Under the pieces are notes generated by a model that was given only the letters and a program-made list of their open reading frames with translations, was not told the DNA's origin and ran no database searches. Position numbers and translations under genes: made by a program. From the NCBI RefSeq assembly GCF_014595945.1, contig NZ_JABXWU010000002.1, positions 248,001 to 312,000 of the forward strand: a DNA stretch of 64,000 bases. Direction: 5' to 3'. Source of the DNA: Alkalibacillus aidingensis (lineage in GTDB: Bacteria > Bacillota > Bacilli > Bacillales > Alkalibacillaceae). This document shows, in pieces, positions 1 to 64,000 of the stretch (position 1 is the stretch's first letter; each line of letters starts with the position of its first letter).

Positions 1-525
1 CAGCTCGCAGAAAAACATGGTGCGATCAAGACAAACATAGCCGACACTGAATCTGAAGCTCATCAATTACGCGAAGCTCGACGAACCGCACTATCAGCTC
101 TTGCTAGACTTAGCCCTACCACCATATTAGAAGATGCAACTGTCCCACGTTCTGAAATCGCTACTATGGTGAAAGCCATTAATGAGATTGCCAAGAAACA
201 TCGTGTCACCATTGCTACATTCGGTCACGCAGGTGATGGAAACCTACATCCTACTTGTACAACCGATGTGAGGGACAAAGATGAATGGGAGCGAGTTGAG
301 CATGCTTTTGAAGACATTTTTGCCAAAGCTATTGAACTAGGTGGCACGATTACCGGTGAACATGGCGTCGGCGAGATGAAATCCCCTTATCTAGCTTGGA
401 AAGTTGGCGAAGAGGGGTTACAGCTGATGAAACAGATCAAGAAAGCGTTTGATCCTAACAATATCATGAACCCAAGGAAAATGTTTGCCAAATCAACGCG
501 AAAAAGGGTGGTGGTTTCCTCATGA
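1..525 (+). CDS. glcD: Glycolate/2-hydroxyacid oxidase FAD subunit GlcD, C-terminal part
   Basis: The reading frame is open from the first base, so the gene begins outside the window and only the last 174 residues are seen. They match the C-terminal half of the FAD-linked oxidase family (GlcD, D-lactate dehydrogenase type): the FGHAGDGNLHP motif near visible residue 75 and the TGEHGVGEMK motif near residue 115, followed by the usual ending in which an Asp-Pro-Asn-Asn stretch precedes a short basic tail. Family members oxidise glycolate or D-lactate to the 2-oxo acid and pass electrons to an iron-sulfur subunit. The stop overlaps the glcF start in an ATGA, so the two are translationally coupled. 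Whether the main substrate is glycolate or D-lactate cannot be told from this fragment. Confidence 0.9.
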   Translation, partial: QLAEKHGAIKTNIADTESEAHQLREARRTALSALARLSPTTILEDATVPRSEIATMVKAINEIAKKHRVTIATFGHAGDGNLHPTCTTDVRDKDEWERVEHAFEDIFAKAIELGGTITGEHGVGEMKSPYLAWKVGEEGLQLMKQIKKAFDPNNIMNPRKMFAKSTRKRVVVSS

Positions 526-1829
526 CAACGGATATTCAACAAGCCTTTGAAGAACGGATTAGTGAAGATGAACTCCTAAACTGTATGCGCTGTGGCTTCT
601 GCTTACCAGCATGTCCAACCTATATTGAAACACAAGATGAAGTTCACTCACCTCGTGGGCGGATTTCCCTTATGATGGCGGTTCGAAATGGCGAAATTGA
701 AGAGGTTGAAGAAGTAGAGCATACGTTGAACGTTTGTTTAGGTTGTCGCGCATGTGAACCAGCTTGTCCAGCCGGAGTCAATTATGGACATATGCTAGAA
801 GAAGCACGGGCAATTTTCCAAGAGCATAAAGATGTCCCTTTAAAAGAGAAGGCCCTACGTAAAGCGACTTTAGAAGGCCTTTTCACCAACCCGAAAAAGA
901 TGGAACAAGCAACTAGTTTACTCGGATTCTATCAACGTTCTGGCTTGCAAAAAGTAACGCGAAAGTTAAAAGTGATGAACTTTTTCCCAGAACATATGCA
1001 ACAAATGGAACGGGTGTTACCAGAGTCTCCAAAGAAAAACGAGCGTCAAATAGCCGCTCGTTTTCCAAGCAAACAATCTGAAACTAAAGCTACCGTTGCT
1101 ATGTTTAAAGGGTGTTTAATGGATACGTTGTTTCATGAAACGAATCGCTCAACGATCGAGCTACTTAATCAAGCTGGTTGTGAGGTAGTCGTACCCGAAA
1201 CGCAGAATTGCTGTGGAGCCTTACACGGGCATAGTGGTGAAAAAGGTGGCTCCTTAGAGTTAGCCAAACAGAATATCGTTGCCTTCGAAAGTGTTGAGGC
1301 AGAATATATCATAACCAATGCGGGTGGATGTGGTGCATTTCTTCATGATTATGACCATCTGCTTAAGAATGATCTTGATTGGGCTGAACGGGCAAAAGCA
1401 TTTACCGACAAAATCGTCGACTTCTCAACGATTTTACTAGAGCACGATTTTATAAACGACCACAAATTAAGGATCGACCCACAAATCATCACATACCAGG
1501 ATTCTTGCCATTTGCGCAACGTGATGGGTGTCATCGATGCACCACGCATATTAATTCAGGCCATTGACCAAGTTCAATTCACCGAGCTAACTGGCGCAGA
1601 TCAGTGCTGTGGTTCAGCAGGGATTTATAACCTAACCCAACCGGAAATGTCAATGCAAATTCTTGATCACAAGATGGAGAAAGTTGAAACAACACAGGCA
1701 ACAACCATAGTCACGAGTAACCCGGGCTGCCTTCTACAAATGAAACTTGGGATCGAACGCGAAGGCAAAACAGACAAGATGCGTGCCGTTCATCTAGCTG
1801 ACTTGTTACTTGAAGCATTGGATGAGTAA
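522..1829 (+). CDS. glcF: Glycolate oxidase iron-sulfur subunit GlcF
   Basis: A 435-residue protein with two N-terminal 4Fe-4S motifs, CMRCGFCLPACP at residues 21-32 and CLGCRACEPACP at about 72-83, followed by two cysteine-rich CCG domains (NCCGALHGH near 229 and QCCGSAG near 363). This is the complete architecture of GlcF, which accepts electrons from the flavin subunit GlcD and delivers them to the membrane quinone pool. The start overlaps the last four bases of glcD. No membrane segment is seen, so it is expected to be cytosolic and peripherally associated. Related LutA/LutB proteins lie at 37-39 kb, so the strain has two systems for short hydroxyacids. No convincing terminator was found directly after the stop. 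Confidence 0.93.
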   Translation: MTTDIQQAFEERISEDELLNCMRCGFCLPACPTYIETQDEVHSPRGRISLMMAVRNGEIEEVEEVEHTLNVCLGCRACEPACPAGVNYGHMLEEARAIFQEHKDVPLKEKALRKATLEGLFTNPKKMEQATSLLGFYQRSGLQKVTRKLKVMNFFPEHMQQMERVLPESPKKNERQIAARFPSKQSETKATVAMFKGCLMDTLFHETNRSTIELLNQAGCEVVVPETQNCCGALHGHSGEKGGSLELAKQNIVAFESVEAEYIITNAGGCGAFLHDYDHLLKNDLDWAERAKAFTDKIVDFSTILLEHDFINDHKLRIDPQIITYQDSCHLRNVMGVIDAPRILIQAIDQVQFTELTGADQCCGSAGIYNLTQPEMSMQILDHKMEKVETTQATTIVTSNPGCLLQMKLGIEREGKTDKMRAVHLADLLLEALDE

Positions 1830-2018
1830 GGTGCCAACCAGTCATTACTTGAGAAATGGTAGAAATCCAGCGAACGGGACGATTAATTCGGCCAGCGAAG
1901 TGAGAGTGGAATTCGGGGAAAGTCGAATTATTTCAGACTTTTTTTATATTTTTTGATAGGTGGCTGGGGCGTAGCGAAGTGATATAGTTTAATGCCGAAC
2001 AATGCACTAGTAAGCGCA

Positions 2019-2125
2019 GGAAATATACTAGACTCCTGTGGGAACAGCACGTATCCGAAGACCCCACGGTGGTGTTTTTCCGCGAGGAGGTTTAGGTCGT
2101 GCCCACGGAAAGCGAAGTATATTTC
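2019..2125. repeat. Dispersed GC-rich inverted-repeat element
   Basis: The 337-bp gap between glcF and the kinase gene holds no credible gene. Inside it lies a GC-rich stretch of about 107 bp bounded by inverted ends, GGAAATATACT at 2019-2029 and AGTATATTTC at 2116-2125. Its interior (CTCCTGTGGGAACAGCACG, and GTCGTGCCCACGGAAAGCG further on) resembles a hairpin-forming repeat common in Bacillaceae genomes. A related interior is seen in the opposite orientation inside the element at 8861-9124. The function is unknown; the exact limits are by eye. Confidence 0.55.
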
Positions 2126-2166
2126 AGGGAGTATTTGCACCAACTAGAGGTTCGGTTTTACCATCG

Positions 2167-3132
2167 CTAAATCACTTTTGTCCCAACCACTTTCATCTGC
2201 TCCCTAAAATGACTAGCAGGTCGAACATTCACTTCTTTTAATGCAGCTACAACTGAACCAACTACTGGCTCTAGGTCCATCACTGTTAACAATGCACTCT
2301 CTCCTAAACGTTTCTCTAACAGTGGAAGCAAGACGTCTTGACGTTTAAATAAACCTCCAGCTAGCACAACATATTGCTTACCGTTAAAGTGATTGGTGAG
2401 CATTGTATGAATAGATTGAGCTAGGTCACTCGCAGCTTGTTCAATAATCGATCTAGCAAATTCATCGCCTTGATCATACAGGTCAAAAACGGTTTTACTT
2501 AACGAAGCGATTGTTTCTCTAGGGCTATTCGAGTTATAGACAACTGGAATGATATCTGGAACAACATCCACTCCGTAGTGCTCCTTGACCCGATTCATTA
2601 ACTGATCTGCTTCAATTTTCCCGTCACGGGTATGAAAAGCCATACGAATCGTTGCTTGACCGATCGCATAACCACTTCCCTCATCACCAAATAAGTAGCC
2701 CCACCCCCCAATTCGAGAGGATTCACCACGATCGTTAATCCCGTATGTAATCGAGCCGGTTCCAGCGATTTGAACAATACCTGGTTCACCTAAGGTTCTC
2801 GCATATAAAGCGCTAATTGCATCATTATAGACAATCACATCAAAGTCTTCACCAACATACTTCGCAAAAATCGTCTCTACCAAACTACTTTTACTAGAAT
2901 CACCCACACCCGACATTCCAGCAAACCCAATTTGGATCTGCTCGTAAGCCCCGGGTGCTTGTTTCTTTAACTCTGCTAACATGTATTGAATAGTCTGGTC
3001 TAGCTTTTCATATGAGACCGCGTTAGGATTAGTTGGTCCTACCTCTACAGACGCATAAACCTTTCCATATTCATCGGCTAAAACAGCTTGAGTTCCCGTT
3101 CCTCCTCCATCGATTCCTAAAACGATTGTCAT
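2167..3132 (-). CDS. N-acetylglucosamine/amino-sugar kinase, BadF/BadG/BcrA/BcrD ATPase family
   Basis: A 321-residue ASKHA-fold kinase. The phosphate-1 motif GIDGGGTGTQAVL is at residues 6-18, a second phosphate-binding segment AGTGSITYGI is near 125, and GGWGYLFGDEGSG near 142, all typical of N-acetylglucosamine kinases and the MurNAc/GlcNAc kinase MurK. It would phosphorylate an amino sugar in the cytosol with ATP. A clear GGAGTG site precedes the ATG. It is divergent from the MsmX-type ATPase, and the window also encodes NagZ and NamZ, which release GlcNAc and MurNAc from wall fragments, so a role in wall-sugar salvage is a reasonable inference. Whether it acts on GlcNAc, MurNAc or glucosamine is not resolved. 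Confidence 0.82.
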   Translation of the reverse strand: MTIVLGIDGGGTGTQAVLADEYGKVYASVEVGPTNPNAVSYEKLDQTIQYMLAELKKQAPGAYEQIQIGFAGMSGVGDSSKSSLVETIFAKYVGEDFDVIVYNDAISALYARTLGEPGIVQIAGTGSITYGINDRGESSRIGGWGYLFGDEGSGYAIGQATIRMAFHTRDGKIEADQLMNRVKEHYGVDVVPDIIPVVYNSNSPRETIASLSKTVFDLYDQGDEFARSIIEQAASDLAQSIHTMLTNHFNGKQYVVLAGGLFKRQDVLLPLLEKRLGESALLTVMDLEPVVGSVVAALKEVNVRPASHFREQMKVVGTKVI

Positions 3133-3225
3133 AAGACGTCACTCCATCATGTTTGTATTTATATAATTACAATAGCATATTGCACACTCTTAATCTATTA
3201 AACATGTGCACTTTTGATATATAAA

Positions 3226-3240
3226 TTGAAAGCGCTTTTA
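3226..3240. promoter_or_regulatory. CcpA cre box in front of the sugar ABC ATPase gene
   Basis: The sequence TTGAAAGCGCTTTTA is a near-perfect match to the Bacillus cre consensus. It lies just before a possible -10 element (TACAAT at 3244-3249) and about 30 bp before the start codon of the plus-strand ATPase gene. This placement suggests CcpA repression of that gene when preferred sugars are present. It could also affect the divergent kinase gene. Confidence 0.7.
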
Positions 3241-3272
3241 TGTACAATATCGATTAGAAGGGGTGGTTACGA

Positions 3273-4370
3273 ATGGCAGAATTAAAGTTAGATCATATTA
3301 ATAAAATTTATGACAAGGACGTACATGCTGTTAAGGATTTCAACTTACATATTCAAGATAAGGAGTTCATCGTGTTCGTTGGTCCATCAGGGTGTGGTAA
3401 ATCAACTACTTTAAGGATGATTGCAGGTTTAGAGGAAATCTCAAGTGGGGACTTGTTAATTGATGACAAACGCGTTAATGACATCCCACCGAAAAACCGT
3501 GACATCGCGATGGTTTTCCAGAACTACGCGCTTTACCCTCACATGACGGTTTATGATAACATCGCATTCGGACTTAAATTGCGTAAGTTTAAAAAAGACG
3601 TCATTAAAGAGAAAGTTCATGAAGCAGCCAAAATTCTTGGGCTAGAAGAATATCTCGATCGTAAACCAAAAGCTTTATCAGGTGGTCAACGTCAGCGTGT
3701 CGCACTAGGGCGTGCGATCGTTCGTGATGCCAAGGTATTCTTAATGGATGAACCATTATCCAACTTAGATGCAAAATTACGTGTACAAATGCGTACAGAA
3801 ATTCAAAAACTACACCAACGCCTACAAACCACAACGATCTACGTCACACACGACCAAACGGAAGCGATGACGATGGCAACTCGTTTAGTCGTGATGAAAG
3901 ATGGAGTCGTCCAACAAGTCGGTTCTCCAAAAGAAGTATTCGACAACCCAAATAACGTCTTTGTCGGTGGCTTTATCGGTTCACCAGCCATGAACTTCTT
4001 TAACGGAACGATCGAAGACGGATCAGTGCAGATTGCTGATGAGAAAATAGCTATTCCAGAAGGCAGAATGAAAGTATTACGCGATCAAGGCTATGTTGGT
4101 AAGGATATCATTTTAGGTGTCCGTCCTGAGGATATTCATGATGAGCCAGTGTTTATTGATTCTGCTAAAGATGCAGCATTTGATGCTGAAATTGAAGTTG
4201 CAGAATTGATGGGTTCTGAGTCATACCTATACTCCAGAATTGGCGACCAAGAGTTTATCGCACGAGTTGACGCGCGCTCAACGATTAGCCCGGGCGATCA
4301 AGTTAAACTGGCACTAGATATGAACAAAGCGCACTTCTTTGATACAGAAACGGAAGAACGGATTAAATAA
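3273..4370 (+). CDS. Sugar ABC transporter ATP-binding protein, MsmX/UgpC/MalK type
   Basis: A 365-residue CUT1-family ATPase. The Walker A motif GPSGCGKST is at residues 37-45, the Q-loop at VFQNYALYPH (81-90), the signature LSGGQ at 135-139, Walker B LMDEP at 157-161 and the switch His in YVTHDQTEAM near 191-200. A C-terminal TOBE/regulatory domain follows from about residue 235. In Bacillus this kind of ATPase (MsmX) is encoded away from permease genes and energises several oligosaccharide importers, and here too no permease or binding-protein gene is adjacent. The ribosome binding site is GGGGTGG and a cre box lies upstream. A bidirectional terminator follows at 4549-4589. The sugar cannot be inferred. 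Confidence 0.93.
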   Translation: MAELKLDHINKIYDKDVHAVKDFNLHIQDKEFIVFVGPSGCGKSTTLRMIAGLEEISSGDLLIDDKRVNDIPPKNRDIAMVFQNYALYPHMTVYDNIAFGLKLRKFKKDVIKEKVHEAAKILGLEEYLDRKPKALSGGQRQRVALGRAIVRDAKVFLMDEPLSNLDAKLRVQMRTEIQKLHQRLQTTTIYVTHDQTEAMTMATRLVVMKDGVVQQVGSPKEVFDNPNNVFVGGFIGSPAMNFFNGTIEDGSVQIADEKIAIPEGRMKVLRDQGYVGKDIILGVRPEDIHDEPVFIDSAKDAAFDAEIEVAELMGSESYLYSRIGDQEFIARVDARSTISPGDQVKLALDMNKAHFFDTETEERIK

Positions 4371-4548
4371 ACAAAATCACTAGATACGATTGAACCACTT
4401 ATCTTGTATCGTTACACCAACAAATAGTTTAAAAGCATAAGCTAAACACCTTCGATCTAGGACTTATGACCCCGTCCATGTCAAATATGACTGCATGAAA
4501 ACCGTGTGATTGCAACTAAAGCCCTCCTGAATCTATTTAAATTATATT

Positions 4549-4589
4549 AAAAAACTCAAGTTCAATTATACTTGAACTTGAGTTTTTTT
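4549..4589. terminator. Bidirectional intrinsic terminator
   Basis: A long perfect stem (AAAAAACTCAAGTTCA pairing with its complement ending GAACTTGAGTTTTTT) with a short AT loop and U-tracts on both strands. It lies between two convergent genes, the sugar ATPase gene and the ABC-2 permease gene, and can serve both. The 170 bp between the ATPase stop and the hairpin shows nothing else recognisable. Confidence 0.85.
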
Positions 4590-4595
4590 ACATCA

Positions 4596-6197
4596 TCATC
4601 CTTCTATATCCCTTGTTCGATACCCCACGAATCCTATAGTAGTCACCATAGCAGCAATAAGAGTTAACACGATCATAGGCATCCACATCATTTCATCGAC
4701 TGGAAGCTGTGGAATATGTCCAAATGGCGATAGTTTCCCAACCCAATCGGAAAATTGGAACATTTGGCCTAAGTAAAGGACGAAAAATGAATATAGAACA
4801 TACAGCCAAACAACACTTACTAACCTCGGTAAAAAACCAATTAACAAAACAGCAACACTGATCATGACCAATACGGCCGGGTAGTAAGCTATAGCCATTC
4901 CCAAAATAGTCGAAAACTCAAATGGTTCATCCATCACGAATACTGCTGCACTCCATAATCCAATTCCCGTCAACGAAACCATCACAAAAGCATTAATGAC
5001 AGAAATGATTACAAAACTCGCCATTAGTTTTGTTCGTGAAATCGATCGACTTAAGAAATGTTCAATGCGACCCTTCTTTTCTTCACCATATAATTTATTC
5101 ATTGCCATCACCGGTGGAACCGTCGCTAATAAGGCCATCACCATCATAATCATCGAGATAAACTGTTCAGTAAAGGAAAATCCTGTTTCATTTGCAAGCA
5201 ACTCCGTCATCATGTCATTACCTTCAAAGAAACTATCTAAATCACCTAATATTGATCCATAAGAGACACCAATGACCAATAAGCCGATTGCCCATGCAAT
5301 GATTCCCGTTCGCTGCAACTTTAATGCTAAACCAATTGGTGTTTGTAACAATCTTGATGCATGACTTTTACCAGGTTTAGATGGTAAAAATCCCGCTTCC
5401 AAATCTCTAATTGCATTTAAGTAATTTGCCAAGATAAATAGTATGATCGACAGTCCGAGCATTAGGAAGATGGGCCACCAGTTATTTGCGTCATAAGCTT
5501 CTGTTTTCGTAACCCATCCAAGGGGAGAGATCATACTTAAAGCCTCCTGGCTAACGTCTCCTACGCCACGAATGAGATAGGTAATAATTAATACAGCTAT
5601 CGACAGTCCCATCGTCCCTCTAGAACTATCAGAGAGCTGCGCAAACAGAGCTGTTATACCGGTAAACACGATTCCTGTCGCTCCTAAGGCAGCACCATAT
5701 AACAACGAACCTTCTAAATCGATACTTTCTATATTCAACGCGTATAATCCAAACCCAGCAATCAAAGCCAACACCACATTAACCATCACATAAACAACCA
5801 ACGTCGAATTTAAATTAGCGAGACGACCGACTGGAAGCGAGCGAATCATTTCGATCCGGCCATCTTCTTCATCTGCTCTTGTATGACGCGTGACCAACAA
5901 AATACTCATTAGCCCAACCACCACAGCTGTTAACAGCAACATTTGGTGAGCCGTCATAACCCCTAGTGTATAATTAGACAAATCAGCCGGACCTACCATC
6001 GCAATCATCGCCGGATTTTCCATGGTTTCTGCCATGACATCTCTTTCCTGTTGTGTTCCATATAGATCTTTAAAAGAAACAGGTACAATCAAGGTAAAGA
6101 AGATGATTCCAATAAACCATAAAGGAATACGAATACGATCACGTCGAATAATTAACCATGAAAGTCGTCCGGTCCCCTTTAAGTTTGTATTAGCCAT
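4596..6197 (-). CDS. ABC-2 type exporter permease, two-repeat protein
   Basis: A 533-residue integral membrane protein with about twelve hydrophobic segments arranged as two similar halves (each with a long extracytoplasmic loop after the first helix), as in large Gram-positive exporter permeases of the tetronasin/polyketide-resistance type. It starts eight bases before the end of the upstream ATPase gene, with a GGAGGAG site in front of the ATG, so the two are coupled and form one exporter. The divergent TetR gene next to the pair suggests an inducible drug or toxic-compound efflux system. The substrate is unknown. Confidence 0.8.
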   Translation of the reverse strand: MANTNLKGTGRLSWLIIRRDRIRIPLWFIGIIFFTLIVPVSFKDLYGTQQERDVMAETMENPAMIAMVGPADLSNYTLGVMTAHQMLLLTAVVVGLMSILLVTRHTRADEEDGRIEMIRSLPVGRLANLNSTLVVYVMVNVVLALIAGFGLYALNIESIDLEGSLLYGAALGATGIVFTGITALFAQLSDSSRGTMGLSIAVLIITYLIRGVGDVSQEALSMISPLGWVTKTEAYDANNWWPIFLMLGLSIILFILANYLNAIRDLEAGFLPSKPGKSHASRLLQTPIGLALKLQRTGIIAWAIGLLVIGVSYGSILGDLDSFFEGNDMMTELLANETGFSFTEQFISMIMMVMALLATVPPVMAMNKLYGEEKKGRIEHFLSRSISRTKLMASFVIISVINAFVMVSLTGIGLWSAAVFVMDEPFEFSTILGMAIAYYPAVLVMISVAVLLIGFLPRLVSVVWLYVLYSFFVLYLGQMFQFSDWVGKLSPFGHIPQLPVDEMMWMPMIVLTLIAAMVTTIGFVGYRTRDIEG

Positions 6198-7110
6198 TAG
6201 TCTCTCCTCCTGATTCTGACACTAGTTGATCCTGCCCTTCATAATGTCGCATGAATAAATCTTCTAATGTCGGTGGTGCGCTCTCCAGTTTGACAACCCC
6301 AAATTGACTAACATGCCGAATGACCGTTTCTAACTCTTCAGTGTCCACTTGAAAAGAAAGGCTTTGATTCTCACCCTCTAGATCATGAACCCCTTTCATT
6401 TCAGCTAAACCACTTATAGGCTCCTTCGTCTCTACCAATAGATTCGTGCGCGTTAAATGACGTAACTCATTTAATGACCCTGTTTCAATCATCTTACCTT
6501 CACGTATGATTCCGACGCGGTCACATAGCTTTTCGACCTCGGATAATATATGACTGGATAACAGTACACTCTTTCCTGCTTCCTTCGCTTCCATCACACA
6601 CTCTTGGAAAACTTGCTCCATTAACGGATCTAACCCAGAAGTAGGCTCATCTAAAATATATAGATCGGCATCCGAGGAAAAAGCTGAAATTAGCGCTACC
6701 TTCTGTCGATTACCTTTTGAATACGTACGACACTTCTTCGTGGGATCTAATTTAAAGCGCTCGATCAACTCTTCCCGTCTATTTTTGTTATTTCCTCCTC
6801 GTAATTTCACAAATAAATCAATCACTTCTCCACCTGTCAGATTAGGCCATAGATTTACATCCCCCGGAACGTAAGCAATGCGTTCATGAATATCTACAGC
6901 ATCATCCCAGACATCTTTACCAAAGATCTTTGCTTCACCTTCAGTCGCTTTTAAAATGCCCAATAACACTCGGATCGTTGTCGACTTACCTGCACCATTC
7001 GGGCCGATAAAACCAAACACTTCCCCTTTATTGACTTCTAAGTTAACCCCATCTAATGCCGTAAACTTTCCGAACCTCTTTGTCACATTCGTCGCTTTTA
7101 ACACGGACAT
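6190..7110 (-). CDS. ABC exporter ATP-binding protein
   Basis: A 306-residue single-domain ATPase with Walker A GPNGAGKST at residues 36-44, a signature-like YSKGNRQKV near 134, Walker B LYILDEPTSGLDP near 150-162 and the switch His in LLSSHILSEVE near 184. The sequence is closest in style to CcmA/DrrA-like subunits, which have a short C-terminal extension. It pairs with the permease encoded just downstream. The signature has K in place of the usual G (SKGN), a variation seen in this exporter group. It is transcribed away from the TetR gene, which probably controls it. Confidence 0.88.
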   Translation of the reverse strand: MSVLKATNVTKRFGKFTALDGVNLEVNKGEVFGFIGPNGAGKSTTIRVLLGILKATEGEAKIFGKDVWDDAVDIHERIAYVPGDVNLWPNLTGGEVIDLFVKLRGGNNKNRREELIERFKLDPTKKCRTYSKGNRQKVALISAFSSDADLYILDEPTSGLDPLMEQVFQECVMEAKEAGKSVLLSSHILSEVEKLCDRVGIIREGKMIETGSLNELRHLTRTNLLVETKEPISGLAEMKGVHDLEGENQSLSFQVDTEELETVIRHVSQFGVVKLESAPPTLEDLFMRHYEGQDQLVSESGGETNG

Positions 7111-7142
7111 ATGATCCTCCCCCTAAACAGAGAATTTAGTTT

Positions 7143-7168
7143 TGAAATATTTTAATCTATATATTTCA
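7143..7168. promoter_or_regulatory. Candidate TetR operator between the exporter and its regulator
   Basis: The inverted repeat TGAAATA (7143-7149) and TATTTCA (7162-7168) sits in the 150-bp AT-rich divergent region between the exporter ATPase gene and the tetR gene. Part of it (TATTTTAATC) recurs in opposite orientation just before the tetR start. This is where an autoregulated TetR repressor would be expected to bind; the call rests only on symmetry and position. Confidence 0.35.
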
Positions 7169-7266
7169 TATTATACAAAACACTACCTAACAGCAATACC
7201 CTTTTTTGAACTTTTTTAATTGTTTTATTTCAAAAATTTGATTAAAATAAATCTGAGGTGAATATC

Positions 7267-7851
7267 ATGGATGGGTTTCAAAGGCGTAGAGAACAAAAGA
7301 AAAACAATATACTTAATGCAGCATTAGCCTTATTTAAAGAATATGGTGTACAAAAGGTGTCCATTTCTGAAATTGCAACAAAAGCCAATGTTTCACAAGT
7401 GACCATCTATAATTACTTTGAAAGTAAAAACAATCTGATACATGAGGTTTTTAAATACTATGTTGATCAGTCCTGGTTAGAAGTTGTAGAAATTCTTGAT
7501 AGTGACATGAATTATCACGATAAGATTAAACAATTAATCTTTAACAAAAAAGAAGCAGCCGATAACATTCACGAAGATTTCTACAACTATTTCATGAAGG
7601 AATACTCACAAGGAACGAACTATATCGAAGAGTTTTACCAAGAACGAGGTATCCCCCGACTGATGGAATTCTTTAATGAAGGAAGAGCGAAGGGATATGT
7701 TAACCAGAATGTTTCCAATGAAGCGATCTTATTTTATATGCAAATGTTAAGAGAATATATGCAAAAAGAGGATGTCTATAAACAGATCCTTCCATTGACA
7801 GAGGATATCACCAATTTATTGTTTTATGGGATTGTTGGGAAAAAAGATTAA
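7267..7851 (+). CDS. TetR/AcrR family transcriptional regulator
   Basis: A 194-residue regulator with an N-terminal TetR helix-turn-helix: ILNAALALFKEYGVQKVSIS followed by EIATKANVSQVTIYNYFESK at about residues 14-54. The C-terminal ligand domain is not family-specific. The ATG at 7267 is preferred because the AGGTGA ribosome binding site lies at a good distance before it; an in-frame GTG at 7258 is part of that site. It is divergent from the ABC-2 exporter pair and is inferred to repress it. Confidence 0.88.
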   Translation: MDGFQRRREQKKNNILNAALALFKEYGVQKVSISEIATKANVSQVTIYNYFESKNNLIHEVFKYYVDQSWLEVVEILDSDMNYHDKIKQLIFNKKEAADNIHEDFYNYFMKEYSQGTNYIEEFYQERGIPRLMEFFNEGRAKGYVNQNVSNEAILFYMQMLREYMQKEDVYKQILPLTEDITNLLFYGIVGKKD

Positions 7852-7975
7852 GCAGTACTCGAAAGCTCATATGTTACAAATCATGAATACCATCATAGCT
7901 TAGAGAGATGCATCTGAAGAGGTAATACCATTTGAACCCAGATCCGTGCTCCGAGGGGTAACGTCGATGCTCTCT

Positions 7976-8079
7976 TGACTGTTTTGAGTCACTTTCCTCA
8001 CGAAAACCGTCTTGAGAGCTATTCTCTTAACCGTTTTGAGTCACTTTCCCCATGAAATCTGTCTTGACAAGCACTCTCC
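7976..8079 (+). repeat. Two-copy imperfect 52-bp direct repeat
   Basis: Two head-to-tail 52-bp units begin at 7976 and 8028. They share GTTTTGAGTCACTTTCC and GTCTTGA blocks and differ by scattered substitutions. They lie in the 467-bp gap between tetR and doxX, which otherwise shows no gene, terminator or promoter that I can support apart from the RBS of doxX. Confidence 0.55.
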
Positions 8080-8318
8080 AGCCCGACTTGAACCTATTTT
8101 CGAATTAAGTATTTGCCCAAAACACTTTTGTCCTCCCTTGTTGTTAATCGCCCCCCCTATTCATAGGTTAAATCCTGATATTTGTATTATTTGTGAAGTC
8201 TATAGACAACCTTTAGTAAACACGTTACAATAAGATTGTGAAATGATTCACAAACTTTCTTTCACAAGTCGCGACAAGTCATTTACTAACTTCAGATACC
8301 TAACAAGGGGGAACTAAA

Positions 8319-8843
8319 ATGTTTAGTCAATTCTTACGCACGAACAAAGTAGCAGCGGGAATTTTAACATTCTTACGATTATATTTAGGTTGGATGTGGT
8401 TATCTGCAGGTATTGGCAAGGTCATGGGTGACTTTAACGCAGGTGGCTATTTAAACGGCGCACTTGCTAATCCTGTTATGCAAGAAGAACAATTAGTCTA
8501 CCCTACTTATGTAGCTTTCATAGAGAGATTTGCTTTACCAAATACAGAATTATTTAGTTTTATGGTCGCTTGGGGAGAGGTTCTAGTTGGTTTGGGTCTT
8601 ATGTTAGGAATATTAACTAATATGGCCGCATTTTTTGGAGTGGTGATGAATTTTGCTTTTATGTTTGCTGGAACGATTTCAACTAATCCTTTGATGGTCA
8701 TGATTGCCATATTCATCTTAGTAGCAGGTGCAAATGCTGGGCGCTTTGGTGGTGACCGTTGGGTGTTACCTTATCTAAAACAAGCCTTATTCACTAAAGA
8801 CAAAAATAGCACTGTCACAAACAAGAAGTTAAATGTCGCTTAA
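8319..8843 (+). CDS. DoxX family membrane protein
   Basis: A 174-residue protein with four hydrophobic segments and the family signature LRLYLGWMWLSAGIGK in the first, followed by a GGYLNGAL stretch. DoxX proteins are small quinone-related or redox-associated membrane proteins of uncertain biochemical role. A GGGGG ribosome binding site precedes the ATG. It stands alone: a MITE-like element lies only 17 bp after the stop. Confidence 0.85.
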   Translation: MFSQFLRTNKVAAGILTFLRLYLGWMWLSAGIGKVMGDFNAGGYLNGALANPVMQEEQLVYPTYVAFIERFALPNTELFSFMVAWGEVLVGLGLMLGILTNMAAFFGVVMNFAFMFAGTISTNPLMVMIAIFILVAGANAGRFGGDRWVLPYLKQALFTKDKNSTVTNKKLNVA

Positions 8844-8860
8844 ACAGATCTTATTATATA

Positions 8861-9124
8861 GGCTCTGTTAAAGTCCGTTGTTGTTATGGTGATTCACTTC
8901 CGGTGGACGCTTTCCGTGGGCACGGCTTCAGCTAACTTGGGAAGAAAAGCGTTTCCCAAGTGGATCTTCAGCTCGTGCTGTTCCCGCGACGCACAGGACG
9001 TGCTAGTGTCGGTGATGCCACAGGACGTGGCGTTTTCACCGACCTGGAGTCGCCACCTTCGCTCCCACCATACAACAACTAAGCGAAAATCTTCTTATTA
9101 TCAACACTAAGCTTTAACAGAGCC
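8861..9124. mobile_element. MITE-like element with 13-bp inverted ends and 8-bp target duplication
   Basis: A 264-bp element with perfect 13-bp terminal inverted repeats, GGCTCTGTTAAAG at 8861-8873 and its complement at 9112-9124, and a second inverted block inside (GTTGTTGTTATGG and CCATACAACAAC). It is flanked by an exact 8-bp direct repeat ATTATATA (8853-8860 and 9125-9132), a target-site duplication. No transposase is encoded. The end sequence and duplication length recall IS6-family elements, so it is probably mobilised in trans. Its GC-rich core resembles the dispersed repeat at 2019-2125. A second, more degraded copy lies at 24189-24375. Confidence 0.8.
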
Positions 9125-9131
9125 ATTATAT

Positions 9132-9170
9132 AAAAAAGCCAAGATTCATCCTATGATGATTCTTGGCTTT
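9132..9170 (-). terminator. Intrinsic terminator after the nucleoside hydrolase gene
   Basis: A 13-bp stem with one mismatch (GCCAAGATTCATC at 9138-9150 with GATGATTCTTGGC at 9155-9167) and a 4-base loop. On the minus strand it is followed by a run of U, which fits the end of the long minus-strand transcript that finishes with the nucleoside hydrolase gene. Confidence 0.75.
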
Positions 9171-9195
9171 CTTGGCTTTTTAACCGATCATCGAT

Positions 9196-10137
9196 TTAAC
9201 GATCAAAACTACTCAAAAATAAGTCTACAAATCGCTCACGGTCAACGCCGTATAGGACATGAATATTAGGGTCCATGCCTGTCTGACGCATATGATCAAC
9301 CACTGTGGCACCAGACGTATGTCTACCTTCACACTCTACTTTTGCATAGAAGTCATCACCTTGAAACAAGCTCGGGTCAATAACATAGGCAGCAGCACAT
9401 AAATCATGGAGGCGTACAACCTCTTCATAATAGGATTCGTGGAAAGGCGAAGCCCCTTGTGCATCCTTATAAAATTGCAACATATGATGAAGCATTTCAG
9501 CTAGTTCTGTTCCTTTCCCCTTTAAGCGTGCTAAATCTTGATCATCTAAATACGCTTTATGGGTAACATCTAAACCACTCATCACAACAGGTACTCCACT
9601 GTTAAACACAAGTTCAGCCGCTTCAGGGTCCACATAGATATTAAATTCTGCTTGAGGTGTGACATTACCACCTTTAACTGCTCCACCCATAACAGAAATC
9701 TGTTTAATCTTCGGCTTAACTTCTGGATGAGCCAAAAGAAGTGCCCCCACATTTGTTAGTGGTCCTGTCGCAATAATCGTCACTGGCTCGGTCGTTTCTT
9801 TTAAAGTCGCTAACATTGCTTCAATCGCCGTACGATCGCTTTCTTCTAAGCTTGGCTCGGGTAACTCAACACCACCAATTCCAGACTCACCATGTATATG
9901 ATCAGCAATAACCAAATCACGAAGAAACGGTTTCTCAAGGCCTCGAGCAATCTCTACCTTTTCATTTATGTAGCTGACAAATCGAAGCGCGTTACTGACC
10001 ACTTTATCTTGAGTTTGATTACCCGCACTTGTAGTAATTAATTTGACATCTGTCTTCTCATGACGTAAAGCTAACAATAGCATCATGACATCATCAATAC
10101 CTGGGTCGCAATCAATAATAGTAGGAATTCTGTTCAT
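9196..10137 (-). CDS. Inosine-uridine preferring nucleoside hydrolase
   Basis: A 313-residue IunH-family enzyme. The calcium/ribose-binding motif DCDPGIDD is at residues 9-16, the asparagine-bearing segment in the GGNVTPQAEFNIYVDP stretch is in the middle, and the distal calcium-ligand Asp is in the segment HDLCAAAYVIDP. The enzyme hydrolyses ribonucleosides to free base and ribose in the cytosol. The ATG at 10137 is chosen because it follows GGGAG at good spacing; an in-frame start 27 bases upstream has none. It is the last gene of the minus-strand series and lies 47 bp behind the FAD oxidase gene. Ribose released here could feed the ribokinase encoded in the rbs operon. Confidence 0.9.
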   Translation of the reverse strand: MNRIPTIIDCDPGIDDVMMLLLALRHEKTDVKLITTSAGNQTQDKVVSNALRFVSYINEKVEIARGLEKPFLRDLVIADHIHGESGIGGVELPEPSLEESDRTAIEAMLATLKETTEPVTIIATGPLTNVGALLLAHPEVKPKIKQISVMGGAVKGGNVTPQAEFNIYVDPEAAELVFNSGVPVVMSGLDVTHKAYLDDQDLARLKGKGTELAEMLHHMLQFYKDAQGASPFHESYYEEVVRLHDLCAAAYVIDPSLFQGDDFYAKVECEGRHTSGATVVDHMRQTGMDPNIHVLYGVDRERFVDLFLSSFDR

Positions 10138-10184
10138 CGTTATGTCTCCCTTGTTATATGTCATACACTAACAATTATAGCAAA

Positions 10185-11282
10185 TTACCTTAGTGGGTCA
10201 TAATAGGACAGATCGACTTCTACCTCTTCACCCAAAGCTAACTGTCCAATTAGCTTACCGACATAAGGACCTATCGTTAAACCAGAAGGACCTAAGCCAG
10301 TCGCAACAATGAGGTTATCAAAGTCTGATACTCTTCCTAATAACGGCTTGTAGTCTGGCCCCATCGGTCTAAACCCAATACGCACCTCTCCTAGAGTCGC
10401 ATCACGTAAACCTGGAGCCACTGTTAATCCTTCATGTAAAACTTCATGGACTCCCCCTGCTGTCAATCGATAATCAAAGCCACTACCTGTCTCACGAGTC
10501 GCACCAAAGACAACCCTTGAGTCCTCAAAAGCTAACATATAATGGCTCGTCTGCGGTAGAACAACCGGCCAATCTCTAGTATCTTGTTCCGTATAAACAT
10601 GAGCAATTTGACCACGCTGAGGCTCTAATGTAAGGTCAACACCGATTGGGGCAAGAAGGTCCTTCGACCAAGCACCAGCTGCTAGAATCACTTGTTTTAC
10701 GGCCATGTTGCCACGACCTGTCTCAATGTAAACCTCACCATCATCACTCGCCAAGCTTATCTCCTCTTCTAAAAGCTCGCCACCATGTTTCTGAAATCCT
10801 TTTAATAAAGCTTCATTTAATTTTTGCCCATCAACACGAGCTCCACCAGACACATAGACCGCAGAAACATCATCTTGTAAAGGGGGGAACATCTCTTTTG
10901 CTTCTTCGTTGTTTAACTTCCTAACCTCACCAACAAAATCCGTCTCCTCCCTTTTACTAACAGCTTCTTGGTAAAGACGGTCTAGATCTTCTTCATCTTG
11001 ACCTAATGCCAAAGCACCACACAACTGATAACCTGTCTCAAGGTCTGAATCTTGCTTTAACTCCTCAACCAATTCAGGGTAATAAATGGCCCCAGCCCTC
11101 GCCAAACGGTACAAGTCAGGGTCCTTTCTACTAGACACCCAAGGACAAACAATCCCAGCACCAGCTTTCGTTGCCTTCCCTTTAAAATCGGCATCGACTA
11201 ATAAGACATCCACACCTCGTTTTTGTAAATAATAAGCAATTGAAGTGCCTAGAATACCAGCGCCAACGACAACCTGTTTCAT
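10185..11282 (-). CDS. FAD-dependent oxidoreductase of the D-amino acid/glycine/sarcosine oxidase family
   Basis: A 365-residue DAO-family flavoprotein. The dinucleotide-binding motif GAGILGTSIAYYLQKRG lies at residues 8-24, the second FAD segment is near 40-60, and the C-terminal FAD motif is VATGLGPSGLTIGP near 328-341. Family members oxidise amines or amino acids (glycine, sarcosine, proline, D-amino acids), making H2O2 or reducing the respiratory chain. It lies 81 bp after the Gfo/Idh gene, in the same orientation as the TRAP/HPS operon. A demethylating member such as sarcosine oxidase would release formaldehyde, the substrate of the hexulose-6-phosphate synthase encoded nearby; that link is inference only. 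Confidence 0.82.
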   Translation of the reverse strand: MKQVVVGAGILGTSIAYYLQKRGVDVLLVDADFKGKATKAGAGIVCPWVSSRKDPDLYRLARAGAIYYPELVEELKQDSDLETGYQLCGALALGQDEEDLDRLYQEAVSKREETDFVGEVRKLNNEEAKEMFPPLQDDVSAVYVSGGARVDGQKLNEALLKGFQKHGGELLEEEISLASDDGEVYIETGRGNMAVKQVILAAGAWSKDLLAPIGVDLTLEPQRGQIAHVYTEQDTRDWPVVLPQTSHYMLAFEDSRVVFGATRETGSGFDYRLTAGGVHEVLHEGLTVAPGLRDATLGEVRIGFRPMGPDYKPLLGRVSDFDNLIVATGLGPSGLTIGPYVGKLIGQLALGEEVEVDLSYYDPLR

Positions 11283-11363
11283 ATCGGTCCCTCCTCTTTA
11301 ATCCTAATATATCATAAGAAAAAGGAGATAGACTGTTAGAAAAACTCATATTCACTGATTTTT

Positions 11364-12311
11364 TTAACACCCTTCAACAATAGAGACAACTTGCTTACTT
11401 ATATCACGATAATAGTGATAGGCATGCTCATCTCGTTCAAGAATCATCCTAGCAAAGTTCTCAATCTGGTAACTCATATTAGGAAGAGGTTCCTCAGTTT
11501 TAAGTAATTGACTTTCGTCTTTAATCGGTTGAAACTGAATCTGGCTTATAGGTGCAGGATTATCTATAATCAACGTTCCCTTCTCACCTTGGAATTCTCC
11601 ATAATTATAAGAGGTTGATAGTTTAGAACACATCAAAACACAATTAAACTCGTCATACTCGAGCACCAACGTACCGCTTCCATCCACACCAGTATGTAAC
11701 CGAACTGGGAAGTATGTAGACGAATTAGGTGCACCAAAAAGAGCAATGACAAGACTAAGTGGATAAACTCCTAAATCTCTTAGAGCACCACCACCCATTT
11801 CCTTAGAAAAAACACTGGCAACCTCTCCTTGTAAAAAAGCATCATACTTAGAAGAGTATCTAATCCTATGTAGGTAAACACTTCTTACCTTTCCGACCTG
11901 ATTTAAGGATTCAGCCAACTTCTTAAAATTAGGCGTATGAAGGTTGCGCATTGCCTCAAAAAGATATACTCCTTGGCGATCAGCCTCTTCATAAGCTTGA
12001 GACCACTCATCCACCGTCATAAACATCGGCTTCTCACAAATGACATGCTTCTTTTTCTTTAAACATTGCATAACATGGTCAAAGTGAAAGGTATTCGGTG
12101 TGGCAACATACACACAATCAATCCCTGAATCAGTTAACATGTCGGCTAAATTTGTATAATGTGTCGAGATACTAAACTTTTTGGCTAAAGAAGAAGCCGT
12201 GTCTTCATTTCTTGAAAACACAGCTACTACATCGACATGATTGACATATTGAGTCGCATCAATAAAGGAATGGGTAATCTGGCTTGTACCCATGGTTGCA
12301 ATCTTAAGCAT
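11364..12311 (-). CDS. Gfo/Idh/MocA family NAD(P)-dependent oxidoreductase
   Basis: A 315-residue dehydrogenase with an N-terminal Rossmann segment (KIATMGTSQITHSFIDA, a slightly unusual glycine pattern) and the family motif CEKPMFMT near residue 93, followed by the C-terminal substrate-binding domain with GGGALRDLGVYPL near 172-184. Such enzymes oxidise sugars, inositols or their derivatives using NAD(P). It starts five bases after the hexulose-6-phosphate synthase stop, with an AAAGGGG site, so it belongs to that operon. The exact substrate is unknown and may be the sugar acid imported by the TRAP system. Confidence 0.85.
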   Translation of the reverse strand: MLKIATMGTSQITHSFIDATQYVNHVDVVAVFSRNEDTASSLAKKFSISTHYTNLADMLTDSGIDCVYVATPNTFHFDHVMQCLKKKKHVICEKPMFMTVDEWSQAYEEADRQGVYLFEAMRNLHTPNFKKLAESLNQVGKVRSVYLHRIRYSSKYDAFLQGEVASVFSKEMGGGALRDLGVYPLSLVIALFGAPNSSTYFPVRLHTGVDGSGTLVLEYDEFNCVLMCSKLSTSYNYGEFQGEKGTLIIDNPAPISQIQFQPIKDESQLLKTEEPLPNMSYQIENFARMILERDEHAYHYYRDISKQVVSIVEGC

Positions 12312-12316
12312 AAACC

Positions 12317-12937
12317 TTACCCCTTTATGGTTTCACGAATATTTTTAGCAACAGCTACAGGATCTTTGGCTTTAGTGATAGCACTTCCAACAATGACCAT
12401 ATCAGGATTTCCTTCAGCCACTTGCTCAGCCGTATCCTCATTAATGCCACCAGCAACAGCTACTTCAAATGGAAAACCATCAACCAGCTTAAATAGTTCT
12501 GAATTAAAGACCCCTTCTTTTTGTTGGTCTTTGCCAACGTGTAAGCTAACTAAATCGACATTTAGATCGGTTAACTTTTGTAACGGTTCTTGATCCTTTA
12601 CTTCAAGCAGGTCAACCATCACACGGCCACCGAACTCCTCTGCTACCGTCATGGTATCTTGAATCGTAAGTGGTGAGGAAAAAGCCATCACTGTCACGAT
12701 GTCAGATCCAGCTTCAAAGGCTTGTTTCGCTTCATGTCCACCTGCATCACACGTTTTCATATCAGACAAGATTATATGGTTGGGAAAAGCTTTTCTAATT
12801 TCTCTTACAATCGCCATCCCGTACTCTTTAATAACACCTGTACCGACTTCAATAATATCAATCTGCTCTTGGGTTTCGTTTAAAACGTTCATACATTCAT
12901 CCCACGTTAAACGATCAAGTGCTAATTGTAATTTCAC
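12317..12937 (-). CDS. hxlA: 3-hexulose-6-phosphate synthase (HPS), OMP decarboxylase superfamily
   Basis: A 206-residue (beta/alpha)8 protein of the HPS/keto-gulonate-phosphate decarboxylase family. The characteristic metal and catalytic motif DMKTCDAGG lies near residues 59-67, preceded by VGTGVIKEYG; both look more like HPS than like UlaD. HPS condenses formaldehyde with ribulose 5-phosphate to hexulose 6-phosphate, or runs in reverse. It starts with GTG after a GGAGG site. Its partner isomerase gene, hxlB, is not adjacent but at 18225-18779 in the same operon, and ribose-5-phosphate isomerase lies between. A decarboxylase role on a keto-hexonate phosphate is the main alternative. Confidence 0.82.
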   Translation of the reverse strand: MKLQLALDRLTWDECMNVLNETQEQIDIIEVGTGVIKEYGMAIVREIRKAFPNHIILSDMKTCDAGGHEAKQAFEAGSDIVTVMAFSSPLTIQDTMTVAEEFGGRVMVDLLEVKDQEPLQKLTDLNVDLVSLHVGKDQQKEGVFNSELFKLVDGFPFEVAVAGGINEDTAEQVAEGNPDMVIVGSAITKAKDPVAVAKNIRETIKG

Positions 12938-12962
12938 TTAAGAATCCTCCCTTTCTTGAAAT

Positions 12963-13913
12963 CTATCGTTCAATTCTCTCGACTTCTCCAAGCTTCATTT
13001 GAACATCTTCTAAATATGGAAGGCCTTCGTTATCACCCATAACACCCACTACCATGGAACCAATTGTGTTGGCAAAACGTAAAGACTTCTCTAACGACCA
13101 ACCATTTAAATACGCATATAAATAACCAGAATCAAATCCATCACCAGCACCAACCGTATCCACGACTTTAGAAGGTGGGACAGGAGGGGCTTCAATCATT
13201 TCCCCGTTATGGTAGCCAATTGATCCATCGCCACCTTGCTTTAAGATGATATGGTCGATTTGGTATGGCTCACACGCCTTTATAATGGTCTCGGGTTCAT
13301 TTTCACCGAGAATGATCTCCATTTCTTCTACCCCTGCTAATAAGATGTCGACATCAGGCAGGAAAGATTTCAGCACTTCACTAGCACGTTCTTTACTCCA
13401 GAGTTTCAAACGGATATTAGGATCAAACGAAATCGTTAATCCGTGCTTTTTAGCTAATTTAATCGCGTGTCTCGTGATCTCTAAGTTCTGTTCCGTTACA
13501 GCCGGGAAAATCCCCGTAATATGAAGGATTTTAGCCTGTTCAAAAAACTCATCCGATAAATCTTCAGGACTCATGGTAAGTGTCGGCGAGTTGTCACGAT
13601 AATAAAATGTTCTGACACTGCCATCCTCCATAATCTCTTTGAAATTTAATGAGGTTGGATGGCCATCTACTAGTTCCACTTCGGAAATATCGATCCCTTC
13701 ACCACGCGCAAAGTTGCGAATAAATTTGCCAAACTCATCATTACCTAGCCGACTGATCCATCCAGCATCTAAACCTAGTCTAGAACAACCAATCGCCACA
13801 TTAAGCTCAGCACCACCAATGTTACGTTGAAAGGAATCAACAAACTTCATCGGACCCGTTTTTGACGGGTTAAATGCAATCATGGCATCTCCGATTGTTA
13901 TGATGTCATTCAT
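12963..13913 (-). CDS. kdgK: PfkB family sugar kinase, probable 2-dehydro-3-deoxygluconokinase
   Basis: A 316-residue ribokinase-fold kinase. The N-terminal motif GGAELNVAIGCSRLG is near residues 33-47, and the C-terminal ATP/anion-hole signature DTVGAGDGFDSGYLYA is near 250-265 with the catalytic Asp. The overall pattern, including the FYYRDNSP stretch near 103, is that of KDG kinases, which phosphorylate 2-keto-3-deoxygluconate. The KDPG-type aldolase gene in the same operon would cleave the product to pyruvate and glyceraldehyde 3-phosphate. It lies 25 bp upstream of hxlA. Sugar specificity within PfkB is hard to read from sequence, so a different keto-sugar acid is possible. Confidence 0.82.
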   Translation of the reverse strand: MNDIITIGDAMIAFNPSKTGPMKFVDSFQRNIGGAELNVAIGCSRLGLDAGWISRLGNDEFGKFIRNFARGEGIDISEVELVDGHPTSLNFKEIMEDGSVRTFYYRDNSPTLTMSPEDLSDEFFEQAKILHITGIFPAVTEQNLEITRHAIKLAKKHGLTISFDPNIRLKLWSKERASEVLKSFLPDVDILLAGVEEMEIILGENEPETIIKACEPYQIDHIILKQGGDGSIGYHNGEMIEAPPVPPSKVVDTVGAGDGFDSGYLYAYLNGWSLEKSLRFANTIGSMVVGVMGDNEGLPYLEDVQMKLGEVERIER

Positions 13914-13926
13914 TTTGTAGTACCCC

Positions 13927-14619
13927 CTATGTTCGGTATGACTTGTTTTCTTTTTCTAATTCGATAACTTTATCTTCTACTCCAACGATGACACGGTCAG
14001 TCATACCAACAAATAAACCTGTGTCAACAACACCTGTCATTCCTTTTAATTGCTTATGACTTCTAATTGGTCTATTAATCTCATACGCATAGCAATCTAA
14101 AATATAGTTACCGTTATCAGAGATAAAAGGCTCACCGTCTTTAAGTCGTAGCTTGGGACGGTATCCTTCACACTCAATCTGTTGGCTCGTTTTCTCCCAA
14201 CCAAAGGGTAACACTTCTATAGGCAAAGTAGACTCTTTAAATTGCTCAACCATTTTTGAATCATCGACGATTATAATTAATTCTTTCGCCAATGCATCAA
14301 CGATTTTCTCTCTAACTAAAGAACCACCGCCACCTTTTAATAAATTGAAATGACGATCAACTTCATCTGCACCATCAATCGCAATATCAATATTCGTGTC
14401 CTTAGTTAAATTGATGAGTGGAATTCCAAACTCCTTCGCCCATCTTTCCGTACGTGTTGAAGTGGGGACTCCTGAAATCTGAAGTCCCTCTTTTACTAAC
14501 TTCCCAAGCTCTTCTAGTAAAAAGTAAACCGTTGACCCTGAGCCTAATCCTACTGTCATGCCATTTTCTATATATTTTAGAGAGGCTTTAGACGCTAATT
14601 GTTTCTTTTTATCTAACAT
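13927..14619 (-). CDS. rpiA: Ribose-5-phosphate isomerase A
   Basis: A 230-residue RpiA: the motif GLGSGSTVYFLLEEL near residues 24-38, IDGADEVDRHFNLLKGGGGS near 82-101 with the catalytic Asp and phosphate-binding Lys-Gly-Gly-Gly, and the REKIVD segment that follows. It interconverts ribulose 5-phosphate and ribose 5-phosphate. It lies 13 bp before kdgK and 17 bp after dctM, so it is inside the TRAP/HPS operon. That position supports a role in supplying or draining ribulose 5-phosphate, the co-substrate or product of HPS. Confidence 0.95.
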   Translation of the reverse strand: MLDKKKQLASKASLKYIENGMTVGLGSGSTVYFLLEELGKLVKEGLQISGVPTSTRTERWAKEFGIPLINLTKDTNIDIAIDGADEVDRHFNLLKGGGGSLVREKIVDALAKELIIIVDDSKMVEQFKESTLPIEVLPFGWEKTSQQIECEGYRPKLRLKDGEPFISDNGNYILDCYAYEINRPIRSHKQLKGMTGVVDTGLFVGMTDRVIVGVEDKVIELEKENKSYRT

Positions 14620-14636
14620 ACTTGATCACCTCAAGG

Positions 14637-15923
14637 TCAGAATAAATCTGGGTTTAACAGTTTCGGAATGTGCATAGCAACATCCGGGAAGAATGCAATA
14701 AATAATAGCACAGCTAAAATAATTGCAAGGAATGGTAATACCGCAACAAACGACCGTTCAATCGGCATTTTACCAATTTTAGCAGCAAGTAATAGACACA
14801 ACCCATAAGGAGGAGTAACTAATCCAACCGCTAAGGTCATGACGACAATTAAACCTAAGTGTACAGGATCTACTCCGAACTGAAGTGCAGTCGGTAAGAT
14901 CACCGGTACAAATAGTATCATCGCCGGAATCGCATCCATAAATGTTCCAATAAATAAGAAGAATAAGATGACGATTACGATGAAGACCCATTTAGCATCG
15001 ACATAATCAGTGAAGAAGGCTTGTGCTTTCATGCCTAACTGATAGTAACTCATTAACTCACCTAGTGCACCTGCTGCTGCTAAGGCAAATAAAGATAAGG
15101 AACTTAAGGCTAACGTATCAAATAAAATCTTCGGCAAATGATGTAATTTTAGTGTTTTATAGAAAAACATACTCACCAATAATGTGTAAACAGCTGCCAC
15201 TGCCGCTGCCTCTGTTGCCGTAAAGACACCTGCAACAATCCCACCGACAATAATAATCGGAGTCAATAATGCAGGAATGGATTCAAACATTAACTTAAAG
15301 AACTTCTTCGCCTCTACACGTTCCGTACGGGCAAAGTTTTTCTTACGAGCTAAAAAGTAAACAAAAATCATCATCGCCACAGCGACTAAAATTCCTGGAA
15401 TAATACCTGCTAAAAATAACGCACCAACTGAAGCGTTAGTAATTCCCGCGAAGATAATCATCGGAATACTCGGAGGAATAACCACCCCAACAGTTGAAGA
15501 AGCGGCAGTTACACCGACCGCGGTCTCTGTATCATATCCATGTTTTTTCATACTAGGAATTAGAATTTTACCAACACCAGCTGTGTCAGCCTGTGAAGCT
15601 CCTGACACACCCGCAAACATCATCGAAACTAAAATGTTAGCCTGTGCTAAACCACCACGAATCGAACCAACAATAGCTAAGGCGAACTCGATTAGTTTCT
15701 CAGAGACTTTACCTGAATTCATCAAGTTAGCAACTAGAATGAATAGAGGTACTGCTAGTAATACAAATGAATTAAGCTCATTCATCATTCGCATCGGCAC
15801 ACTCATCTCTGGAATATACTCGATACTAGAAATCCCGAGAAATGCAACAATACCAATAACGAAGGCAATCGGAACACCAATAATTAATAATACTAAAAAC
15901 GCTCCAACCAATAGATAACCCAT
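14637..15923 (-). CDS. dctM: TRAP transporter large permease DctM
   Basis: A 428-residue membrane protein with about twelve hydrophobic segments and typical DctM motifs: the VPLFILVANLMNSGK segment near residue 56, GVSGASQADTAGVG near 104 and VTPPYGLCLLLAAKIG near 368. DctM is the ion-coupled transport subunit of TRAP importers, usually driven by sodium. Its start codon overlaps the dctQ stop by one base (TAATG). The operon context points to a sugar acid or related carboxylate as substrate. Confidence 0.94.
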   Translation of the reverse strand: MGYLLVGAFLVLLIIGVPIAFVIGIVAFLGISSIEYIPEMSVPMRMMNELNSFVLLAVPLFILVANLMNSGKVSEKLIEFALAIVGSIRGGLAQANILVSMMFAGVSGASQADTAGVGKILIPSMKKHGYDTETAVGVTAASSTVGVVIPPSIPMIIFAGITNASVGALFLAGIIPGILVAVAMMIFVYFLARKKNFARTERVEAKKFFKLMFESIPALLTPIIIVGGIVAGVFTATEAAAVAAVYTLLVSMFFYKTLKLHHLPKILFDTLALSSLSLFALAAAGALGELMSYYQLGMKAQAFFTDYVDAKWVFIVIVILFFLFIGTFMDAIPAMILFVPVILPTALQFGVDPVHLGLIVVMTLAVGLVTPPYGLCLLLAAKIGKMPIERSFVAVLPFLAIILAVLLFIAFFPDVAMHIPKLLNPDLF

Positions 15924-16408
15924 TATTGTTGCACCTCCCCGGCTCTATAACGTTTAACGTGATCGATCAGATGAGATAGTGTATAAATAATCATCGTCCC
16001 TGCCATGATTGGAATAGAAATCCACACATAACCCATCTTCATAAAAGGTAAGGCCGTCCAAGTATAGTTCCAAAACTGCTCAACAACCTTTATTCCGAAG
16101 TAAAAAATCGCTATATTAAATAAAATAAGGAGTGTATCATTAAACATATTTAAGAAAAACTTCTTCGTTCCTTTTAATTTATTCTGTAAAATATCGAAGC
16201 TAAAGTGATCACGACGATTAACCATCACTGCAGCTCCCATAAAAACAGCCCAAACAAAGGAGTAGTTCGCAACTTCTTCTGTCCAAATAACAGATATCGA
16301 TAAATGCCTAGTGGTAATCTGAATCAATATGGCAAAGAAGAAGATTAATAGGGCCGCAATCCCTACAACAATTTGGGTTTTCTCGATGTATTTAACAACC
16401 TTATCCAC
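15923..16408 (-). CDS. dctQ: TRAP transporter small permease DctQ
   Basis: A small protein of about 161 residues with four transmembrane segments and the family pattern VIWTEEVANYSFVWAVFMG near residues 40-58. DctQ supports the large subunit DctM. A GTG start at 16408 is preferred, six bases after a GGAGG site; an in-frame TTG 15 bases upstream overlaps that site. A strong hairpin separates it from dctP upstream. Confidence 0.9.
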   Translation of the reverse strand: MDKVVKYIEKTQIVVGIAALLIFFFAILIQITTRHLSISVIWTEEVANYSFVWAVFMGAAVMVNRRDHFSFDILQNKLKGTKKFFLNMFNDTLLILFNIAIFYFGIKVVEQFWNYTWTALPFMKMGYVWISIPIMAGTMIIYTLSHLIDHVKRYRAGEVQQ

Positions 16409-16428
16409 ACTGACCCTCCTCAATTAAA

Positions 16429-16466
16429 TTGAAGGGACACTAAGCTTTAAGGCCGTGTCCCTTCAA
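16429..16466 (-). promoter_or_regulatory. Intercistronic hairpin between dctP and dctQ
   Basis: A perfect 12-bp stem (TTGAAGGGACAC and its complement) with a 14-base loop occupies most of the 71-bp gap between dctP and dctQ. On the minus strand it is followed only by a weak U-rich stretch. It is well placed to stabilise the upstream dctP message or cause partial termination, giving more binding protein than permease. Confidence 0.6.
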
Positions 16467-16479
16467 AGTTCATAAGTGT

Positions 16480-17544
16480 TTATCTTGCGTCTCTAATCAT
16501 TTCTAATAAGTGTTCAACACCTAATTCAGCAGCATATTCATCATGTAATGGTTCAGCAATTTCAATAAATGGCTCACGGTCAATTTCGTTAATCTCCGCG
16601 CCTTCTTCTACAGCAATCTCTTTATACTCATCTTCTTGAGCATATAAAGCTTCCCATTCAGCTTCTACTGATGCTTCTGCAGCTTTTAGAATAATTTCTT
16701 GTTGTTCTTCTGAATAATTATCGAATTCATTACCATTAATTAGTAAGAAACGTGTTGTATAGTCATGACCTGTCTCTGTAATGTACTCACCATTTGGAGT
16801 TCTGTGGTGATCCTGCTGTACAAAGTATGGGTATGCGTTTTCAGAAGAGTCAACAACGTTCTGTTGTAACGCTTGGTATAATTCACCCCATGCTACTGAC
16901 TGAGGAATCGCACCTACTCGCTCCCAGTAGTCAGCTACAACACCAGATGTTTGCGTACGAATAGACATACCTTCTAAATCTTCCATCTCTTGAATTGGCT
17001 CTTTACCATAGTAATGACGCACACCAGCTGTCCAGTAACCTAGTAATTTAAAGTCATTGTTTGATTGTTCATTAATAATCTCTGCCATTTCATCGCCAAC
17101 TTCACCAGTTACCACGTTTTCCCAGTGCTCATAGCTATCAAATAAGTATGGGAAAGCAAATAGATCGACTTCATTAATTCCAGTTGATGTCATAAATCCT
17201 GGTGATACTAATACAACATCAGCAGCACCTGTTTGTAGTTTTTCAACTAATTCTGCTTCTTCAGTACCAATTGTACCTGCGTGAACCTCAACTTCAATCT
17301 GACCATCTGATTCAGCCTCTGCAACTTCTTTAAACTCTACTAAACCATCTTGATATGGATTTTCAGGGTCAGTTTGGTTATGAGCTGCAACTAGCTTAAT
17401 AGGCTCTACCTCTTCAGTAGCTTCTGTATTGTCATTGTCTCCCTCAGAATCCTGAGAACCTTCTGCCTCGCCTGAATCATCGCCACAAGCAGTAAGAATT
17501 CCTGCAACTAAAATAGCTGCTAATAATAGAAGTAATTTCTTCAT
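16480..17544 (-). CDS. dctP: TRAP transporter solute-binding lipoprotein DctP
   Basis: A 354-residue extracytoplasmic binding protein. The signal peptide ends in a lipobox (AGILTAC, Cys20), so it is tethered to the membrane; an acidic linker rich in Asp, Glu and Ser follows. The DctP fold is recognisable from EPIKLVAAHNQTDPENPYQD near residue 47, from GMSIRTQTSG near 198 with the conserved ligand-binding Arg, and from VDSSENAYPYF near 231. The ligand carboxylate binds that Arg in this family. A GGGGAG site precedes the ATG. The ligand is likely a sugar acid, judging from the kinase and aldolase in the operon. Confidence 0.93.
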   Translation of the reverse strand: MKKLLLLLAAILVAGILTACGDDSGEAEGSQDSEGDNDNTEATEEVEPIKLVAAHNQTDPENPYQDGLVEFKEVAEAESDGQIEVEVHAGTIGTEEAELVEKLQTGAADVVLVSPGFMTSTGINEVDLFAFPYLFDSYEHWENVVTGEVGDEMAEIINEQSNNDFKLLGYWTAGVRHYYGKEPIQEMEDLEGMSIRTQTSGVVADYWERVGAIPQSVAWGELYQALQQNVVDSSENAYPYFVQQDHHRTPNGEYITETGHDYTTRFLLINGNEFDNYSEEQQEIILKAAEASVEAEWEALYAQEDEYKEIAVEEGAEINEIDREPFIEIAEPLHDEYAAELGVEHLLEMIRDAR

Positions 17545-17584
17545 GATCTAACTCCCCTTATTTATAATTTATTATTTATATAGA

Positions 17585-18211
17585 CTAGCCTAATTGACTA
17601 GCAAATAACTTAGCTGTTTCGGTTAATTTCTGATAATCCTCTTCAGATTTTAATTGACGAGGATCAACCAAATTGCTGCCAATACCGACAGCCAAACTTC
17701 CTTTGGCGAAATACTCTTTCATGTTGTCTAACGTGACTCCACCAGTAACCATTAATGGAATCTGTGGAAGTGGTCCATGAATATTCTTAATGTACGATGG
17801 ACCAAACGTATTAGCTGGGAAAACTTTAACAACATCTGCCCCATGCTCATAAGCTGTTAAAATCTCTGTTGGTGTTAACGCACCAGGTACAGACAGTTTT
17901 CCATAGCGTTTCGTCATTTTGATCGTTTCTGGATTAAGAGTTGGTGAAACAACGAACTCGGCTCCAGCCGAAATCACCTCCTTAGCTGTTTCAGGATCAA
18001 GCACTGTCCCCGCACCGATTAATACGTCAGTCGAAAATTCATCGGAGACCTTTTCTATAATTCTAGTAATTCCCTTCGTCTCAGCAGTTAGCTCAATCGA
18101 ATGAATCCCACCTGCTACTAGCGAACGGACAATCGGTACAATATTATCTGGATTCGAATGACGAATCACCGCTACAATCGGATGTTGCTTTAGATCATTG
18201 ATCGATACCAT
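17585..18211 (-). CDS. eda: KDPG/KHG aldolase
   Basis: A class I aldolase of 208 residues. Active-site elements are visible: the phosphate-binding Arg in VAVIRHSNPD (about residue 18), the catalytic Glu in SIELTAET (near 38), GAGTVLDPE (near 68) and the Schiff-base Lys in ADVVKVFPANTFGP (near 130). It cleaves 2-keto-3-deoxy-6-phosphogluconate, or 4-hydroxy-2-oxoglutarate, to pyruvate plus an aldehyde. The ATG at 18211 follows AGGTGA with good spacing; the GTG nine bases upstream is part of that site. Together with kdgK it forms the lower half of a uronate/KDG pathway, but no uronate isomerase or dehydratase gene is in this window. Confidence 0.92.
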   Translation of the reverse strand: MVSINDLKQHPIVAVIRHSNPDNIVPIVRSLVAGGIHSIELTAETKGITRIIEKVSDEFSTDVLIGAGTVLDPETAKEVISAGAEFVVSPTLNPETIKMTKRYGKLSVPGALTPTEILTAYEHGADVVKVFPANTFGPSYIKNIHGPLPQIPLMVTGGVTLDNMKEYFAKGSLAVGIGSNLVDPRQLKSEEDYQKLTETAKLFASQLG

Positions 18212-18224
18212 TTCATTCACCTAC

Positions 18225-18779
18225 TTACTCTAAATTGGCATGCTTTTTATTTAATGATGCCGTATCTGCTTCTTCAACATAATGCTCCAGCAAGTAAACA
18301 ATCACGCCATCAAGCAGCAAGTGAGCTGACTGGTCGAACTGACTACCTAAAGGTTGAATCGTTTGACGCTCGCCAATCGTCTTCTTTGTTGCTGCCGGAA
18401 TTTCAACGACTTCATCACTTAACTTACCAATCGTTGAATCCGGGTTAGTCGTAATGAGTCCGATCGAAGCATCAATCTCCTGTGCTTTCTGCGTAAAGTG
18501 CGCTAATGTCTTCGTCTCACCAGAACCTGAAATAGCAATAAATAAATCTTCTTCTTCAATACTTGGTGTAATCGTCTCACCGACAACATACGCTTGATAA
18601 CCAATGTGCATTAATCGCATCGCAAACATTTTGCCAGCTAAACCTGAACGGCCTGTCCCAGCGATAAAAATTCGATTAGAAGTCGCTATCTTTTTGGCAA
18701 GCTGCTCTACTTGATTCGCATCAACTTTATCTATTATCTGACTAATCTCACTTGTAATCGTTTGCAAAGTTGTTTTCAT
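18225..18779 (-). CDS. hxlB: 6-phospho-3-hexuloisomerase (PHI), SIS domain
   Basis: A 184-residue SIS-domain protein. The sugar-phosphate-binding segments IFIAGTGRSGLAGKMFAMRL (near residues 32-51) and LFIAISGSGETKTL (near 80-93) and the C-terminal GSQFDQSAHLLLDGVIVYL pattern are those of PHI (HxlB/YckF). PHI interconverts hexulose 6-phosphate and fructose 6-phosphate, the step after HPS. Start at the ATG following GGGGTG. It is the first enzyme gene after the LacI regulator, five genes ahead of its HPS partner, whereas in B. subtilis hxlA and hxlB are adjacent. Confidence 0.88.
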   Translation of the reverse strand: MKTTLQTITSEISQIIDKVDANQVEQLAKKIATSNRIFIAGTGRSGLAGKMFAMRLMHIGYQAYVVGETITPSIEEEDLFIAISGSGETKTLAHFTQKAQEIDASIGLITTNPDSTIGKLSDEVVEIPAATKKTIGERQTIQPLGSQFDQSAHLLLDGVIVYLLEHYVEEADTASLNKKHANLE

Positions 18780-18797
18780 AAAAATCACCCCATCTAG

Positions 18798-19799
18798 TTA
18801 ACATGATGCCCGGCGAATTAAAGTCGGTTCAAAGCTATAACGCGCTTGTTCAGACTGCTTTTCTCCTTTAATTCGATTAATCAATAATTCTGCTGCCCTT
18901 CTCCCCATGTCAGTTGTTGGCTGCGATATTGTTGTTAACTCTGGGTAGTAGACCGATGCAAACGGAACATCGTCAATCCCAATCAAAGCCAAATCCTCAG
19001 GGATAGTAAGATTATTCTCTTTTACATATTTTAAAATGGCTATTAACGATAGATCATTACCTGCAAGAATAGCCTCTGGTGGTTCTGGCTGCTCCATCAT
19101 TTTCCCTAGTTCTTTAGGAATTTGATCAACCTCTACACCTCTAATAAATTGTTCATTAACGGGTAAATCTCGGTCATGTAGCGTTTCGATGAACCCTTCA
19201 ATTCTCTCAATCCTCGGTGTCACATGATTTTGAATCGATGTCGTTAAAATTCCAGTTCTTGAATAACCATGTTCAATGAACTCATCAACGGCCAACTGAG
19301 CAGCCTTCTTGTTATCCAACATAATCGATCCTACTTCAACCTCAGGAACATGCCGGTCAATAAAAATCATCGGGTAGTTCTCTAAAGTCAACTCTCTGTA
19401 CAAATCAACATTCATACTCGTTGGAAAAGCAATAATTCCATCAACTTGCTTCGCCCTAAGCATATCAATATACTTCTTCTCTTTTTCAGGATTATCTTCT
19501 GCATTACAAACTATAATGTGGTAATTAGACGCATTACAATACTCTTCAATCGAGCGAACAATTTGCGTTGAGAACTCATGAGCGATATTCGCTACAATAA
19601 CGCCAATTGTCGTTGAGGTTTTTTGCTTTAAAGACCTAGCCACAATATTTGGCTGATAACCCAACTCATCAATCGCCTCTGCAATTCGCTCCTTCGTCTT
19701 CTCCCCCATATATTCGTAACGTTGGTTCATATACTGAGATACCGTACTTTTAGATACGCCAGCTTTCTCAGCTACATCGGTTATTGTAACCGTTCTCAT
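18798..19799 (-). CDS. LacI family transcriptional regulator of the TRAP/HPS operon
   Basis: A LacI-type repressor of about 333 residues. The N-terminal helix-turn-helix TITDVAEKAGVSKSTVSQYM and the hinge helix region (YQPNIVARSLKQK) are followed by a periplasmic-binding-like effector domain ending TRM-typically in SFEPTLIRRASC. The ATG at 19799 follows GGAG at six bases; another possible ATG is at 19811. It is the promoter-proximal gene of the operon. Two tandem near-palindromic boxes and a cre box lie just upstream, so it probably autoregulates the whole operon. The inducer is likely a keto-sugar acid or sugar phosphate. Confidence 0.9.
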   Translation of the reverse strand: MRTVTITDVAEKAGVSKSTVSQYMNQRYEYMGEKTKERIAEAIDELGYQPNIVARSLKQKTSTTIGVIVANIAHEFSTQIVRSIEEYCNASNYHIIVCNAEDNPEKEKKYIDMLRAKQVDGIIAFPTSMNVDLYRELTLENYPMIFIDRHVPEVEVGSIMLDNKKAAQLAVDEFIEHGYSRTGILTTSIQNHVTPRIERIEGFIETLHDRDLPVNEQFIRGVEVDQIPKELGKMMEQPEPPEAILAGNDLSLIAILKYVKENNLTIPEDLALIGIDDVPFASVYYPELTTISQPTTDMGRRAAELLINRIKGEKQSEQARYSFEPTLIRRASC

Positions 19800-19855
19800 T
19801 TTTTGCTCCATAGTATATGATACCTTTCGATTAGATTTATAGTTTATTAGATTCA

Positions 19856-19880
19856 TAAACCGATTTACTAAACCGATTTA
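19856..19880. promoter_or_regulatory. Tandem LacI-type operators
   Basis: The 12-bp box TAAACCGATTTA occurs twice, at 19856-19867 and 19869-19880, separated by one base. Each copy is an almost perfect palindrome around a central CG, the usual architecture of LacI-family operators. They lie right upstream of the lacI-type gene that heads the minus-strand operon. Binding of that regulator is inferred. Confidence 0.65.
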
Positions 19881-19898
19881 GGTAAAGTGTATAACAGA

Positions 19899-19913
19899 TG
19901 TAAGCGTTTTACA
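19899..19913. promoter_or_regulatory. CcpA cre box upstream of the TRAP/HPS operon
   Basis: TGTAAGCGTTTTACA fits the cre consensus and is nearly palindromic. It lies 18 bp upstream of the tandem operator boxes. This implies carbon catabolite control of the operon in addition to control by its own LacI regulator. Confidence 0.7.
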
Positions 19914-20146
19914 ATAGATTTTTGAAAATTTTTTGTTGAATGTTATTTTGCGTTTTCAGGAAATTCTTCTTCTCTCCTTGATAGAGATGGAGGGAAAGTA
20001 GCGAGCGCCGGATTAATTCAGCGTTCGCCAAATGTCGTGTGATCAGCCAAAAGATTGGTTTTTCACCGGAAAACAAAAAAGTTCGCCGGATTCATCAACT
20101 AATCCAACGAACTAAAATACTACGACCACCTATTAAGCTAAATTTC

Positions 20147-21052
20147 TCAAACTGCTTCTTTCCTTCTCTTCTGTAATAGATATTCCAACGCACCTGTCCC
20201 AAAGAAGACGCCGATTAATATGAGTACAAAACCGGCTAAATGCATTAGCGTAATCTCTTCATTTAAGAAAAGGGCCGCACCTGTAATCGCAAATAAAGTA
20301 TTTAAATTAATAAAAATAGCAGATTCGGCGGGACCTACCTTTTTAATGGCAAAATTATACGTCATATGTCCAAATGCAGATGCTAAAATCGCACTGAATA
20401 GGAACACAGCACCTAGCTTCCAATCTATTAATAACGTCAATTCCTGAACATCAGCCTTAAACATAAAGCTCAAGAGGAAAATAAAAACTGAGCCAAATAC
20501 CATCATATACCCTGTGATCAAACGTGGGTCAAACGTTGGCTTTAACTTACTAATTAACACAAAACTAAATCCTTGAACAATGACACCAAGGAAAACGAAT
20601 AAATCGCCAAAAGAAATGGCACCTAAGCCACCTTCCCCAGTTAACGTGGTAAGAGCAACTCCGACAAATCCCAAGATAAACCCTAGCGATCTTAACCAAT
20701 TGACACGTTGCCTTAAAAATATAACTGCCATCAATACCGTTGCTAAAGGCATGAGTCCTAAAATAAGCGATGCATTAACTCCAGATGTATTTTCCAAACC
20801 AATTGCGACAAATGAATGGTGTAATACGACATTAAACGTCCCTATGTAAAACATAATCAACCATTCAAATTTCATTGGCCACCTAAAGATGCCCATTACA
20901 TAACAAATTAATAATACAGCTAAACCTGCCACCAACACCCTAAATGCGGTAAGCAGAATTGGATCGATCACTTCAACCAACACTTTTAACGCCGAAAGAT
21001 TGGCCCCCCACATCAACATGACGAGCAACAACATGATGTAAATCCTAATCAA
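20147..21052 (-). CDS. DMT superfamily (EamA) permease
   Basis: A 301-residue protein with ten hydrophobic segments forming two EamA repeats. Typical features include MLMWGANLSALKV in the first helix and the SAFGHMTYNFAIKKVGPAES stretch in the second repeat. EamA proteins export metabolites or amino acids, or import them. The start is probably a TTG at 21052, five bases after AGGTGA. It stands alone between the LacI regulator and the subtilase gene; the substrate is unknown. The 290-bp gap to the lacI gene holds only the operator and cre sites. Confidence 0.85.
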   Translation of the reverse strand: MIRIYIMLLLVMLMWGANLSALKVLVEVIDPILLTAFRVLVAGLAVLLICYVMGIFRWPMKFEWLIMFYIGTFNVVLHHSFVAIGLENTSGVNASLILGLMPLATVLMAVIFLRQRVNWLRSLGFILGFVGVALTTLTGEGGLGAISFGDLFVFLGVIVQGFSFVLISKLKPTFDPRLITGYMMVFGSVFIFLLSFMFKADVQELTLLIDWKLGAVFLFSAILASAFGHMTYNFAIKKVGPAESAIFINLNTLFAITGAALFLNEEITLMHLAGFVLILIGVFFGTGALEYLLQKRRKEAV

Positions 21053-21136
21053 TTATGTCACCTGATTTCTAAACATTGATTCCTTAACTGTATCAAAACT
21101 TCGGGACCGGAATCAAATACGAAAATTCAAAACCTA

Positions 21137-23215
21137 TCAATCTTTTAAAATCCGATAAATCATTAACGCCATATGGTCACGGCGAATGGTTTCATCTGGT
21201 CGATATGTTCCGTCGTTGAAGCCTTTCACTACACCATTAGCAACAAGCGACTCAACCGCTTGACCTAACTCTGAATCGGCATCGACATCAGGTATTTCCT
21301 CTTCGGATTCTCCTGAAAGATCATGACTCTTAGACAATAGAAGGGCCATTTCACCTCTCGTTAAAGCCTTACGTCCATCTTCACCTAGATCGGCTAACCA
21401 CCCTTTATTCTGAGCTGTCAGCAAATAATCGTAGCCATATTCACCCGGGGAGATCCCCATAATCGGTTCGCCCTCACTTGTCGAATCAATCTCAATTCCT
21501 TCTAAGCTGCTTAGGATGATCTGAATTGCTTGCACACGGCTAATTTCTTCAAATGGACGATAAGTACCATCCTCATACCCTTGAATAATTCCTTCCTCAC
21601 TCAAATACCTAACCGCATCAATATTAGAACGAACATCTGGGTAAAATGACAACACTGTTCTTTGCGCAGACTCACCGTCTTCTAAACTAACATTCACTTC
21701 ATTCCCCACTTCAAGTTCAGGCAAATCAATAGCAAAATCTCCATCATTTCCACTTTCTACGACCTTTTGACCACTCACACTGTCTAAAATAACCTCCGTA
21801 TAAGGCTCCACTTCTCCTCGAATCTCTTGACTATTTTCATAGACATATGACAGTCCATCTATTTCTAATGAACCATCCTCAAACTCTCCATCCGTTATCC
21901 CAATTGAATAAGGAGTTTCAGACCAACGATCATATGACTCATAGACATGCAAATCAAATAAACCCTCTGGTAATTCAATTCGCTCCTCTTCAGCTATTTC
22001 TATCGTTTCCCATACACTCTCAGAATCTTCTTGATAAATATCAACAATGATCGTTAACTCATCACTAGGGTTCTCTAAATAAACTTCAACAGACTCATCC
22101 ACATTGACTTCATACCAATTACCTTCACCACTTTTAACCAGGTGATCCTTTTCTAATTGATTTAACTGAAGTCTATTAGGATCCTCTCGACTACTTACAG
22201 CTTCCTCACCCATTTCACTAGCTTCTAGTGCTAATGATTGGCTGACATCAATACCACCATAACCGAGCCACTCATTCCACTCACCACTAGAATAATCCGA
22301 TTGAAGCGAACCTTTTTCAATGGCCCATTGCACGGTCTCCACATCCCAATCCGGATTTTTAGCCATCAATAAAGCTGCTAAACTACTAACGATCGCTGTC
22401 GAGAATGATGTTCCTTGATCTTTTTGATAGTCACCCTCATAGTCTAAACTTAAAATTCCTTGACCAGGAGCACTTACATTAATATGAGGACCATAATTGG
22501 AGAAGTTAGCTCGCAAGTTCTCAGGATTATTCACTTGATTCAAATTTCTGAGTGCACCTACTGCAAACACTTCTGGAAACGCTGCTGGATAACCTATCGA
22601 ATCCTCCCCCTGATTCCCCGTTGAAGAAATAAGCATAACACCTGCTTCAGACGCTCTTTCGACTGCTCGTCTTTCAATAGAATATTCTTTATAGCCGGCA
22701 AAACTCATATTAATAATATCCGCACCCTGCTCAACTGCGTAATCAATCCCTTTTTCGACAGCACTAGTGCTGACACTACCACGTCCATCGCTTATTTTTA
22801 CAGGTAGGATTTTGACATGCTGAGCAATCCCAGCTATCCCCTCACCATTAAGATTAGACGCCATGATTCCTGCCACAAACGTACCATGTCCATGATCATC
22901 CATTCCACCTTCACGATCATTAATAAAATCATAGCCAGACAACACTTTATCCTCTAGCTCAGGGTGATCCCCATTAACCCCAGTATCTAATATGGCGACT
23001 ACCACTTCCTCATCATAATCTATGAAATCCATACGTTCTGGTAGATTAATAGCATCTAAGTACCACTGATCCTCAAATAAAGGCTCTTCCTGAAATTCAG
23101 ATAAACACACCTCGGATGATTGCTCCTCTTCACAACCATCAGCGGCACTGACATTTAAAGAAAATGAAAAAATAATAACAAAAATGAACACAATTACCAA
23201 AATCGGTCTACTCAT
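21137..23215 (-). CDS. Secreted subtilisin-like serine protease with C-terminal SLH domains
   Basis: A protein of about 692 residues (GTG at 23218 or ATG at 23215). A signal peptide covers roughly the first 25 residues. The S8 catalytic triad is complete, numbered from the GTG: Asp78 in VVAILDTG, His111 in DDHGHGTFVAGI and Ser271 in GTSFSTA, with the oxyanion Asn202 in SSTGNQG. A beta-rich region follows (about 370-510), and the C-terminal 180 residues carry S-layer homology repeats (EEGIIQGYEDGTYRPFEEIS; NGVVKGFNDGTYRPDETIRR, with a weaker one between). The protein is very acidic. It is expected to be exported and held at the cell surface through secondary wall polymer. A weak AAGGAGAGG site precedes the start. 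Confidence 0.92.
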   Translation of the reverse strand: MSRPILVIVFIFVIIFSFSLNVSAADGCEEEQSSEVCLSEFQEEPLFEDQWYLDAINLPERMDFIDYDEEVVVAILDTGVNGDHPELEDKVLSGYDFINDREGGMDDHGHGTFVAGIMASNLNGEGIAGIAQHVKILPVKISDGRGSVSTSAVEKGIDYAVEQGADIINMSFAGYKEYSIERRAVERASEAGVMLISSTGNQGEDSIGYPAAFPEVFAVGALRNLNQVNNPENLRANFSNYGPHINVSAPGQGILSLDYEGDYQKDQGTSFSTAIVSSLAALLMAKNPDWDVETVQWAIEKGSLQSDYSSGEWNEWLGYGGIDVSQSLALEASEMGEEAVSSREDPNRLQLNQLEKDHLVKSGEGNWYEVNVDESVEVYLENPSDELTIIVDIYQEDSESVWETIEIAEEERIELPEGLFDLHVYESYDRWSETPYSIGITDGEFEDGSLEIDGLSYVYENSQEIRGEVEPYTEVILDSVSGQKVVESGNDGDFAIDLPELEVGNEVNVSLEDGESAQRTVLSFYPDVRSNIDAVRYLSEEGIIQGYEDGTYRPFEEISRVQAIQIILSSLEGIEIDSTSEGEPIMGISPGEYGYDYLLTAQNKGWLADLGEDGRKALTRGEMALLLSKSHDLSGESEEEIPDVDADSELGQAVESLVANGVVKGFNDGTYRPDETIRRDHMALMIYRILKD

Positions 23216-23468
23216 CACTAAAACCTCTCCTTGCCTGACTTGACCACTTATTATTCACCATATTATACCATACCACGCCTGCATCATATTTCCATGCGTA
23301 CTAATTGTAATTTCCCTTTAATCTATTTTTCTACGCATATTTTGCAAAAATCTCTTAAAGAAATCAAATAACCTCAAAAACACTTATAAAAATCACTTTT
23401 TTCTTAATTTGTAGCACCAAAAAATGTCCATTATACTTTGTTCAAACCAACTCAAAAGGAGATTAAAA

Positions 23469-23903
23469 ATGGATTCAAAAATGATCATTAATTCATTAAG
23501 AGAAAATCGTAAGCCCTATGGTGGGAACGACCTGCTAACTGAATTTGACATCCCAATCGAAGAGCTTGTCCCCGGTATGATCTGCCCAACCTGTCAAACA
23601 CCAACCATGAAGGAAAAGTTCAACAGTTGGATGTGCGAACAATGCTACACCTTTGACGGGAACGCACATATCGACACACTAGTCGACTACTGCTTTATCA
23701 TCGATCAATACATCTCCGTCGCTCAAGCACAATGGTTCATGCAAATTTCATCTATCTCCTTAACACATCAACTACTAACCAATTTAAAATTACCTCAAGT
23801 TGAAACAGAAAAAGGATTAATGTATGACCTATCCCCTCTTATAACCAGTAACTTCATGACGAAAAAAGAGGTCAAAAGTGCGCTAGCTGAATTGTTTAAG
23901 TAA
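23469..23903 (+). CDS. Small zinc-ribbon protein resembling the C-terminal part of NERD proteins
   Basis: A 144-residue soluble protein with a single four-cysteine zinc ribbon (CPTCQTP and CEQCYTF) near residues 38-60, followed by a helical segment that looks like a small winged-helix module. The layout recalls the C-terminal half of Bacillus nuclease-related-domain proteins, without the NERD nuclease half, but this comparison is from memory. The ATG at 23469 follows AAAGGAGA; an upstream in-frame ATG at 23424 lacks such a site. It stands alone. About 240 bp after the stop a U-tailed hairpin may end its transcript. Function unknown. Confidence 0.65.
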   Translation: MDSKMIINSLRENRKPYGGNDLLTEFDIPIEELVPGMICPTCQTPTMKEKFNSWMCEQCYTFDGNAHIDTLVDYCFIIDQYISVAQAQWFMQISSISLTHQLLTNLKLPQVETEKGLMYDLSPLITSNFMTKKEVKSALAELFK

Positions 23904-24143
23904 TAAATAAAAGACGGACTTTAATTTTGAACTATTCCCCAGTTTGTGGACTAGTTGAAACTCCCTTACTGGGGTTCATTATGTAATGAAACTAATTGTA
24001 TAACAGATTAAATAGTAAGAGTGTTTCTTTCGGGCATCTTAGACTCACTATTCTAAAAAATAGTTAAAATACTATTGAAGAGAGTCGAAAAACAATGATT
24101 ACTTTCTATAAATTAGATCACATTTATTAGGATAACAATAGAC

Positions 24144-24187
24144 AAAAAAAGATGACTCCCAATCAATATCGGGATCATCTTTTTTTA
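24144..24187 (+). terminator. Intrinsic terminator
   Basis: A stem of A/T-rich arms closed by GATGACTCCC and GGGATCATC with a short loop, ending in a run of seven T. It lies 240 bp after the zinc-ribbon gene and directly abuts a MITE-like element. The 200 bp before it show no gene. The A-run on the other side would let it work in both directions. Confidence 0.7.
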
Positions 24188-24188
24188 A

Positions 24189-24375
24189 CGCTCTGTTAAA
24201 GTCCGTTGTTGTTATAGGGCTTCGCTTTCGGTAGACGCTTTCTGAAGACCTGGACGGTCAAATGTCGATGTTGGACAAAGAACGCGGCGCTTTCACCGAC
24301 CAGGAGTCACAACCTTTGCTCTCACCATACAACAACTAAGAACTATTCTTTTAATCACCAAATTTTAACAGAGCC
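24189..24375. mobile_element. Second, shorter copy of the MITE-like element
   Basis: About 187 bp with ends matching those at 8861-9124: GCTCTGTTAAAGTCCG on the left and TTTTAACAGAGCC on the right, and the same subterminal blocks (GTTGTTGTTAT and CATACAACAAC). Compared with the first copy the core is partly deleted and more diverged, and the outermost left base differs. Flanking octamers TTTTTTAA and TTTATTTA are similar but not identical, which fits a decayed target duplication. It does not encode a protein. Confidence 0.72.
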
Positions 24376-24455
24376 TTTATTTAAAATAACATTCTTGGTG
24401 CTAAAGTCTTCATCTAATTTACATGAAACGCTTAAGGCAATTTTTAAAAATATAT

Positions 24456-25661
24456 CTAGTTTATTTTTCTAGTTACAGATAATATTATAAAAACAAACAT
24501 CATTAGTATAGTGAAATAAATCCAGCCAAATGAATATCCTCCTGTTAAATCGACGACCATCCCAAAGATTGGAGGTCCCACTAAAACCCCCATTGTTCCA
24601 ACCATAATACTGAATCCACTTGATGCACCAGATTGTTCCTTCGGGACGACCTCAGTTGCAGCATTCATCCATATACCATTAAAACCAGAGATACAAAACC
24701 CTAAGATAACAACAATCATACCGACTAGCAGAAAAGGAAATCCTTCAGGTAGGACTGATAAAATGAATGCTTGACTACCAGCAAAAATAGTAATAATAAT
24801 CATAACAATTATTCGCTTTCCAGCAAACAGACGGTCGCTGATCATTCCCCAAAGAATCCGACCAGATGAACCACTAACTTCAGAAATAACAAGTAACAAA
24901 CCCGATAGAAAAATGGTATAACCAAGATGTTCAAATGCAAATAAAACAATATATGTATTTAAAATCATTTGTCCAGCACTTAGGCCCATCGCAGATATAC
25001 TTATTAATAACAGTGTACGGTGTTTCACCACGGCTAATAACCGTTTAATATACTCTTCAATAGTTACTTTTTTCTGATTAGCACTAACACTTTTCGGTTC
25101 AAAATACATCTTATATGCAATTGAACCATATATAATCAGACACATACTTGCAATTCCCACAACAGTTCTCCACCCAAACTCATTTGCTAAAGGAAGTAAA
25201 ATTAGAGCACTTAAAGCTGATCCAATCGTCACACCAGTCTGTTTTATCCCCATCGCTGTCCCTAGCTTTTCTTTAGGGAACCAATAAAGAACACCTCGAT
25301 TTGCAGCTGGATGCATCGCCCCATAACCTGCCCCACCTAAAAACAAAAACAACAACAATAATGAATAATATAATGATAATGTAGCAAATAAAAAACTCAG
25401 ACCTGTTAATAGTACGATGACTATAATCATCTTCTTAGAACCTATTCGATCAGTCATTAACCCTGAGGGAATTGAGTTTAAAGATTGTCCCACGAAAAAA
25501 GCAGCTGGAAGCATGCCAATTTGGGTTTTAGTTAAACTTAAGTCCTCTCCGATCACCACTCCTAATGGTGAGATACTCCTACCTATAAGTGCGACAAAAG
25601 CTTGTAGAATAAATAATACGATTAACATTTTCCATGGTGTGAAATTTTCCCTATATAACAT
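24456..25661 (-). CDS. MFS transporter
   Basis: A 401-residue permease with twelve hydrophobic segments and the MFS loop motif GLMTDRIGSKKM near residue 67 and again WGMISDRLFAGKR near 273. The N-terminal GVVIGEDLSLTKTQIGMLPA pattern resembles carboxylate/anion symporters. It is divergent from the GntR regulator gene, sharing a 140-bp control region with a strong palindrome, so it probably belongs to the same regulon as the CoA-transferase operon. If so it would be a second carrier for the same or a related acid, next to the SSS symporter. Substrate unproven. Confidence 0.87.
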   Translation of the reverse strand: MLYRENFTPWKMLIVLFILQAFVALIGRSISPLGVVIGEDLSLTKTQIGMLPAAFFVGQSLNSIPSGLMTDRIGSKKMIIVIVLLTGLSFLFATLSLYYSLLLLFLFLGGAGYGAMHPAANRGVLYWFPKEKLGTAMGIKQTGVTIGSALSALILLPLANEFGWRTVVGIASMCLIIYGSIAYKMYFEPKSVSANQKKVTIEEYIKRLLAVVKHRTLLLISISAMGLSAGQMILNTYIVLFAFEHLGYTIFLSGLLLVISEVSGSSGRILWGMISDRLFAGKRIIVMIIITIFAGSQAFILSVLPEGFPFLLVGMIVVILGFCISGFNGIWMNAATEVVPKEQSGASSGFSIMVGTMGVLVGPPIFGMVVDLTGGYSFGWIYFTILMMFVFIILSVTRKIN

Positions 25662-25727
25662 AAAAACTCAACTCACTATCATAATTAATTAAAAATTTTG
25701 TATATTCCCAATATAATCTTTATTTTT

Positions 25728-25769
25728 TATTTTGTAAATGTTGACAAAATACAGATAACAGTTTACTAT
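25728..25769 (+). promoter_or_regulatory. Sigma-A promoter with overlapping GntR-type operator
   Basis: A consensus -35 TTGACA (25741-25746) and -10 TACTAT (25764-25769) with a 17-bp spacer lie 33 bp before the gntR start. The palindrome TATTTTGT (25728-25735) with ACAAAATA (25744-25751), 8-bp centre, covers the -35. A FadR/GntR regulator bound there would block polymerase, so autorepression with release by the pathway substrate is the likely mode. The palindrome also lies in front of the divergent MFS gene. Confidence 0.7.
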
Positions 25770-25802
25770 CTTTTTAAAACTTACACAAAAAGGAGGGAGA
25801 TT

Positions 25803-26459
25803 ATGAGTGGGATCATAAAATCCGAACCTTTCCACATTCAAGCCTATAAAAATATTCAACGAAGGTTATTAGAGAAAGAATTTTCACCGGGTGAACAGCT
25901 TACCGAATCGTTTCTTGCAAAAAAATTAGGCATTAGTCGAGGACCGATAAGGGAAGCTATACGCATGCTACTCCACGATGGTTTACTTGTTCAAAGTGGG
26001 GTTCACGTTTTTGTTTTTGACCCGACTTTTGAAGACGTAATTGATCTCTACTCTTGTAGAGAACGGCTTGAACCATTAGGAGCTAACCTTGCTGCACAGA
26101 ACATTACGGAAGAAAATAAACAAAAGCTTAAAGAAATTATCGATAACACTGAAAGCGCTTTATCAAATAAGGAAGATAACCATAAAATCGCATCTTTAAA
26201 TACCGACTTCCATGATCTCATCACTCAAAGCTCCATGAATAGGCAACTTATACAATTCATGAACTTAATCAGAGCTAAAAACATTTACATGAGGAATGTT
26301 TTACTAGGCGATTTCACCCGTAAAGAGAAATTCATCGATGAACACCGAAGAATAGCTGATGCCATATTAGTTGGTAACAAATATGAAGCCGAGCAAGCGA
26401 TGGTTGACCATATTCAAGTAGATTTAGAAACTTGGAAAGATATATATAAACAAAAATAA
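25803..26459 (+). CDS. GntR family regulator, FCD (FadR-type) subfamily
   Basis: A 218-residue protein. The winged helix is visible (SPGEQLTESFLAKKLGISRG then PIREAIRMLLHDGLL) near residues 28-64, and the helical FCD effector domain follows, with its metal/ligand-type Asp and His residues (NTDFHDLI near 139 and DEHRRIADAI near 180). FCD domains bind organic acids. The ATG at 25803 follows a very strong AAAGGAGGG site; the reading frame upstream has no such site. It is the first gene of the operon that runs to the symporter at 32408. Confidence 0.9.
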   Translation: MSGIIKSEPFHIQAYKNIQRRLLEKEFSPGEQLTESFLAKKLGISRGPIREAIRMLLHDGLLVQSGVHVFVFDPTFEDVIDLYSCRERLEPLGANLAAQNITEENKQKLKEIIDNTESALSNKEDNHKIASLNTDFHDLITQSSMNRQLIQFMNLIRAKNIYMRNVLLGDFTRKEKFIDEHRRIADAILVGNKYEAEQAMVDHIQVDLETWKDIYKQK

Positions 26460-26476
26460 ATGTAAGGGGGATTTTC

Positions 26477-27673
26477 ATGAGTCAAACATTAGACGGTTTA
26501 AAAGTTATTGAGTTGGGTAGTTATATTGCCGGTCCCTTTGCGGCTAAAATGTTTGCCGAATTTGGAGCAGATGTAATTAAAATTGAGCCACCTGAAAAGG
26601 GTGACCCATTACGAGGATGGAGACACATTTACGATGGAAAATCATTGTGGTGGAGACTTCAATCTAGAAATAAAAAGTCTGTCACGGTCAACCTGAAATC
26701 TGAAGAGGGTCAAGAATTAGTAAGATCCTTAGTCAAAGAAGCAGATATTGTTATTGAAAATTTCAGACCTGGAACTTTAGAAAAATGGAATTTAGGATAT
26801 GATTCACTTTCCGAAATCAACCCTGGAATCATCATGGTTCGTGTATCTGGTTACGGTCAATCAGGACCTTATCGTGATAAAGCCGGTTTTGGTAGTGTAG
26901 GTGAATCTATGGGTGGAATACGGTACATAACTGGACACCCAGAGCTACCACCACCACGTGTTGGAATTAGTCTTGGTGATCAATTAGCAGCAATGTATTC
27001 AGTTATAGGTGCTATGATGGCTGTCTACCACCGAGATGTCAATAATACTGGTGAAGGCCAAGTCATCGATGTAGCACTATATGAATCTATCTTTAGTTTA
27101 ATGGAAGGTATGTTACCAGAATACGATAAGTTCGGTGTGATTCGTGAACGTTCTGGAACTTCATTGCCGGGGGTTGCCCCCTCTAACACTTATCAATGTA
27201 AAGATGGAAAATATATCGTCATCGGAGGGAATGGAGACGCTATTTTCAAAAGACTAATGAATGCTATTGGTCGAGAGGACTTAGCTGATGACCCACGTTT
27301 TGCTGATAATAAAGGTCGAGCTGCTGAGGCTGATTTTCTTGATAAAGCTATCGAAAGCTGGACAAAAACAGTTGATTTAGATACAGCTGTTACAACGTTA
27401 GATGAGGCTCATGTCCCTGCAGGACCGATTTATAATATTGAAGATATTATAAAAGACCCACAGTACCAAGCTCGTGAGATGATTCAGGAATTTGACCTTT
27501 CAGAAGACGAAAAGATTAAGATGCCTGGAATTGTACCTAAATTCAGTAAAACACCAGGAAAAACCAAATGGCTAGGCCCTGATTTAGGTGAACATACAGA
27601 AAATGTACTAAGTGACATCCTTGGTTTAGATAAACCCAAAATTGAAGAGCTAAAAGATAAAGGGATTATTTAA
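26477..27673 (+). CDS. Class III (CaiB/BaiF family) acyl-CoA transferase
   Basis: A 398-residue CoA-transferase. Diagnostic features are LDGLKVIELGSYIAGPFAAK at the N-terminus, the IENFRPGTLEKWNLGYD segment near 93, and the conserved catalytic Asp in GISLGDQLAA (Asp168), which forms the mixed-anhydride/thioester intermediates. It moves CoA from a donor such as succinyl-CoA onto a carboxylic acid. It is 17 bp after gntR with an AAGGGGG site and is followed by a lyase of the HMG-CoA lyase family. In known pathways such a pair activates and cleaves citramalate or itaconate-derived acids, so a branched dicarboxylate is the likely substrate. Confidence 0.9.
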   Translation: MSQTLDGLKVIELGSYIAGPFAAKMFAEFGADVIKIEPPEKGDPLRGWRHIYDGKSLWWRLQSRNKKSVTVNLKSEEGQELVRSLVKEADIVIENFRPGTLEKWNLGYDSLSEINPGIIMVRVSGYGQSGPYRDKAGFGSVGESMGGIRYITGHPELPPPRVGISLGDQLAAMYSVIGAMMAVYHRDVNNTGEGQVIDVALYESIFSLMEGMLPEYDKFGVIRERSGTSLPGVAPSNTYQCKDGKYIVIGGNGDAIFKRLMNAIGREDLADDPRFADNKGRAAEADFLDKAIESWTKTVDLDTAVTTLDEAHVPAGPIYNIEDIIKDPQYQAREMIQEFDLSEDEKIKMPGIVPKFSKTPGKTKWLGPDLGEHTENVLSDILGLDKPKIEELKDKGII

Positions 27674-27691
27674 GAAGGGAGAAGTTAATTT

Positions 27692-28609
27692 ATGAATCAA
27701 CAAATTTTCATTCAAGAAGTCATGCCTCGTGATGGTCTACAGAATGAAGACCAGTTTGTCCCTACATCAGAAAAAATTAAATTCATCAACCAATTAGGAG
27801 CAGCTGGCGTGGATAAAATTGAAGCAACTTCCTTTGTCTCTCCTAAGGCTATTCCTAACTTAAGGGATGCTAGTGAGGTAATGAAGGGAATTCAAAAATA
27901 CCCCAATACAACTTATGCCGCATTAGTTCCTAACCTTAAAGGGGCTGAAAGAGCTGTGGAAGCTGGAGTAGATGAAATTAATTTACTCGTTTCTTCCAGC
28001 AATACCCATAATCTTAAAAATGTAAGAAGAACTACTGATGAGACATTTGATAATTTTTCTGAGATAATTCAATTTCTTTCAAACTATAATGTTTCATTAA
28101 ACGGCTCACTAGGAACAACTTTTGGTTGTCCATTTGAAGGTGACGTTCCTTTTGAAAAAATCTATGAACTAGTTGAAAAGTATTTAAAGTTAGGTGTTAA
28201 TGGTATCACACTTGCTGATACAACAGGTATGGCCACTCCCAAACATGTAAAGGAACTTTGTAGCGAATTAACCAAACGATATCCAGAAGTCACCTTCACA
28301 TTACATTTCCACAATACGCGAGGAATGGGATTGGCAAACGTCATTTCTGGAATTCAAACAGGCATTAATCGCTTCGACGCTTCCTTAGGAGGAGTCGGAG
28401 GTTGTCCATTTGCTCCAGGTGCTACTGGCAATATTTGTACAGAAGACCTAGTTCATATGCTAAAGTTTATGGACTATGATGTTAACCCAGATCTAGATCA
28501 ATTAATCCAGATCTCACAACAGCTATCAGACACTTTAAAACGTGAATTACCGGGTCAGGTGATAAAATCCGGGAAAATAACAGATTTACATTCATCAGTT
28601 AATGCTTAG
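27692..28609 (+). CDS. HMG-CoA lyase family protein, possible citramalyl-CoA or HMG-CoA lyase
   Basis: A 305-residue DRE-TIM barrel lyase. Visible are the metal/catalytic motif MPRDGLQNE near residues 10-18, the metal-binding pair in LHFHNTRGMG near 203-212, and the cysteine loop GGVGGCPFAPGATGN near 231-245, which carries the catalytic Cys. Family members split 3-hydroxy-3-methyl acyl-CoAs to acetyl-CoA and a keto acid. HFHNTRG differs from the HCHDTYG of classical HMG-CoA lyases, so another substrate is possible; an HMGL-like R-citramalyl-CoA lyase is known in Chloroflexus. It lies 18 bp after the CoA-transferase gene in the same operon. Confidence 0.85.
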   Translation: MNQQIFIQEVMPRDGLQNEDQFVPTSEKIKFINQLGAAGVDKIEATSFVSPKAIPNLRDASEVMKGIQKYPNTTYAALVPNLKGAERAVEAGVDEINLLVSSSNTHNLKNVRRTTDETFDNFSEIIQFLSNYNVSLNGSLGTTFGCPFEGDVPFEKIYELVEKYLKLGVNGITLADTTGMATPKHVKELCSELTKRYPEVTFTLHFHNTRGMGLANVISGIQTGINRFDASLGGVGGCPFAPGATGNICTEDLVHMLKFMDYDVNPDLDQLIQISQQLSDTLKRELPGQVIKSGKITDLHSSVNA

Positions 28610-28622
28610 AAAGGAGATTATT

Positions 28623-30059
28623 ATGGGAGGAAAAACTCTCTTTGATAAAGTTTGGGAAAGTCACGTTATTGATTCATCATTAGAAAAACCTCTTTTGTTT
28701 ATCGACCTACACCTAATTCATGAAGTAACTTCGCCACAAGCATTTTCAAAACTCAAAGAACATGGAAGAAGTGTGAGAAGACCTGATTTAACCTTTGCAA
28801 CAGCCGACCACAACGTTCCAACTAAAGACAGAGACAACATCAGGGACTTACTTGCAAAAAAACAAGTTGAATTCTTAGTAGATAATTGTAAGGAACAAGG
28901 CATCACTGTTTATGATTTGGACCATGAGGACAACGGAATTGTCCACATAATCGGACCTGAATTAGGGCTAACCACTCCAGGAAAAACCATTGTATGTGGG
29001 GATAGCCATACATCAACCCATGGAGCTTTTGGTTCACTTGCTTTCGGAATTGGTTCAAGTGAAATTACACACGTTTTAGCAACTCAAACCCTACCCCAAA
29101 GCAAGCCTAGGACCATGAATATTCACCTAAATGGTACTGTGCCTGAAGGTGTGACTGCCAAAGACATCATTTTAAAAATCATAGGTGAAATTGGAACCAA
29201 TGGTGGAACAGGTTATGTTGTCGAATTTACCGGTGAAGCTGTCACTAACATGTCCATGGAAGAAAGAATGACTATCTGTAATATGATTTTAGAAGCTGGG
29301 GCTCGCTCAGGTATGATCGCCCCGGACGAAAAAACATTTGATTACCTTAAAAATAAACGATTCACACCTACAGATGAGGATTGGGAAATTGCCGTTAGAA
29401 ACTGGAAGCAACTATACACCGACCCCGATGCTACCTATGACCAGTCCATCACCATTGATATCAACGAATTAACACCACAAGTAACATGGGGCACCAACCC
29501 AGGTCAAGTTGTATCAATCAACCACACCATCCCTGACCCAGACATCCATCAAGAGACATCAAAACGAAATGCAGCAAAAACTGCACTAGAATACATGGAG
29601 TTGGAAGCGCTTACTAATATATCAAATGTAAACATCGACAAAGCCTTTATTGGCTCATGTACTAATGCACGGATTGAGGATTTAAGAAGTGCAGCCAAAG
29701 TGGTTAAAGGTTATAAAGTGAAACCAGGCATTCAAGCATTGGTTGTTCCTGGTTCCTATCATATTAAACGAAAAGCTGAAAAGGAGGGTTTAGACCAGAT
29801 ATTTAAAAAGGCTGGCTTTGAATGGCGAGACCCTGGATGTAGCATGTGTCCTGGAATGAACCCAGATATGGCAAAACCTGGTGAACGTGTAGCATCTACA
29901 TCTAATAGAAACTTCGAGGGGAGACAAGGAAAAGGAGCGCAGACTCACTTAGTCAGCCCCGCTATGGCAGCAGCTGCTGCTATTACTGGACACTTCACAA
30001 ACGTTCAAAACTGGAATTACAAAGATCGAGGTGATCAAGAGAATGCAGCCATTTCGTAA
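28623..30059 (+). CDS. leuC: Aconitase-family dehydratase large subunit, LeuC-like
   Basis: A 478-residue LeuC homologue. The iron-sulfur ligands are present: CGDSHTSTHGAFG near residue 123 and GSCTNARIEDLRSA near 344 for the first Cys, then CSMCPGMNPD near 405-414 for the other two. LeuC/LeuD isomerise isopropylmalate and, in related enzymes, hydrate citraconate or dimethylmaleate. The ATG at 28623 follows AAAGGAG. No leuA or leuB gene is present, and the operon is a GntR-controlled catabolic one with a transporter, so a role in leucine synthesis is doubtful. The gene symbol denotes homology only. Confidence 0.88.
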   Translation: MGGKTLFDKVWESHVIDSSLEKPLLFIDLHLIHEVTSPQAFSKLKEHGRSVRRPDLTFATADHNVPTKDRDNIRDLLAKKQVEFLVDNCKEQGITVYDLDHEDNGIVHIIGPELGLTTPGKTIVCGDSHTSTHGAFGSLAFGIGSSEITHVLATQTLPQSKPRTMNIHLNGTVPEGVTAKDIILKIIGEIGTNGGTGYVVEFTGEAVTNMSMEERMTICNMILEAGARSGMIAPDEKTFDYLKNKRFTPTDEDWEIAVRNWKQLYTDPDATYDQSITIDINELTPQVTWGTNPGQVVSINHTIPDPDIHQETSKRNAAKTALEYMELEALTNISNVNIDKAFIGSCTNARIEDLRSAAKVVKGYKVKPGIQALVVPGSYHIKRKAEKEGLDQIFKKAGFEWRDPGCSMCPGMNPDMAKPGERVASTSNRNFEGRQGKGAQTHLVSPAMAAAAAITGHFTNVQNWNYKDRGDQENAAIS

Positions 30060-30651
30060 ATTAGATGGAAAAGTCACACCCATCTACCAAGACGACATTG
30101 ACACAGATATCATCGTCCCTACAGAATTCATTAAGCGTATTGAAAGAACTGGGTTTGACCAATATTTAATGTACTACTGGCGTTATGATGAACACGGAAA
30201 AGAATACCGTGATTTTCCATTGAACCAGAAAGAATACAAAGGGGCTCCCATCCTACTTACTGGGGCCAATTTTGGATGTGGTTCTTCTCGTGAGAACGCT
30301 GTTTGGGCACTTTATGATTTTGGATTTAGAGCTATTCTTGCACCATCTTTTGCTGATATTTTCAAGAATAACTGTCAAAACAATGGGTTGTTACCTATTG
30401 AGTTAGAACAGGGAGTTATTGATGAACTTTACCAAAGAACTCAGGAAGAGTCACTCTTCCTTACCATTGATCTAGAAAACAATATTATATCAGATCGTAA
30501 TCAAATAACATTACCAATCCATATCGATCCAAAAACAAGACACAAGTTTTTAGAAGGATTAGATGATATTGACTTAACTCTCTCTGTCGAAAAAGAAATT
30601 ACTGATTTTGAAAATAGGCGTCCATTTTATATGGATCCTATTAAAAAATAA
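30043..30651 (+). CDS. leuD: Aconitase-family dehydratase small subunit, LeuD-like
   Basis: A 202-residue LeuD homologue: DDIDTDIIVPTEFIK near residues 17-31, the substrate-recognition loop YYWRYDEHGKE near 45-55 and GANFGCGSSRENAVWAL near 76-92. It forms the swivel domain that completes the active site of the large subunit. The ATG at 30043 follows AGGTGA and overlaps the end of the leuC-like gene by 17 bases; an upstream start at 30031 is possible. The recognition loop still looks isopropylmalate-isomerase-like, so the substrate needs direct testing. Confidence 0.88.
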   Translation: MQPFRKLDGKVTPIYQDDIDTDIIVPTEFIKRIERTGFDQYLMYYWRYDEHGKEYRDFPLNQKEYKGAPILLTGANFGCGSSRENAVWALYDFGFRAILAPSFADIFKNNCQNNGLLPIELEQGVIDELYQRTQEESLFLTIDLENNIISDRNQITLPIHIDPKTRHKFLEGLDDIDLTLSVEKEITDFENRRPFYMDPIKK

Positions 30652-30676
30652 TAATAAATAAATGGAGGGAATGCGA

Positions 30677-30919
30677 GTGTTTAAAAAAGAACCTATTAAA
30701 AATGGCAAACTTTGGATTATTTTCGGGATTCTATTTGTACTAAGTGTCCCGTGGTATTTACCGACGGGGAGCTATGACCCGATTATCTTAGGGATTCCTT
30801 ACTGGGCCTGGATAATTCTTCTAGTTTCTATTGCCTTCTCAGCAACCATTACTTATGCGATTAAAAACCTATGGGTAACAGATGAAGATTTTGAAGAGGA
30901 GGTAGAAAATAATGAGTGA
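30677..30919 (+). CDS. DUF3311 small membrane protein, partner of the SSS symporter
   Basis: An 80-residue protein with two hydrophobic segments and the motif PWYLPTGSYDPIILGIPYWA between them, ending in an acidic tail. It matches the DUF3311/YhjC type encoded directly before sodium:solute symporter genes (yhjC-yhjB in B. subtilis). A GTG at 30677, eight bases after GGAGG, is the best start; the ATG at 30662 precedes that site. The gene overlaps the symporter gene by eight bases, which implies coupled synthesis and probably a complex. Confidence 0.82.
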   Translation: MFKKEPIKNGKLWIIFGILFVLSVPWYLPTGSYDPIILGIPYWAWIILLVSIAFSATITYAIKNLWVTDEDFEEEVENNE

Positions 30920-32408
30920 AGAATTAGCGTTTGGTGGTTGGTCAGGAATTTTGATTATGGCCATATATGGCCTAATTATGTTAACCATTGGTTTTGTTAC
31001 CTATCTAAGAAACAAAAATGCAAGAGATACTAATAAAAACTACTATCTTGGTGGCCGTGGCCTTGGTGTGATGGTTTTATTTTTCACATTTTATGCTACC
31101 CAGTATAGTGGTAATACCATTATTGGTTATGCCCCACAAGGGTATCGAATCGGGTTTGAATGGTTACAGTCAATTACTTTTATGATTCTTGTCATTGTTG
31201 GTTACTTACTATTTGCTCCTAGATTGTTTAACTTAAGTAGAAAACATAATTTTATTACCCCTGCGGATTGGTTGGACTATCGCTTTAAATCAAAAGGTAT
31301 TACTATATTAGGGTCCTTCTTAATGTTATACGGTTTGGGAAACTACATCCTAGAACAATTAATTGCTGTAGGCCAAGGAGTATCAGGATTAACAGGGAAT
31401 GCCGTACCATATGAATTAGTAGTTGTATTTTTTATATTTATTATGCTTACTTATAGCTGGTTAGGAGGAATGAAGTCCGTTGCTTATACCGACACAATGC
31501 AGGGAATTGCTTTACTGTTTGGTGTATTTGTCCTACTAATTGGGTCTGTCCTTTACTTTGGTGGTCTTCCATCATCAACTGACTATATGATTGCCTTCGA
31601 TTCAGATAAAATTGGCGTACCATCTACAGATGGATTAATCGGTTGGTTTAGCATGTTAACTTTAGTATGTATAGGTGCAGCTATCTATCCACATGCCATT
31701 CAAAGGGTGTTTTCTGCTAAAAATGAACAAACTTTAAAGAACTCCCTAATTGGTATGTCTTGGATGCCTTTTGTCACGACAGGTGTCGTATTACTAATAG
31801 GAATTATTGGGATTAATGCTTTTCCAGGATTAGACACGATGGAATCTGAACAGCTGGTTGGAATGATGGCTAATGTTGTTGCTTCAGAAAATGCCTTATT
31901 CTATTGGGCAATGATTCTACTATTCGGTGGTATTATTGCAGCCATTATCTCAACAGCCGACTCAGCACTGCTAACCTTCTCATCCATAACGTCTAGAGAT
32001 ATCTATGGTCGATACATTAATAAAGATGCAGAAGAGAAAAAACAAATCAAGGTTGGTAAGATCACAGGAGTTGTCGCAGTATTCCTTTTACTGTTAATTG
32101 CATGGAATCCACCGGGTACACTATTTGAAATATTTGTATTAAAATTTGAAGTGTTGATCCAAGTGGCTCCTGCTTTTATCCTTGGCTTATATTGGAAAGG
32201 CTTACACACACCATCAGTATTTACTGGTATGTTACTAGGAACTATCACTGCAGCAACTATGGTATTTACGGACTTTGTACCTTTAGGAATTGCAGCTGGA
32301 TTATGGGGTCTTCTTATAAATACATTAATTTGTGTTTTCGGCAGTATTATTTTCAAAAAATCCGTCAAATACGAGGGTGAAGAAACAAAAGAAGCAGTTG
32401 GTTTTTAA
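30912..32408 (+). CDS. Sodium:solute symporter (SSS family)
   Basis: A 498-residue membrane protein with about thirteen hydrophobic segments. SSS features include YYLGGRGLGVMVLFFTFYAT near residues 44-63, the GGMKSVAYTDTMQGIAL segment near 184-200 typical of this family, and the sodium-site region AAIISTADSALLTFSS near 344-359. Close relatives (PanF/YhjB type) carry pantothenate or monocarboxylates. As the last gene of the GntR operon it probably imports the acid that the CoA-transferase, lyase and hydratase degrade. A strong terminator follows. Confidence 0.92.
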   Translation: MSEELAFGGWSGILIMAIYGLIMLTIGFVTYLRNKNARDTNKNYYLGGRGLGVMVLFFTFYATQYSGNTIIGYAPQGYRIGFEWLQSITFMILVIVGYLLFAPRLFNLSRKHNFITPADWLDYRFKSKGITILGSFLMLYGLGNYILEQLIAVGQGVSGLTGNAVPYELVVVFFIFIMLTYSWLGGMKSVAYTDTMQGIALLFGVFVLLIGSVLYFGGLPSSTDYMIAFDSDKIGVPSTDGLIGWFSMLTLVCIGAAIYPHAIQRVFSAKNEQTLKNSLIGMSWMPFVTTGVVLLIGIIGINAFPGLDTMESEQLVGMMANVVASENALFYWAMILLFGGIIAAIISTADSALLTFSSITSRDIYGRYINKDAEEKKQIKVGKITGVVAVFLLLLIAWNPPGTLFEIFVLKFEVLIQVAPAFILGLYWKGLHTPSVFTGMLLGTITAATMVFTDFVPLGIAAGLWGLLINTLICVFGSIIFKKSVKYEGEETKEAVGF

Positions 32409-32467
32409 TCAGATTGCCTAATAAATAATTTTAATTAAAGCAACTACGATAAATTAATTTTTATATT

Positions 32468-32520
32468 GGTTGGTATGGATTCGGTATTTAGGCCGAACTC
32501 ATACCAGCCGATTTTTATTT
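32468..32520 (+). terminator. Intrinsic terminator after the symporter gene
   Basis: The arms GGTTGGTATG and CATACCAGCC close an extended hairpin that also pairs TTCGG with CCGAA, followed by a U-rich tail. It ends the GntR operon. The remaining 350 bp up to the acyltransferase gene are AT-rich and show no gene; some stretches could hold a promoter but none is convincing. Confidence 0.85.
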
Positions 32521-32868
32521 TATATAGTTTACTTTTCTGTAACTCGCATAGGTAATTAATCCAGATAGGCATAAAGACTTCCCACAATACACTACTTAAT
32601 TTCATACCTTGGAACTCTCCCTTCGTAGTTTTTCACTTCAATTCTATCTTCTAACACCAACACAATATTAATAGCTGCTTGAAGAAATATACTCTAACGC
32701 TCGATACCCATAGGTTAAACAACTTCCTTATCTCTTGCAAAATTCCTGTAACATTTATAACTAATTCTTAATATTTCTTAACACAAATGATACAACAATT
32801 TTCGATAAATTATTTTATAATATATTCACTATATTAAATCAATAATTTCATGAAAGTAGGCAGGAGCT

Positions 32869-33888
32869 ATGGAGGAATTCAAAAAGACACGTGATCCTTT
32901 TATTGATAATGCTCGATTCCTACTTGTTTTCCTAGTCGTCATTGGACATCTAGTCTTACCTATAAGAGATGATCACCAGTTCATTAAAGAGATTAATAAC
33001 ATCTTAGGTTTATTTAGAATGCCTGCACTTATTCTATTAACAGGTTTTCTAAGCAAAGGATTTATGAAACCGGGTTATGTAAAAAAGATTGCTATTAAAC
33101 TACTAGTTCCCTATTTTATCTTTCAAATTATCTTTGGAACCTATTATTACTTCCTTTATAATGACCCGGCTTTTGAGTTTTATCTATTATCACCACAATA
33201 TACGTTATGGTTTTTAATGAGTCTATTTTTCTGGAATCTATTACTTTTTGTATTTACACAAATAAAATACCCACTATTAATAGCGATAGCACTTGGTGTT
33301 GGCATTGGCTATATATCTGAACTTGGGCACTATCTTTCTATTCATCGTACGTTCGTGTTCTTCCCATTTTTCCTATTAGGTTACTATCTAAATATAGAAC
33401 ACTTAAAATGGGTTAAAAAGAGATTTATAAAAATAGCAGCCGTCACCTCATTTATAGTAGTCTATATAACCTTTGAATATATTTTAGCACCCAATGAATC
33501 ACTCGAATGGTTGTTTGGATATACCCCATACGCTGGACTCGGTTACGATCAGTGGTATGCTGGATTCTTACGTCTAGTAATCTATGGTTTGTCATTAACA
33601 ATGGCTTTTAGTTTTTTTGCTTTCGTACCAGATCGAGAGACCTTTTTTACCAAACTAGGCAAACGAACAGCGTATATTTATATCCTACACGGAGCTATTA
33701 TTGAAGGGCTATATGAGCTTTATTTATATGATGCTCTCGGTGAAATCTGGGATTATTTAATCATTCTAGTTTACGGTGCAATTATTACAGCAGTCTTAGG
33801 GTCTAAAACAACCGTTAGACTGACTAAGCCTCTGATTGAAGGACAAATAATAGAGAAATATTCAATCAGATTTAAAAAGGTCACCTAA
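32869..33888 (+). CDS. Integral membrane acyltransferase family protein (fucose 4-O-acetylase-like)
   Basis: A 339-residue protein with about ten hydrophobic segments. The N-terminal motif RDPFIDNARFLLVFLVVIGH near residues 8-27 contains the family His, and FRMPALILLTGFLSKGF follows near 49-65. This matches the acyltransferase-3 group related to NolL/YfaY, which O-acetylates polysaccharide or other cell-surface sugars using a cytosolic acyl donor. No polysaccharide genes are adjacent. Its stop codon lies inside the following terminator stem. Confidence 0.8.
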   Translation: MEEFKKTRDPFIDNARFLLVFLVVIGHLVLPIRDDHQFIKEINNILGLFRMPALILLTGFLSKGFMKPGYVKKIAIKLLVPYFIFQIIFGTYYYFLYNDPAFEFYLLSPQYTLWFLMSLFFWNLLLFVFTQIKYPLLIAIALGVGIGYISELGHYLSIHRTFVFFPFFLLGYYLNIEHLKWVKKRFIKIAAVTSFIVVYITFEYILAPNESLEWLFGYTPYAGLGYDQWYAGFLRLVIYGLSLTMAFSFFAFVPDRETFFTKLGKRTAYIYILHGAIIEGLYELYLYDALGEIWDYLIILVYGAIITAVLGSKTTVRLTKPLIEGQIIEKYSIRFKKVT

Positions 33889-33906
33889 TTGATTAGGTGA
33901 CCTCCT
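33874..33906. terminator. Bidirectional intrinsic terminator between convergent genes
   Basis: The 11-bp perfect stem GGTCACCTAAT with ATTAGGTGACC (33879-33902) has a two-base apex and AAAAA on the left and CTCCTTT on the right. The acyltransferase stop codon is inside the left arm. It serves the acyltransferase gene and, on the minus strand with a U5 tail, the TcaA-like gene. Confidence 0.8.
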
Positions 33907-33912
33907 TTACCT

Positions 33913-35325
33913 TTATTCAATCTCAACGACATAATCATCTTGACTTGAATAATAATATATATTTGTCATGTTATTCACTTTCCATGAGTCATCTTCATAA
34001 ATAAGACTCATTCTTTTGCCGTCTCTTGATTCTAGGTCGTTGCCATTAATAATATATTCAATGTACTCTTCATCATCATCGTTTGCATAATCACCAACAT
34101 AAGTTGTCTGAACATCAACGAACAATATATCATCATCTGCATTATAGGAAAAACTACTTAAGTCGAAAGTGATCTCATCAGCACCTTTTCCATAATAACT
34201 CACTTCGTCTTCAATATTACTCTCGATTTCCGATTCGTAAGCATTAAACATCTCATCTCCGAGAACATTTATAACTGACGGATTATTATCTTTAAATGCT
34301 TTTGTTGATTCGATTTCGTATTGTCTAACAACATCAATAATCGTCTCTTGTAAGTCCTGGTTCACTGGATTGATATCGAGACTTACTGAATATTGATCTA
34401 AGATTTCAACCTCTTCAGAATAAATTTGGTCTTGCCACGGAAACGATTTTGTCGCCTGCACAACCAACGAACCATCATCTGGTACAGGTCCTAACGTTGG
34501 AAGTTCCTCAACTGATTTCCCAGTCGGTTTCCCATCTACTATAATCTCAGCATCAGAATAGTTACTATGTAAATCAACATAATGGCTATCCATATATAAA
34601 TTGACGTTCATATATTCGTTATGACCTATTAGTTCAACTTCTTCTTTAGCCATTAAAGTAGTATACTCACCTTCATGCCTTGCTTCAAATTCATACTGAC
34701 CGGGTAAAAGTGGTCCATACTCCAATTCAAACGGCTCAGATTCACCATTAAATCGATGAATAACCTCCTCATCTAATCGTATATCCGTATCCGGAAAATT
34801 CGTTTGAATGATCACATAAAAAGGTTGAACCTCAAATTGATAACGATCAAACAACAACGCTCTTTTACCGTCCTTTACCAATCGAATCATTTCGTTTTGG
34901 CCGTAGTCTTCGTTCCCTTCCTCGATGGCATCTGCCTGGCGATAAAATTCATCCATAATAGGATCAATAGAAGAAGGCGCCTGTTCTACTAAACTAGCAA
35001 TATATTCTACGGTCCCTGTATTCATGTCAACTCGTTCATCTGCCGACACCAATAAGCCTTCTAACGTATTGATATCACCTTCTATTAAGGCCTCCTCAAA
35101 CGACTCTAATACTGCTTCTTTACTCGTTATGCTTGCTCCTATTTGATAAGCAATAAACATAAAAGCCAAAATTCCGATAATAGAAGATGTTATAACTTTT
35201 TGCCTTTTAGTCATCTTCTTTCTGACATTTTCCTTTGGTGGTTGTTGATTCAAAGATCCACCACAAGAATGACAGAACTTGGCCGTCTCTTTCACCTCAT
35301 TACCACAATAACGACAATATTTCAT
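33913..35325 (-). CDS. Zinc-ribbon membrane protein, TcaA/YvbJ-like
   Basis: A 470-residue protein. An N-terminal zinc ribbon (CRYCGNEV and CHSCGGS, residues 4-22) is followed by a basic stretch, one transmembrane helix (about 47-66) and a long acidic extracytoplasmic region of repeated beta-rich domains, ending with a C-terminal NTF2-like portion. This is the architecture of Staphylococcus TcaA and Bacillus YvbJ, associated with the cell envelope and antibiotic response. It ends next to the shared terminator. A second zinc-ribbon membrane protein is encoded divergently just upstream. Confidence 0.82.
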   Translation of the reverse strand: MKYCRYCGNEVKETAKFCHSCGGSLNQQPPKENVRKKMTKRQKVITSSIIGILAFMFIAYQIGASITSKEAVLESFEEALIEGDINTLEGLLVSADERVDMNTGTVEYIASLVEQAPSSIDPIMDEFYRQADAIEEGNEDYGQNEMIRLVKDGKRALLFDRYQFEVQPFYVIIQTNFPDTDIRLDEEVIHRFNGESEPFELEYGPLLPGQYEFEARHEGEYTTLMAKEEVELIGHNEYMNVNLYMDSHYVDLHSNYSDAEIIVDGKPTGKSVEELPTLGPVPDDGSLVVQATKSFPWQDQIYSEEVEILDQYSVSLDINPVNQDLQETIIDVVRQYEIESTKAFKDNNPSVINVLGDEMFNAYESEIESNIEDEVSYYGKGADEITFDLSSFSYNADDDILFVDVQTTYVGDYANDDDEEYIEYIINGNDLESRDGKRMSLIYEDDSWKVNNMTNIYYYSSQDDYVVEIE

Positions 35326-35564
35326 GCTGTATCTCCCTTCTTTTTCTAACAGACAAATTATAGCATGACCTTATACCTAATCAAAGGTACAAAAAATCTA
35401 ACTAGACCTTTTTCACCATCCCTTGTTTGATCAAGCTCTCCCTTCCCCCTTACAACGTGACTTAACTGTTTATTTAGTTTAAATAATCAATTTTTTTCTG
35501 GAAAACTTGTCGAACTTTGGTATAATTTCTTTATGCGTTTAATAGGACAAAGGGAGGGGAATTT

Positions 35565-36377
35565 ATGTTAACTTGTAAAAATTGTCAACACCAACAAGTT
35601 AGTGGTAAGTTTTGTGAAGAATGTGGAACGCCTTTAGAAAACTTACATAACACAGAAGGAAATCCAGGTTCATTACCTAATGAACAATTGGAGCAGACTC
35701 AAGTAAACAATCAACAGCAAGGTCAAAATAATCAACTAGACAACATTAAAGCACATACACAGAACTATTTTGACTTCTTCAAGAACATTCTCAAAAATCC
35801 AAACCTAGCTTTAGAGAAATCTGACCAAAGCTATCTAAACGGGATTATTACATTAGTTATTCTTTCTATTACGCTATCATTGGGCTTATACTTCTTATTG
35901 AATGGGTTATTTGAACAAACATTTGGTGGATTTGGATTTGTTGATGGGGAGAGTGAATCCTTACCGTTCTTCCAAATAACGACTCGCTTAGTATTCGGGG
36001 CGTTACTAATTATCGCTTCTGGACTTGCAGGGTTATGGATTACTTTAAAAATAGGTAAAGTCAATCTTTCCTTTACAACCATCTTAGCTCAATATGGTGC
36101 ATTAGCTGTGCCTTTTACGATATTATCTATTCTTTCCATCTTAACAGGGCTAAGTACATCTGTTCAATTGACTTTTCTACTTGTATCGATTGCCTTATTC
36201 GTTTTCACATTCCTAGCACCTGTTATTTTGAGCTTTTATCATTTAATCAAAACCAATGAAAACAGTCAGATTATTTACCTAAGTATCGGTAGTTATATCA
36301 TCACATCCTTTATCATCTACATTTTATTCCGTATTTATTTAGAAAATTTACTAGATACGATCGGGTGGATTATATAA
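35565..36377 (+). CDS. Zinc-ribbon multi-pass membrane protein (Yip1-like)
   Basis: A 270-residue protein with an N-terminal zinc ribbon (CKNCQHQ and CEECGTP, residues 4-24), a Gln/Asn-rich linker (about 35-70) and five to six hydrophobic segments in the C-terminal two-thirds, similar in layout to Yip1/DUF-type membrane proteins of Bacillus. Function is unknown. It is divergent from the TcaA-like gene with 240 bp between, which contains a TATAAT-like box near 35520. The paired arrangement of two zinc-ribbon membrane proteins suggests a shared envelope role. A GGAGGGG site precedes the ATG. Confidence 0.72.
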   Translation: MLTCKNCQHQQVSGKFCEECGTPLENLHNTEGNPGSLPNEQLEQTQVNNQQQGQNNQLDNIKAHTQNYFDFFKNILKNPNLALEKSDQSYLNGIITLVILSITLSLGLYFLLNGLFEQTFGGFGFVDGESESLPFFQITTRLVFGALLIIASGLAGLWITLKIGKVNLSFTTILAQYGALAVPFTILSILSILTGLSTSVQLTFLLVSIALFVFTFLAPVILSFYHLIKTNENSQIIYLSIGSYIITSFIIYILFRIYLENLLDTIGWII

Positions 36378-36385
36378 GATAGTAT

Positions 36386-36438
36386 AAAAAGGGTAGATCC
36401 TATAGTCATGTAGACTGAGTGGTAGGATCTACCCTTTA
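36386..36438. terminator. Intrinsic terminator between convergent genes
   Basis: The 14-15-bp stem AAAGGGTAGATCCTA with TAGGATCTACCCTTT closes a loop of about 22 bases. It lies 10 bp after the zinc-ribbon membrane gene and before the end of lutC on the other strand. It can serve both directions. Confidence 0.75.
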
Positions 36439-36469
36439 CTATTTAACCTAATTGTCTTAACTTAACCGA

Positions 36470-37141
36470 TCAATCAACTATGATATAGAATACTTCCATA
36501 GGACCGTGAACCCCCACAACGAGGTCCATCTCGATATCGGCACTATTACTTGGACCAGAAATAAAGTTAATACATGTTGGCACCTGATCCATTTCATCAA
36601 CTTCCTTGGCAACATCAGTTATTCGATAAATTAATCTCTCTTTAGGTACCAAGGCGATATATCGTTTCGGTAATAAACTAATAGCCCTAGCTTTGTCTCG
36701 ACTATTCATAAGGACAACTGAACCTGATTCTGCAAGCGCATAATCACACGTGGTGATACCAAAATCAGCCGTCTCAGCGTGCCCTAACACTTGATTAGAA
36801 TCACCTTCGAATAGAATTTCGTAGTTATCAGGTAAACCCTTAACCATAGATCTTGTTTCTTGATCATTCCAAACTGAAACTCTCATCGTGTCAAAACGCG
36901 CTAAAATATCACTAATCTTCTGGGCCAAATCCGACTTATTTACCCTAAACCACTCAATACCTAGTCGCTCACTTTGATCCGTAAACTCTTCAACCAATTG
37001 CTCCTCACTGAATAATTGACTTTTAGATTTAGCAAGTGGGTTAGTGAATTTACGCAAAGGGCGGTCAGAATCTAGCGTTTTATTTAGATTTTCTCGCACT
37101 TCATCTAAAAAACGTTCACGATTGTGAATCTTTCCATTCAA
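36470..37141 (-). CDS. lutC: L-lactate utilisation protein LutC (LUD domain)
   Basis: A protein of about 223 residues with the LUD fold: ADFGITTCDYALAESGSVVL near residues 128-147 and the C-terminal FISGPSNSADIEMDLVVGVH near 196-215 are typical of LutC/YkgG. With LutA and LutB it forms the iron-sulfur complex that oxidises L-lactate to pyruvate. A TTG start at 37141, five bases after AGGTGA, is preferred over a GTG within that site. It is the last gene of the operon, 39 bp after lutB. Confidence 0.92.
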   Translation of the reverse strand: MNGKIHNRERFLDEVRENLNKTLDSDRPLRKFTNPLAKSKSQLFSEEQLVEEFTDQSERLGIEWFRVNKSDLAQKISDILARFDTMRVSVWNDQETRSMVKGLPDNYEILFEGDSNQVLGHAETADFGITTCDYALAESGSVVLMNSRDKARAISLLPKRYIALVPKERLIYRITDVAKEVDEMDQVPTCINFISGPSNSADIEMDLVVGVHGPMEVFYIIVD

Positions 37142-37180
37142 ACGAATCACCTACTTTAAAGTGGTTTTAATTCTAGTTAT

Positions 37181-38602
37181 CTAAGACGAAGACCTTCCAT
37201 TTTGTTTACGATTAGCATACCATTTCCGAAACGATTCCTTTTTCGGTGCTGGAAAGTCCCTCGATTGTGTCCAATTATTCATAAGACCTGGTCCACGTTT
37301 AATATCTTTTTCACGGGATACCTTCTCTGCAGCATTTACACCTAGCTGATAGAATTTAGGATGTGTCGCGCCAAATTTAAACATTTTCATTAACATTCTC
37401 TCTGACATTTCACTTTTCTTTTCTTTTTCAACCATGTTCTCACGGTGTCTGACTAACAGTTCATGTAATGGGATTTTAACCGGACACGCCTCAGTACAAG
37501 CTCCACACAATGAAGAGGCGTAAGGTAGTTCTTTATAATCTTCATAACCGCCTAATAGTGGGGAAAGAATCGCTCCTACTGGTCCAGGATAAATCGATCC
37601 ATACGAGTGACCACCCACATGGGAATATACTGGACAAACATTAATACAAGCTGCACATCTGATACAATGCAAAATACTTTGAAACTCAGTTCCTAGAATC
37701 TTAGATCGCCCATTATCAACAATCACTAAATGAAAGTCGTCTGGACCATCGACCTCACCCTTCTGACGTGGCCCCGTTAACGCTGTCACATAAGTGGTTA
37801 GTTTTTGACCAACTGAACTTCTAGCTAACAAAGTAATGAGCACTTCCCATTCCTTCCAAGTTGGCACCACTCTTTCCATTCCCATTACCGTGATTTGTGT
37901 CTTTGGGACCGTTGAGACTAGCCGTGCATTCCCCTCATTAGTTACAAGCGAAACCGTACCAGACTCTGCAATCGCAAAATTACAACCTGTAATCCCGATA
38001 TCCGCTTTCATAAATTTCTCTCTTAATTGCTCTCTAGTAAAACGGGTTAATTCTTCAGGCTCCTCAGTCCCTTCATAACCCAGCCGCTCCTGATAGACAT
38101 CCCGAATTTGTTCTCTATTTTTATGTAACGCAGGTGCGACAATGTGTGAAGGTGGATCGTGTTCGTCAACTTGTAAAATATACTCACCTAAGTCTGTTTC
38201 AAGAACTTCGCAGCCAACAGCTTCTAAGGCTTCATTCATCCCTATCTCTTCAGTAACCATCGATTTGGATTTAACCACACTCTTCGCCTTTTTCTCCTCA
38301 GCAATCTGGGTAATATACTCATTAGCTTCCTCAGGCGTCCTAGCAAAATGAACATGACCACCCAGTTCACTCACTTTATCACTGAGCAGTTTTAAATAGT
38401 AATCTAAATGTTGGATCGTATGATTACGGATGTCTTCACCCATCTTGCGCCACTCTTCCCAATCACCCATGTCCTCTGCCGCATTTAGTCGTGCTGACCT
38501 TAGCCGATCCTGAGCACTTTGAACATTCTCACGCATAAATAAATCTTCAATTCCTGACTTTGTACGATCTTCAAACGACTGATCACTAATCTTCATTCCC
38601 AT
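37181..38602 (-). CDS. lutB: L-lactate utilisation iron-sulfur protein LutB
   Basis: A protein of about 473 residues combining an N-terminal LUD domain ([19 protein letters not shown] near 207-225) with two ferredoxin-type 4Fe-4S motifs, [19 protein letters not shown] near 308-326 and [17 protein letters not shown] near 358-374. This is the LutB/YkgF architecture. The ATG at 38602 follows AAGGAAGGTGA and overlaps the lutA end by 17 bases. LutB carries electrons within the LutABC complex that lets cells grow on lactate. Confidence 0.95.
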
Positions 38603-39335
38603 GATGGTCACCTTCCTTTGAAGAATGATTCAATAACTCTGCAATATGCATCACCTCAACATGACTTCCCTTACGCTTAAGCTTCCCTTCTATGTTCATT
38701 AAACAACTACAGTCTGCACCAATGAGATAATCGGCTCCAGACTCCTCAATGTTCCTAACCTTCTCCTCAACCATTTCATTTGAAATAGACGGCATTTTAA
38801 CCGAAAAGGTCCCACCAAAACCACAACATTCATAAGACTTATGAAGAGGCACATACTCCATCCCTTCTACATGTTCCATCAGCCTAAAAGGAGCCTCCTT
38901 CTCCCCCAATAAACGTGTCATGTGACAAGAAGTGTGGTAGGTAACCTTTTTATGGAAAGAAGACTGAACATCATCCTTCTTTAAGACATAAACCAAAAAC
39001 TGAGTGAATTCATAGGACTTATTCGCAAGTTGTTGAGCTCTTTTTCTTAACTCGGAACCCTCATCAAATAAGTGTGGGTATTCCTTTAACATCGCGACAC
39101 AAGACCCCGAAGGCGAAACGACATACTCTGCATCTTCAAAAACTGAAATCATATGCTTAGCACTTTCTTTTGCCTCAGTCCGATATCCACTATTAAAAGC
39201 CGGCTGGCCACAACAAGTTTGATTCATCGGAAAATCAACCTGACAGCCATTCCTTTCTAAAACCTCAACAACATCCTTACCCACTTCAGGATAGAAAATG
39301 TCAGATAAACACGTGATAAAAAGAGAAACACGCAT
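38586..39335 (-). CDS. lutA: L-lactate utilisation protein LutA (CCG-domain Fe-S protein)
   Basis: A 249-residue protein with two CCG domains: [13 protein letters not shown] near residue 39 and [15 protein letters not shown] near 166, preceded by [10 protein letters not shown] and SCHMTRL segments. This is the LutA/YkgE heterodisulfide-reductase-like subunit. It starts the lutABC operon, with an AAGGTGA site. The promoter region (39336-39437) is AT-rich. No LutR-type regulator or LutP permease is adjacent. Confidence 0.94.
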
Positions 39336-39437
39336 AGGTTCATCACCTTCTTCCCTAACGTCGTTTTTATTAAGAATAACTTGGTTAGCTATTTAAAACA
39401 ATACTTTTTGAATTTTCTTTATTTAATATAGACGCTC

Positions 39438-39468
39438 AAAAAAAACTACGCTCATACACGAGCGTAGA
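39438..39468 (-). terminator. Intrinsic terminator after the YiiX-like gene
   Basis: The stem CTACGCTC with GAGCGTAG (39446-39467) and a six-base loop is followed on the minus strand by a run of eight U. It lies directly after the YiiX-like gene and insulates the lut operon downstream. Confidence 0.85.
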
Positions 39469-39475
39469 CTTTACA

Positions 39476-40246
39476 CTACAAATCAATCTTGAATTCAAAA
39501 TCTTTATGTTTATACAAAACTTCAAATCTCGGATCATTCTCCAATTTGGTGGCGATATCTTCTGGCGCAAACAAGAAGTGATCATTTTCTATTTTGATTC
39601 CTGCACCGTAATAGTATGAAAGCCAGACGAGTTTCGAGCAATAGATCGCGCTCCATGGATCATCCAATGGGACATATGGCGAAAACGAAAATGGTGGAAC
39701 AGGTAAGTCCTGCTCTTTACAGCCGTTGTAAATTCGTAAATAGTTGACGGCATAGTTACTAGCCTTCTGTGCCGCTTCTTGATTTTTACATCTGATATGC
39801 ATATACATTGGATGAATGTCTATAAAATCCTCAATTAGCTCCATTCTCACTTCAGGGTCAGATACATTAGCTTCTACCGTATGTTTCTCATCAACGACAA
39901 TAGCTGAGTGACCCATATAGCCTGGTGGCATCTCCTCCCAAGCGTTATCACAAGCCACTAAAATATCACCGGGCTTAAACACTCGCTCACGTTCTTTTTC
40001 ACCCGATTGTTCATTTGGACTAATCAATGTTTTTAATCGGTACCCATCATTAAAGACACAAATAACGGTTACAGGTTCACGGTCTTCGTTGCCAAGATGA
40101 AATTGTGGTATCGGTGGAAATATCGCAATTAGCGAATCCCCTTTGTAAACCTTCAGATACTTCATCGCTGAATTCGCGCGCTTAACATCCACTTTAACCG
40201 TTAATAGTCCATCACTATGTGTTCCACTAACAATGGAATGACTCAT
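39476..40246 (-). CDS. YiiX/YebB-like permuted papain-fold hydrolase (YycO type)
   Basis: A protein of about 256 residues. The C-terminal half shows the permuted NlpC/P60-type pattern: PGDILVACDNAWEEM near 114, the catalytic-type His in GYMGHSAIVVDE near 134-145, and the catalytic-type Cys in AIYCSKLVWLSY near 209. Such enzymes are amidases or peptidases acting on lipids, peptidoglycan or poly-gamma-glutamate. No signal peptide is seen, so it may act in the cytosol. The N-terminal 85 residues are unlike the core and may be a small beta domain. The ATG at 40246 follows GAGGTG. The gene is isolated, with terminators on both sides. Confidence 0.72.
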   Translation of the reverse strand: MSHSIVSGTHSDGLLTVKVDVKRANSAMKYLKVYKGDSLIAIFPPIPQFHLGNEDREPVTVICVFNDGYRLKTLISPNEQSGEKERERVFKPGDILVACDNAWEEMPPGYMGHSAIVVDEKHTVEANVSDPEVRMELIEDFIDIHPMYMHIRCKNQEAAQKASNYAVNYLRIYNGCKEQDLPVPPFSFSPYVPLDDPWSAIYCSKLVWLSYYYGAGIKIENDHFLFAPEDIATKLENDPRFEVLYKHKDFEFKIDL

Positions 40247-40363
40247 TACGAAACACCTCATCAAGTATGTCATCTAATACAAGATATAGGCATTTCAAAC
40301 AATCCGTGCATGTTGATGTGAAAATGGGCTTGTATCCTCCGATGGTCTAATCAATTAAACGTT

Positions 40364-40395
40364 AAAAAAACCTCGCCCTTGTTGTGAGCGAGGTT
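40364..40395 (-). terminator. Isolated minus-strand intrinsic terminator
   Basis: The stem AACCTCGC with GCGAGGTT and an 11-base loop is followed on the minus strand by a run of seven U. It lies 117 bp upstream of the YiiX-like gene, with no minus-strand gene between it and the plus-strand wzz gene. It may end an unannotated short transcript from the AT-rich 40396-40660 region or act as an attenuator. Confidence 0.65.
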
Positions 40396-40660
40396 ACTGT
40401 ACAACTTTATTTGGATTCTTCAAAAGGGTAGTAAACCTAAGTATTTGACCATTATCAAAATATTATTTGAAGTTTTTAATAGGATTTTCAAAAAAAGTAA
40501 CGAAATTATATAAGTGTAAAGAAATTGATATTATTTATGTCTTTTTGATCATTCTTGTGGTATGATCTTTGACCTATATTTAAACATAACATAACTTGAT
40601 CAAATTCTTTGTCGCAATGTGATGATGGGTCAATTATTTTTAAATTGGAGGAACGAACAG

Positions 40661-41404
40661 ATGGAAAACACTATAACCATACAGGAAATCGGCGCGGTTT
40701 TAAAAAAACGGTTAAAAATGATAGTAGCTATAACGCTGGTTGCAATAGCCACCAGCTTCAGTTTAACTACCTTCTATATGACTCCTCAGTACGAAGCCAA
40801 TTCACAATTTATCGTCAACCAATCCGATCAACAGAATCAACAACAGATTACCCAAGGGGAAATTAGGACGAATGTGGAGTTAATCAACACTTATAATGTG
40901 ATCATCCAGAGTCCAGCTATCCTTAATTTAGTCATTAATGAATTGAACCTTGATTTATCCACTAGTCAATTAGCCAGTCAAATCAATGTCAGTCATGCTG
41001 AAAATTCCCAAGTCGTTAATGTGAAAATAACCGATTCTGACCACGCACAAGCAGTGGAACTGGCCAACACCACTGTATCAACTTTTAAAGAACATATTCC
41101 AAACTATATGAACGTGGATAATGTCAGCGTCCTATCAGAAGCTGTCCATCAAAGTGATCCTTCACCTGTCAGCCCGAACCTAACTTTGAATCTAGCAATC
41201 GCCATGATCCTTGGTATGATGATTGGTATCGGCCTTGCCTTTCTACTAGAATACTTCGACCAAACGATTAAAACGGAAGCTGATTTAGAAGAAACGCTCG
41301 ATTTACCAATGCTAGGAGTCATTTCAACGATCGAGGGTATTGATGAATCCGACCACCCTTCTGTCATTAATGAATTTAGAAAGGATGAGAAAGTTGTTTC
41401 GTAA
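40661..41404 (+). CDS. Wzz/CapA-type tyrosine kinase modulator
   Basis: A 247-residue membrane protein with an N-terminal transmembrane helix (MIVAITLVAIATSFSL), a central extracytoplasmic helical region and a C-terminal transmembrane helix (LAIAMILGMMIGIGLAFL near 190). This is the Wzz/YveK/YwqC family, which activates the cognate tyrosine kinase and controls exopolysaccharide chain length. The ATG at 40661 lies nine bases after GGAGG. It is followed by its kinase with a short overlap. Confidence 0.88.
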   Translation: MENTITIQEIGAVLKKRLKMIVAITLVAIATSFSLTTFYMTPQYEANSQFIVNQSDQQNQQQITQGEIRTNVELINTYNVIIQSPAILNLVINELNLDLSTSQLASQINVSHAENSQVVNVKITDSDHAQAVELANTTVSTFKEHIPNYMNVDNVSVLSEAVHQSDPSPVSPNLTLNLAIAMILGMMIGIGLAFLLEYFDQTIKTEADLEETLDLPMLGVISTIEGIDESDHPSVINEFRKDEKVVS

Positions 41405-42101
41405 ATTAACCAAACAGCGTTCAAAAAAAGATCTAATAAACCCTAGGACTCTAATTACACGTGATCAACCTAAATCAGCTATTTCCGAGCAGTATAGAAC
41501 CTTAAGAACCAACCTTCAATTCTCAGCAGTCGATCGTGACCTCCAATCAATCGTCGTTACATCATCCAATAAATCAGAAGGTAAAAGTATGACCTCTGCC
41601 AACCTTGCTATTGCATTTGCGCAACAAGGAAAGAAGGTTTTACTCGTTGATGCTGACTTGCGCAACCCAACCGTCCACTATACTTTTCGCATCAACAACA
41701 TTATTGGACTGAGTAACATTCTTGTTGGTGATTACCAACTATTCCAAACCGTCCAGGGCGTTAACGAAGATCACCTACACATTATATCAAGTGGACCCAT
41801 TCCACCAAATCCATCAGAATTATTAGCATCTAACGCGATGAAAGACTTAATCGAACAAAGCAAACAAACCTATGACCTCGTCATCTTTGACACACCACCC
41901 ATCCTAGCCGTCACCGACCCACAAATACTTGCCAATCAAGTTGACGGTGTCCTATTCGTCATCAGAAGTAAAGAAACCGAAATCGCCTCAGCCAAACGCG
42001 CCAAGGAGCTACTCAAACAAGCCAACGCCAACATACTAGGCACCGTTCTCAATGATCGAGATATCAAGAGTGGAAATTACTACTATTATTATGGCTATTA
42101 A
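41385..42101 (+). CDS. BY-type tyrosine kinase (CpsD/CapB family)
   Basis: A bacterial tyrosine kinase of about 238 residues: Walker A SSNKSEGKSMTSANLAI near residues 53-69, Walker A' VLLVDADLRNP near 79-89, Walker B DLVIFDTPP near 163-171, and a C-terminal tyrosine cluster (GNYYYYYGY) that is autophosphorylated in this family. The start is either the ATG at 41385 or a TTG at 41394, eight bases after AAAGGA. It overlaps the modulator gene. No phosphatase, glycosyltransferase or flippase gene follows, so the target pathway is encoded elsewhere. Confidence 0.88.
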   Translation: MRKLFRKLTKQRSKKDLINPRTLITRDQPKSAISEQYRTLRTNLQFSAVDRDLQSIVVTSSNKSEGKSMTSANLAIAFAQQGKKVLLVDADLRNPTVHYTFRINNIIGLSNILVGDYQLFQTVQGVNEDHLHIISSGPIPPNPSELLASNAMKDLIEQSKQTYDLVIFDTPPILAVTDPQILANQVDGVLFVIRSKETEIASAKRAKELLKQANANILGTVLNDRDIKSGNYYYYYGY

Positions 42102-42522
42102 ATTTGATGAGTTTGGCCCTCCCGGATTAAGGGGTGGGCCTATTCGTCAAAAATATCTAGTCGACCTCCATCAACTTTTTCCGGCATTCAGGGCTCTCGG
42201 TCCGACCTTCGCGTTCCCTTTCCGGCGTTTAAGCCCACTATTAAGACCGTCAACACTCACTTCCCTTATCATACCTCTCATTTTTTAACCCCCATAAATT
42301 TAAGCCTTTTCTCATGGTAGTTTGATAGATTTTTACAGTTAATCAACCACTTTAAGACTTTCGAATGTCAGATTCGAAGTTTTTCAACAGATTTATTTAT
42401 TTTTCCCTGAGACTATAGCCTAAAATTAACATGGTTGTGCACATATGGCCGGTTTGACAGGCTACAAAACATAGTGTTAATCTTATTCTGAATTTTCTGT
42501 TCACTAACTTTCAAAGGAGGTG

Positions 42523-42549
42523 AAATTTTATTTTACCTCAGAGTGTAAG
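42523..42549 (+). promoter_or_regulatory. Perfect Shine-Dalgarno-like sequence in a hairpin, no start codon
   Basis: AAAGGAGGTGA (42523-42533) is a perfect match to the 16S 3' end but has no ATG, GTG or TTG at usable distance before a stop. Its GAGGT pairs with ACCTC downstream (42545-42549 region) to form a hairpin. It lies 150 bp before the nagZ start. In Bacillus such non-translated STAB-SD sites stabilise messages. The rest of the 582-bp gap between the kinase and nagZ shows no gene. Confidence 0.4.
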
Positions 42550-42558
42550 CGCTTTACT
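42544..42558. promoter_or_regulatory. cre-like box upstream of nagZ
   Basis: TGTAAGCGCTTTACT resembles the CcpA cre consensus, with an imperfect right arm. It is located 126 bp before the nagZ start and partly overlaps the SD-bearing hairpin. It would couple wall-sugar hydrolase expression to carbon status. Confidence 0.5.
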
Positions 42559-42683
42559 AATCATCTATCCATAAAATTCAACTGACCCTTCACTAAACTC
42601 TACAAAGGAACTTCACTCATTACACCAAGAATAGGTTTACCCAGTATTTAACTCTATTAACCTTCTAAGGTGGTGTTAATTGA

Positions 42684-44786
42684 ATGAAAAAGTTTAAAAC
42701 CGTTATGTTTTCATTTCTAGTTTTAATGCTGATTGTTTCACAGATGACTGGTTCCTTATCTAAGAAAGTGTTTGCTGAGGAATCGGTTAACGATTTAATC
42801 ATTCTTCAAAATGTCCCACAGGTGGAGATCAACCAAGATAATATTCAACTTAACGCGCTAAACGTTTATGACGAAGGCTATTTCACACAAGTTTCAGAAG
42901 ACGTTAAGTGGTCTTCTACGAACGAAAATGTTGCTGAAGTCGATCAAGATGGAAATGTCACTTTAACTGGTCAAAATGGTCGTACATTTATTAAAGTGAC
43001 TAACGGAACTTATGAAGACCAGATTACCATCGATTATAAGGTCGACCCAGATCATGCATCTGAAAAGGGAAAACCCGTGTCAGAACTTCAAGTCATCAAA
43101 CAACAAGGCGATCGTTATGATCTTATCGAGCATGCTTTAAATGAATTAACTATTGAAGAAAAAGTTGGTCGAATGCTGATGCCGGACTTCCGTAACTGGG
43201 ATGGAGAAAACGTCACGGAAATGTTGCCGGAGATTGAGCAACTCGTTAAGGATTATCATTTAGGTGGTGTCATTTTATTTGCTGAGAATGTCCAAACCAC
43301 TGAACAAACAGCTCAGCTTGTTTCCGATTACCAGGAAGCTGCAGAGAAATTCGGGTTAATGATGACGATTGACCAAGAAGGTGGTATCGTCACTCGCCTA
43401 CAATCAGGAACAGACATGCCGGGTAATATGGCCCTTGGAGCAACAGGCTCAGAGGACATAGCTTATGATGTCGGTCAAGCAATTGGTCAAGAGCTCCATT
43501 CACTTGGTATTAACATTAATTTCTCACCTGTCATGGACGTCAACAATAACCCGGATAACCCAGTGATTGGTGTCCGTTCCTTTGGCGAAGATCCTGATTT
43601 GGTTGCTGATTTAGGGATTGCCTATACTGAAGGGTTACAATCAGCTGGTGTTGCAGCCACAGGAAAGCATTTTCCAGGTCATGGAGATACAGATGTCGAC
43701 TCACACCTAGGTCTACCGGAAGTTCCACATGATCGTGAACGGTTAGAACAGGTAGAGCTTTACCCATTTCAGCAAGCTATGGAATCTGGCATGGATATGA
43801 TCATGACAGCACATGTGACTTTCCCACAAATCGATGATACGAAAGTTACCTCTGAAGCAACAGGTGAGGAAATTGCGTTACCAGCAACTTTATCCCATAA
43901 AGTGTTAACCGAATTAATTCGTGAAGACATGGGGTATGATGGCGTGATCACAACTGATGCGATGAACATGAATGCGATCACTGATCACTTTGGGCCTGTA
44001 GATGCGGCGATTCGTGCAGTAGAAGCAGGAAGTGATATCGTCTTAATGCCTGTTGGTTTAGAAGAAGTCGCAGACGGGCTTCTAGATGCGATCGACAATG
44101 GTGACATTTCAGAAGAAAGAATTGAAGCTTCTGTTGAGAGAATACTAACTTTAAAACTTGAACGTGGAATTATCAAGCAGGAAAATCCACAACCGGTTGA
44201 AGATAAAATTGATAATGCTTTACAAGTAGTGGGTGCAGAGGAACATCAACAGGTGGAAAAAGAAGCAGCCGAACATTCTATTACTCTAGTTAAAAATGAA
44301 GACCACGCCTTGCCACTTTCAAAAGATGTAGATGGTGAAGTGGTTGTTGTTGGTAATAGCTTCATAGATGACCTTGGTGACGCAGTAGAATCCTACCATG
44401 ACAACACTACTGTTATCCAAACTAGCGGTAGCTTAACCGATGATCAACTTGAAACCATCGAAAATGCTGAGGCCGTTATAGCTGGATCTTATACATTTAA
44501 TGTCAACGGGCGTTCACCAGACCATCCGGAAATGGAGCTTATTAATTCCTTGCCAGATATGACCGATGCACCGGTCATCGCCGTAGGAATTCGTAACCCT
44601 TATGACATTATGGCTTATCCGAACGTTGATGGTTATCTAGCACAATTCGGATTCAACCAGGCAAGTTTTGCAGCTACTGCAGCGACCATTTTTGGAGAAA
44701 ATCAGCCAACTGGAACACTACCGGTAACGATCCCGACTATTGATGGTGATGTTTTATATGAATTCGGGCATGGCTTAAGTTACTAA
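42684..44786 (+). CDS. nagZ: Exported beta-N-acetylglucosaminidase, GH3 NagZ type
   Basis: A 700-residue exported glycosidase. A signal sequence covers about the first 31 residues, followed by a Big2/Ig-like domain (about 36-120). The GH3 domain begins near 145 and contains GKHFPGHGDTDVDSHLGLP near 328-345, with the Asp-His acid/base dyad in DSH, and the nucleophile Asp425 in VITTDAMNM. A C-terminal GH3 domain follows to the end. It removes GlcNAc from wall-derived muropeptides outside the cell, as B. subtilis NagZ does. It is paired with NamZ downstream. Confidence 0.9.
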   Translation: MKKFKTVMFSFLVLMLIVSQMTGSLSKKVFAEESVNDLIILQNVPQVEINQDNIQLNALNVYDEGYFTQVSEDVKWSSTNENVAEVDQDGNVTLTGQNGRTFIKVTNGTYEDQITIDYKVDPDHASEKGKPVSELQVIKQQGDRYDLIEHALNELTIEEKVGRMLMPDFRNWDGENVTEMLPEIEQLVKDYHLGGVILFAENVQTTEQTAQLVSDYQEAAEKFGLMMTIDQEGGIVTRLQSGTDMPGNMALGATGSEDIAYDVGQAIGQELHSLGININFSPVMDVNNNPDNPVIGVRSFGEDPDLVADLGIAYTEGLQSAGVAATGKHFPGHGDTDVDSHLGLPEVPHDRERLEQVELYPFQQAMESGMDMIMTAHVTFPQIDDTKVTSEATGEEIALPATLSHKVLTELIREDMGYDGVITTDAMNMNAITDHFGPVDAAIRAVEAGSDIVLMPVGLEEVADGLLDAIDNGDISEERIEASVERILTLKLERGIIKQENPQPVEDKIDNALQVVGAEEHQQVEKEAAEHSITLVKNEDHALPLSKDVDGEVVVVGNSFIDDLGDAVESYHDNTTVIQTSGSLTDDQLETIENAEAVIAGSYTFNVNGRSPDHPEMELINSLPDMTDAPVIAVGIRNPYDIMAYPNVDGYLAQFGFNQASFAATAATIFGENQPTGTLPVTIPTIDGDVLYEFGHGLSY

Positions 44787-44800
44787 ACGCAACAGCGATA

Positions 44801-44818
44801 AGGTGGGCTCCCCCACCT
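44801..44818 (+). terminator. Short hairpin between nagZ and namZ
   Basis: AGGTGGG and CCCACCT form a stem with a four-base loop 14 bp after the nagZ stop. There is no U-tract, so it is more likely a message-processing or stabilising hairpin, or weak attenuator, than a full terminator. Confidence 0.4.
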
Positions 44819-44855
44819 ACCGTTTAATAAAATCCAATTAAAGGAGGAAGTCCCA

Positions 44856-46124
44856 ATGAAAAAATGGTTAACCTTATTTGTCACTTTAGTATTTATTTTA
44901 ACCTCTGTAACCGTTGCTACAGCAGCCAACAATGGTCAAGGACCACCAGAAGATGTCCCTGGTAAAGGAAAAGGCTTAAACAAACAAGTTGAGCTGGGTG
45001 TTGAAGTCCTTTTAAATGAACAAAAAGATTTAATTGACGGGAAGAATGTTGGGCTCATTACTAACCCAACTGGGGTCGACCGGGAACTCAACAGTATTGT
45101 CGATACCCTTCACAACGATCCAGACACTGAGCCGACCGCTTTATACGGACCTGAACATGGCGTACGTGGAGATGCCCAAGCAGGTGAATACGTTGAATAC
45201 TACATTGATGAAAAAACAGGATTACCTGTTTACAGCCTATACGGGGAAACAAGAAAACCAACACCAGACATGCTAGAAGACATTGAGGTATTACTATTTG
45301 ATATTCAAGACGTGGGTACACGTTTCTACACTTATATCTACACCATGGCATTCGCGATGGAAGCAGCTGAGGAAAATGACATTCCATTTATCGTCTTAGA
45401 CCGTCCAAATCCAATTAGTGGTTCTAAAGTGGAAGGACCTGTCTTAGAAGATGATTACTCCTCATTTGTAGGTGAATATGAAATCCCACTTCGCCACGGG
45501 ATGACTGTTGGCGAACTAGCACAGCTATTTAATGAAGAATTTGAGATAGGTGCCGACCTAACCATCGTCGAAATGAATAACTGGGAACGCGACATGTATT
45601 ACGATGATACTGAATTAGAATTCGTTTTACCATCACCAAACATGCCATCACTAGACACAGCCATCGTCTATCCAGGAGCAGCATTAATTGAGGGAACCAA
45701 CGTCTCTGAAGGACGTGGCACAGTAAAACCATTTGAATTAATTGGCGCTCCATTCGTCGACTCAGACGAATTAGCAACAGAGTTAAATAACTTAGAGTTA
45801 CCAGGAGTCACATTCAGATCCGCTTCTTTCACACCAACATTCTCAAAACACGTAGGAGAACTGTCACACGGAATTGAAATACACGTTACAGATTACGACT
45901 CCTACAAACCAGTAGAAACAGGCCTACACATCGTAAAAACACTACACGACCTTTACCCAGAAGACTTTGAATTCCGAGCTGACGGATTCTTCGGTAACCT
46001 AATAGGAAACGGATGGGTCCAAGAGGCGATTGAAAACGGTGAAACAGTCGATGAAATTGTCGAAGAGTGGCAAGACGATCTAGATGAATTTGAGGAAATT
46101 CGCGAGGAGTATTTGGTTTATTAA
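44856..46124 (+). CDS. namZ: Exo-beta-N-acetylmuramidase NamZ (DUF1343, GH171)
   Basis: A 422-residue exported protein: a signal peptide over about 24 residues (ending ATAA), then a DUF1343 domain with GLITNPTGVDRE near 67, GPEHGVRGDAQ near 98, LFDIQDVGTRFYTYIYTM near 147 and DRPNPISG near 182. B. subtilis NamZ (YbbC) is the founding exo-muramidase of this family and removes MurNAc from non-reducing ends after NagZ has trimmed GlcNAc. The gene order nagZ-namZ is the same as in the B. subtilis recycling cluster, but MurQ, MurR, MurP and AmiE are absent here. AAAGGAGG precedes the ATG. Confidence 0.93.
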   Translation: MKKWLTLFVTLVFILTSVTVATAANNGQGPPEDVPGKGKGLNKQVELGVEVLLNEQKDLIDGKNVGLITNPTGVDRELNSIVDTLHNDPDTEPTALYGPEHGVRGDAQAGEYVEYYIDEKTGLPVYSLYGETRKPTPDMLEDIEVLLFDIQDVGTRFYTYIYTMAFAMEAAEENDIPFIVLDRPNPISGSKVEGPVLEDDYSSFVGEYEIPLRHGMTVGELAQLFNEEFEIGADLTIVEMNNWERDMYYDDTELEFVLPSPNMPSLDTAIVYPGAALIEGTNVSEGRGTVKPFELIGAPFVDSDELATELNNLELPGVTFRSASFTPTFSKHVGELSHGIEIHVTDYDSYKPVETGLHIVKTLHDLYPEDFEFRADGFFGNLIGNGWVQEAIENGETVDEIVEEWQDDLDEFEEIREEYLVY

Positions 46125-46131
46125 CAAAAGA

Positions 46132-46165
46132 AAGCTAGTCGCCCAAGTGGCGGCTAGCTTTTTTA
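46132..46165. terminator. Intrinsic terminator after namZ
   Basis: AAGCTAGTCGCC pairs with GGCGGCTAGCTT through a five-base loop, followed by a run of T. It separates namZ from the convergent phosphoglucomutase gene. Confidence 0.85.
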
Positions 46166-46171
46166 TTGAAA

Positions 46172-47890
46172 TTAAGCCGTTACCGTCACACGCTCTAGCA
46201 CACTCTCTTTCAACTGCGCTAACCTAGCTTTCGCTTGCTCTTTCGTCTCACCTTTTACTCCAAAGTAGAACTTAATCTTCGGCTCAGTTCCTGATGGACG
46301 TAAGCAGCACCAACAATCCTCCGTTAAAATAAACTTTACGACATTAGAGACTGGTAACCCCATATCATTTGTTTCACCAGTTTCTAAATACGTTCGTTTT
46401 CCGGTTAAGTAGTCCTCAACAGCGATTAAATCAATATCTTGAATCGAGTCAATAGGTCTAAAACGGAAATCTTCCATGATACTTTTGATCTGCTCGGTTC
46501 CGTTTAAACCTTTTAACGTAATCGAATGTAGGTCCTCTAAATAATATCCTTCTCGGTCATACAGCACCTCTAATGCGTCAAACAACGTCTTTCCTTGCGA
46601 CTTCCAATATGCTGCCATTTCACATGCTATCAAAGTCGACTGAACAGCATCCTTATCTCGTGCAAAATCCTTAACTAAATACCCATAACTCTCCTCATAA
46701 CCAAATAAAAACTCATGCGCACCATTTTGGGTAAATTCTTCAATTTTTTCAGCGATAAATTTAAAACCAGTTAAAGTGTCGATCGAAGCTACACCATATC
46801 GTTCTGCTACGGCCCTGCCAAGTTCCGATGTAACAATTGTTTTGATCATTATCCCGTTGTCAGGTAGGTCCTGGCGATTAGTTAAGGTATAATCTAGCAT
46901 TAATGCACCTAACTGATTTCCTGATAACACCTGATAGTGGCCATCTGTATTTTTCACTGCGACACCTAAACGGTCGGCATCTGGATCGGTAGCTACTAAA
47001 ATATCAGCATTGACTTCAGAACCTTTTTTTATCGCAAGTTCAAATGCTTGATGCTCCTCAGGATTAGGCGAAGCAACTGTTGAAAATTCCGGATCCTCAA
47101 TCACCTGTTCTTCGACGGTATGAACCTGGTTAAAGCCAGCTTGATCCAAGCTTTCTGTAACTAATTTGTTTGCCGTTCCATGTAAAGGTGTAAACACAAT
47201 CCCTAGTTTATCAGCCTGCTCGTGGATTAGTTGTGGATTCAACGTCATAGATTTCAACGCCTCTAAATAAGGCTGATCTACCTGCTCATCAATCCAATGT
47301 AACAAACCTTTCTCCTCAAGTTCAGGCTGACTCAACACATCAATTGTCAGCTCATCTTCAATCGAATTAACCTTCTCAATCATTTGATCCGCTTGTTTCG
47401 GAGGCAATTGGCCCCCCACCTCATTATATACCTTATAACCGTTATACTCAGGTGGATTATGACTTGCCGTAATCATTACACCCGCAGCTGTTCCCAAATG
47501 ACGCACCGCAAACGATAACTCAGGTGTTGGCCTTAGCGACGTAAAAATATATGTAGAAATTCCATGCACACCTAAAACACGCGCCGTCTCAAGCGCAAAA
47601 TCCGGCGACTGATGACGCGAATCATACGCCACAACCACCCCATCAGCTTCCAAATCCTTTTCCTCTATATATAAAGCCAGACCCTTTGCCGCTTTACGCA
47701 CCGTATAAACATTCATCCGATTCGTCCCGGGCCCAAGTTCACCACGCATACCACCTGTCCCAAATTCCAACGTCTTATGAAAGGCATCCTCAAGCATTGA
47801 CTCATCCGTCACGTTTTTCAATTGTTTTTTTAAATTCTCCTCTAAGCCATTAAACTCTTTCCAACGTTGATACTCCTTCTTCCAACTCAA
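46172..47890 (-). CDS. pgcA: Phosphoglucomutase/phosphomannomutase PgcA
   Basis: A 572-residue alpha-D-phosphohexomutase. The catalytic serine loop is ITASHNPPEYNGYK near residues 140-153, the metal-binding loop DPDADRLGV near 305-313, the sugar-binding loop FGYEESYGYL near 402-411, and the phosphate-binding loop is in the C-terminal CLRPSGTEPKIKFYFG near 532-547. All four domains are present, and the length fits Bacillus PgcA. It interconverts glucose 1- and 6-phosphate for UDP-glucose, wall polymers and glycogen. A 42-bp tandem array occupies its upstream region. The start lacks an obviously strong site but fits the family. Confidence 0.95.
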   Translation of the reverse strand: MSWKKEYQRWKEFNGLEENLKKQLKNVTDESMLEDAFHKTLEFGTGGMRGELGPGTNRMNVYTVRKAAKGLALYIEEKDLEADGVVVAYDSRHQSPDFALETARVLGVHGISTYIFTSLRPTPELSFAVRHLGTAAGVMITASHNPPEYNGYKVYNEVGGQLPPKQADQMIEKVNSIEDELTIDVLSQPELEEKGLLHWIDEQVDQPYLEALKSMTLNPQLIHEQADKLGIVFTPLHGTANKLVTESLDQAGFNQVHTVEEQVIEDPEFSTVASPNPEEHQAFELAIKKGSEVNADILVATDPDADRLGVAVKNTDGHYQVLSGNQLGALMLDYTLTNRQDLPDNGIMIKTIVTSELGRAVAERYGVASIDTLTGFKFIAEKIEEFTQNGAHEFLFGYEESYGYLVKDFARDKDAVQSTLIACEMAAYWKSQGKTLFDALEVLYDREGYYLEDLHSITLKGLNGTEQIKSIMEDFRFRPIDSIQDIDLIAVEDYLTGKRTYLETGETNDMGLPVSNVVKFILTEDCWCCLRPSGTEPKIKFYFGVKGETKEQAKARLAQLKESVLERVTVTA

Positions 47891-47942
47891 AAAACCACTC
47901 CTTTACGAAAAATTAATCCGATTGTCGATAACTTTAGGGTGA

Positions 47943-48352
47943 GTGTCGATAACTTCGGGTTAAGTGGCGTTACTCCGGCCACGAGTGTCGTTTTCTCTTC
48001 GCCAAGTGACGATACTCCGGCCATGAGTGTCGTTATCTCCTTGCCAAGTGACGATACTCCATCCATAAGTGTCGTTATCTCCTTGCCAAGTGGCATTACT
48101 CCAGCCATAAGTGTCGTTATCTCCTCGCCAAGTGGCGTTACTCTTGCCATAAGTGTCGTTATCTTCCCACCAAGTGGCGTTACTCTTGCCATAAGTGTCG
48201 TTATCTTCCCACCAAGTGGCGTTACTCCGGCCATAAGTGTCGTTATCTCCTCGCCAAGTGGCGTTACTCCGGCCATGAGTGGCGTTATCTCCTCGCCAAG
48301 TGACGATACTCTTGCCATAAGTGTCGTTTTCTGCTCGCCAAGTGACGTTTTC
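47943..48352. repeat. 42-bp tandem repeat array, about ten units
   Basis: Units begin with GTGTCG (one with GTGGCG) every 42 bp from 47943 to 48321 without a single length change, with each unit built from two related 21-bp halves (GTCGTTATCTCC and GGCGTTACTCC). Because 42 is a multiple of three, several frames stay open on both strands, encoding 14-residue repeats such as LGEEITTLMAGVTP on the minus strand. None of these frames has a ribosome binding site, so I treat the array as a non-coding minisatellite upstream of pgcA. It lies in the 552-bp gap between vanZ and pgcA. Confidence 0.9.
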
Positions 48353-48442
48353 CCAATAATCGTTTCTCAAAACACGAATCCACTCATGAATTTTTATAAC
48401 ATATCATGCCCTAAGACCTTACCATCCATCCACTCGATCCTG

Positions 48443-48892
48443 TCAAGTCTTCTTTCGCCTTACCAACCGATCAATGAACATGATTAGAGCAATCCCGACA
48501 CTGGAGCCGGCCGAATCAATTATAACGTCCCTAATCTCACCAGAACGCCCGGGAATAAACAGCTGATGCACCTCATCAGAAATCGCATATAAAATGCAAA
48601 TCACCAAAGCTGTCACAATCGCACGAATACCACTTACTTCGCTCCGCTTCAATGCATAAATCACCAACACTCCAAGCACCAAATAAGCGAAAAAGTGCGC
48701 ATTTTTTCTAACGAGATGATTAAAATTTGCAATATTAAATTCAGTGGACGGAGCAACGCTTTCTATCGTTTTTACGATCGTCTCAGTAATCCCACGACTC
48801 AACTCACTAGACTCAGTCGCCGGCTGATGTGATAGATAGAAAATTAAGCCCATCCACACAAGAACACCTGTCCAAGCAATCCATTTATGCAT
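48443..48892 (-). CDS. VanZ-like membrane protein
   Basis: A protein of about 149 residues with four hydrophobic segments and the VanZ-family pattern LIFYLSHQPATESS near residue 16, NHLVRKNAHFFAYLVLGVLV near 57-76 and SDEVHQLFIPGRSGEIRDVI near 104-123. VanZ of enterococci gives low-level teicoplanin resistance, but most family members have unknown roles in the envelope. The start is uncertain: ATG at 48892, or 48904, with an AAAGGA site upstream. Confidence 0.82.
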   Translation of the reverse strand: MHKWIAWTGVLVWMGLIFYLSHQPATESSELSRGITETIVKTIESVAPSTEFNIANFNHLVRKNAHFFAYLVLGVLVIYALKRSEVSGIRAIVTALVICILYAISDEVHQLFIPGRSGEIRDVIIDSAGSSVGIALIMFIDRLVRRKKT

Positions 48893-49042
48893 AAAGATGT
48901 ACATTCCTTTTATCAAATCTATTAAACTATTTCATTATCATACATTCGAACTGTAAAAAAGTAAAGTTTTGGTATTAATGAGCTATAATAGTAATATTCT
49001 ATTTAAAAAGGGAAAGTCCTTGTTCCGAGAGTAATTTCGTAA

Positions 49043-49072
49043 AAACCCCCACTACTTCAAGTAGAGAGGGTC
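49043..49072 (-). terminator. Intrinsic terminator after the class V aminotransferase gene
   Basis: The stem around CTACTTCAAGTAG extends with CCC/GGG pairs and is followed on the minus strand by GGGTTTTT. It lies 66 bp after the aminotransferase stop. Confidence 0.65.
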
Positions 49073-49137
49073 ATTGGATTAAACTCGCTAAATTTCCACT
49101 GTTCAGGTTTTTACTAAACATAAGACTCCAAGTAAGA

Positions 49138-50268
49138 TTATTTAAGACATTGATCTAACTCCTGAATAGCCTTCATAACATCATCTTCAGTATTATATAA
49201 ATGTGGCGCAATACGAATCACATCATTACGGGCAGAAACAATCACACCCTTGTCTTTCATTTTCATTTCAATTTCAGAGGCATTAGGTAGATAGATCGCA
49301 GTGTTAGACCCTTTTTGCCTAACATCTTTAGGACTTTTTAAGGTTAATCCCCTTTGATCGCATTCCTTAATAGCCACTTCGGAAAGATATTGAAGGTGTT
49401 GCTCAATTTCTCTGATTTTATAGGAGTTTAGAATTTTAAGGGCTGCTTCAGCTGCAAATCCATTGATCATCGGAAACGTTCCAGAATCAAATCGCCTAGC
49501 ACCTGAAGCATACTCGACATTTTTGATATCAAAAGCAAACGGGTTATCCTGCCCGAACCAACCTGTTATTTTGGGTGTTAGCTCACTAGCAATCTCTTTT
49601 TTAATATAAAGAAACGCGATTCCGGGAATGCCCAGTGCATACTTTTGTAATCCTGCCGAAAGCATATCGATATTCATAGATTTAACATCTATTTCACACT
49701 GGCCAAGTGATTGATAAGCATCAACGAAAAAGTAGGCGCCTTTTTGATGTACAACATCAGCTACTTCTGCTAGATCTTGCTTGTAACCATCATAGAAAGA
49801 CACGTGTGACGTATTAACAACCAGCGTCTCGTGATCCACCTGCTTTTTATAATCATCTGGGGTTATAAATCCATCCTTGGGTTGTTCTATAAATTCAATA
49901 TCGAACCGATCTTGATGTGAAAGCCATACATGCCCAACAGTTGGAAAATCAAAATCTGTCACCTGTACCTTCGACTTCCTCGGATGAGCAAGGGATGTCG
50001 CAACACTTGAAACAGCATGTGAAACGCTCGATACTAAAGCGATTTCTTCAACATCAGCATTAATCATTGATGCGAACTCAGTTCTAGCATTCTCACAAGC
50101 TTGCATCCAACCTCCCCAATCCATGCCATGTTCTTGCCAAGACTGCAGATAGGTATCAATAGCTTTTTTTACATCAATATGTAATGCACTTTGAGAACAA
50201 CTTGAAAGCTGAATCTTATCTTTTAAAATAGGAAATGACTTCCTAATCTTTTGAGTATTGTCTATCAT
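49138..50268 (-). CDS. Class V aminotransferase (cysteine desulfurase/kynureninase-like)
   Basis: A 376-residue PLP enzyme of the class V fold. The N-terminal YLQSWQEHG stretch, VDAYQSLGQCEIDVKSMNID near 192-211 with the PLP-Asp, and GLQKYALGIPGIAFLYIKKE near 217-236 with the likely PLP-Lys in QKYALG are recognisable; RFDSGTFPMING near 257 is the C-terminal substrate loop. The group includes cysteine desulfurases and isopenicillin-epimerase-like enzymes; no desulfurase Cys loop is evident. The ATG at 50268 lies eight bases after GAAGGA. It is monocistronic, and its substrate cannot be assigned. Confidence 0.8.
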   Translation of the reverse strand: MIDNTQKIRKSFPILKDKIQLSSCSQSALHIDVKKAIDTYLQSWQEHGMDWGGWMQACENARTEFASMINADVEEIALVSSVSHAVSSVATSLAHPRKSKVQVTDFDFPTVGHVWLSHQDRFDIEFIEQPKDGFITPDDYKKQVDHETLVVNTSHVSFYDGYKQDLAEVADVVHQKGAYFFVDAYQSLGQCEIDVKSMNIDMLSAGLQKYALGIPGIAFLYIKKEIASELTPKITGWFGQDNPFAFDIKNVEYASGARRFDSGTFPMINGFAAEAALKILNSYKIREIEQHLQYLSEVAIKECDQRGLTLKSPKDVRQKGSNTAIYLPNASEIEMKMKDKGVIVSARNDVIRIAPHLYNTEDDVMKAIQELDQCLK

Positions 50269-50399
50269 CTTTATCATCCTTCATATTATAGATTGAAAAC
50301 GACGGGATGCTGCTTAACAAAGGATATGGCCTTTAAAAAACGATATTCACTTCCACCCCAAACAAAACCAAGAAACGTTCCCCCAAAATAAATAAAACA

Positions 50400-50461
50400 T
50401 CCCCCCATGCATAAATTATAACATGGAGGGATTCGACAAAATTCGAGAAGTGACAGGCACC
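50400..50461 (-). repeat. Dispersed stop-codon-linked repeat, copy A, with terminator hairpin
   Basis: The 33-bp block at 50429-50461 (core GAAGTGACAGGCAC) is one of three in the window. On the minus strand it begins within the TAG stop of rbsB and is followed by a CCCTCCATG / CATGGGGGG hairpin and a U-rich tail, which should end the rbs transcript. See also 58326-58387 and 62775-62808. Confidence 0.75.
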
Positions 50462-51393
50462 TATTTAACTAACTCTAGTTCAACTGGAATGAATTCGTCT
50501 ACGTTTTCGCCGTTTGCGATTTGTAATGCGATTTCGATGCCTTGTTCACCGATGATGGTTGGTTGTTGTGCGATGGTTGCATCCATTTCTCCGGCTTCGA
50601 CTGCTTCAACTGCATCGTCTGTTGCGTCAAAACCAACGACGATGACATCATCCATATCTGCTGATTCTAACGCACGCAGAGCACCCAATGCCATTTCATC
50701 ATTGTGTGCAAAAACGGCTTCAAAATCTGACTCACTTTGGATGATATTCTCCATAACCGTTAAACCTTCAGCACGATCGAAGTCAGCTGGCTGTTGCGCA
50801 ACTACTTCAATACCATCTTCCTCACCTACAGCGTTATGGAAGCCTTCACCACGTTCACGTGCAGCTGAAGAACCTGGTATACCTTCTAATTCAACAACAT
50901 TTCCTTCGCCACCAAGTTGTTCAATAATGAAGTCACCAGCCATTTCACCACCAGCAACGTTGTCAGAAGCAACGTGGGCGACAACTTCACCACCGTCTGC
51001 ACTACGGTCAACAGTAACAACCGGGATTCCAGCATCATTAGCATTTTCTACAGCGCTAACAACCGCTTCAGAATCCGTCGGGTTAACCACTAATACATCT
51101 ACACCCTGTTGAATTAAGTCTTCAATACTATTTAATTGAGTTGCAGCATCATCCTGTGCATCAACGACCGTTAACTCAATCCCTAACTCATCAGCTTTTG
51201 CTTCAGCACCATCTTTCAATGTCACAAAGAACGGATTATTTTGAGTCGATACAGCTAATCCTACATGTATTTCATCGTCATCATTACTACTACCTTCCTC
51301 TTCGCCATCAGTCGTTGGTGACTCAGTAGTACAAGCTGCTAGTAAACCAATCGTTAAAAATGCAAATAACACTAACTTTAATTTTGATAACAT
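50461..51393 (-). CDS. rbsB: D-ribose ABC transporter substrate-binding lipoprotein RbsB
   Basis: A protein of about 310 residues with a lipoprotein signal (LLAAC) and an acidic Ser/Asp/Glu linker, followed by the RbsB periplasmic-binding fold: HVGLAVSTQNNPFFVTLKDG near residue 42, DVLVVNPTDSEAVVSAV near 103, VVTVDRSADGGEVVAHVASD near 127-146 and FAHNDEMALGALRALES near 218. It captures ribose outside the membrane for RbsAC. The ATG at 51393 follows GGGGGA. It is the last gene of rbsRKDACB. Its TAG stop is joined to a dispersed repeat. Confidence 0.95.
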   Translation of the reverse strand: MLSKLKLVLFAFLTIGLLAACTTESPTTDGEEEGSSNDDDEIHVGLAVSTQNNPFFVTLKDGAEAKADELGIELTVVDAQDDAATQLNSIEDLIQQGVDVLVVNPTDSEAVVSAVENANDAGIPVVTVDRSADGGEVVAHVASDNVAGGEMAGDFIIEQLGGEGNVVELEGIPGSSAARERGEGFHNAVGEEDGIEVVAQQPADFDRAEGLTVMENIIQSESDFEAVFAHNDEMALGALRALESADMDDVIVVGFDATDDAVEAVEAGEMDATIAQQPTIIGEQGIEIALQIANGENVDEFIPVELELVK

Positions 51394-51435
51394 AGTTAAT
51401 CCCCCTAAAATTTTTAGTATCACAAATCTACAAAC

Positions 51436-52377
51436 CTACGACGACTTCTGACGGTCTAGTAACACTGCTAATAGAATGACGCCCCCCTTTACAATCTGTT
51501 GGTAGTTTGAAGATACACCTAAAAGGTTCAAACCATTATTTAAAACCCCAATAATTAGGGCACCAACCAATGTACCAAAAATCCAACCTCGACCACCTGA
51601 TAAACTAGTTCCACCTAAAACAACCGCTGCAATAGCATCTAGTTCATAGGTAAAACCTGCATTAGGCGATGCTGACCCTAAACGAGAGGTCAAGATAATA
51701 CCAGCAAGTGCTGATAGAGCACCTGTTAGCAAGTAAACCCAAATTTTCACTCGATTTACTTTGATACCAGATAAAATAGACGCTTCTTCATTGCCACCTA
51801 GCGCATAGACGTGACGTCCAAAAACAGTCTTTTTCAAGATAAATAATAAAATAAAGAAAATCACAAACATGATAATGACTGGAATTGGAATACCAAATAA
51901 ATATCCACGCCCTATTAAATCAAACGCTTCACTATCCGTAAAACCAGTAACAGGTCGACCATCTGTATAAACTAAGGTCAATCCCCTGAAGATCGTCATC
52001 GTTGCCAATGTTGCAATAAAAGGGGCAACTTTTCCTTTTGCAATAATAACCCCGTTAAATGCACCCATAATTGCCCCTGCTAAAACACCCAACAAGACAG
52101 CCAATATGGGGTCCATTCCACTCGCCATAAATCCTGCAGTTAACGCCCCAGCTAACGCAAGCGTTGAACCAACAGATAAGTCAATACCACCTGTTAAAAT
52201 GACGAATGTCATACCAAAAGCTAGTAGCGCTATAATAGTTACCTGTCTTAACACCGTTAACAAGTTATCAATACTTATAAACTGTGGACTCATAATAGTA
52301 AGCGCTATAACGATCACTAACAAACCGAGTAGTGGTCCAAGACGCTGTAATATGTATCCAATAGATTTATCTTTCAC
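51436..52377 (-). CDS. rbsC: D-ribose ABC transporter permease RbsC
   Basis: A 313-residue permease with eight to ten hydrophobic segments and RbsC signatures: ILTGGIDLSVGSTLALAGAL near 58-77, NGVIIAKGKVAPFIATLATM near 105-124 and AVVLGGTSLSGGRGWIFGTL near 252-271. The GTG at 52377, six bases after GGAGGGG, begins one base after the rbsA stop. It forms the membrane channel of the ribose importer. Confidence 0.95.
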   Translation of the reverse strand: MKDKSIGYILQRLGPLLGLLVIVIALTIMSPQFISIDNLLTVLRQVTIIALLAFGMTFVILTGGIDLSVGSTLALAGALTAGFMASGMDPILAVLLGVLAGAIMGAFNGVIIAKGKVAPFIATLATMTIFRGLTLVYTDGRPVTGFTDSEAFDLIGRGYLFGIPIPVIIMFVIFFILLFILKKTVFGRHVYALGGNEEASILSGIKVNRVKIWVYLLTGALSALAGIILTSRLGSASPNAGFTYELDAIAAVVLGGTSLSGGRGWIFGTLVGALIIGVLNNGLNLLGVSSNYQQIVKGGVILLAVLLDRQKSS

Positions 52378-52378
52378 C

Positions 52379-53872
52379 TTACTCCCCTCCAGTCGCTGCA
52401 AACATAATATTTTCTTGATCAGCTTCTTCTCGACTCAATTCAGAACCTATTTGCCCTTCATGGATGACTAAGATTCGGTCGCTCATCCCTAATACTTCTG
52501 GTAACTCAGAAGAAATCATAATGATGCTAACACCCTGCTCAGTCAATTCATTCATAATTTGATAGATTTCCTTTTTGGCTCCAACATCAACCCCACGTGT
52601 AGGTTCATCTAGAATTAATATCTTCGGATTGATTCCTAGCCATTTCCCTATCACAACCTTTTGTTGATTACCACCACTTAGAGATTTCACTTCTTGTTCC
52701 ATACTAGATGCTTTAACGTTAAAGCGATCAATCATATCATTAACAAACTTGCCTTCCTTCTCATTCGACACGATAGACTGGTTTGAGACATCTTTTAGAT
52801 TAGTTAACGTAAAGTTTTCACGGACCGACATCGTTAAAACAAGACCTTCTTCTTTTCGATCCTCGGTAACAAAACCGATTCCGGCATTAATCGCATCGAC
52901 TGGCTTTTTGATTTTGATCTCCTTACCGTCGATATAAATTTTCCCTTCATCTATGTCCCGGTAACCGAATAGTGCTTGCATAATCTCGGACCGTCCGGCA
53001 CCCATTAACCCCGCAACTCCTAGAATCTCTCCTTCTTTAAGTTCGAAGCTAATATTGTTAAACACATCTGAAGATAAACCTTCCACTTTCATTTTTACTT
53101 GACCAACTTCTGTATTCCTTTCAGGGAAAAGAGTCCCAAGTTGACGTCCCACTAGCATTCGAATAATTTCATCGTATTCAACGGTTTCAACATGCTCGGT
53201 TCCAATGTAATCCCCGTCTCTTAAAACTGAGATACGGTCGCAAATTTCAAATATCTCTTCCATTCGGTGAGAGATATAAATAATGCCAACTCCTTGATCA
53301 CGGAGATTTTTAATCACTTTAAATAAACGATCGATCTCACGGTCAGTAAGAGCTGCTGTAGGTTCATCCATAACAATTAACTCAGCATCTAACGACAGTG
53401 CCTTCGCAATTTCTACCATCTGCTGTTGACCCACAGACAACTCCTTAGCTGTCGCCATTGGGTCAATTTCTACACCTAACTGACCTAAATAATCCTTTGT
53501 TTTTTCTACCATTTTCTTAGTATTAAGAAACCCTGTTTTCCCGTATTTAATCTCGCGGCCTAAAAACATATTTTCCATGACCGTTAAATACGGAATCACA
53601 TTTAACTCCTGGTGAATAACAGCAATCCCTTTTTCCTCAGAATCCTTTGCATGTTGAAAATGAACCGGTTCACCTTTAACAAAAACCTCACCTTCATCAC
53701 GCTCGTAAATTCCGGTTAGAATTTTCATTAAAGTTGATTTACCAGCGCCATTTTCACCAAGTAATGCATGAACTTCCCCAGCTAGCACTTCAAAGTCCAC
53801 TTCATTCAAAACTTTATTTCCTGCAAATGACTTTGAGATTCCCTTCATCTCAATTAATGGTTGTTGTGACAT
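52379..53872 (-). CDS. rbsA: Ribose ABC transporter ATP-binding protein RbsA
   Basis: A 497-residue protein with two fused ABC domains. The first has Walker [10 protein letters not shown] (37-45), [15 protein letters not shown] near 144 and MDEPTAALT near 168; the second has a degenerate Walker A (GLMGAGRSE near 288), signature [15 protein letters not shown] near 395 and [11 protein letters not shown] near 419. This is the RbsA/MglA architecture; the second site is usually inactive. It energises ribose uptake with RbsC and RbsB. Confidence 0.95.
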
Positions 53873-53873
53873 G

Positions 53874-54266
53874 TTAAAAAATCACCCCAGAGCGAAGAAT
53901 CACATTAGCAAATGGTGTCGTCTCTCCTGTACGTATAACTACTTTGGCATTCTTCGTTAATTTTTTGAATTCCTCATGAGCCACATAAGTTTTCTCACCT
54001 GTATGTAGGTCTTCAATTTGTTCATGAACATTAGCATTGTTTTCCTTGATCTCCTCTGCTAAAGTCACATGTTCAACTTCCATATCATCCAAAACTGCCT
54101 TCAACGTTTCGATAAAGCTCGGCTTACCTTTGATTAGAGCTAAATCAACTCGCTGAACACCATCTGGTATAGGTAATCCACAATCAGCTATGACAATCTC
54201 ATCCGTATGACCCAACCGAGATAAGACTGAAGCAATCTCGCTGTTTAGAATTCCTTGCTTCTTCAA
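53874..54266 (-). CDS. rbsD: D-ribose pyranase RbsD
   Basis: A protein of about 130 residues: [20 protein letters not shown] at the N-terminus with the catalytic His, [20 protein letters not shown] near 27-46, and the C-terminal [20 protein letters not shown]. It speeds conversion of ribopyranose to ribofuranose. Family members begin at KKxGILN, which here corresponds to a TTG codon at 54266, just after the rbsK stop and preceded by GGTGA; upstream GTG codons are less likely. It sits between rbsK and rbsA. Confidence 0.93.
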
Positions 54267-54267
54267 T

Positions 54268-55164
54268 CTAATCACCGTCACTTTCTAGAAATTTATTAAC
54301 TTCCTTTCTTGTTGGCATACCCGTTTGAGCTCCAAACTGCGTAACGGAAATAGCCCCAGCAACATTCCCAAGCGTACATGCTTCCTCTACCGATTTTCCT
54401 TCAGCTAAGGCTACACTAAACCCACCATTAAATGTGTCGCCAGCACCTGTCGTATCAACGACATTAACCTGATACCCCTTCACATTTACTTCTTGATTAC
54501 CATTAACATATACGACACCTTTTGCCCCCTGTGTGACAATGAACTTCTCACGATACTGTTGGTAAAATTCTTTCTTCTCCTCGGTATCAAGCATGACGTT
54601 TAATTCGTGTTCATTTGGCGTTATGTAGTCTACTTTTTCTAAAAGACTTAACTCAATACTTCTTACTGGTGCTGGATTTAAAACCGTTTTGACACCATGC
54701 TTATTCGCTAACCTTATTGCTTCTGTAACACTTTCAATTGGAATCTCGAATTGCAGTAATAAAACATCACTATTTTTAATAGTTTCTTCGTTTTGACAAA
54801 TGACCTCTGGTGTAACATGATCATTAGCTCCAGGGACGACAACAATCGTGTTATCACCTTCAGCAACCGTGATTGAAGCTATACCTGTTGGAACATCTGT
54901 AACCGGTTCCACATTACCGGTAAAAATACCCTGAGACTTCAATTTTTTTATTAAGGTGTCGCCAAAAGCATCATCCCCAACACACCCTACAAAGGACACA
55001 TCAGCCCCAAGCTTCGCAGCAGCGACGGCTTGGTTAGCACCCTTTCCACCTGGTATGGTCTGAAAATCATCCCCGAGTAAAGTCTCACCTCTATTCGGGA
55101 AACGTTTGGTTGTCGTCACTAAATCCATATTAATACTGCCTATTATAGTGATTTTTGCAGCCAA
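54268..55164 (-). CDS. rbsK: Ribokinase RbsK
   Basis: A 298-residue PfkB-family ribokinase: the N-terminal [20 protein letters not shown] (9-28), the ribose-binding [17 protein letters not shown] motif near 38-54, and the C-terminal [17 protein letters not shown] near 238-254 with the catalytic Asp. It phosphorylates ribose to ribose 5-phosphate. The gene starts 22 bases before the end of rbsR, so the two are translationally coupled. It could also handle ribose released by the nucleoside hydrolase encoded at 9196-10137. Confidence 0.95.
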
Positions 55165-56159
55165 GTTACATTCTCCTTTACACTATTTGTTGACTGACGT
55201 TGAATGAGTGTTGAAGGAAAGATATTTTCTTGATGTTTGATCGGCCTTCCTTCAATTAAATCAATCAGTGCTTCTGCAGCGTGAGTGCTCATCTGATAAA
55301 TCGGTTGAGAGATCGTCGACAACTCAGGAGCTGTCATCTCAGTTAAATCCACTCCGTCAAAACCAATAATGGCTAATTCTTGAGGGACTTTAATATTTAA
55401 GTAATCGGCTGCTTTTAATGCACCAAGCGCCATGACGTCGTTACCCGCAAAAATCCCATCAATCTCTGGGTGCTTTTCTAGTAGCGCCATCGTTGCCCTC
55501 GCTGATTCTTTCTGATCATAATTACCCCAAATCACATAATCTTCATGGAACCAGTCTTGTTGTTTTATCACATCCATATAACCTAAGTAACGTTCCTCAG
55601 CGTTTTCAATTAACTCAGGACCTTTGATGTGTGCAATCCGTTGACAACCTATATCTAGTAGATGATTAGTCGCTTTTCGGCCACCTTCCCGGTTATTGAT
55701 AATGAAAGTCGGAACATCTTTATGGATTGAACGGTCCAAGGCGACTACCGGCATATCATATTCATTAATAACGCTAGGCTCAATGGTATTCGATACGATA
55801 ATCACACCATCAACATACTTCTGTTTCATCACATCTAGATATAGTTGTTCTTTCTCAGGATCCTCATCACTATTACAAAGAATTGTCGTGAACCCCTTTT
55901 CGATTAAATAATCCTCAACGCCCCTAACTAACTCTGGAAAGTACGGGTTTTTGATATCCGGAACAATAATCCCAATCGTTTTGGACTCTTTTTTAAAAAG
56001 GCTTCGCGCCACTGAATTCGGCTTATAATTTAGCTTCTCTACTGCAGCCTCTACTTTTTTACGGGTATCCTCATTTACATAACCATTACTATTGATCACT
56101 CGAGAAACAGTTGCAACTGATACACTTGCCTCTTGAGCAACATCTTTAATTGTTGTCAT
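55143..56159 (-). CDS. rbsR: LacI family ribose repressor RbsR
   Basis: A 338-residue LacI repressor: helix-turn-helix TTIKDVAQEASVSVATVSRV, the hinge YKPNSVARSLFKKESK, and the effector domain with DGIFAGNDVMALGALKAADY near 235-254. It heads the rbs operon and, in Bacillus, represses it in the absence of ribose. The ATG at 56159 follows AGGTG at seven bases; another ATG is directly upstream. Two near-palindromic operator candidates lie in the leader. Confidence 0.93.
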   Translation of the reverse strand: MTTIKDVAQEASVSVATVSRVINSNGYVNEDTRKKVEAAVEKLNYKPNSVARSLFKKESKTIGIIVPDIKNPYFPELVRGVEDYLIEKGFTTILCNSDEDPEKEQLYLDVMKQKYVDGVIIVSNTIEPSVINEYDMPVVALDRSIHKDVPTFIINNREGGRKATNHLLDIGCQRIAHIKGPELIENAEERYLGYMDVIKQQDWFHEDYVIWGNYDQKESARATMALLEKHPEIDGIFAGNDVMALGALKAADYLNIKVPQELAIIGFDGVDLTEMTAPELSTISQPIYQMSTHAAEALIDLIEGRPIKHQENIFPSTLIQRQSTNSVKENVTWLQKSL

Positions 56160-56190
56160 CATTTATCACCTATTAATGTTTCACTTAAAT

Positions 56191-56251
56191 ATGTAACCGT
56201 TTACATATCACTTTAATTAAAATGAGTTACCTTTGTGTAACCCGTTACACA
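56191..56251. promoter_or_regulatory. Two operator candidates for RbsR/CcpA upstream of the rbs operon
   Basis: ATGTAACCGTTTACAT (56191-56206) and TGTGTAACCCGTTACACA (56234-56251) are both near-palindromic with a central CG and match LacI/CcpA-type binding sites. They lie 32 and 75 bp upstream of the rbsR start, 43 bp apart, about four helical turns. RbsR would be expected to bind both; CcpA may share the first. Confidence 0.7.
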
Positions 56252-56374
56252 TATTTTATATCATAAAAATGGACTTTGTAAAGGGGGAATTTTCTAAAAA
56301 ATCTGTTTAACCACTTCCAGTAAAAAGGGACTATTTATAGACAAGCCTGAATAGACATAGTATGGGGGGATAAT

Positions 56375-56560
56375 ATGGCTAAATGTCAAAAATGCAATGA
56401 CACCAAGAAAATAAAAGTAATAGATCGTCATAGTGAGGAATGGGAAAAGGCATGGGATCATTATGATAATATGGGGATCTATGATATGAATACCTGCAAT
56501 CATCTAGCAGATAGCGAGAGTAGTTATTGGGAAGATTGTCCCGTGTGTAAATTAGCTTAA
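56375..56560 (+). CDS. Small CxxC protein, 61 residues
   Basis: A 61-residue protein with two CxxC pairs, CQKC at residues 4-7 and CPVC near 55-58, and an acidic middle rich in Asp, Glu, His and Trp. The paired cysteines suggest a zinc ribbon. A strong GGGGGGA site precedes the ATG and a long bidirectional terminator follows four bases after the stop, which supports a real short gene. No family is recognised. Confidence 0.65.
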   Translation: MAKCQKCNDTKKIKVIDRHSEEWEKAWDHYDNMGIYDMNTCNHLADSESSYWEDCPVCKLA

Positions 56561-56563
56561 CAA

Positions 56564-56608
56564 AAACCAAACCAATACAGATCCATTATTGGTCTGCATT
56601 GGTTTGGT
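56564..56608. terminator. Bidirectional intrinsic terminator
   Basis: A long stem (AACCAAACCAATACAGA pairing with the mirrored TCTGCATTGGTTTGGTT, one mismatch) with an 11-base loop lies between the small CxxC gene and the convergent Mrr-like gene. Confidence 0.85.
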
Positions 56609-56618
56609 TCAAATTCAT

Positions 56619-57332
56619 TTATGATATGGATTTTGTCTGATAGCACTTAGGAAAATTCACACAACCATAAAACTTTCCTCGCTTACCACTACGCAATTCC
56701 ATTTCCTCATTGCAGTCAGGACAAACTGGTTTCTCAGATGGCTCATTCATTAAATTACTAGTCGAGACCTTCTCTTGGTTGGGATTAGTATTTAATAATA
56801 GATTGATTAACCCCTCCCGATTAATCAGTTGTACATCATTTTCTTTGGCTAAGGATTGAGCTTGATTGGTAAAATAACTATTGGTTACAACCAATGCCTC
56901 ACTTGCTTGATAATATTTCAAAGCTGCTGTTATCTCCTGAACTGCCTTAATCCCTACGTTCTTCGAGTATCGTTTGGCTTGAACAACTTGTCTATTTCCG
57001 TCTTTCTCTAGAATCAAGTCTGCACCATAATCGCCCGCAGCCCTCGTTACTTTAGCTTTATACCCCTTCTCGCGAAAGATTAACTTTAAGTATTTCTCAA
57101 AAGTTAATCCATCCATCTGATCGACCTCATGAATTCCAGCTCTTTTCAATTTCTTGTCTCTTTTAAACTTAATTAAATACTTAATAGTTTGTAATATGAT
57201 CGCAGGTAATAATTCCAAAATTCCAAGGAATGCTGATTGTGTTCGTGCGTATGTATATCCTCCCAGAAGAATTGATCCACCAGTTATTAAATCTATTATG
57301 TCCTCCTCTGCTTTTCGATTCCTTTTTGCCAT
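56619..57332 (-). CDS. Mrr-like restriction endonuclease with a C-terminal zinc finger
   Basis: A 237-residue protein. After two hydrophobic segments (about 12-48) comes an Mrr_cat PD-(D/E)xK domain: FEKYLKLIFREKGYKAKVT near 66, GDYGADLILEKDGNRQVVQAKRY split around the catalytic Asp and QAK lysine (near 89-110), and EALVVTNSYFTNQA near 130. A topoisomerase-type C4 zinc finger (CPDCNEEM and CVNFPKC) ends it. The hydrophobic N-terminus suggests membrane attachment, common in this subgroup. Mrr-family enzymes cut modified DNA. The ATG follows AAAGGGAGG. It is divergent from the NERD gene. Confidence 0.82.
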   Translation of the reverse strand: MAKRNRKAEEDIIDLITGGSILLGGYTYARTQSAFLGILELLPAIILQTIKYLIKFKRDKKLKRAGIHEVDQMDGLTFEKYLKLIFREKGYKAKVTRAAGDYGADLILEKDGNRQVVQAKRYSKNVGIKAVQEITAALKYYQASEALVVTNSYFTNQAQSLAKENDVQLINREGLINLLLNTNPNQEKVSTSNLMNEPSEKPVCPDCNEEMELRSGKRGKFYGCVNFPKCYQTKSIS

Positions 57333-57464
57333 AATAATCCTCCCTTTACATCTAATTGTGAATATTTTGATATTAACTGGAAAGAAAAACAAGTGCTATA
57401 AGTAGGATTTTGCCGAGATTTATCGAACTATTATACTAGGAGAAATGTTAAAGGAGACTACTAT

Positions 57465-58277
57465 ATGCTATTATTCTTAAATGTTTTCAAAAAAGACAAA
57501 GGAAAAACTAAGGAACCTTCAAAAACCACCCACAAACCCAAACGATCGAATGAACAAATTGCCAATAGAAAAGGTGAATTAGGCGAGTATAAAATTGATA
57601 TCCAACTTGATCAGTTACCAAAGAGCTATCATTATTTGAGTGATTTATTAATTAAGAATCCAAAGGCAAAGTCGGGTTATTCTCAAGTTGATCATGTGGT
57701 AATCACACCATATGGGATATTTGTGATTGAAACGAAGAACTACCAAGGAACTATTTACGGTGGGAAGGATCGGAAGACATGGCTTATTAATGGAAAATTT
57801 AAGATGATGAACCCGTTTGTACAAAATTATGGTCACATCAAAGCTTTGACCGGACTAATTGATAACAGATACCACGATATGATGATCTCAATGGTATCAT
57901 TTACAAAACGTTGTACATTTAAAGTAGATATGGATTTTCGCAAGATTGGTTCAAATGAATTAATAGTTTATGATGTAGAGCTTTCTGAGTTTATTCATCG
58001 GAAAGTATCCAGACAAAAAAAGTTACATGCTGAACCACTACTGTCTGAAAAAGAAATGAAAGAAATCAAGGAAGGTTTTTACCAAGCTAACATCACTGAT
58101 CCTAAGATTTGGGAAGCACATAAACAAGCACTAAAATCCAATAAACACGAGAACAAAGCTAAATGCGTGGTTTGTGAGCAACCAGTATCACAAAAGGTGG
58201 AAAATTATTGCTTATCACAAAAGAAGTTTAATGGGGAGGTATATTGCTATAATCACCAGAAAGAAATTAAACGTTAA
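57465..58277 (+). CDS. NERD domain (nuclease-related) protein
   Basis: A 270-residue protein with an N-terminal basic stretch and a NERD domain: KGELGEYKIDIQLDQLP near 36-52, GYSQVDHVVITPYGIFVIET near 73-92 ending in the catalytic Glu-x-Lys (ETKNYQGTIYGG). The C-terminus has a cysteine/histidine zinc-binding segment (CVVCEQP and CYNHQK). NERD domains belong to the PD-(D/E)xK nucleases and are thought to act on DNA. The gene is divergent from the Mrr-like gene across 132 bp. AAAGGAG precedes the ATG. Confidence 0.85.
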   Translation: MLLFLNVFKKDKGKTKEPSKTTHKPKRSNEQIANRKGELGEYKIDIQLDQLPKSYHYLSDLLIKNPKAKSGYSQVDHVVITPYGIFVIETKNYQGTIYGGKDRKTWLINGKFKMMNPFVQNYGHIKALTGLIDNRYHDMMISMVSFTKRCTFKVDMDFRKIGSNELIVYDVELSEFIHRKVSRQKKLHAEPLLSEKEMKEIKEGFYQANITDPKIWEAHKQALKSNKHENKAKCVVCEQPVSQKVENYCLSQKKFNGEVYCYNHQKEIKR

Positions 58278-58325
58278 AAATCCACACCCTAAATACTTGA
58301 TAGAATACACCTTTTAAATACAAAC

Positions 58326-58387
58326 CCCTCCATGTTATTCATTGAACATGGAGGGATTCGACAAATTTCGGGAAGTGACAGGCACCT
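58326..58387 (-). repeat. Dispersed stop-codon-linked repeat, copy B, with terminator hairpin
   Basis: The block at 58354-58387 (core GGAAGTGACAGGCACC) is the second copy. Read on the minus strand it starts three bases after the TAG stop of the XRE-cupin gene and runs into a perfect hairpin CCCTCCATGTT / AACATGGAGGG (58326-58356), followed by GTTTGTATTT. It should terminate the XRE-cupin transcript. Confidence 0.75.
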
Positions 58388-58389
58388 CC

Positions 58390-58950
58390 CTACTTCTCTA
58401 CCAATATCGTGATTACTTTTGCGCTATGGTTATCGACTGGTAGGAAGATGTGTGGTTTGGAGCCGTCGAAGTAGGCGGTGTCGTGTTGTGACATGTAGTG
58501 TTTTTCGCCATCGTATAATAGATAAATAGCACCCTCGAGAATGTAAATAAATTCGTCTTGTGAATGGGTGTATGGTTCTTTTCGAGTCATTTGATCTTTC
58601 GGAGTGACATAGACAACTGTAGGTTCGATCATTGAGAATTTTGATCGCTTGGCGAGCTGTTCGTATGAGTAACCCATATTTTCATCAACGACTTTGTCCG
58701 GTCGCCTTAAGTATTCCATAATCTCTATATCCCTTTCATTTTGGTCGTCGACTAAGTATGTAAGTCTTACGTCTAACGCTTCGCTGATTTTAGATAAGGT
58801 TGCAATGGCCGTCGCTGCTTTGCCGTTTTCGATTTTGGATAATAGACTTTTAGAAATGCCACATTGGTCGGCTATTTGTTGTTGGGTTTTATTTTGTCGT
58901 CTACGGAGTCGTTTGATTTTTTCTCCTAGTAATTTGGTATCGATTGTCAT
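58390..58950 (-). CDS. XRE family regulator with C-terminal cupin domain
   Basis: A 186-residue regulator. The XRE helix-turn-helix (RRRQNKTQQQIADQCGISKS followed by LLSKIENGKAATAIATLSKI) is near residues 15-54, and a cupin domain near 110-186 has the motifs HSQDEFIYILEGAIYLLYDG and FLPVDNHSAKVI. Such regulators often sense small metabolites and control adjacent transport or catabolic genes. The gene lies 183 bp downstream of the TctA-like permease gene in the same orientation and could regulate that operon. Stop TAG is joined to a dispersed repeat. Confidence 0.88.
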   Translation of the reverse strand: MTIDTKLLGEKIKRLRRRQNKTQQQIADQCGISKSLLSKIENGKAATAIATLSKISEALDVRLTYLVDDQNERDIEIMEYLRRPDKVVDENMGYSYEQLAKRSKFSMIEPTVVYVTPKDQMTRKEPYTHSQDEFIYILEGAIYLLYDGEKHYMSQHDTAYFDGSKPHIFLPVDNHSAKVITILVEK

Positions 58951-59090
58951 AACCCCCTAGAAATAACATTAGCTCCCTACATTATACCAAAAGCTTGAGA
59001 CGAGTTAACTATTAATAGCGAATTCCTTCTATTTAATATATTTTTTAGTTGAGATTTCTAGTTTTTGTTTCCAATTCCACTCACTAAAGG

Positions 59091-59124
59091 AAAATTAGCC
59101 ACCACCCCGAGGAGTGATGACTAA
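59091..59124 (-). terminator. Intrinsic terminator after the TctA-like gene
   Basis: On the minus strand, TTAGTCATCAC pairs, with some G-U pairs, with GGTGGTGGCTAA, followed by TTTTCCTTT. It lies ten bases after the permease stop and separates the HMG-CoA reductase operon from the XRE-cupin gene. Confidence 0.7.
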
Positions 59125-59133
59125 CTGTAATAA

Positions 59134-60486
59134 TTATCCAAATAACCCTAGTAACCAAGGGGCTGCATAAAGAACCATGAACATCACGCCGTAGTTGACG
59201 CCATTCCTGTACAATAATCCAGCCACTAGAGCAACAAGCAACGTACCAAAAATATTAATAAAGCCAGCGTCCATGAAAGCTAGCATGACAACTAAACCAG
59301 CAAATAAGCCAATTAGTGCCTCGTGTGGAATGAACTTAAAGACAAAACCGACAATTTGTGGTGCGAACCTGATAATGATGTAATATGTGATCAGTAGTGC
59401 AACTGCCACACCAATGACGGTTACAATTAAGATTTCCGTTCCTGATAATAGATGGTGAATATTATTCTCGGGTGTGTACTCTGGAGGTGAGTTAAATAAA
59501 CCGGCTGCTGGGCCAATAGCCATAGGTGAGAGTGGTAAGCCGATTGCGATTAGTGGAATTAAAGTACCCGCAATGTAGGACGCGTTAGTCACGCCATCCA
59601 TCGTAGCAAGTGCTCTTGATGCTCGTTTGACCGGGTCTTTGATGTGTCTAGTAATAAATTCACCAATAAATACGGTCATCCCTACTGGTGTTAAGAAAAA
59701 GGTTAGTGTTCCCAAGACGCTACCTGCAGCAGAACTGCCTGCTTCTTTTCTATCTAATATTTTAAAAGGATTAGGAACACCTTCCTCTTTTTCCCCTTTT
59801 CTAATCTTAATATCTTTTTTATCTAAGAATGGTAGATTGTCTCTATGGTTTTTATTGATTAATTCAACTAAGGAAAAGACGATCGGTCCAATGGTGATCC
59901 CTAAGAAGAATGAGACAAAGACGGATGTATCACCCGGTATAATCTCCAATCCCCAATATAAATGCTGTAGTCCTTGTAATAGAATAGCAAATGGGACAAT
60001 GACGAGTAATGATAGAATTTTATTTTTAGCTAATAAAGCCAGGAAAACGGCTCCTAATGTAAAGATCAGCCCTGAGTGTTCACTAATGACATCTGCATAT
60101 GGCAGGATTAAACTAGCAACAATAAAACTTAATGGAACAGCGACCAGCGTCCCAATTACAGAACCAGATGACATCTTCTTTATCGATGTATTTGGGATGC
60201 CATGTTCTTTTAAAGTCATGGCGTGTTCGACCATTGGTGCTGACATGACCCCACCTGGAATCCCAGCAACGGCCACTGGAATCGAGTCGGTTAATTTTTT
60301 CGCAACAATGGCAGACATGAAAAATGCGACAATCACGTATGGTGAAAATCCAAGCAATACAAGTGCGATTGTCACCGGTGCAAGTACAGCGGTCTCATCT
60401 GTACCTGGCGCAATTCCAATCAATGTATACAGCCCAGCCCCTAAAACCGCTGCAATAATGACTTGAATAATTATGACCGGATCCAT
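59134..60486 (-). CDS. TctA-like tripartite tricarboxylate transporter permease
   Basis: A 450-residue membrane protein with about ten to twelve hydrophobic segments. It shows TctA/DUF112 features: LGAGLYTLIGIAPGTDETAV near 15-34, VAVAGIPGGVMSAPMVEHAM near 72-91, and a second half with GTLIPLIAIGLPLSPMAIGP near 308-327. TctA permeases import carboxylates with a TctB partner and TctC binding protein. No tctC-like gene is nearby. The start overlaps the small membrane protein's stop (TGATG), downstream of HMG-CoA reductase, so it may carry mevalonate or a related acid; this is inference. Confidence 0.82.
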   Translation of the reverse strand: MDPVIIIQVIIAAVLGAGLYTLIGIAPGTDETAVLAPVTIALVLLGFSPYVIVAFFMSAIVAKKLTDSIPVAVAGIPGGVMSAPMVEHAMTLKEHGIPNTSIKKMSSGSVIGTLVAVPLSFIVASLILPYADVISEHSGLIFTLGAVFLALLAKNKILSLLVIVPFAILLQGLQHLYWGLEIIPGDTSVFVSFFLGITIGPIVFSLVELINKNHRDNLPFLDKKDIKIRKGEKEEGVPNPFKILDRKEAGSSAAGSVLGTLTFFLTPVGMTVFIGEFITRHIKDPVKRASRALATMDGVTNASYIAGTLIPLIAIGLPLSPMAIGPAAGLFNSPPEYTPENNIHHLLSGTEILIVTVIGVAVALLITYYIIIRFAPQIVGFVFKFIPHEALIGLFAGLVVMLAFMDAGFINIFGTLLVALVAGLLYRNGVNYGVMFMVLYAAPWLLGLFG

Positions 60487-60725
60487 CACGACTCCTCCTC
60501 TTCTACATGTTCAACCACTCGTTTCGGTTTAATAATGATTGAACTAATAATAAAACCTAATACCCCACCGACGAGACCAAAAATAAGTGGTTGTGGATCA
60601 TCTCCAGGTGCAATGATAAAGCCACCTAAAGCTAATGCCACACAAATGGCCATCGCGATCAACAGGTCTTTGAGGTTCACATTATCCCCCCAAATATCAA
60701 CTAACGACTGTTTCTCTTGAGACAT
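60486..60725 (-). CDS. Small membrane protein, probable partner of the TctA-like permease
   Basis: A 79-residue protein with two hydrophobic segments (LLIAMAICVALALGGFII near 21 and PLIFGLVGGVLGFIISSIII near 46) and an acidic end. The ATG at 60725 follows GGGGTG, and the stop overlaps the TctA-like start, which shows coupled synthesis. Its position matches the TctB small subunit of tripartite transporters, though it is shorter than usual TctB (two helices rather than four), so it may be a minimal partner. Confidence 0.7.
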   Translation of the reverse strand: MSQEKQSLVDIWGDNVNLKDLLIAMAICVALALGGFIIAPGDDPQPLIFGLVGGVLGFIISSIIIKPKRVVEHVEEEES

Positions 60726-60753
60726 GGTTTCACACCCCTTTAATATGATTAAC

Positions 60754-62022
60754 CTACGATTGTAGGCGTTCAACAATTTTCTTAATCGCATCAAATGTGA
60801 ATGACTCTTCTTCAGCAGCAATTTTCACCACTTCATCCACTTGCTCAGGTTTAGCTCCAGCCATCGCGGCCATATTTCTAGCATGTAATTTCATATGACC
60901 CTTTTGAATTCCCTCAGTTGCTAATGCCTTCAACCCTGCAAAGTTCTGAGCCAACCCAATTGATGCGATAATGCCTGATAATTCCTCAGCTGTTTTGACG
61001 TTTAAAATCTTCGTCGCCGTCTTCGCTACTGGATGGGATTGTGTCGCCCCACCAACTAACCCGACTGCTAACGGTAACTCAATCGTGCCGACAATATCAC
61101 CATTCTCGCCTCGCTCATAACGAGTTAATGGCTCATATGTTCCAGAGCGCGCGGCATAAGCGTGAGCTCCGGCCTCGATCGCACGCGTATCATTTCCTGT
61201 CGCTAATACAACTGCCGTTATTCCATTCATAACCCCTTTATTATGGGTCGTCGCACGGTACGGATCATTTGCCGCTAACTCGTATGCATAGATAAACCGA
61301 TCAACCGCTTCTTGATCCCCATTGAACGGATCTTTAAATACAGCTCGTGCGCGAACAACACGACGGTCTGCCAAATTAGATAAAATTCTTAAAACAACTT
61401 GTCCCCCAGTAATCTTTTCAATTAACGGAGCACATGCCTCTGCCATCGTATTGACAGCATTCGCACCCATGGCATCTTTCGTATCAACGATTAAATGAGC
61501 CACAACCATTTTTTCATTTTTTTCATTGTCACCTTGAACCATTTTCACCTCTAGATCAATCGCTCCCCCACCAAAGGACACGAGTGTTGGGTCCTGCTCA
61601 TTACAGAAAGCTAATAACTCCTCTTTCGCCTCATAAATCTTAGCCATCGCAAAATAAGGATCCTTAAGTCCGGTCACCTGAACCTGAGCTCTCATAATCG
61701 ACCCGGAATAGGATGTATGAAATCCACCCACGTCATAAGTATATTTAGCCGCGTGACTGACAGCCGCAACAACAGATGGCTCCTCTGTGGCCATTGGAAC
61801 GAGTACATCCTTTCCATTCACTTTGAAATTCACCGCCGTACCAATCGGAATCGGCAATGTCCCAATCACATTTTCAATCATGCGATCCGCTTGTTCTAAA
61901 GTGAATTTAGTTTCTCCTGTTAATATTTTTTGGTCGTCTTCAGACAGACCCACAAACTCCGCAACCTTCTTTAATCTCTCTTCCGGTGATTGTTGATAGA
62001 ATTTTGAAATACGTGATGACAT
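60754..62022 (-). CDS. mvaA: Hydroxymethylglutaryl-CoA reductase, class II (degradative type)
   Basis: A 422-residue class II HMG-CoA reductase. ENVIGTLPIPIGTAVNF lies near 50-66, the catalytic Glu in MATEEPSVVAA near 78-88, the nucleotide-binding DAMGANAVNTM near 181, the catalytic Lys in THNKGVMNGI, the Asp in ATGNDTRA and the His in MKLHARNMAAM near 380. All four catalytic residues of the Pseudomonas mevalonii enzyme appear present. That enzyme oxidises mevalonate to HMG-CoA. The ATG at 62022 follows GGGGG. The operon adds a transporter and has a cre box, so use of mevalonate as carbon source is a plausible role. A biosynthetic role, as in Gram-positive cocci, is the alternative. Confidence 0.92.
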   Translation of the reverse strand: MSSRISKFYQQSPEERLKKVAEFVGLSEDDQKILTGETKFTLEQADRMIENVIGTLPIPIGTAVNFKVNGKDVLVPMATEEPSVVAAVSHAAKYTYDVGGFHTSYSGSIMRAQVQVTGLKDPYFAMAKIYEAKEELLAFCNEQDPTLVSFGGGAIDLEVKMVQGDNEKNEKMVVAHLIVDTKDAMGANAVNTMAEACAPLIEKITGGQVVLRILSNLADRRVVRARAVFKDPFNGDQEAVDRFIYAYELAANDPYRATTHNKGVMNGITAVVLATGNDTRAIEAGAHAYAARSGTYEPLTRYERGENGDIVGTIELPLAVGLVGGATQSHPVAKTATKILNVKTAEELSGIIASIGLAQNFAGLKALATEGIQKGHMKLHARNMAAMAGAKPEQVDEVVKIAAEEESFTFDAIKKIVERLQS

Positions 62023-62045
62023 GTTGAATACCCCCATTGTAATAT

Positions 62046-62059
62046 TGGAAACGCTTACA
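62046..62059. promoter_or_regulatory. CcpA cre box upstream of HMG-CoA reductase
   Basis: TGGAAACGCTTACA matches the cre consensus at all fixed positions. It is 24 bp before the mvaA start, where CcpA binding would block transcription or elongation. Catabolite control supports a catabolic rather than an isoprenoid-supply role for the operon. The following 340 bp (62060-62397) show no gene. Confidence 0.72.
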
Positions 62060-62397
62060 GATTTTTGATGAAAATAAGTTTCTTTTTATTCAACTTTGTT
62101 GAATTCAGTATATATCGAATTTTTTGTCATTTCAAGGTATTAAGTCGAAATATTTTATTATTTAGGTCAATTGGATATGTTATTGGATTGGAAAAATTGG
62201 CTTTGTCGCAAGATGCGAATTATTTGGGAATGAGTTTTATTCAACAAAGTTTCCTTGCTAGATTCTATTAGGTAGATGGTGAGGTTATGAGGGAAAACGA
62301 AAATTTAATCGATCTTTAGGAGATGTGAGGTGGTGGAAATGACTATTGAGGTGAGATTTTATTGAGCGATAACAACTTTTGGGGGGCTATCGTTAAT

Positions 62398-62660
62398 GAG
62401 AGCGCTTCTCTTTGACCATACGCCCGGGTGTCGTCCTCCTACCGGCATTGAGAGCGCTTCTCTTTGACCATAGCGCCGGGCGTTGACCTCCTACCGGCAT
62501 TGAGAGCGCTTCTCTTTGACCATACGCCCGGGTGTCGTCCTCCTACCGGACATTGAGATCGCTTCTCTTTGACCATAGCGCCCGGGTTTCGACCTCCTAC
62601 CGGACATTGAGACCACTTCTCTTTGACCATAGCGCCGGGCAAAGGCCTCCTACCGGCATT
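62398..62660. repeat. Tandem repeat array, five units of 52-54 bp
   Basis: Five head-to-tail units of 52, 52, 53, 54 and 52 bp start at 62398, each opening with GAGAGCGCTTCTCTTTGACC (later units drift) and ending CTCCTACCGG. Each unit contains a near-palindrome (GAGAGCGCTTCTC) and a GC-rich middle. Length changes break any reading frame, so it is non-coding. There are no unique spacers, so it is not a CRISPR array. It lies between the regulator gene at 62809 and the HMG-CoA reductase operon; the first unit is 376 bp from mvaA. Confidence 0.9.
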
Positions 62661-62774
62661 GATCGCACGTCTATTGCGCATTTCACCTCAATTTTATGGA
62701 CATTTTGGCAGTGAGACTGGTTTTAATTAACGATTTCACCCAATCGGAGTGCTTTTCCCAGTTCATCACATAGA

Positions 62775-62808
62775 CGGATTCGACAAAATTCGGGAAGTGA
62801 CAGGCACC
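62775..62808 (-). repeat. Dispersed stop-codon-linked repeat, copy C
   Basis: The third copy of the block seen at 50429 and 58354 (core GGGAAGTGACAGGCACC). On the minus strand it begins directly at the TAG stop of the regulator gene. Unlike the other two copies it is not followed by a hairpin. Confidence 0.75.
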
Positions 62809-64000
62809 CTAAAAATTCAATCGATAGACTTTTTTGGGGCGGCCTCTTCCGGTTGATTCTTCTCCAGCTGCTTCGGCTATGCCGACTCGTTCCATTTCGA
62901 ATAGGACTCTTCTTGCGTTTCGTTCTGTGCTTTTGAGCCAGTTGGCTAGTTCGCTTGAGGTAACGTCATAGCGTTGATAGTGACTAGCTAATGATTCTAT
63001 CTTTGATACAAGTGAAGCACTTAAATTAATATCCTTTAGCCGTTCACCCCAGTTGGTTGAGGAGCTTCGCAGTTGATATTGTAGGTTTTCGTCATCGGTA
63101 TTATATTCAATCACATTTTTATCCTCATCAATAATGACAATGGATGCTTCCTCGTTTTCCCTTGCGTGGATAAAGGCACGTCTAACGTGTTCATCGGCTT
63201 CTAACACGGTGCGCCCATAACCAATACCAACTTGTACAGCCAGTTCACTAGTGGATTGCATATCCTCAATCAATTTAAAGGGCGAGTGTAATTTTTGGAA
63301 TAACTCGATTTCCCCCTTGGTCGTGTAAATGTAATAGAGTCCTTTACCGAGATTAACCAATGATCCATTAATTTTTTCCACAAAATCTAGTAAAATCCGA
63401 TTCAACTCTAGTTCTTGTCTCATCAATTTGAATGATTGTACCGATCCTTCTTTATTTTCGGGAGAGATCACTTCGACACCGAAGATAACCAGTTGTTTCT
63501 TTTCAAATTGCCTTGCATGTGCTCGTTCACGAATATGACTAAGTGCAGTCATCACGGATAGTTCTGACTGTGAGACTCGGTAAGCTGGAACACCTCTTCG
63601 TCTTAACTCCATATAGGCTGATTTAATACAGGTTAGTGCTACTTCTGTTTGACCGGACTGATATAGGGATTGATGGAAATTCACCATCTCCTCTGAAGGA
63701 ACATAGGTCTGCGGGGCCTTTGTTTTGAGTTCAATACTCTGTAAGGCATAAGAATCCTTAACTTGTTTTAACTGATCTTCACCGATTGAGTCGAGACTGA
63801 CCCGTTTGATAACCTTTCCTTCTTTAATATTCGCCTCAAGTAACGTCCCAAAGAGGCTTGTCCCATGTAACTTGGCATAGCTGCCTTTCTTTTCCTTAAT
63901 CAGTCCCTTTTCAATGGCAAAATGATAAGGGACGGGCCCTGAGAAAAACCATAAGTCTACACGGTTTTGATTAGAAAGAATAAGCTGTTCGGTTTCTTCA
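62809..64000 (-). CDS. Winged-helix transcriptional regulator with an internal nucleotide-cyclase-like domain, 5' part missing
   Basis: The frame is open to the window edge, so at least 397 residues are present and the N-terminus is cut off. The C-terminal 60 residues look like a winged helix (SSELANWLKSTERNARRVLF, then a basic GRGRPKKVYRL tail). The middle has an alternating alpha/beta pattern with VGIGYGRTVLEADEHVRRAF, reminiscent of GGDEF or cyclase-like folds as found in some Bacillus sensory regulators. The visible N-terminal part (DLWFFSGPVPYHFAIEKG) may bind a ligand. I do not recognise the exact family. It lies upstream of the HMG-CoA reductase operon on the same strand, 786 bp away, and could control it. 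Confidence 0.6.
   Translation of the reverse strand, partial: EETEQLILSNQNRVDLWFFSGPVPYHFAIEKGLIKEKKGSYAKLHGTSLFGTLLEANIKEGKVIKRVSLDSIGEDQLKQVKDSYALQSIELKTKAPQTYVPSEEMVNFHQSLYQSGQTEVALTCIKSAYMELRRRGVPAYRVSQSELSVMTALSHIRERAHARQFEKKQLVIFGVEVISPENKEGSVQSFKLMRQELELNRILLDFVEKINGSLVNLGKGLYYIYTTKGEIELFQKLHSPFKLIEDMQSTSELAVQVGIGYGRTVLEADEHVRRAFIHARENEEASIVIIDEDKNVIEYNTDDENLQYQLRSSSTNWGERLKDINLSASLVSKIESLASHYQRYDVTSSELANWLKSTERNARRVLFEMERVGIAEAAGEESTGRGRPKKVYRLNF

What the first reader, a model, noticed from the sequence alone, without database searches (positions are those of the whole stretch)
25728..32408. GntR-controlled operon that could hydrate, CoA-activate and cleave a branched dicarboxylate
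Seen: gntR, class III CoA-transferase, HMG-CoA-lyase-family lyase, LeuC/LeuD-type subunits, DUF3311 and an SSS symporter are co-directional with tiny gaps or overlaps. A divergent MFS gene shares the promoter region. No leuA or leuB accompanies leuCD. Known: LeuCD-type enzymes can hydrate citraconate; CaiB-family enzymes make citramalyl-CoA; an HMGL-like R-citramalyl-CoA lyase exists in Chloroflexus. Inferred: uptake, hydration to citramalate, CoA transfer, then cleavage to acetyl-CoA and pyruvate. I know of no described Bacillaceae operon with exactly this set.
Basis: partly seen in the sequence, partly recalled or inferred. Interest (0 to 1): 0.72.

Follow-up and report, generated by a model that had tools for sequence, protein, structure and literature searches.

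The report
Operon likely degrading citraconate and (R)-citramalate
A bacterium, probably of the salt-loving genus Alkalibacillus, carries a compact gene set that most likely takes up a small branched acid (citraconate or its hydrated form) and splits it into two everyday building blocks; the usual labels for two of these genes, leucine synthesis and ketone-body lyase, do not fit the genome.

Summary
The operon is real: gntR, class III CoA-transferase, HMG-CoA-lyase-type lyase, leuC, leuD, small membrane protein, Na+/solute symporter, plus a divergent MFS gene. leuCD is not for leucine: the genome (98.95% complete) shows no other leuC, leuA, leuB or ilvC. A second HMGL sits in a leucine-degradation-type cluster, so the operon lyase is probably not the ordinary one. 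The transferase directly precedes the lyase in 74 of the 80 relatives kept. In 12 of 80 an aconitase-superfamily gene lies within 4 kb: LeuCD (recruited at least twice by the tree), a single-chain aconitase-like type or a HacA type. The closest solved structure (55% identical) is titled as a complex with CoA and 3-methylmalate, a C5 branched hydroxydiacid. By CIP rules, LeuCD-type hydration fits (R)-citramalate, and HMGL-type lyases, which take (S)-HMG-CoA, fit (R)-citramalyl-CoA. Best reading: citraconate/(R)-citramalate to acetyl-CoA plus pyruvate, the (R)-counterpart of the itaconate/(S)-citramalate route. Substrate and activities are untested. New variant of a known kind; the open-licence paper searches, with capped listings, showed no description of it.

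The parts
24456..25661 (-). Divergent MFS transporter, possible second carrier for the substrate or a related acid
   Evidence: Pfam MFS_1; also divergent from gntR in L010, L011 and L014; downstream of the symporter in 7 of 7 Halobacillus/Thalassobacillus loci; not seen in L015, L019, L022
25728..25769 (+). Promoter/operator block: -35 TTGACA 25741-25746, 17-nt spacer, -10 TACTAT ending 25769; inverted repeat TATTTTGT (25728-25735) / ACAAAATA (25744-25751) overlapping the -35
   Evidence: TGTTGACAA and flanking bases conserved in window, L010, L011, L014; the inverted repeat itself is intact only in window and L010; promoter-like matches in the region are not above chance
25803..26459 (+). 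GntR/FCD-family regulator
   Evidence: Pfam FCD 2.8e-24 and GntR 2.4e-13
26477..27673 (+). Class III (CaiB/BaiF) CoA-transferase, proposed succinyl-CoA:(R)-citramalate CoA-transferase; Asp168 aligns with Asp in the four PDB relatives shown
   Evidence: Pfam CoA_transf_3 8.5e-128; alignments; all seven NCBIfam matches below cut-off
27692..28609 (+). HMGL-like lyase, proposed (R)-citramalyl-CoA lyase; R13, D14, E44, H205, H207, C238, N247 invariant in 18 aligned relatives
   Evidence: Pfam HMGL-like; alignment A1; 55% identical to 6nds, title 'in complex with coenzyme A and 3-methylmalate'
28623..30059 (+). LeuC-type large subunit, proposed citraconate hydratase; C346, C406, C409 present
   Evidence: NF004016 757.9 bits, over cut-off; not leucine synthesis; residues
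30043..30651 (+). LeuD-type small subunit; SSRENAVW where the LeuD compared have SSREHAPW
   Evidence: NF002458 248.8 bits, over cut-off; comparison
30662..30919 (+). Small membrane protein (two hydrophobic stretches, by eye), directly before the symporter in 13 of 13 loci that have the symporter; DUF3311 label weak
30912..32408 (+). Na+/solute symporter (SSS), proposed uptake system
   Evidence: Pfam SSF 3.3e-47
32465..32512 (+). Probable intrinsic terminator: 20-pair stem followed by a U-rich tail
   Evidence: -28.6 kcal/mol, z -6.41, 0 of 200 shuffles as stable; the consensus terminator scan did not list it

Best explanation
An inducible catabolic operon for citraconate and/or (R)-citramalate (with 3-methylmalate perhaps reachable through the same hydratase). 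The SSS symporter, and perhaps the MFS carrier, takes up the diacid; LeuCD, a 4Fe-4S hydro-lyase freed from leucine synthesis, hydrates citraconate to (R)-citramalate; the class III CoA-transferase makes (R)-citramalyl-CoA, probably from succinyl-CoA; the HMGL-like lyase cleaves it to acetyl-CoA and pyruvate; GntR controls the promoter. Shown: gene set, lack of leucine synthesis genes, conserved transferase-lyase pairing, repeated association with aconitase-type genes. Inferred: substrate, each activity, enantiomer, CoA donor, regulation.
For: (1) No other LeuC-level hit, leuA, leuB or ilvC in the genome (the three family searches rang in 14 of 14 control genomes, the leuA model over its cut-off in 9 of 14). 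(2) A separate HMGL (44% identical) lies among ORFs that read by eye as acyl-CoA dehydrogenase, CoA ligase, biotin carboxylase, enoyl-CoA hydratase and carboxyltransferase, i.e. leucine degradation. (3) CoA-transferase directly upstream of the lyase in 74 of 80 relatives. (4) Aconitase-superfamily gene within 4 kb in 12 of 80: separate LeuC/LeuD 7, fused LeuC-LeuD 1, single-chain aconitase-like 3, HacA-type 1. (5) LeuC tree: Bacillota and proteobacterial operon LeuCs sit in different, well-supported parts (3 changes). (6) 6nds, 55% identical, TM 0.94, title names CoA and 3-methylmalate. (7) By CIP rules (S)-HMG-CoA corresponds in space to (R)-citramalyl-CoA, and (2S)-2-isopropylmalate to (R)-citramalate; in agreement, Rv2498c (CitE family) takes (R)-HMG-CoA and (S)-citramalyl-CoA while PA2011 is (S)-HMG-CoA-specific (PMC6689899, passages; that PA2011 is HMGL-type is recalled). 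(8) IPM dehydratase converts citramalate to citraconate (PMC5882075, passages). (9) Transporters near the pair differ by lineage but are repeatedly carboxylate types: TRAP, TctC, MatC/CitMHS, SDF (profiles on representatives). (10) A CitE-type lyase lies near the pair in 5 loci and an MmgE/PrpD gene in 4 (one of each profiled).
Against: No assay, expression or growth data. 68 of 80 relatives show no aconitase-type gene within 4 kb, so hydration is not an obligate part. Ten Bacillaceae relatives (L012, L013, L015-L022) have transferase, lyase and symporter without leuCD. Six of 80 lack a transferase directly upstream; of these L075 showed no transferase hit at all. The 6nds ligand is 3-methylmalate, not citramalate, and may be fortuitous. 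The lyase passes the HMG-CoA-lyase subfamily cut-off and LeuCD the leuC/leuD cut-offs. The single-chain hydratase of L053 passes an 'aconitate hydratase' cut-off. LeuD residue changes of the Bacillota are not shared by the proteobacterial operon LeuDs. The Chloroflexus enzymes could not be compared in sequence.
Confidence: 0.6

Rival explanations
1. 3-Methylmalate is the true substrate of the transferase-lyase pair: 3-methylmalyl-CoA is cleaved to propionyl-CoA and glyoxylate, and LeuCD makes 3-methylmalate from citraconate.
For: 6nds, the nearest solved lyase, is titled as a complex with CoA and 3-methylmalate; LeuCD-type enzymes form 3-methylmalate from citraconate (recalled, citramalate route to isoleucine).
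Against: HMG-CoA lyase cleaves a tertiary alcohol and releases a ketone (established chemistry); 3-methylmalyl-CoA is a secondary alcohol, handled elsewhere by CitE-like lyases (named so in PMC8307300).
Confidence: 0.1
2. Maleate/(R)-malate catabolism: LeuCD hydrates maleate to (R)-malate, the transferase makes (R)-malyl-CoA and the lyase gives acetyl-CoA and glyoxylate.
For: An M. jannaschii enzyme encoded by leuC shows maleate hydratase activity, and EC 2.8.3.20 is named for (R)-malate as well as (R)-citramalate (PMC8307300, passages).
Against: Same tertiary-alcohol argument; a methyl-branched C5 ligand in the nearest structure.
Confidence: 0.08
3. 3-Hydroxy-3-methylglutarate (HMG) catabolism: transferase makes HMG-CoA, lyase gives acetyl-CoA and acetoacetate.
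For: The lyase passes the HMG-CoA-lyase subfamily cut-off (350.6 against 246); succinate-HMG CoA-transferase (9br7) is a relative of the transferase.
Against: Leaves LeuCD unexplained; the genome has a second HMGL in a leucine-degradation-type cluster; no thiolase or type I CoA-transferase motif in the ORFs of the 80 relatives (motifs recalled, no positive control run); the lyase family has HxHNTRG in 80 of 80 and DTTGM in 78 of 80, where the own paralogue and 1ydo have HFHDTRG and DTIG.
Confidence: 0.1
4. Isopropylmalate salvage: LeuCD turns 3-isopropylmalate into 2-isopropylmalate; the transferase and lyase reverse the LeuA reaction to acetyl-CoA and 2-oxoisovalerate, a valine precursor for a strain without ilvC and leuA.
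For: LeuCD's usual substrate class; the lyase model matches LeuA-type structures in fold; leuA, leuB and ilvC not found.
Against: I saw no support for a class III transferase accepting C7 acids; nearest ligand is C5; LeuD differs from the compared LeuDs at F43M, H85N and P87V.
Confidence: 0.06
5. leuCD is an ordinary leucine-synthesis pair that happens to sit in a catabolic operon.
For: It is the only leuC found in the genome and passes the leuC/leuD cut-offs.
Against: leuA, leuB and ilvC not found; its clade is separate from the LeuC of the ilv-leu-type operons of the same family.
Confidence: 0.02

Closest known systems
Chloroflexus aurantiacus succinyl-CoA:(R)-citramalate CoA-transferase (EC 2.8.3.20) and (R)-citramalyl-CoA lyase (EC 4.1.3.46)
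   Same: A class III CoA-transferase co-transcribed with an HMGL-like lyase, handling (R)-citramalate (organism, families and arrangement recalled from Friedmann et al. 2006/2007, not read; the EC names seen in passages of PMC8307300)
   Different: I recall no LeuCD, regulator or symporter with it; sequences not available here for comparison
Itaconate/(S)-citramalate degradation cluster of Pseudomonas (ict-ich-ccl and extensions)
   Same: CoA activation, then cleavage of citramalyl-CoA to acetyl-CoA and pyruvate
   Different: (S)-enantiomer, CitE-type lyase; P. putida carrying PA0878-0883 did not metabolise (R)-citramalate or citraconate (PMC9875883, passages)
LeuCD isopropylmalate dehydratase / citraconase (EC 4.2.1.35, number recalled)
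   Same: Same protein family as LeuCD; IPM dehydratase converts citramalate to citraconate (PMC5882075, passages)
   Different: Here without leuA/leuB, and with its own residue changes
HMG-CoA lyase of leucine degradation
   Same: Fold and catalytic residues
   Different: 44% identity to the own paralogue; DTTGM and HNTRG signatures; different operon

Membership tests
HMG-CoA lyase of leucine degradation | HMGL-like TIM barrel with the Arg-Asp, Glu, HxH, Cys, Asn residues (roles recalled) | tested here: met
HMG-CoA lyase of leucine degradation | Located with carboxylase and acyl-CoA dehydrogenase genes of leucine degradation | tested here: not met
   That context belongs to the paralogue at G000:C1:421368 (genes named by eye)
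(R)-citramalyl-CoA lyase / succinyl-CoA:(R)-citramalate CoA-transferase pair | Class III CoA-transferase adjacent to HMGL-like lyase | tested here: met
   Window and 74 of 80 relatives
(R)-citramalyl-CoA lyase / succinyl-CoA:(R)-citramalate CoA-transferase pair | Sequence kinship with the Chloroflexus enzymes | not tested
(R)-citramalyl-CoA lyase / succinyl-CoA:(R)-citramalate CoA-transferase pair | Activity on (R)-citramalate and (R)-citramalyl-CoA | not testable with these tools
   Needs enzymology
Leucine-biosynthetic isopropylmalate isomerase | Works with LeuA and LeuB in the same cell | tested here: not met
   ilvC also not found
Leucine-biosynthetic isopropylmalate isomerase | Sequence family and three cluster cysteines | tested here: met
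Citraconate hydratase (EC 4.2.1.35) | Hydrates citraconate to (R)-citramalate | not testable with these tools
   Family-level plausibility only
Itaconate degradation (ict-ich-ccl) | CitE-type lyase in the cluster | tested here: not met
   The window's lyase is HMGL-type and its hydratase LeuCD-type

The most novel reading that the evidence does not exclude
The operon salvages alkylmalates in general, including 2- and 3-isopropylmalate, by running leucine-pathway chemistry backwards: LeuCD plus a CoA-transferase and lyase that reverse LeuA, giving acetyl-CoA and a 2-oxo acid (pyruvate or 2-oxoisovalerate) and so feeding valine or leucine formation in a branched-chain amino acid auxotroph.
Probability: 0.06. 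Interest if true: 0.75.

Novelty: new variant of a known kind. Interest (0 to 1): 0.52.

Why it matters
Bacterial use of (S)-citramalate and itaconate is genetically defined, but the Pseudomonas cluster did not let P. putida metabolise (R)-citramalate or citraconate (PMC9875883, passages). This operon is a concrete, testable candidate for that missing (R)-branch and for genes of a citraconate hydratase. It would also correct a misleading annotation: on Cupriavidus necator N-1 plasmid pBB2 the leuC and leuD that follow such a transferase-lyase pair are tagged with leucine biosynthesis and the lyase is named hydroxymethylglutaryl-CoA lyase. The repeated association of different aconitase-type genes with one transferase-lyase pair looks like a natural case of convergent pathway assembly. 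Immunoregulatory effects are reported for citraconate and mesaconate (PMC9875883), so knowing which bacteria degrade them is useful.

Tried and rejected
Leucine synthesis: rejected, leuA/leuB/ilvC not found. Ordinary HMG-CoA lyase of leucine degradation: set aside on context, as a paralogue has that context. Curated names for the transferase (succinate-glutarate, formyl-CoA, mesaconate and others): all seven below cut-off. From their sizes I expected two gene pairs downstream of the lyase (L023 416+207 aa, L049 439+202 aa) to be another LeuCD type; they match a PVC-type heme protein with a diheme-shuttle-like protein, and a sigma-54 regulator with a FadR/TetR-type regulator, and were dropped. 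Plasmids: of 38 records with a relative (25 listed) I opened 3; H3 has leuCD after the pair, H16 the pair without leuCD, H8 the lyase without an adjacent transferase. Literature: open-licence PMC only; 25 of 39 listed; 14 of 14; 5 of 5; 24 of 25; 25 of 44; 20 of 69; 13 of 13; 0 papers for leuC + CaiB + hydroxymethylglutaryl-CoA lyase + gene cluster; 15 of 20. No listed title or abstract start described this gene set; papers beyond the listings were not seen. Papers opened were read as passages only.

Limits of my own counts; the thiolase/CoA-transferase motifs were recalled PROSITE patterns, without a positive control; two of the 80 loci (L043, L062) lost their gene lists through my overlap filter, so neighbour counts rest on 78; only 8 of the 12 Bacillota 'biosynthetic' LeuCD were checked for ilv-leu context (by size and order); the other 4 and the 7 proteobacterial ones were taken as biosynthetic unchecked; rows outside these groups were left out. 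L135 (no label) falls beside operon LeuCs and its context was not examined; of the 12 aconitase-positive loci L053, L074, L076 and L083 were not in this tree (L074 and L083 not submitted, L053 and L076 excluded). L074 and L083 are called single-chain aconitase-like from BLAST to LeuC and similar length only. Genes of the paralogue's cluster (L107) and of the ilv-leu operons were named by eye or size, not by profile.
Full report
WHAT IS THERE. Between 25803 and 32408 lie seven co-directional genes: GntR/FCD regulator, class III CoA-transferase, HMGL-like lyase, LeuC, LeuD, a small membrane protein and an SSS symporter; an MFS gene (24456-25661) is divergent. Overlaps (LeuC/LeuD 17 nt, small protein/SSS 8 nt) argue for one transcript. 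A strong hairpin with a U-rich tail follows at 32465-32512 (z -6.41), although the consensus terminator scan did not list it and its hits were at chance level (5 against 5.2). Upstream, a -35/-10 pair (25741-25769) lies in a block conserved in Piscibacillus halophilus (L010), Virgibacillus oceani (L011) and Alkalibacillus salilacus (L014); an inverted repeat over the -35 is intact in the window and L010 only. Promoter-like matches in the region as a whole are not above chance (27 against 25.3, sd 4.2), so the conservation carries the argument. The small protein matches DUF3311 only weakly.

WHERE IT IS. The genome G000 has 2.84 Mb and is 98.95% complete. G005, of the same genus, carries the operon on a contig of 411,639 bases, the length of the Alkalibacillus salilacus contig of L014, so the window most likely comes from an Alkalibacillus (inference). 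Of the 6 genomes of this genus searched, 2 have the LeuC and the lyase at the thresholds used.

NOT LEUCINE SYNTHESIS. The only other hits to this LeuC in the genome are two weakly similar proteins of 680 and 904 aa, of aconitase size. The leuA model finds only the two HMGL-type lyases and a 1172-aa protein, all below cut-off. The LeuB/isocitrate dehydrogenase family has one member of 427 aa, taken as isocitrate dehydrogenase: its neighbours on the same strand have 403 and 320 aa, sizes that fit citrate synthase and malate dehydrogenase (by size only). ilvC was not found. These three family searches rang in 14 of 14 control genomes (the leuA model over its cut-off in 9 of 14). In the same family 11 of 22 genomes have a LeuC at E <= 1e-150: 3 lie in this operon (72-100% identical) and 8 (59-62%) lie among ORFs of the size and order of ilvB, ilvN, ilvC, leuA, leuB and leuD (named by size, order and the ~22% similarity of the leuA-sized ORF to the lyase).

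PROBABLY NOT THE ORDINARY HMG-CoA LYASE. A 44%-identical paralogue sits among ORFs that read as acyl-CoA dehydrogenase, CoA ligase, biotin carboxylase, enoyl-CoA hydratase and carboxyltransferase (by eye), i.e. leucine degradation. The operon lyase keeps R13, D14, E44, H205, H207, C238 and N247 but belongs to a family with HxHNTRG in 80 of 80 and DTTGM in 78 of 80 fetched relatives (the other two DTTGV), where the paralogue, B. subtilis 1ydo and human 2cw6 have HxHDT and DTIG. Against this, it does pass NCBI's HMG-CoA-lyase subfamily cut-off. A model (pLDDT 88.4) matches 6nds best (TM 0.94, 55% identity), titled 'Structure of an HMG-CoA lyase ... in complex with coenzyme A and 3-methylmalate'; 6nds shares DTTGM and HFHNTRG. 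3-Methylmalate is an isomer of citramalate.

THE CONSERVED CORE AND ITS ADD-ONS. Of these 80, 74 have a class III transferase ending near the start of the lyase on the same strand; the six others are L035, L049, L060, L075, L076 and L079, of which L060 has it four genes upstream and L076 directly downstream. An aconitase-superfamily large subunit lies within 4 kb in 12 of 80: separate LeuC/LeuD in L010, L011, L014, L043, L045, L060, L082; a LeuC-LeuD fusion in L051; single-chain aconitase-like proteins in L053, L074, L083; a HacA-type protein in L076 (of these twelve only L051, L053 and L076 were scanned against profiles). The label needs 8 changes on the lyase tree, at least 6 forced by well-supported branches. 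On the LeuC tree of 34 rows the operon LeuCs need 3 changes: the four Bacillota ones form a clade (100/99) beside the 12 other Bacillota LeuCs, which include a second LeuC of V. oceani itself; the five proteobacterial ones are nested among proteobacterial LeuCs. Hydratases were therefore recruited more than once. Ten Bacillaceae relatives (L012, L013, L015-L022) have transferase, lyase and symporter without leuCD, as expected if the core acts on the hydroxy acid and leuCD widens the range to the unsaturated acid, but this also shows that leuCD is optional.

NEIGHBOURS POINT TO DIACIDS. TRAP-type genes lie near the pair in 32 of 78 loci, TctC in 9, SSS in 13 (by similarity clustering, with profiles run on representatives only); P. 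ceruminis (L060) has a MatC/CitMHS-type carrier between transferase and leuC. A CitE-type lyase cluster is near in 5 loci and an MmgE/PrpD cluster in 4; in L065 these are a RipC/Ccl-like lyase (159.8 bits, below the cut-off of 375) beside a further class III transferase, and an MmgE/PrpD protein. Such families occur in the itaconate/methylsuccinate cluster (PMC12290011, abstract start and passages).

STEREOCHEMISTRY. By CIP rules, replacing the CH2-COOH arm of HMG-CoA by COOH swaps priorities 2 and 3, so (S)-HMG-CoA and (R)-citramalyl-CoA have the same arrangement in space. This agrees with Rv2498c, a CitE-family enzyme that takes (R)-HMG-CoA and (S)-citramalyl-CoA, while the lyase PA2011 is (S)-HMG-CoA-specific (PMC6689899, passages). 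In the same way (2S)-2-isopropylmalate corresponds to (R)-citramalate. A LeuCD-type hydratase and an HMGL-type lyase are thus matched for the (R)-series, as CitE-type lyases are for the (S)-series. Isopropylmalate dehydratase is reported to convert citramalate to citraconate (PMC5882075, passages).

CATALYTIC RESIDUES AND DIVERGENCE. The transferase Asp168 aligns with Asp in the four solved relatives shown (its catalytic role is recalled). LeuC keeps C346, C406 and C409. The four Bacillota operon LeuCD agree among themselves and differ from the residue found in at least 90% of 19 other LeuCD at LeuD Q28E, F43M, H85N, P87V and at 12 LeuC sites, among them E149T, M295Q and L410P; the five proteobacterial operon LeuCD share none of the four LeuD changes, so these mark the lineage and not the function.

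VERDICT. Best reading (0.6): a citraconate/(R)-citramalate catabolic operon yielding acetyl-CoA and pyruvate. The chemistry of each step is known for other enzymes; the combination, its spread and the repeated hydratase recruitment are what is new. The known Pseudomonas cluster did not let P. putida metabolise (R)-citramalate or citraconate (PMC9875883, passages), so this would fill a gap. I saw no description of it in the listings, which cover open-licence PMC papers only and were partly capped; the older work on citraconase and the Chloroflexus enzymes is recalled, not read.

Noticed in passing
window 24187-24377: A ~190-bp non-coding element with 14-nt terminal inverted repeats (93% complementary); 55 matching pieces in the own genome (40 of 54 candidates scored), about six of them near full length including this one: MITE-like.
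   Followed up: partly
L146 5739-11090 (Cupriavidus necator N-1 plasmid pBB2): Transferase, lyase, leuC, leuD and a TTT substrate-binding protein in a row on a plasmid; leuC/leuD tagged as leucine biosynthesis.
   Followed up: no
L065 6648-13696 and similar Stutzerimonas/Pseudomonas loci: The transferase-lyase pair lies near a second class III transferase with a CitE-type lyase and an MmgE/PrpD gene: possibly (R)- and (S)-branch modules side by side.
   Followed up: partly
G000 (own genome): leuA, leuB and ilvC not found, yet a leucine-degradation-type cluster is present: probably a branched-chain amino acid auxotroph that can degrade leucine.
   Followed up: partly
L051 9005-11089: A natural LeuC-LeuD fusion of 695 aa in Cupriavidus basilensis OR16, directly after the transferase-lyase pair.
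   Followed up: no
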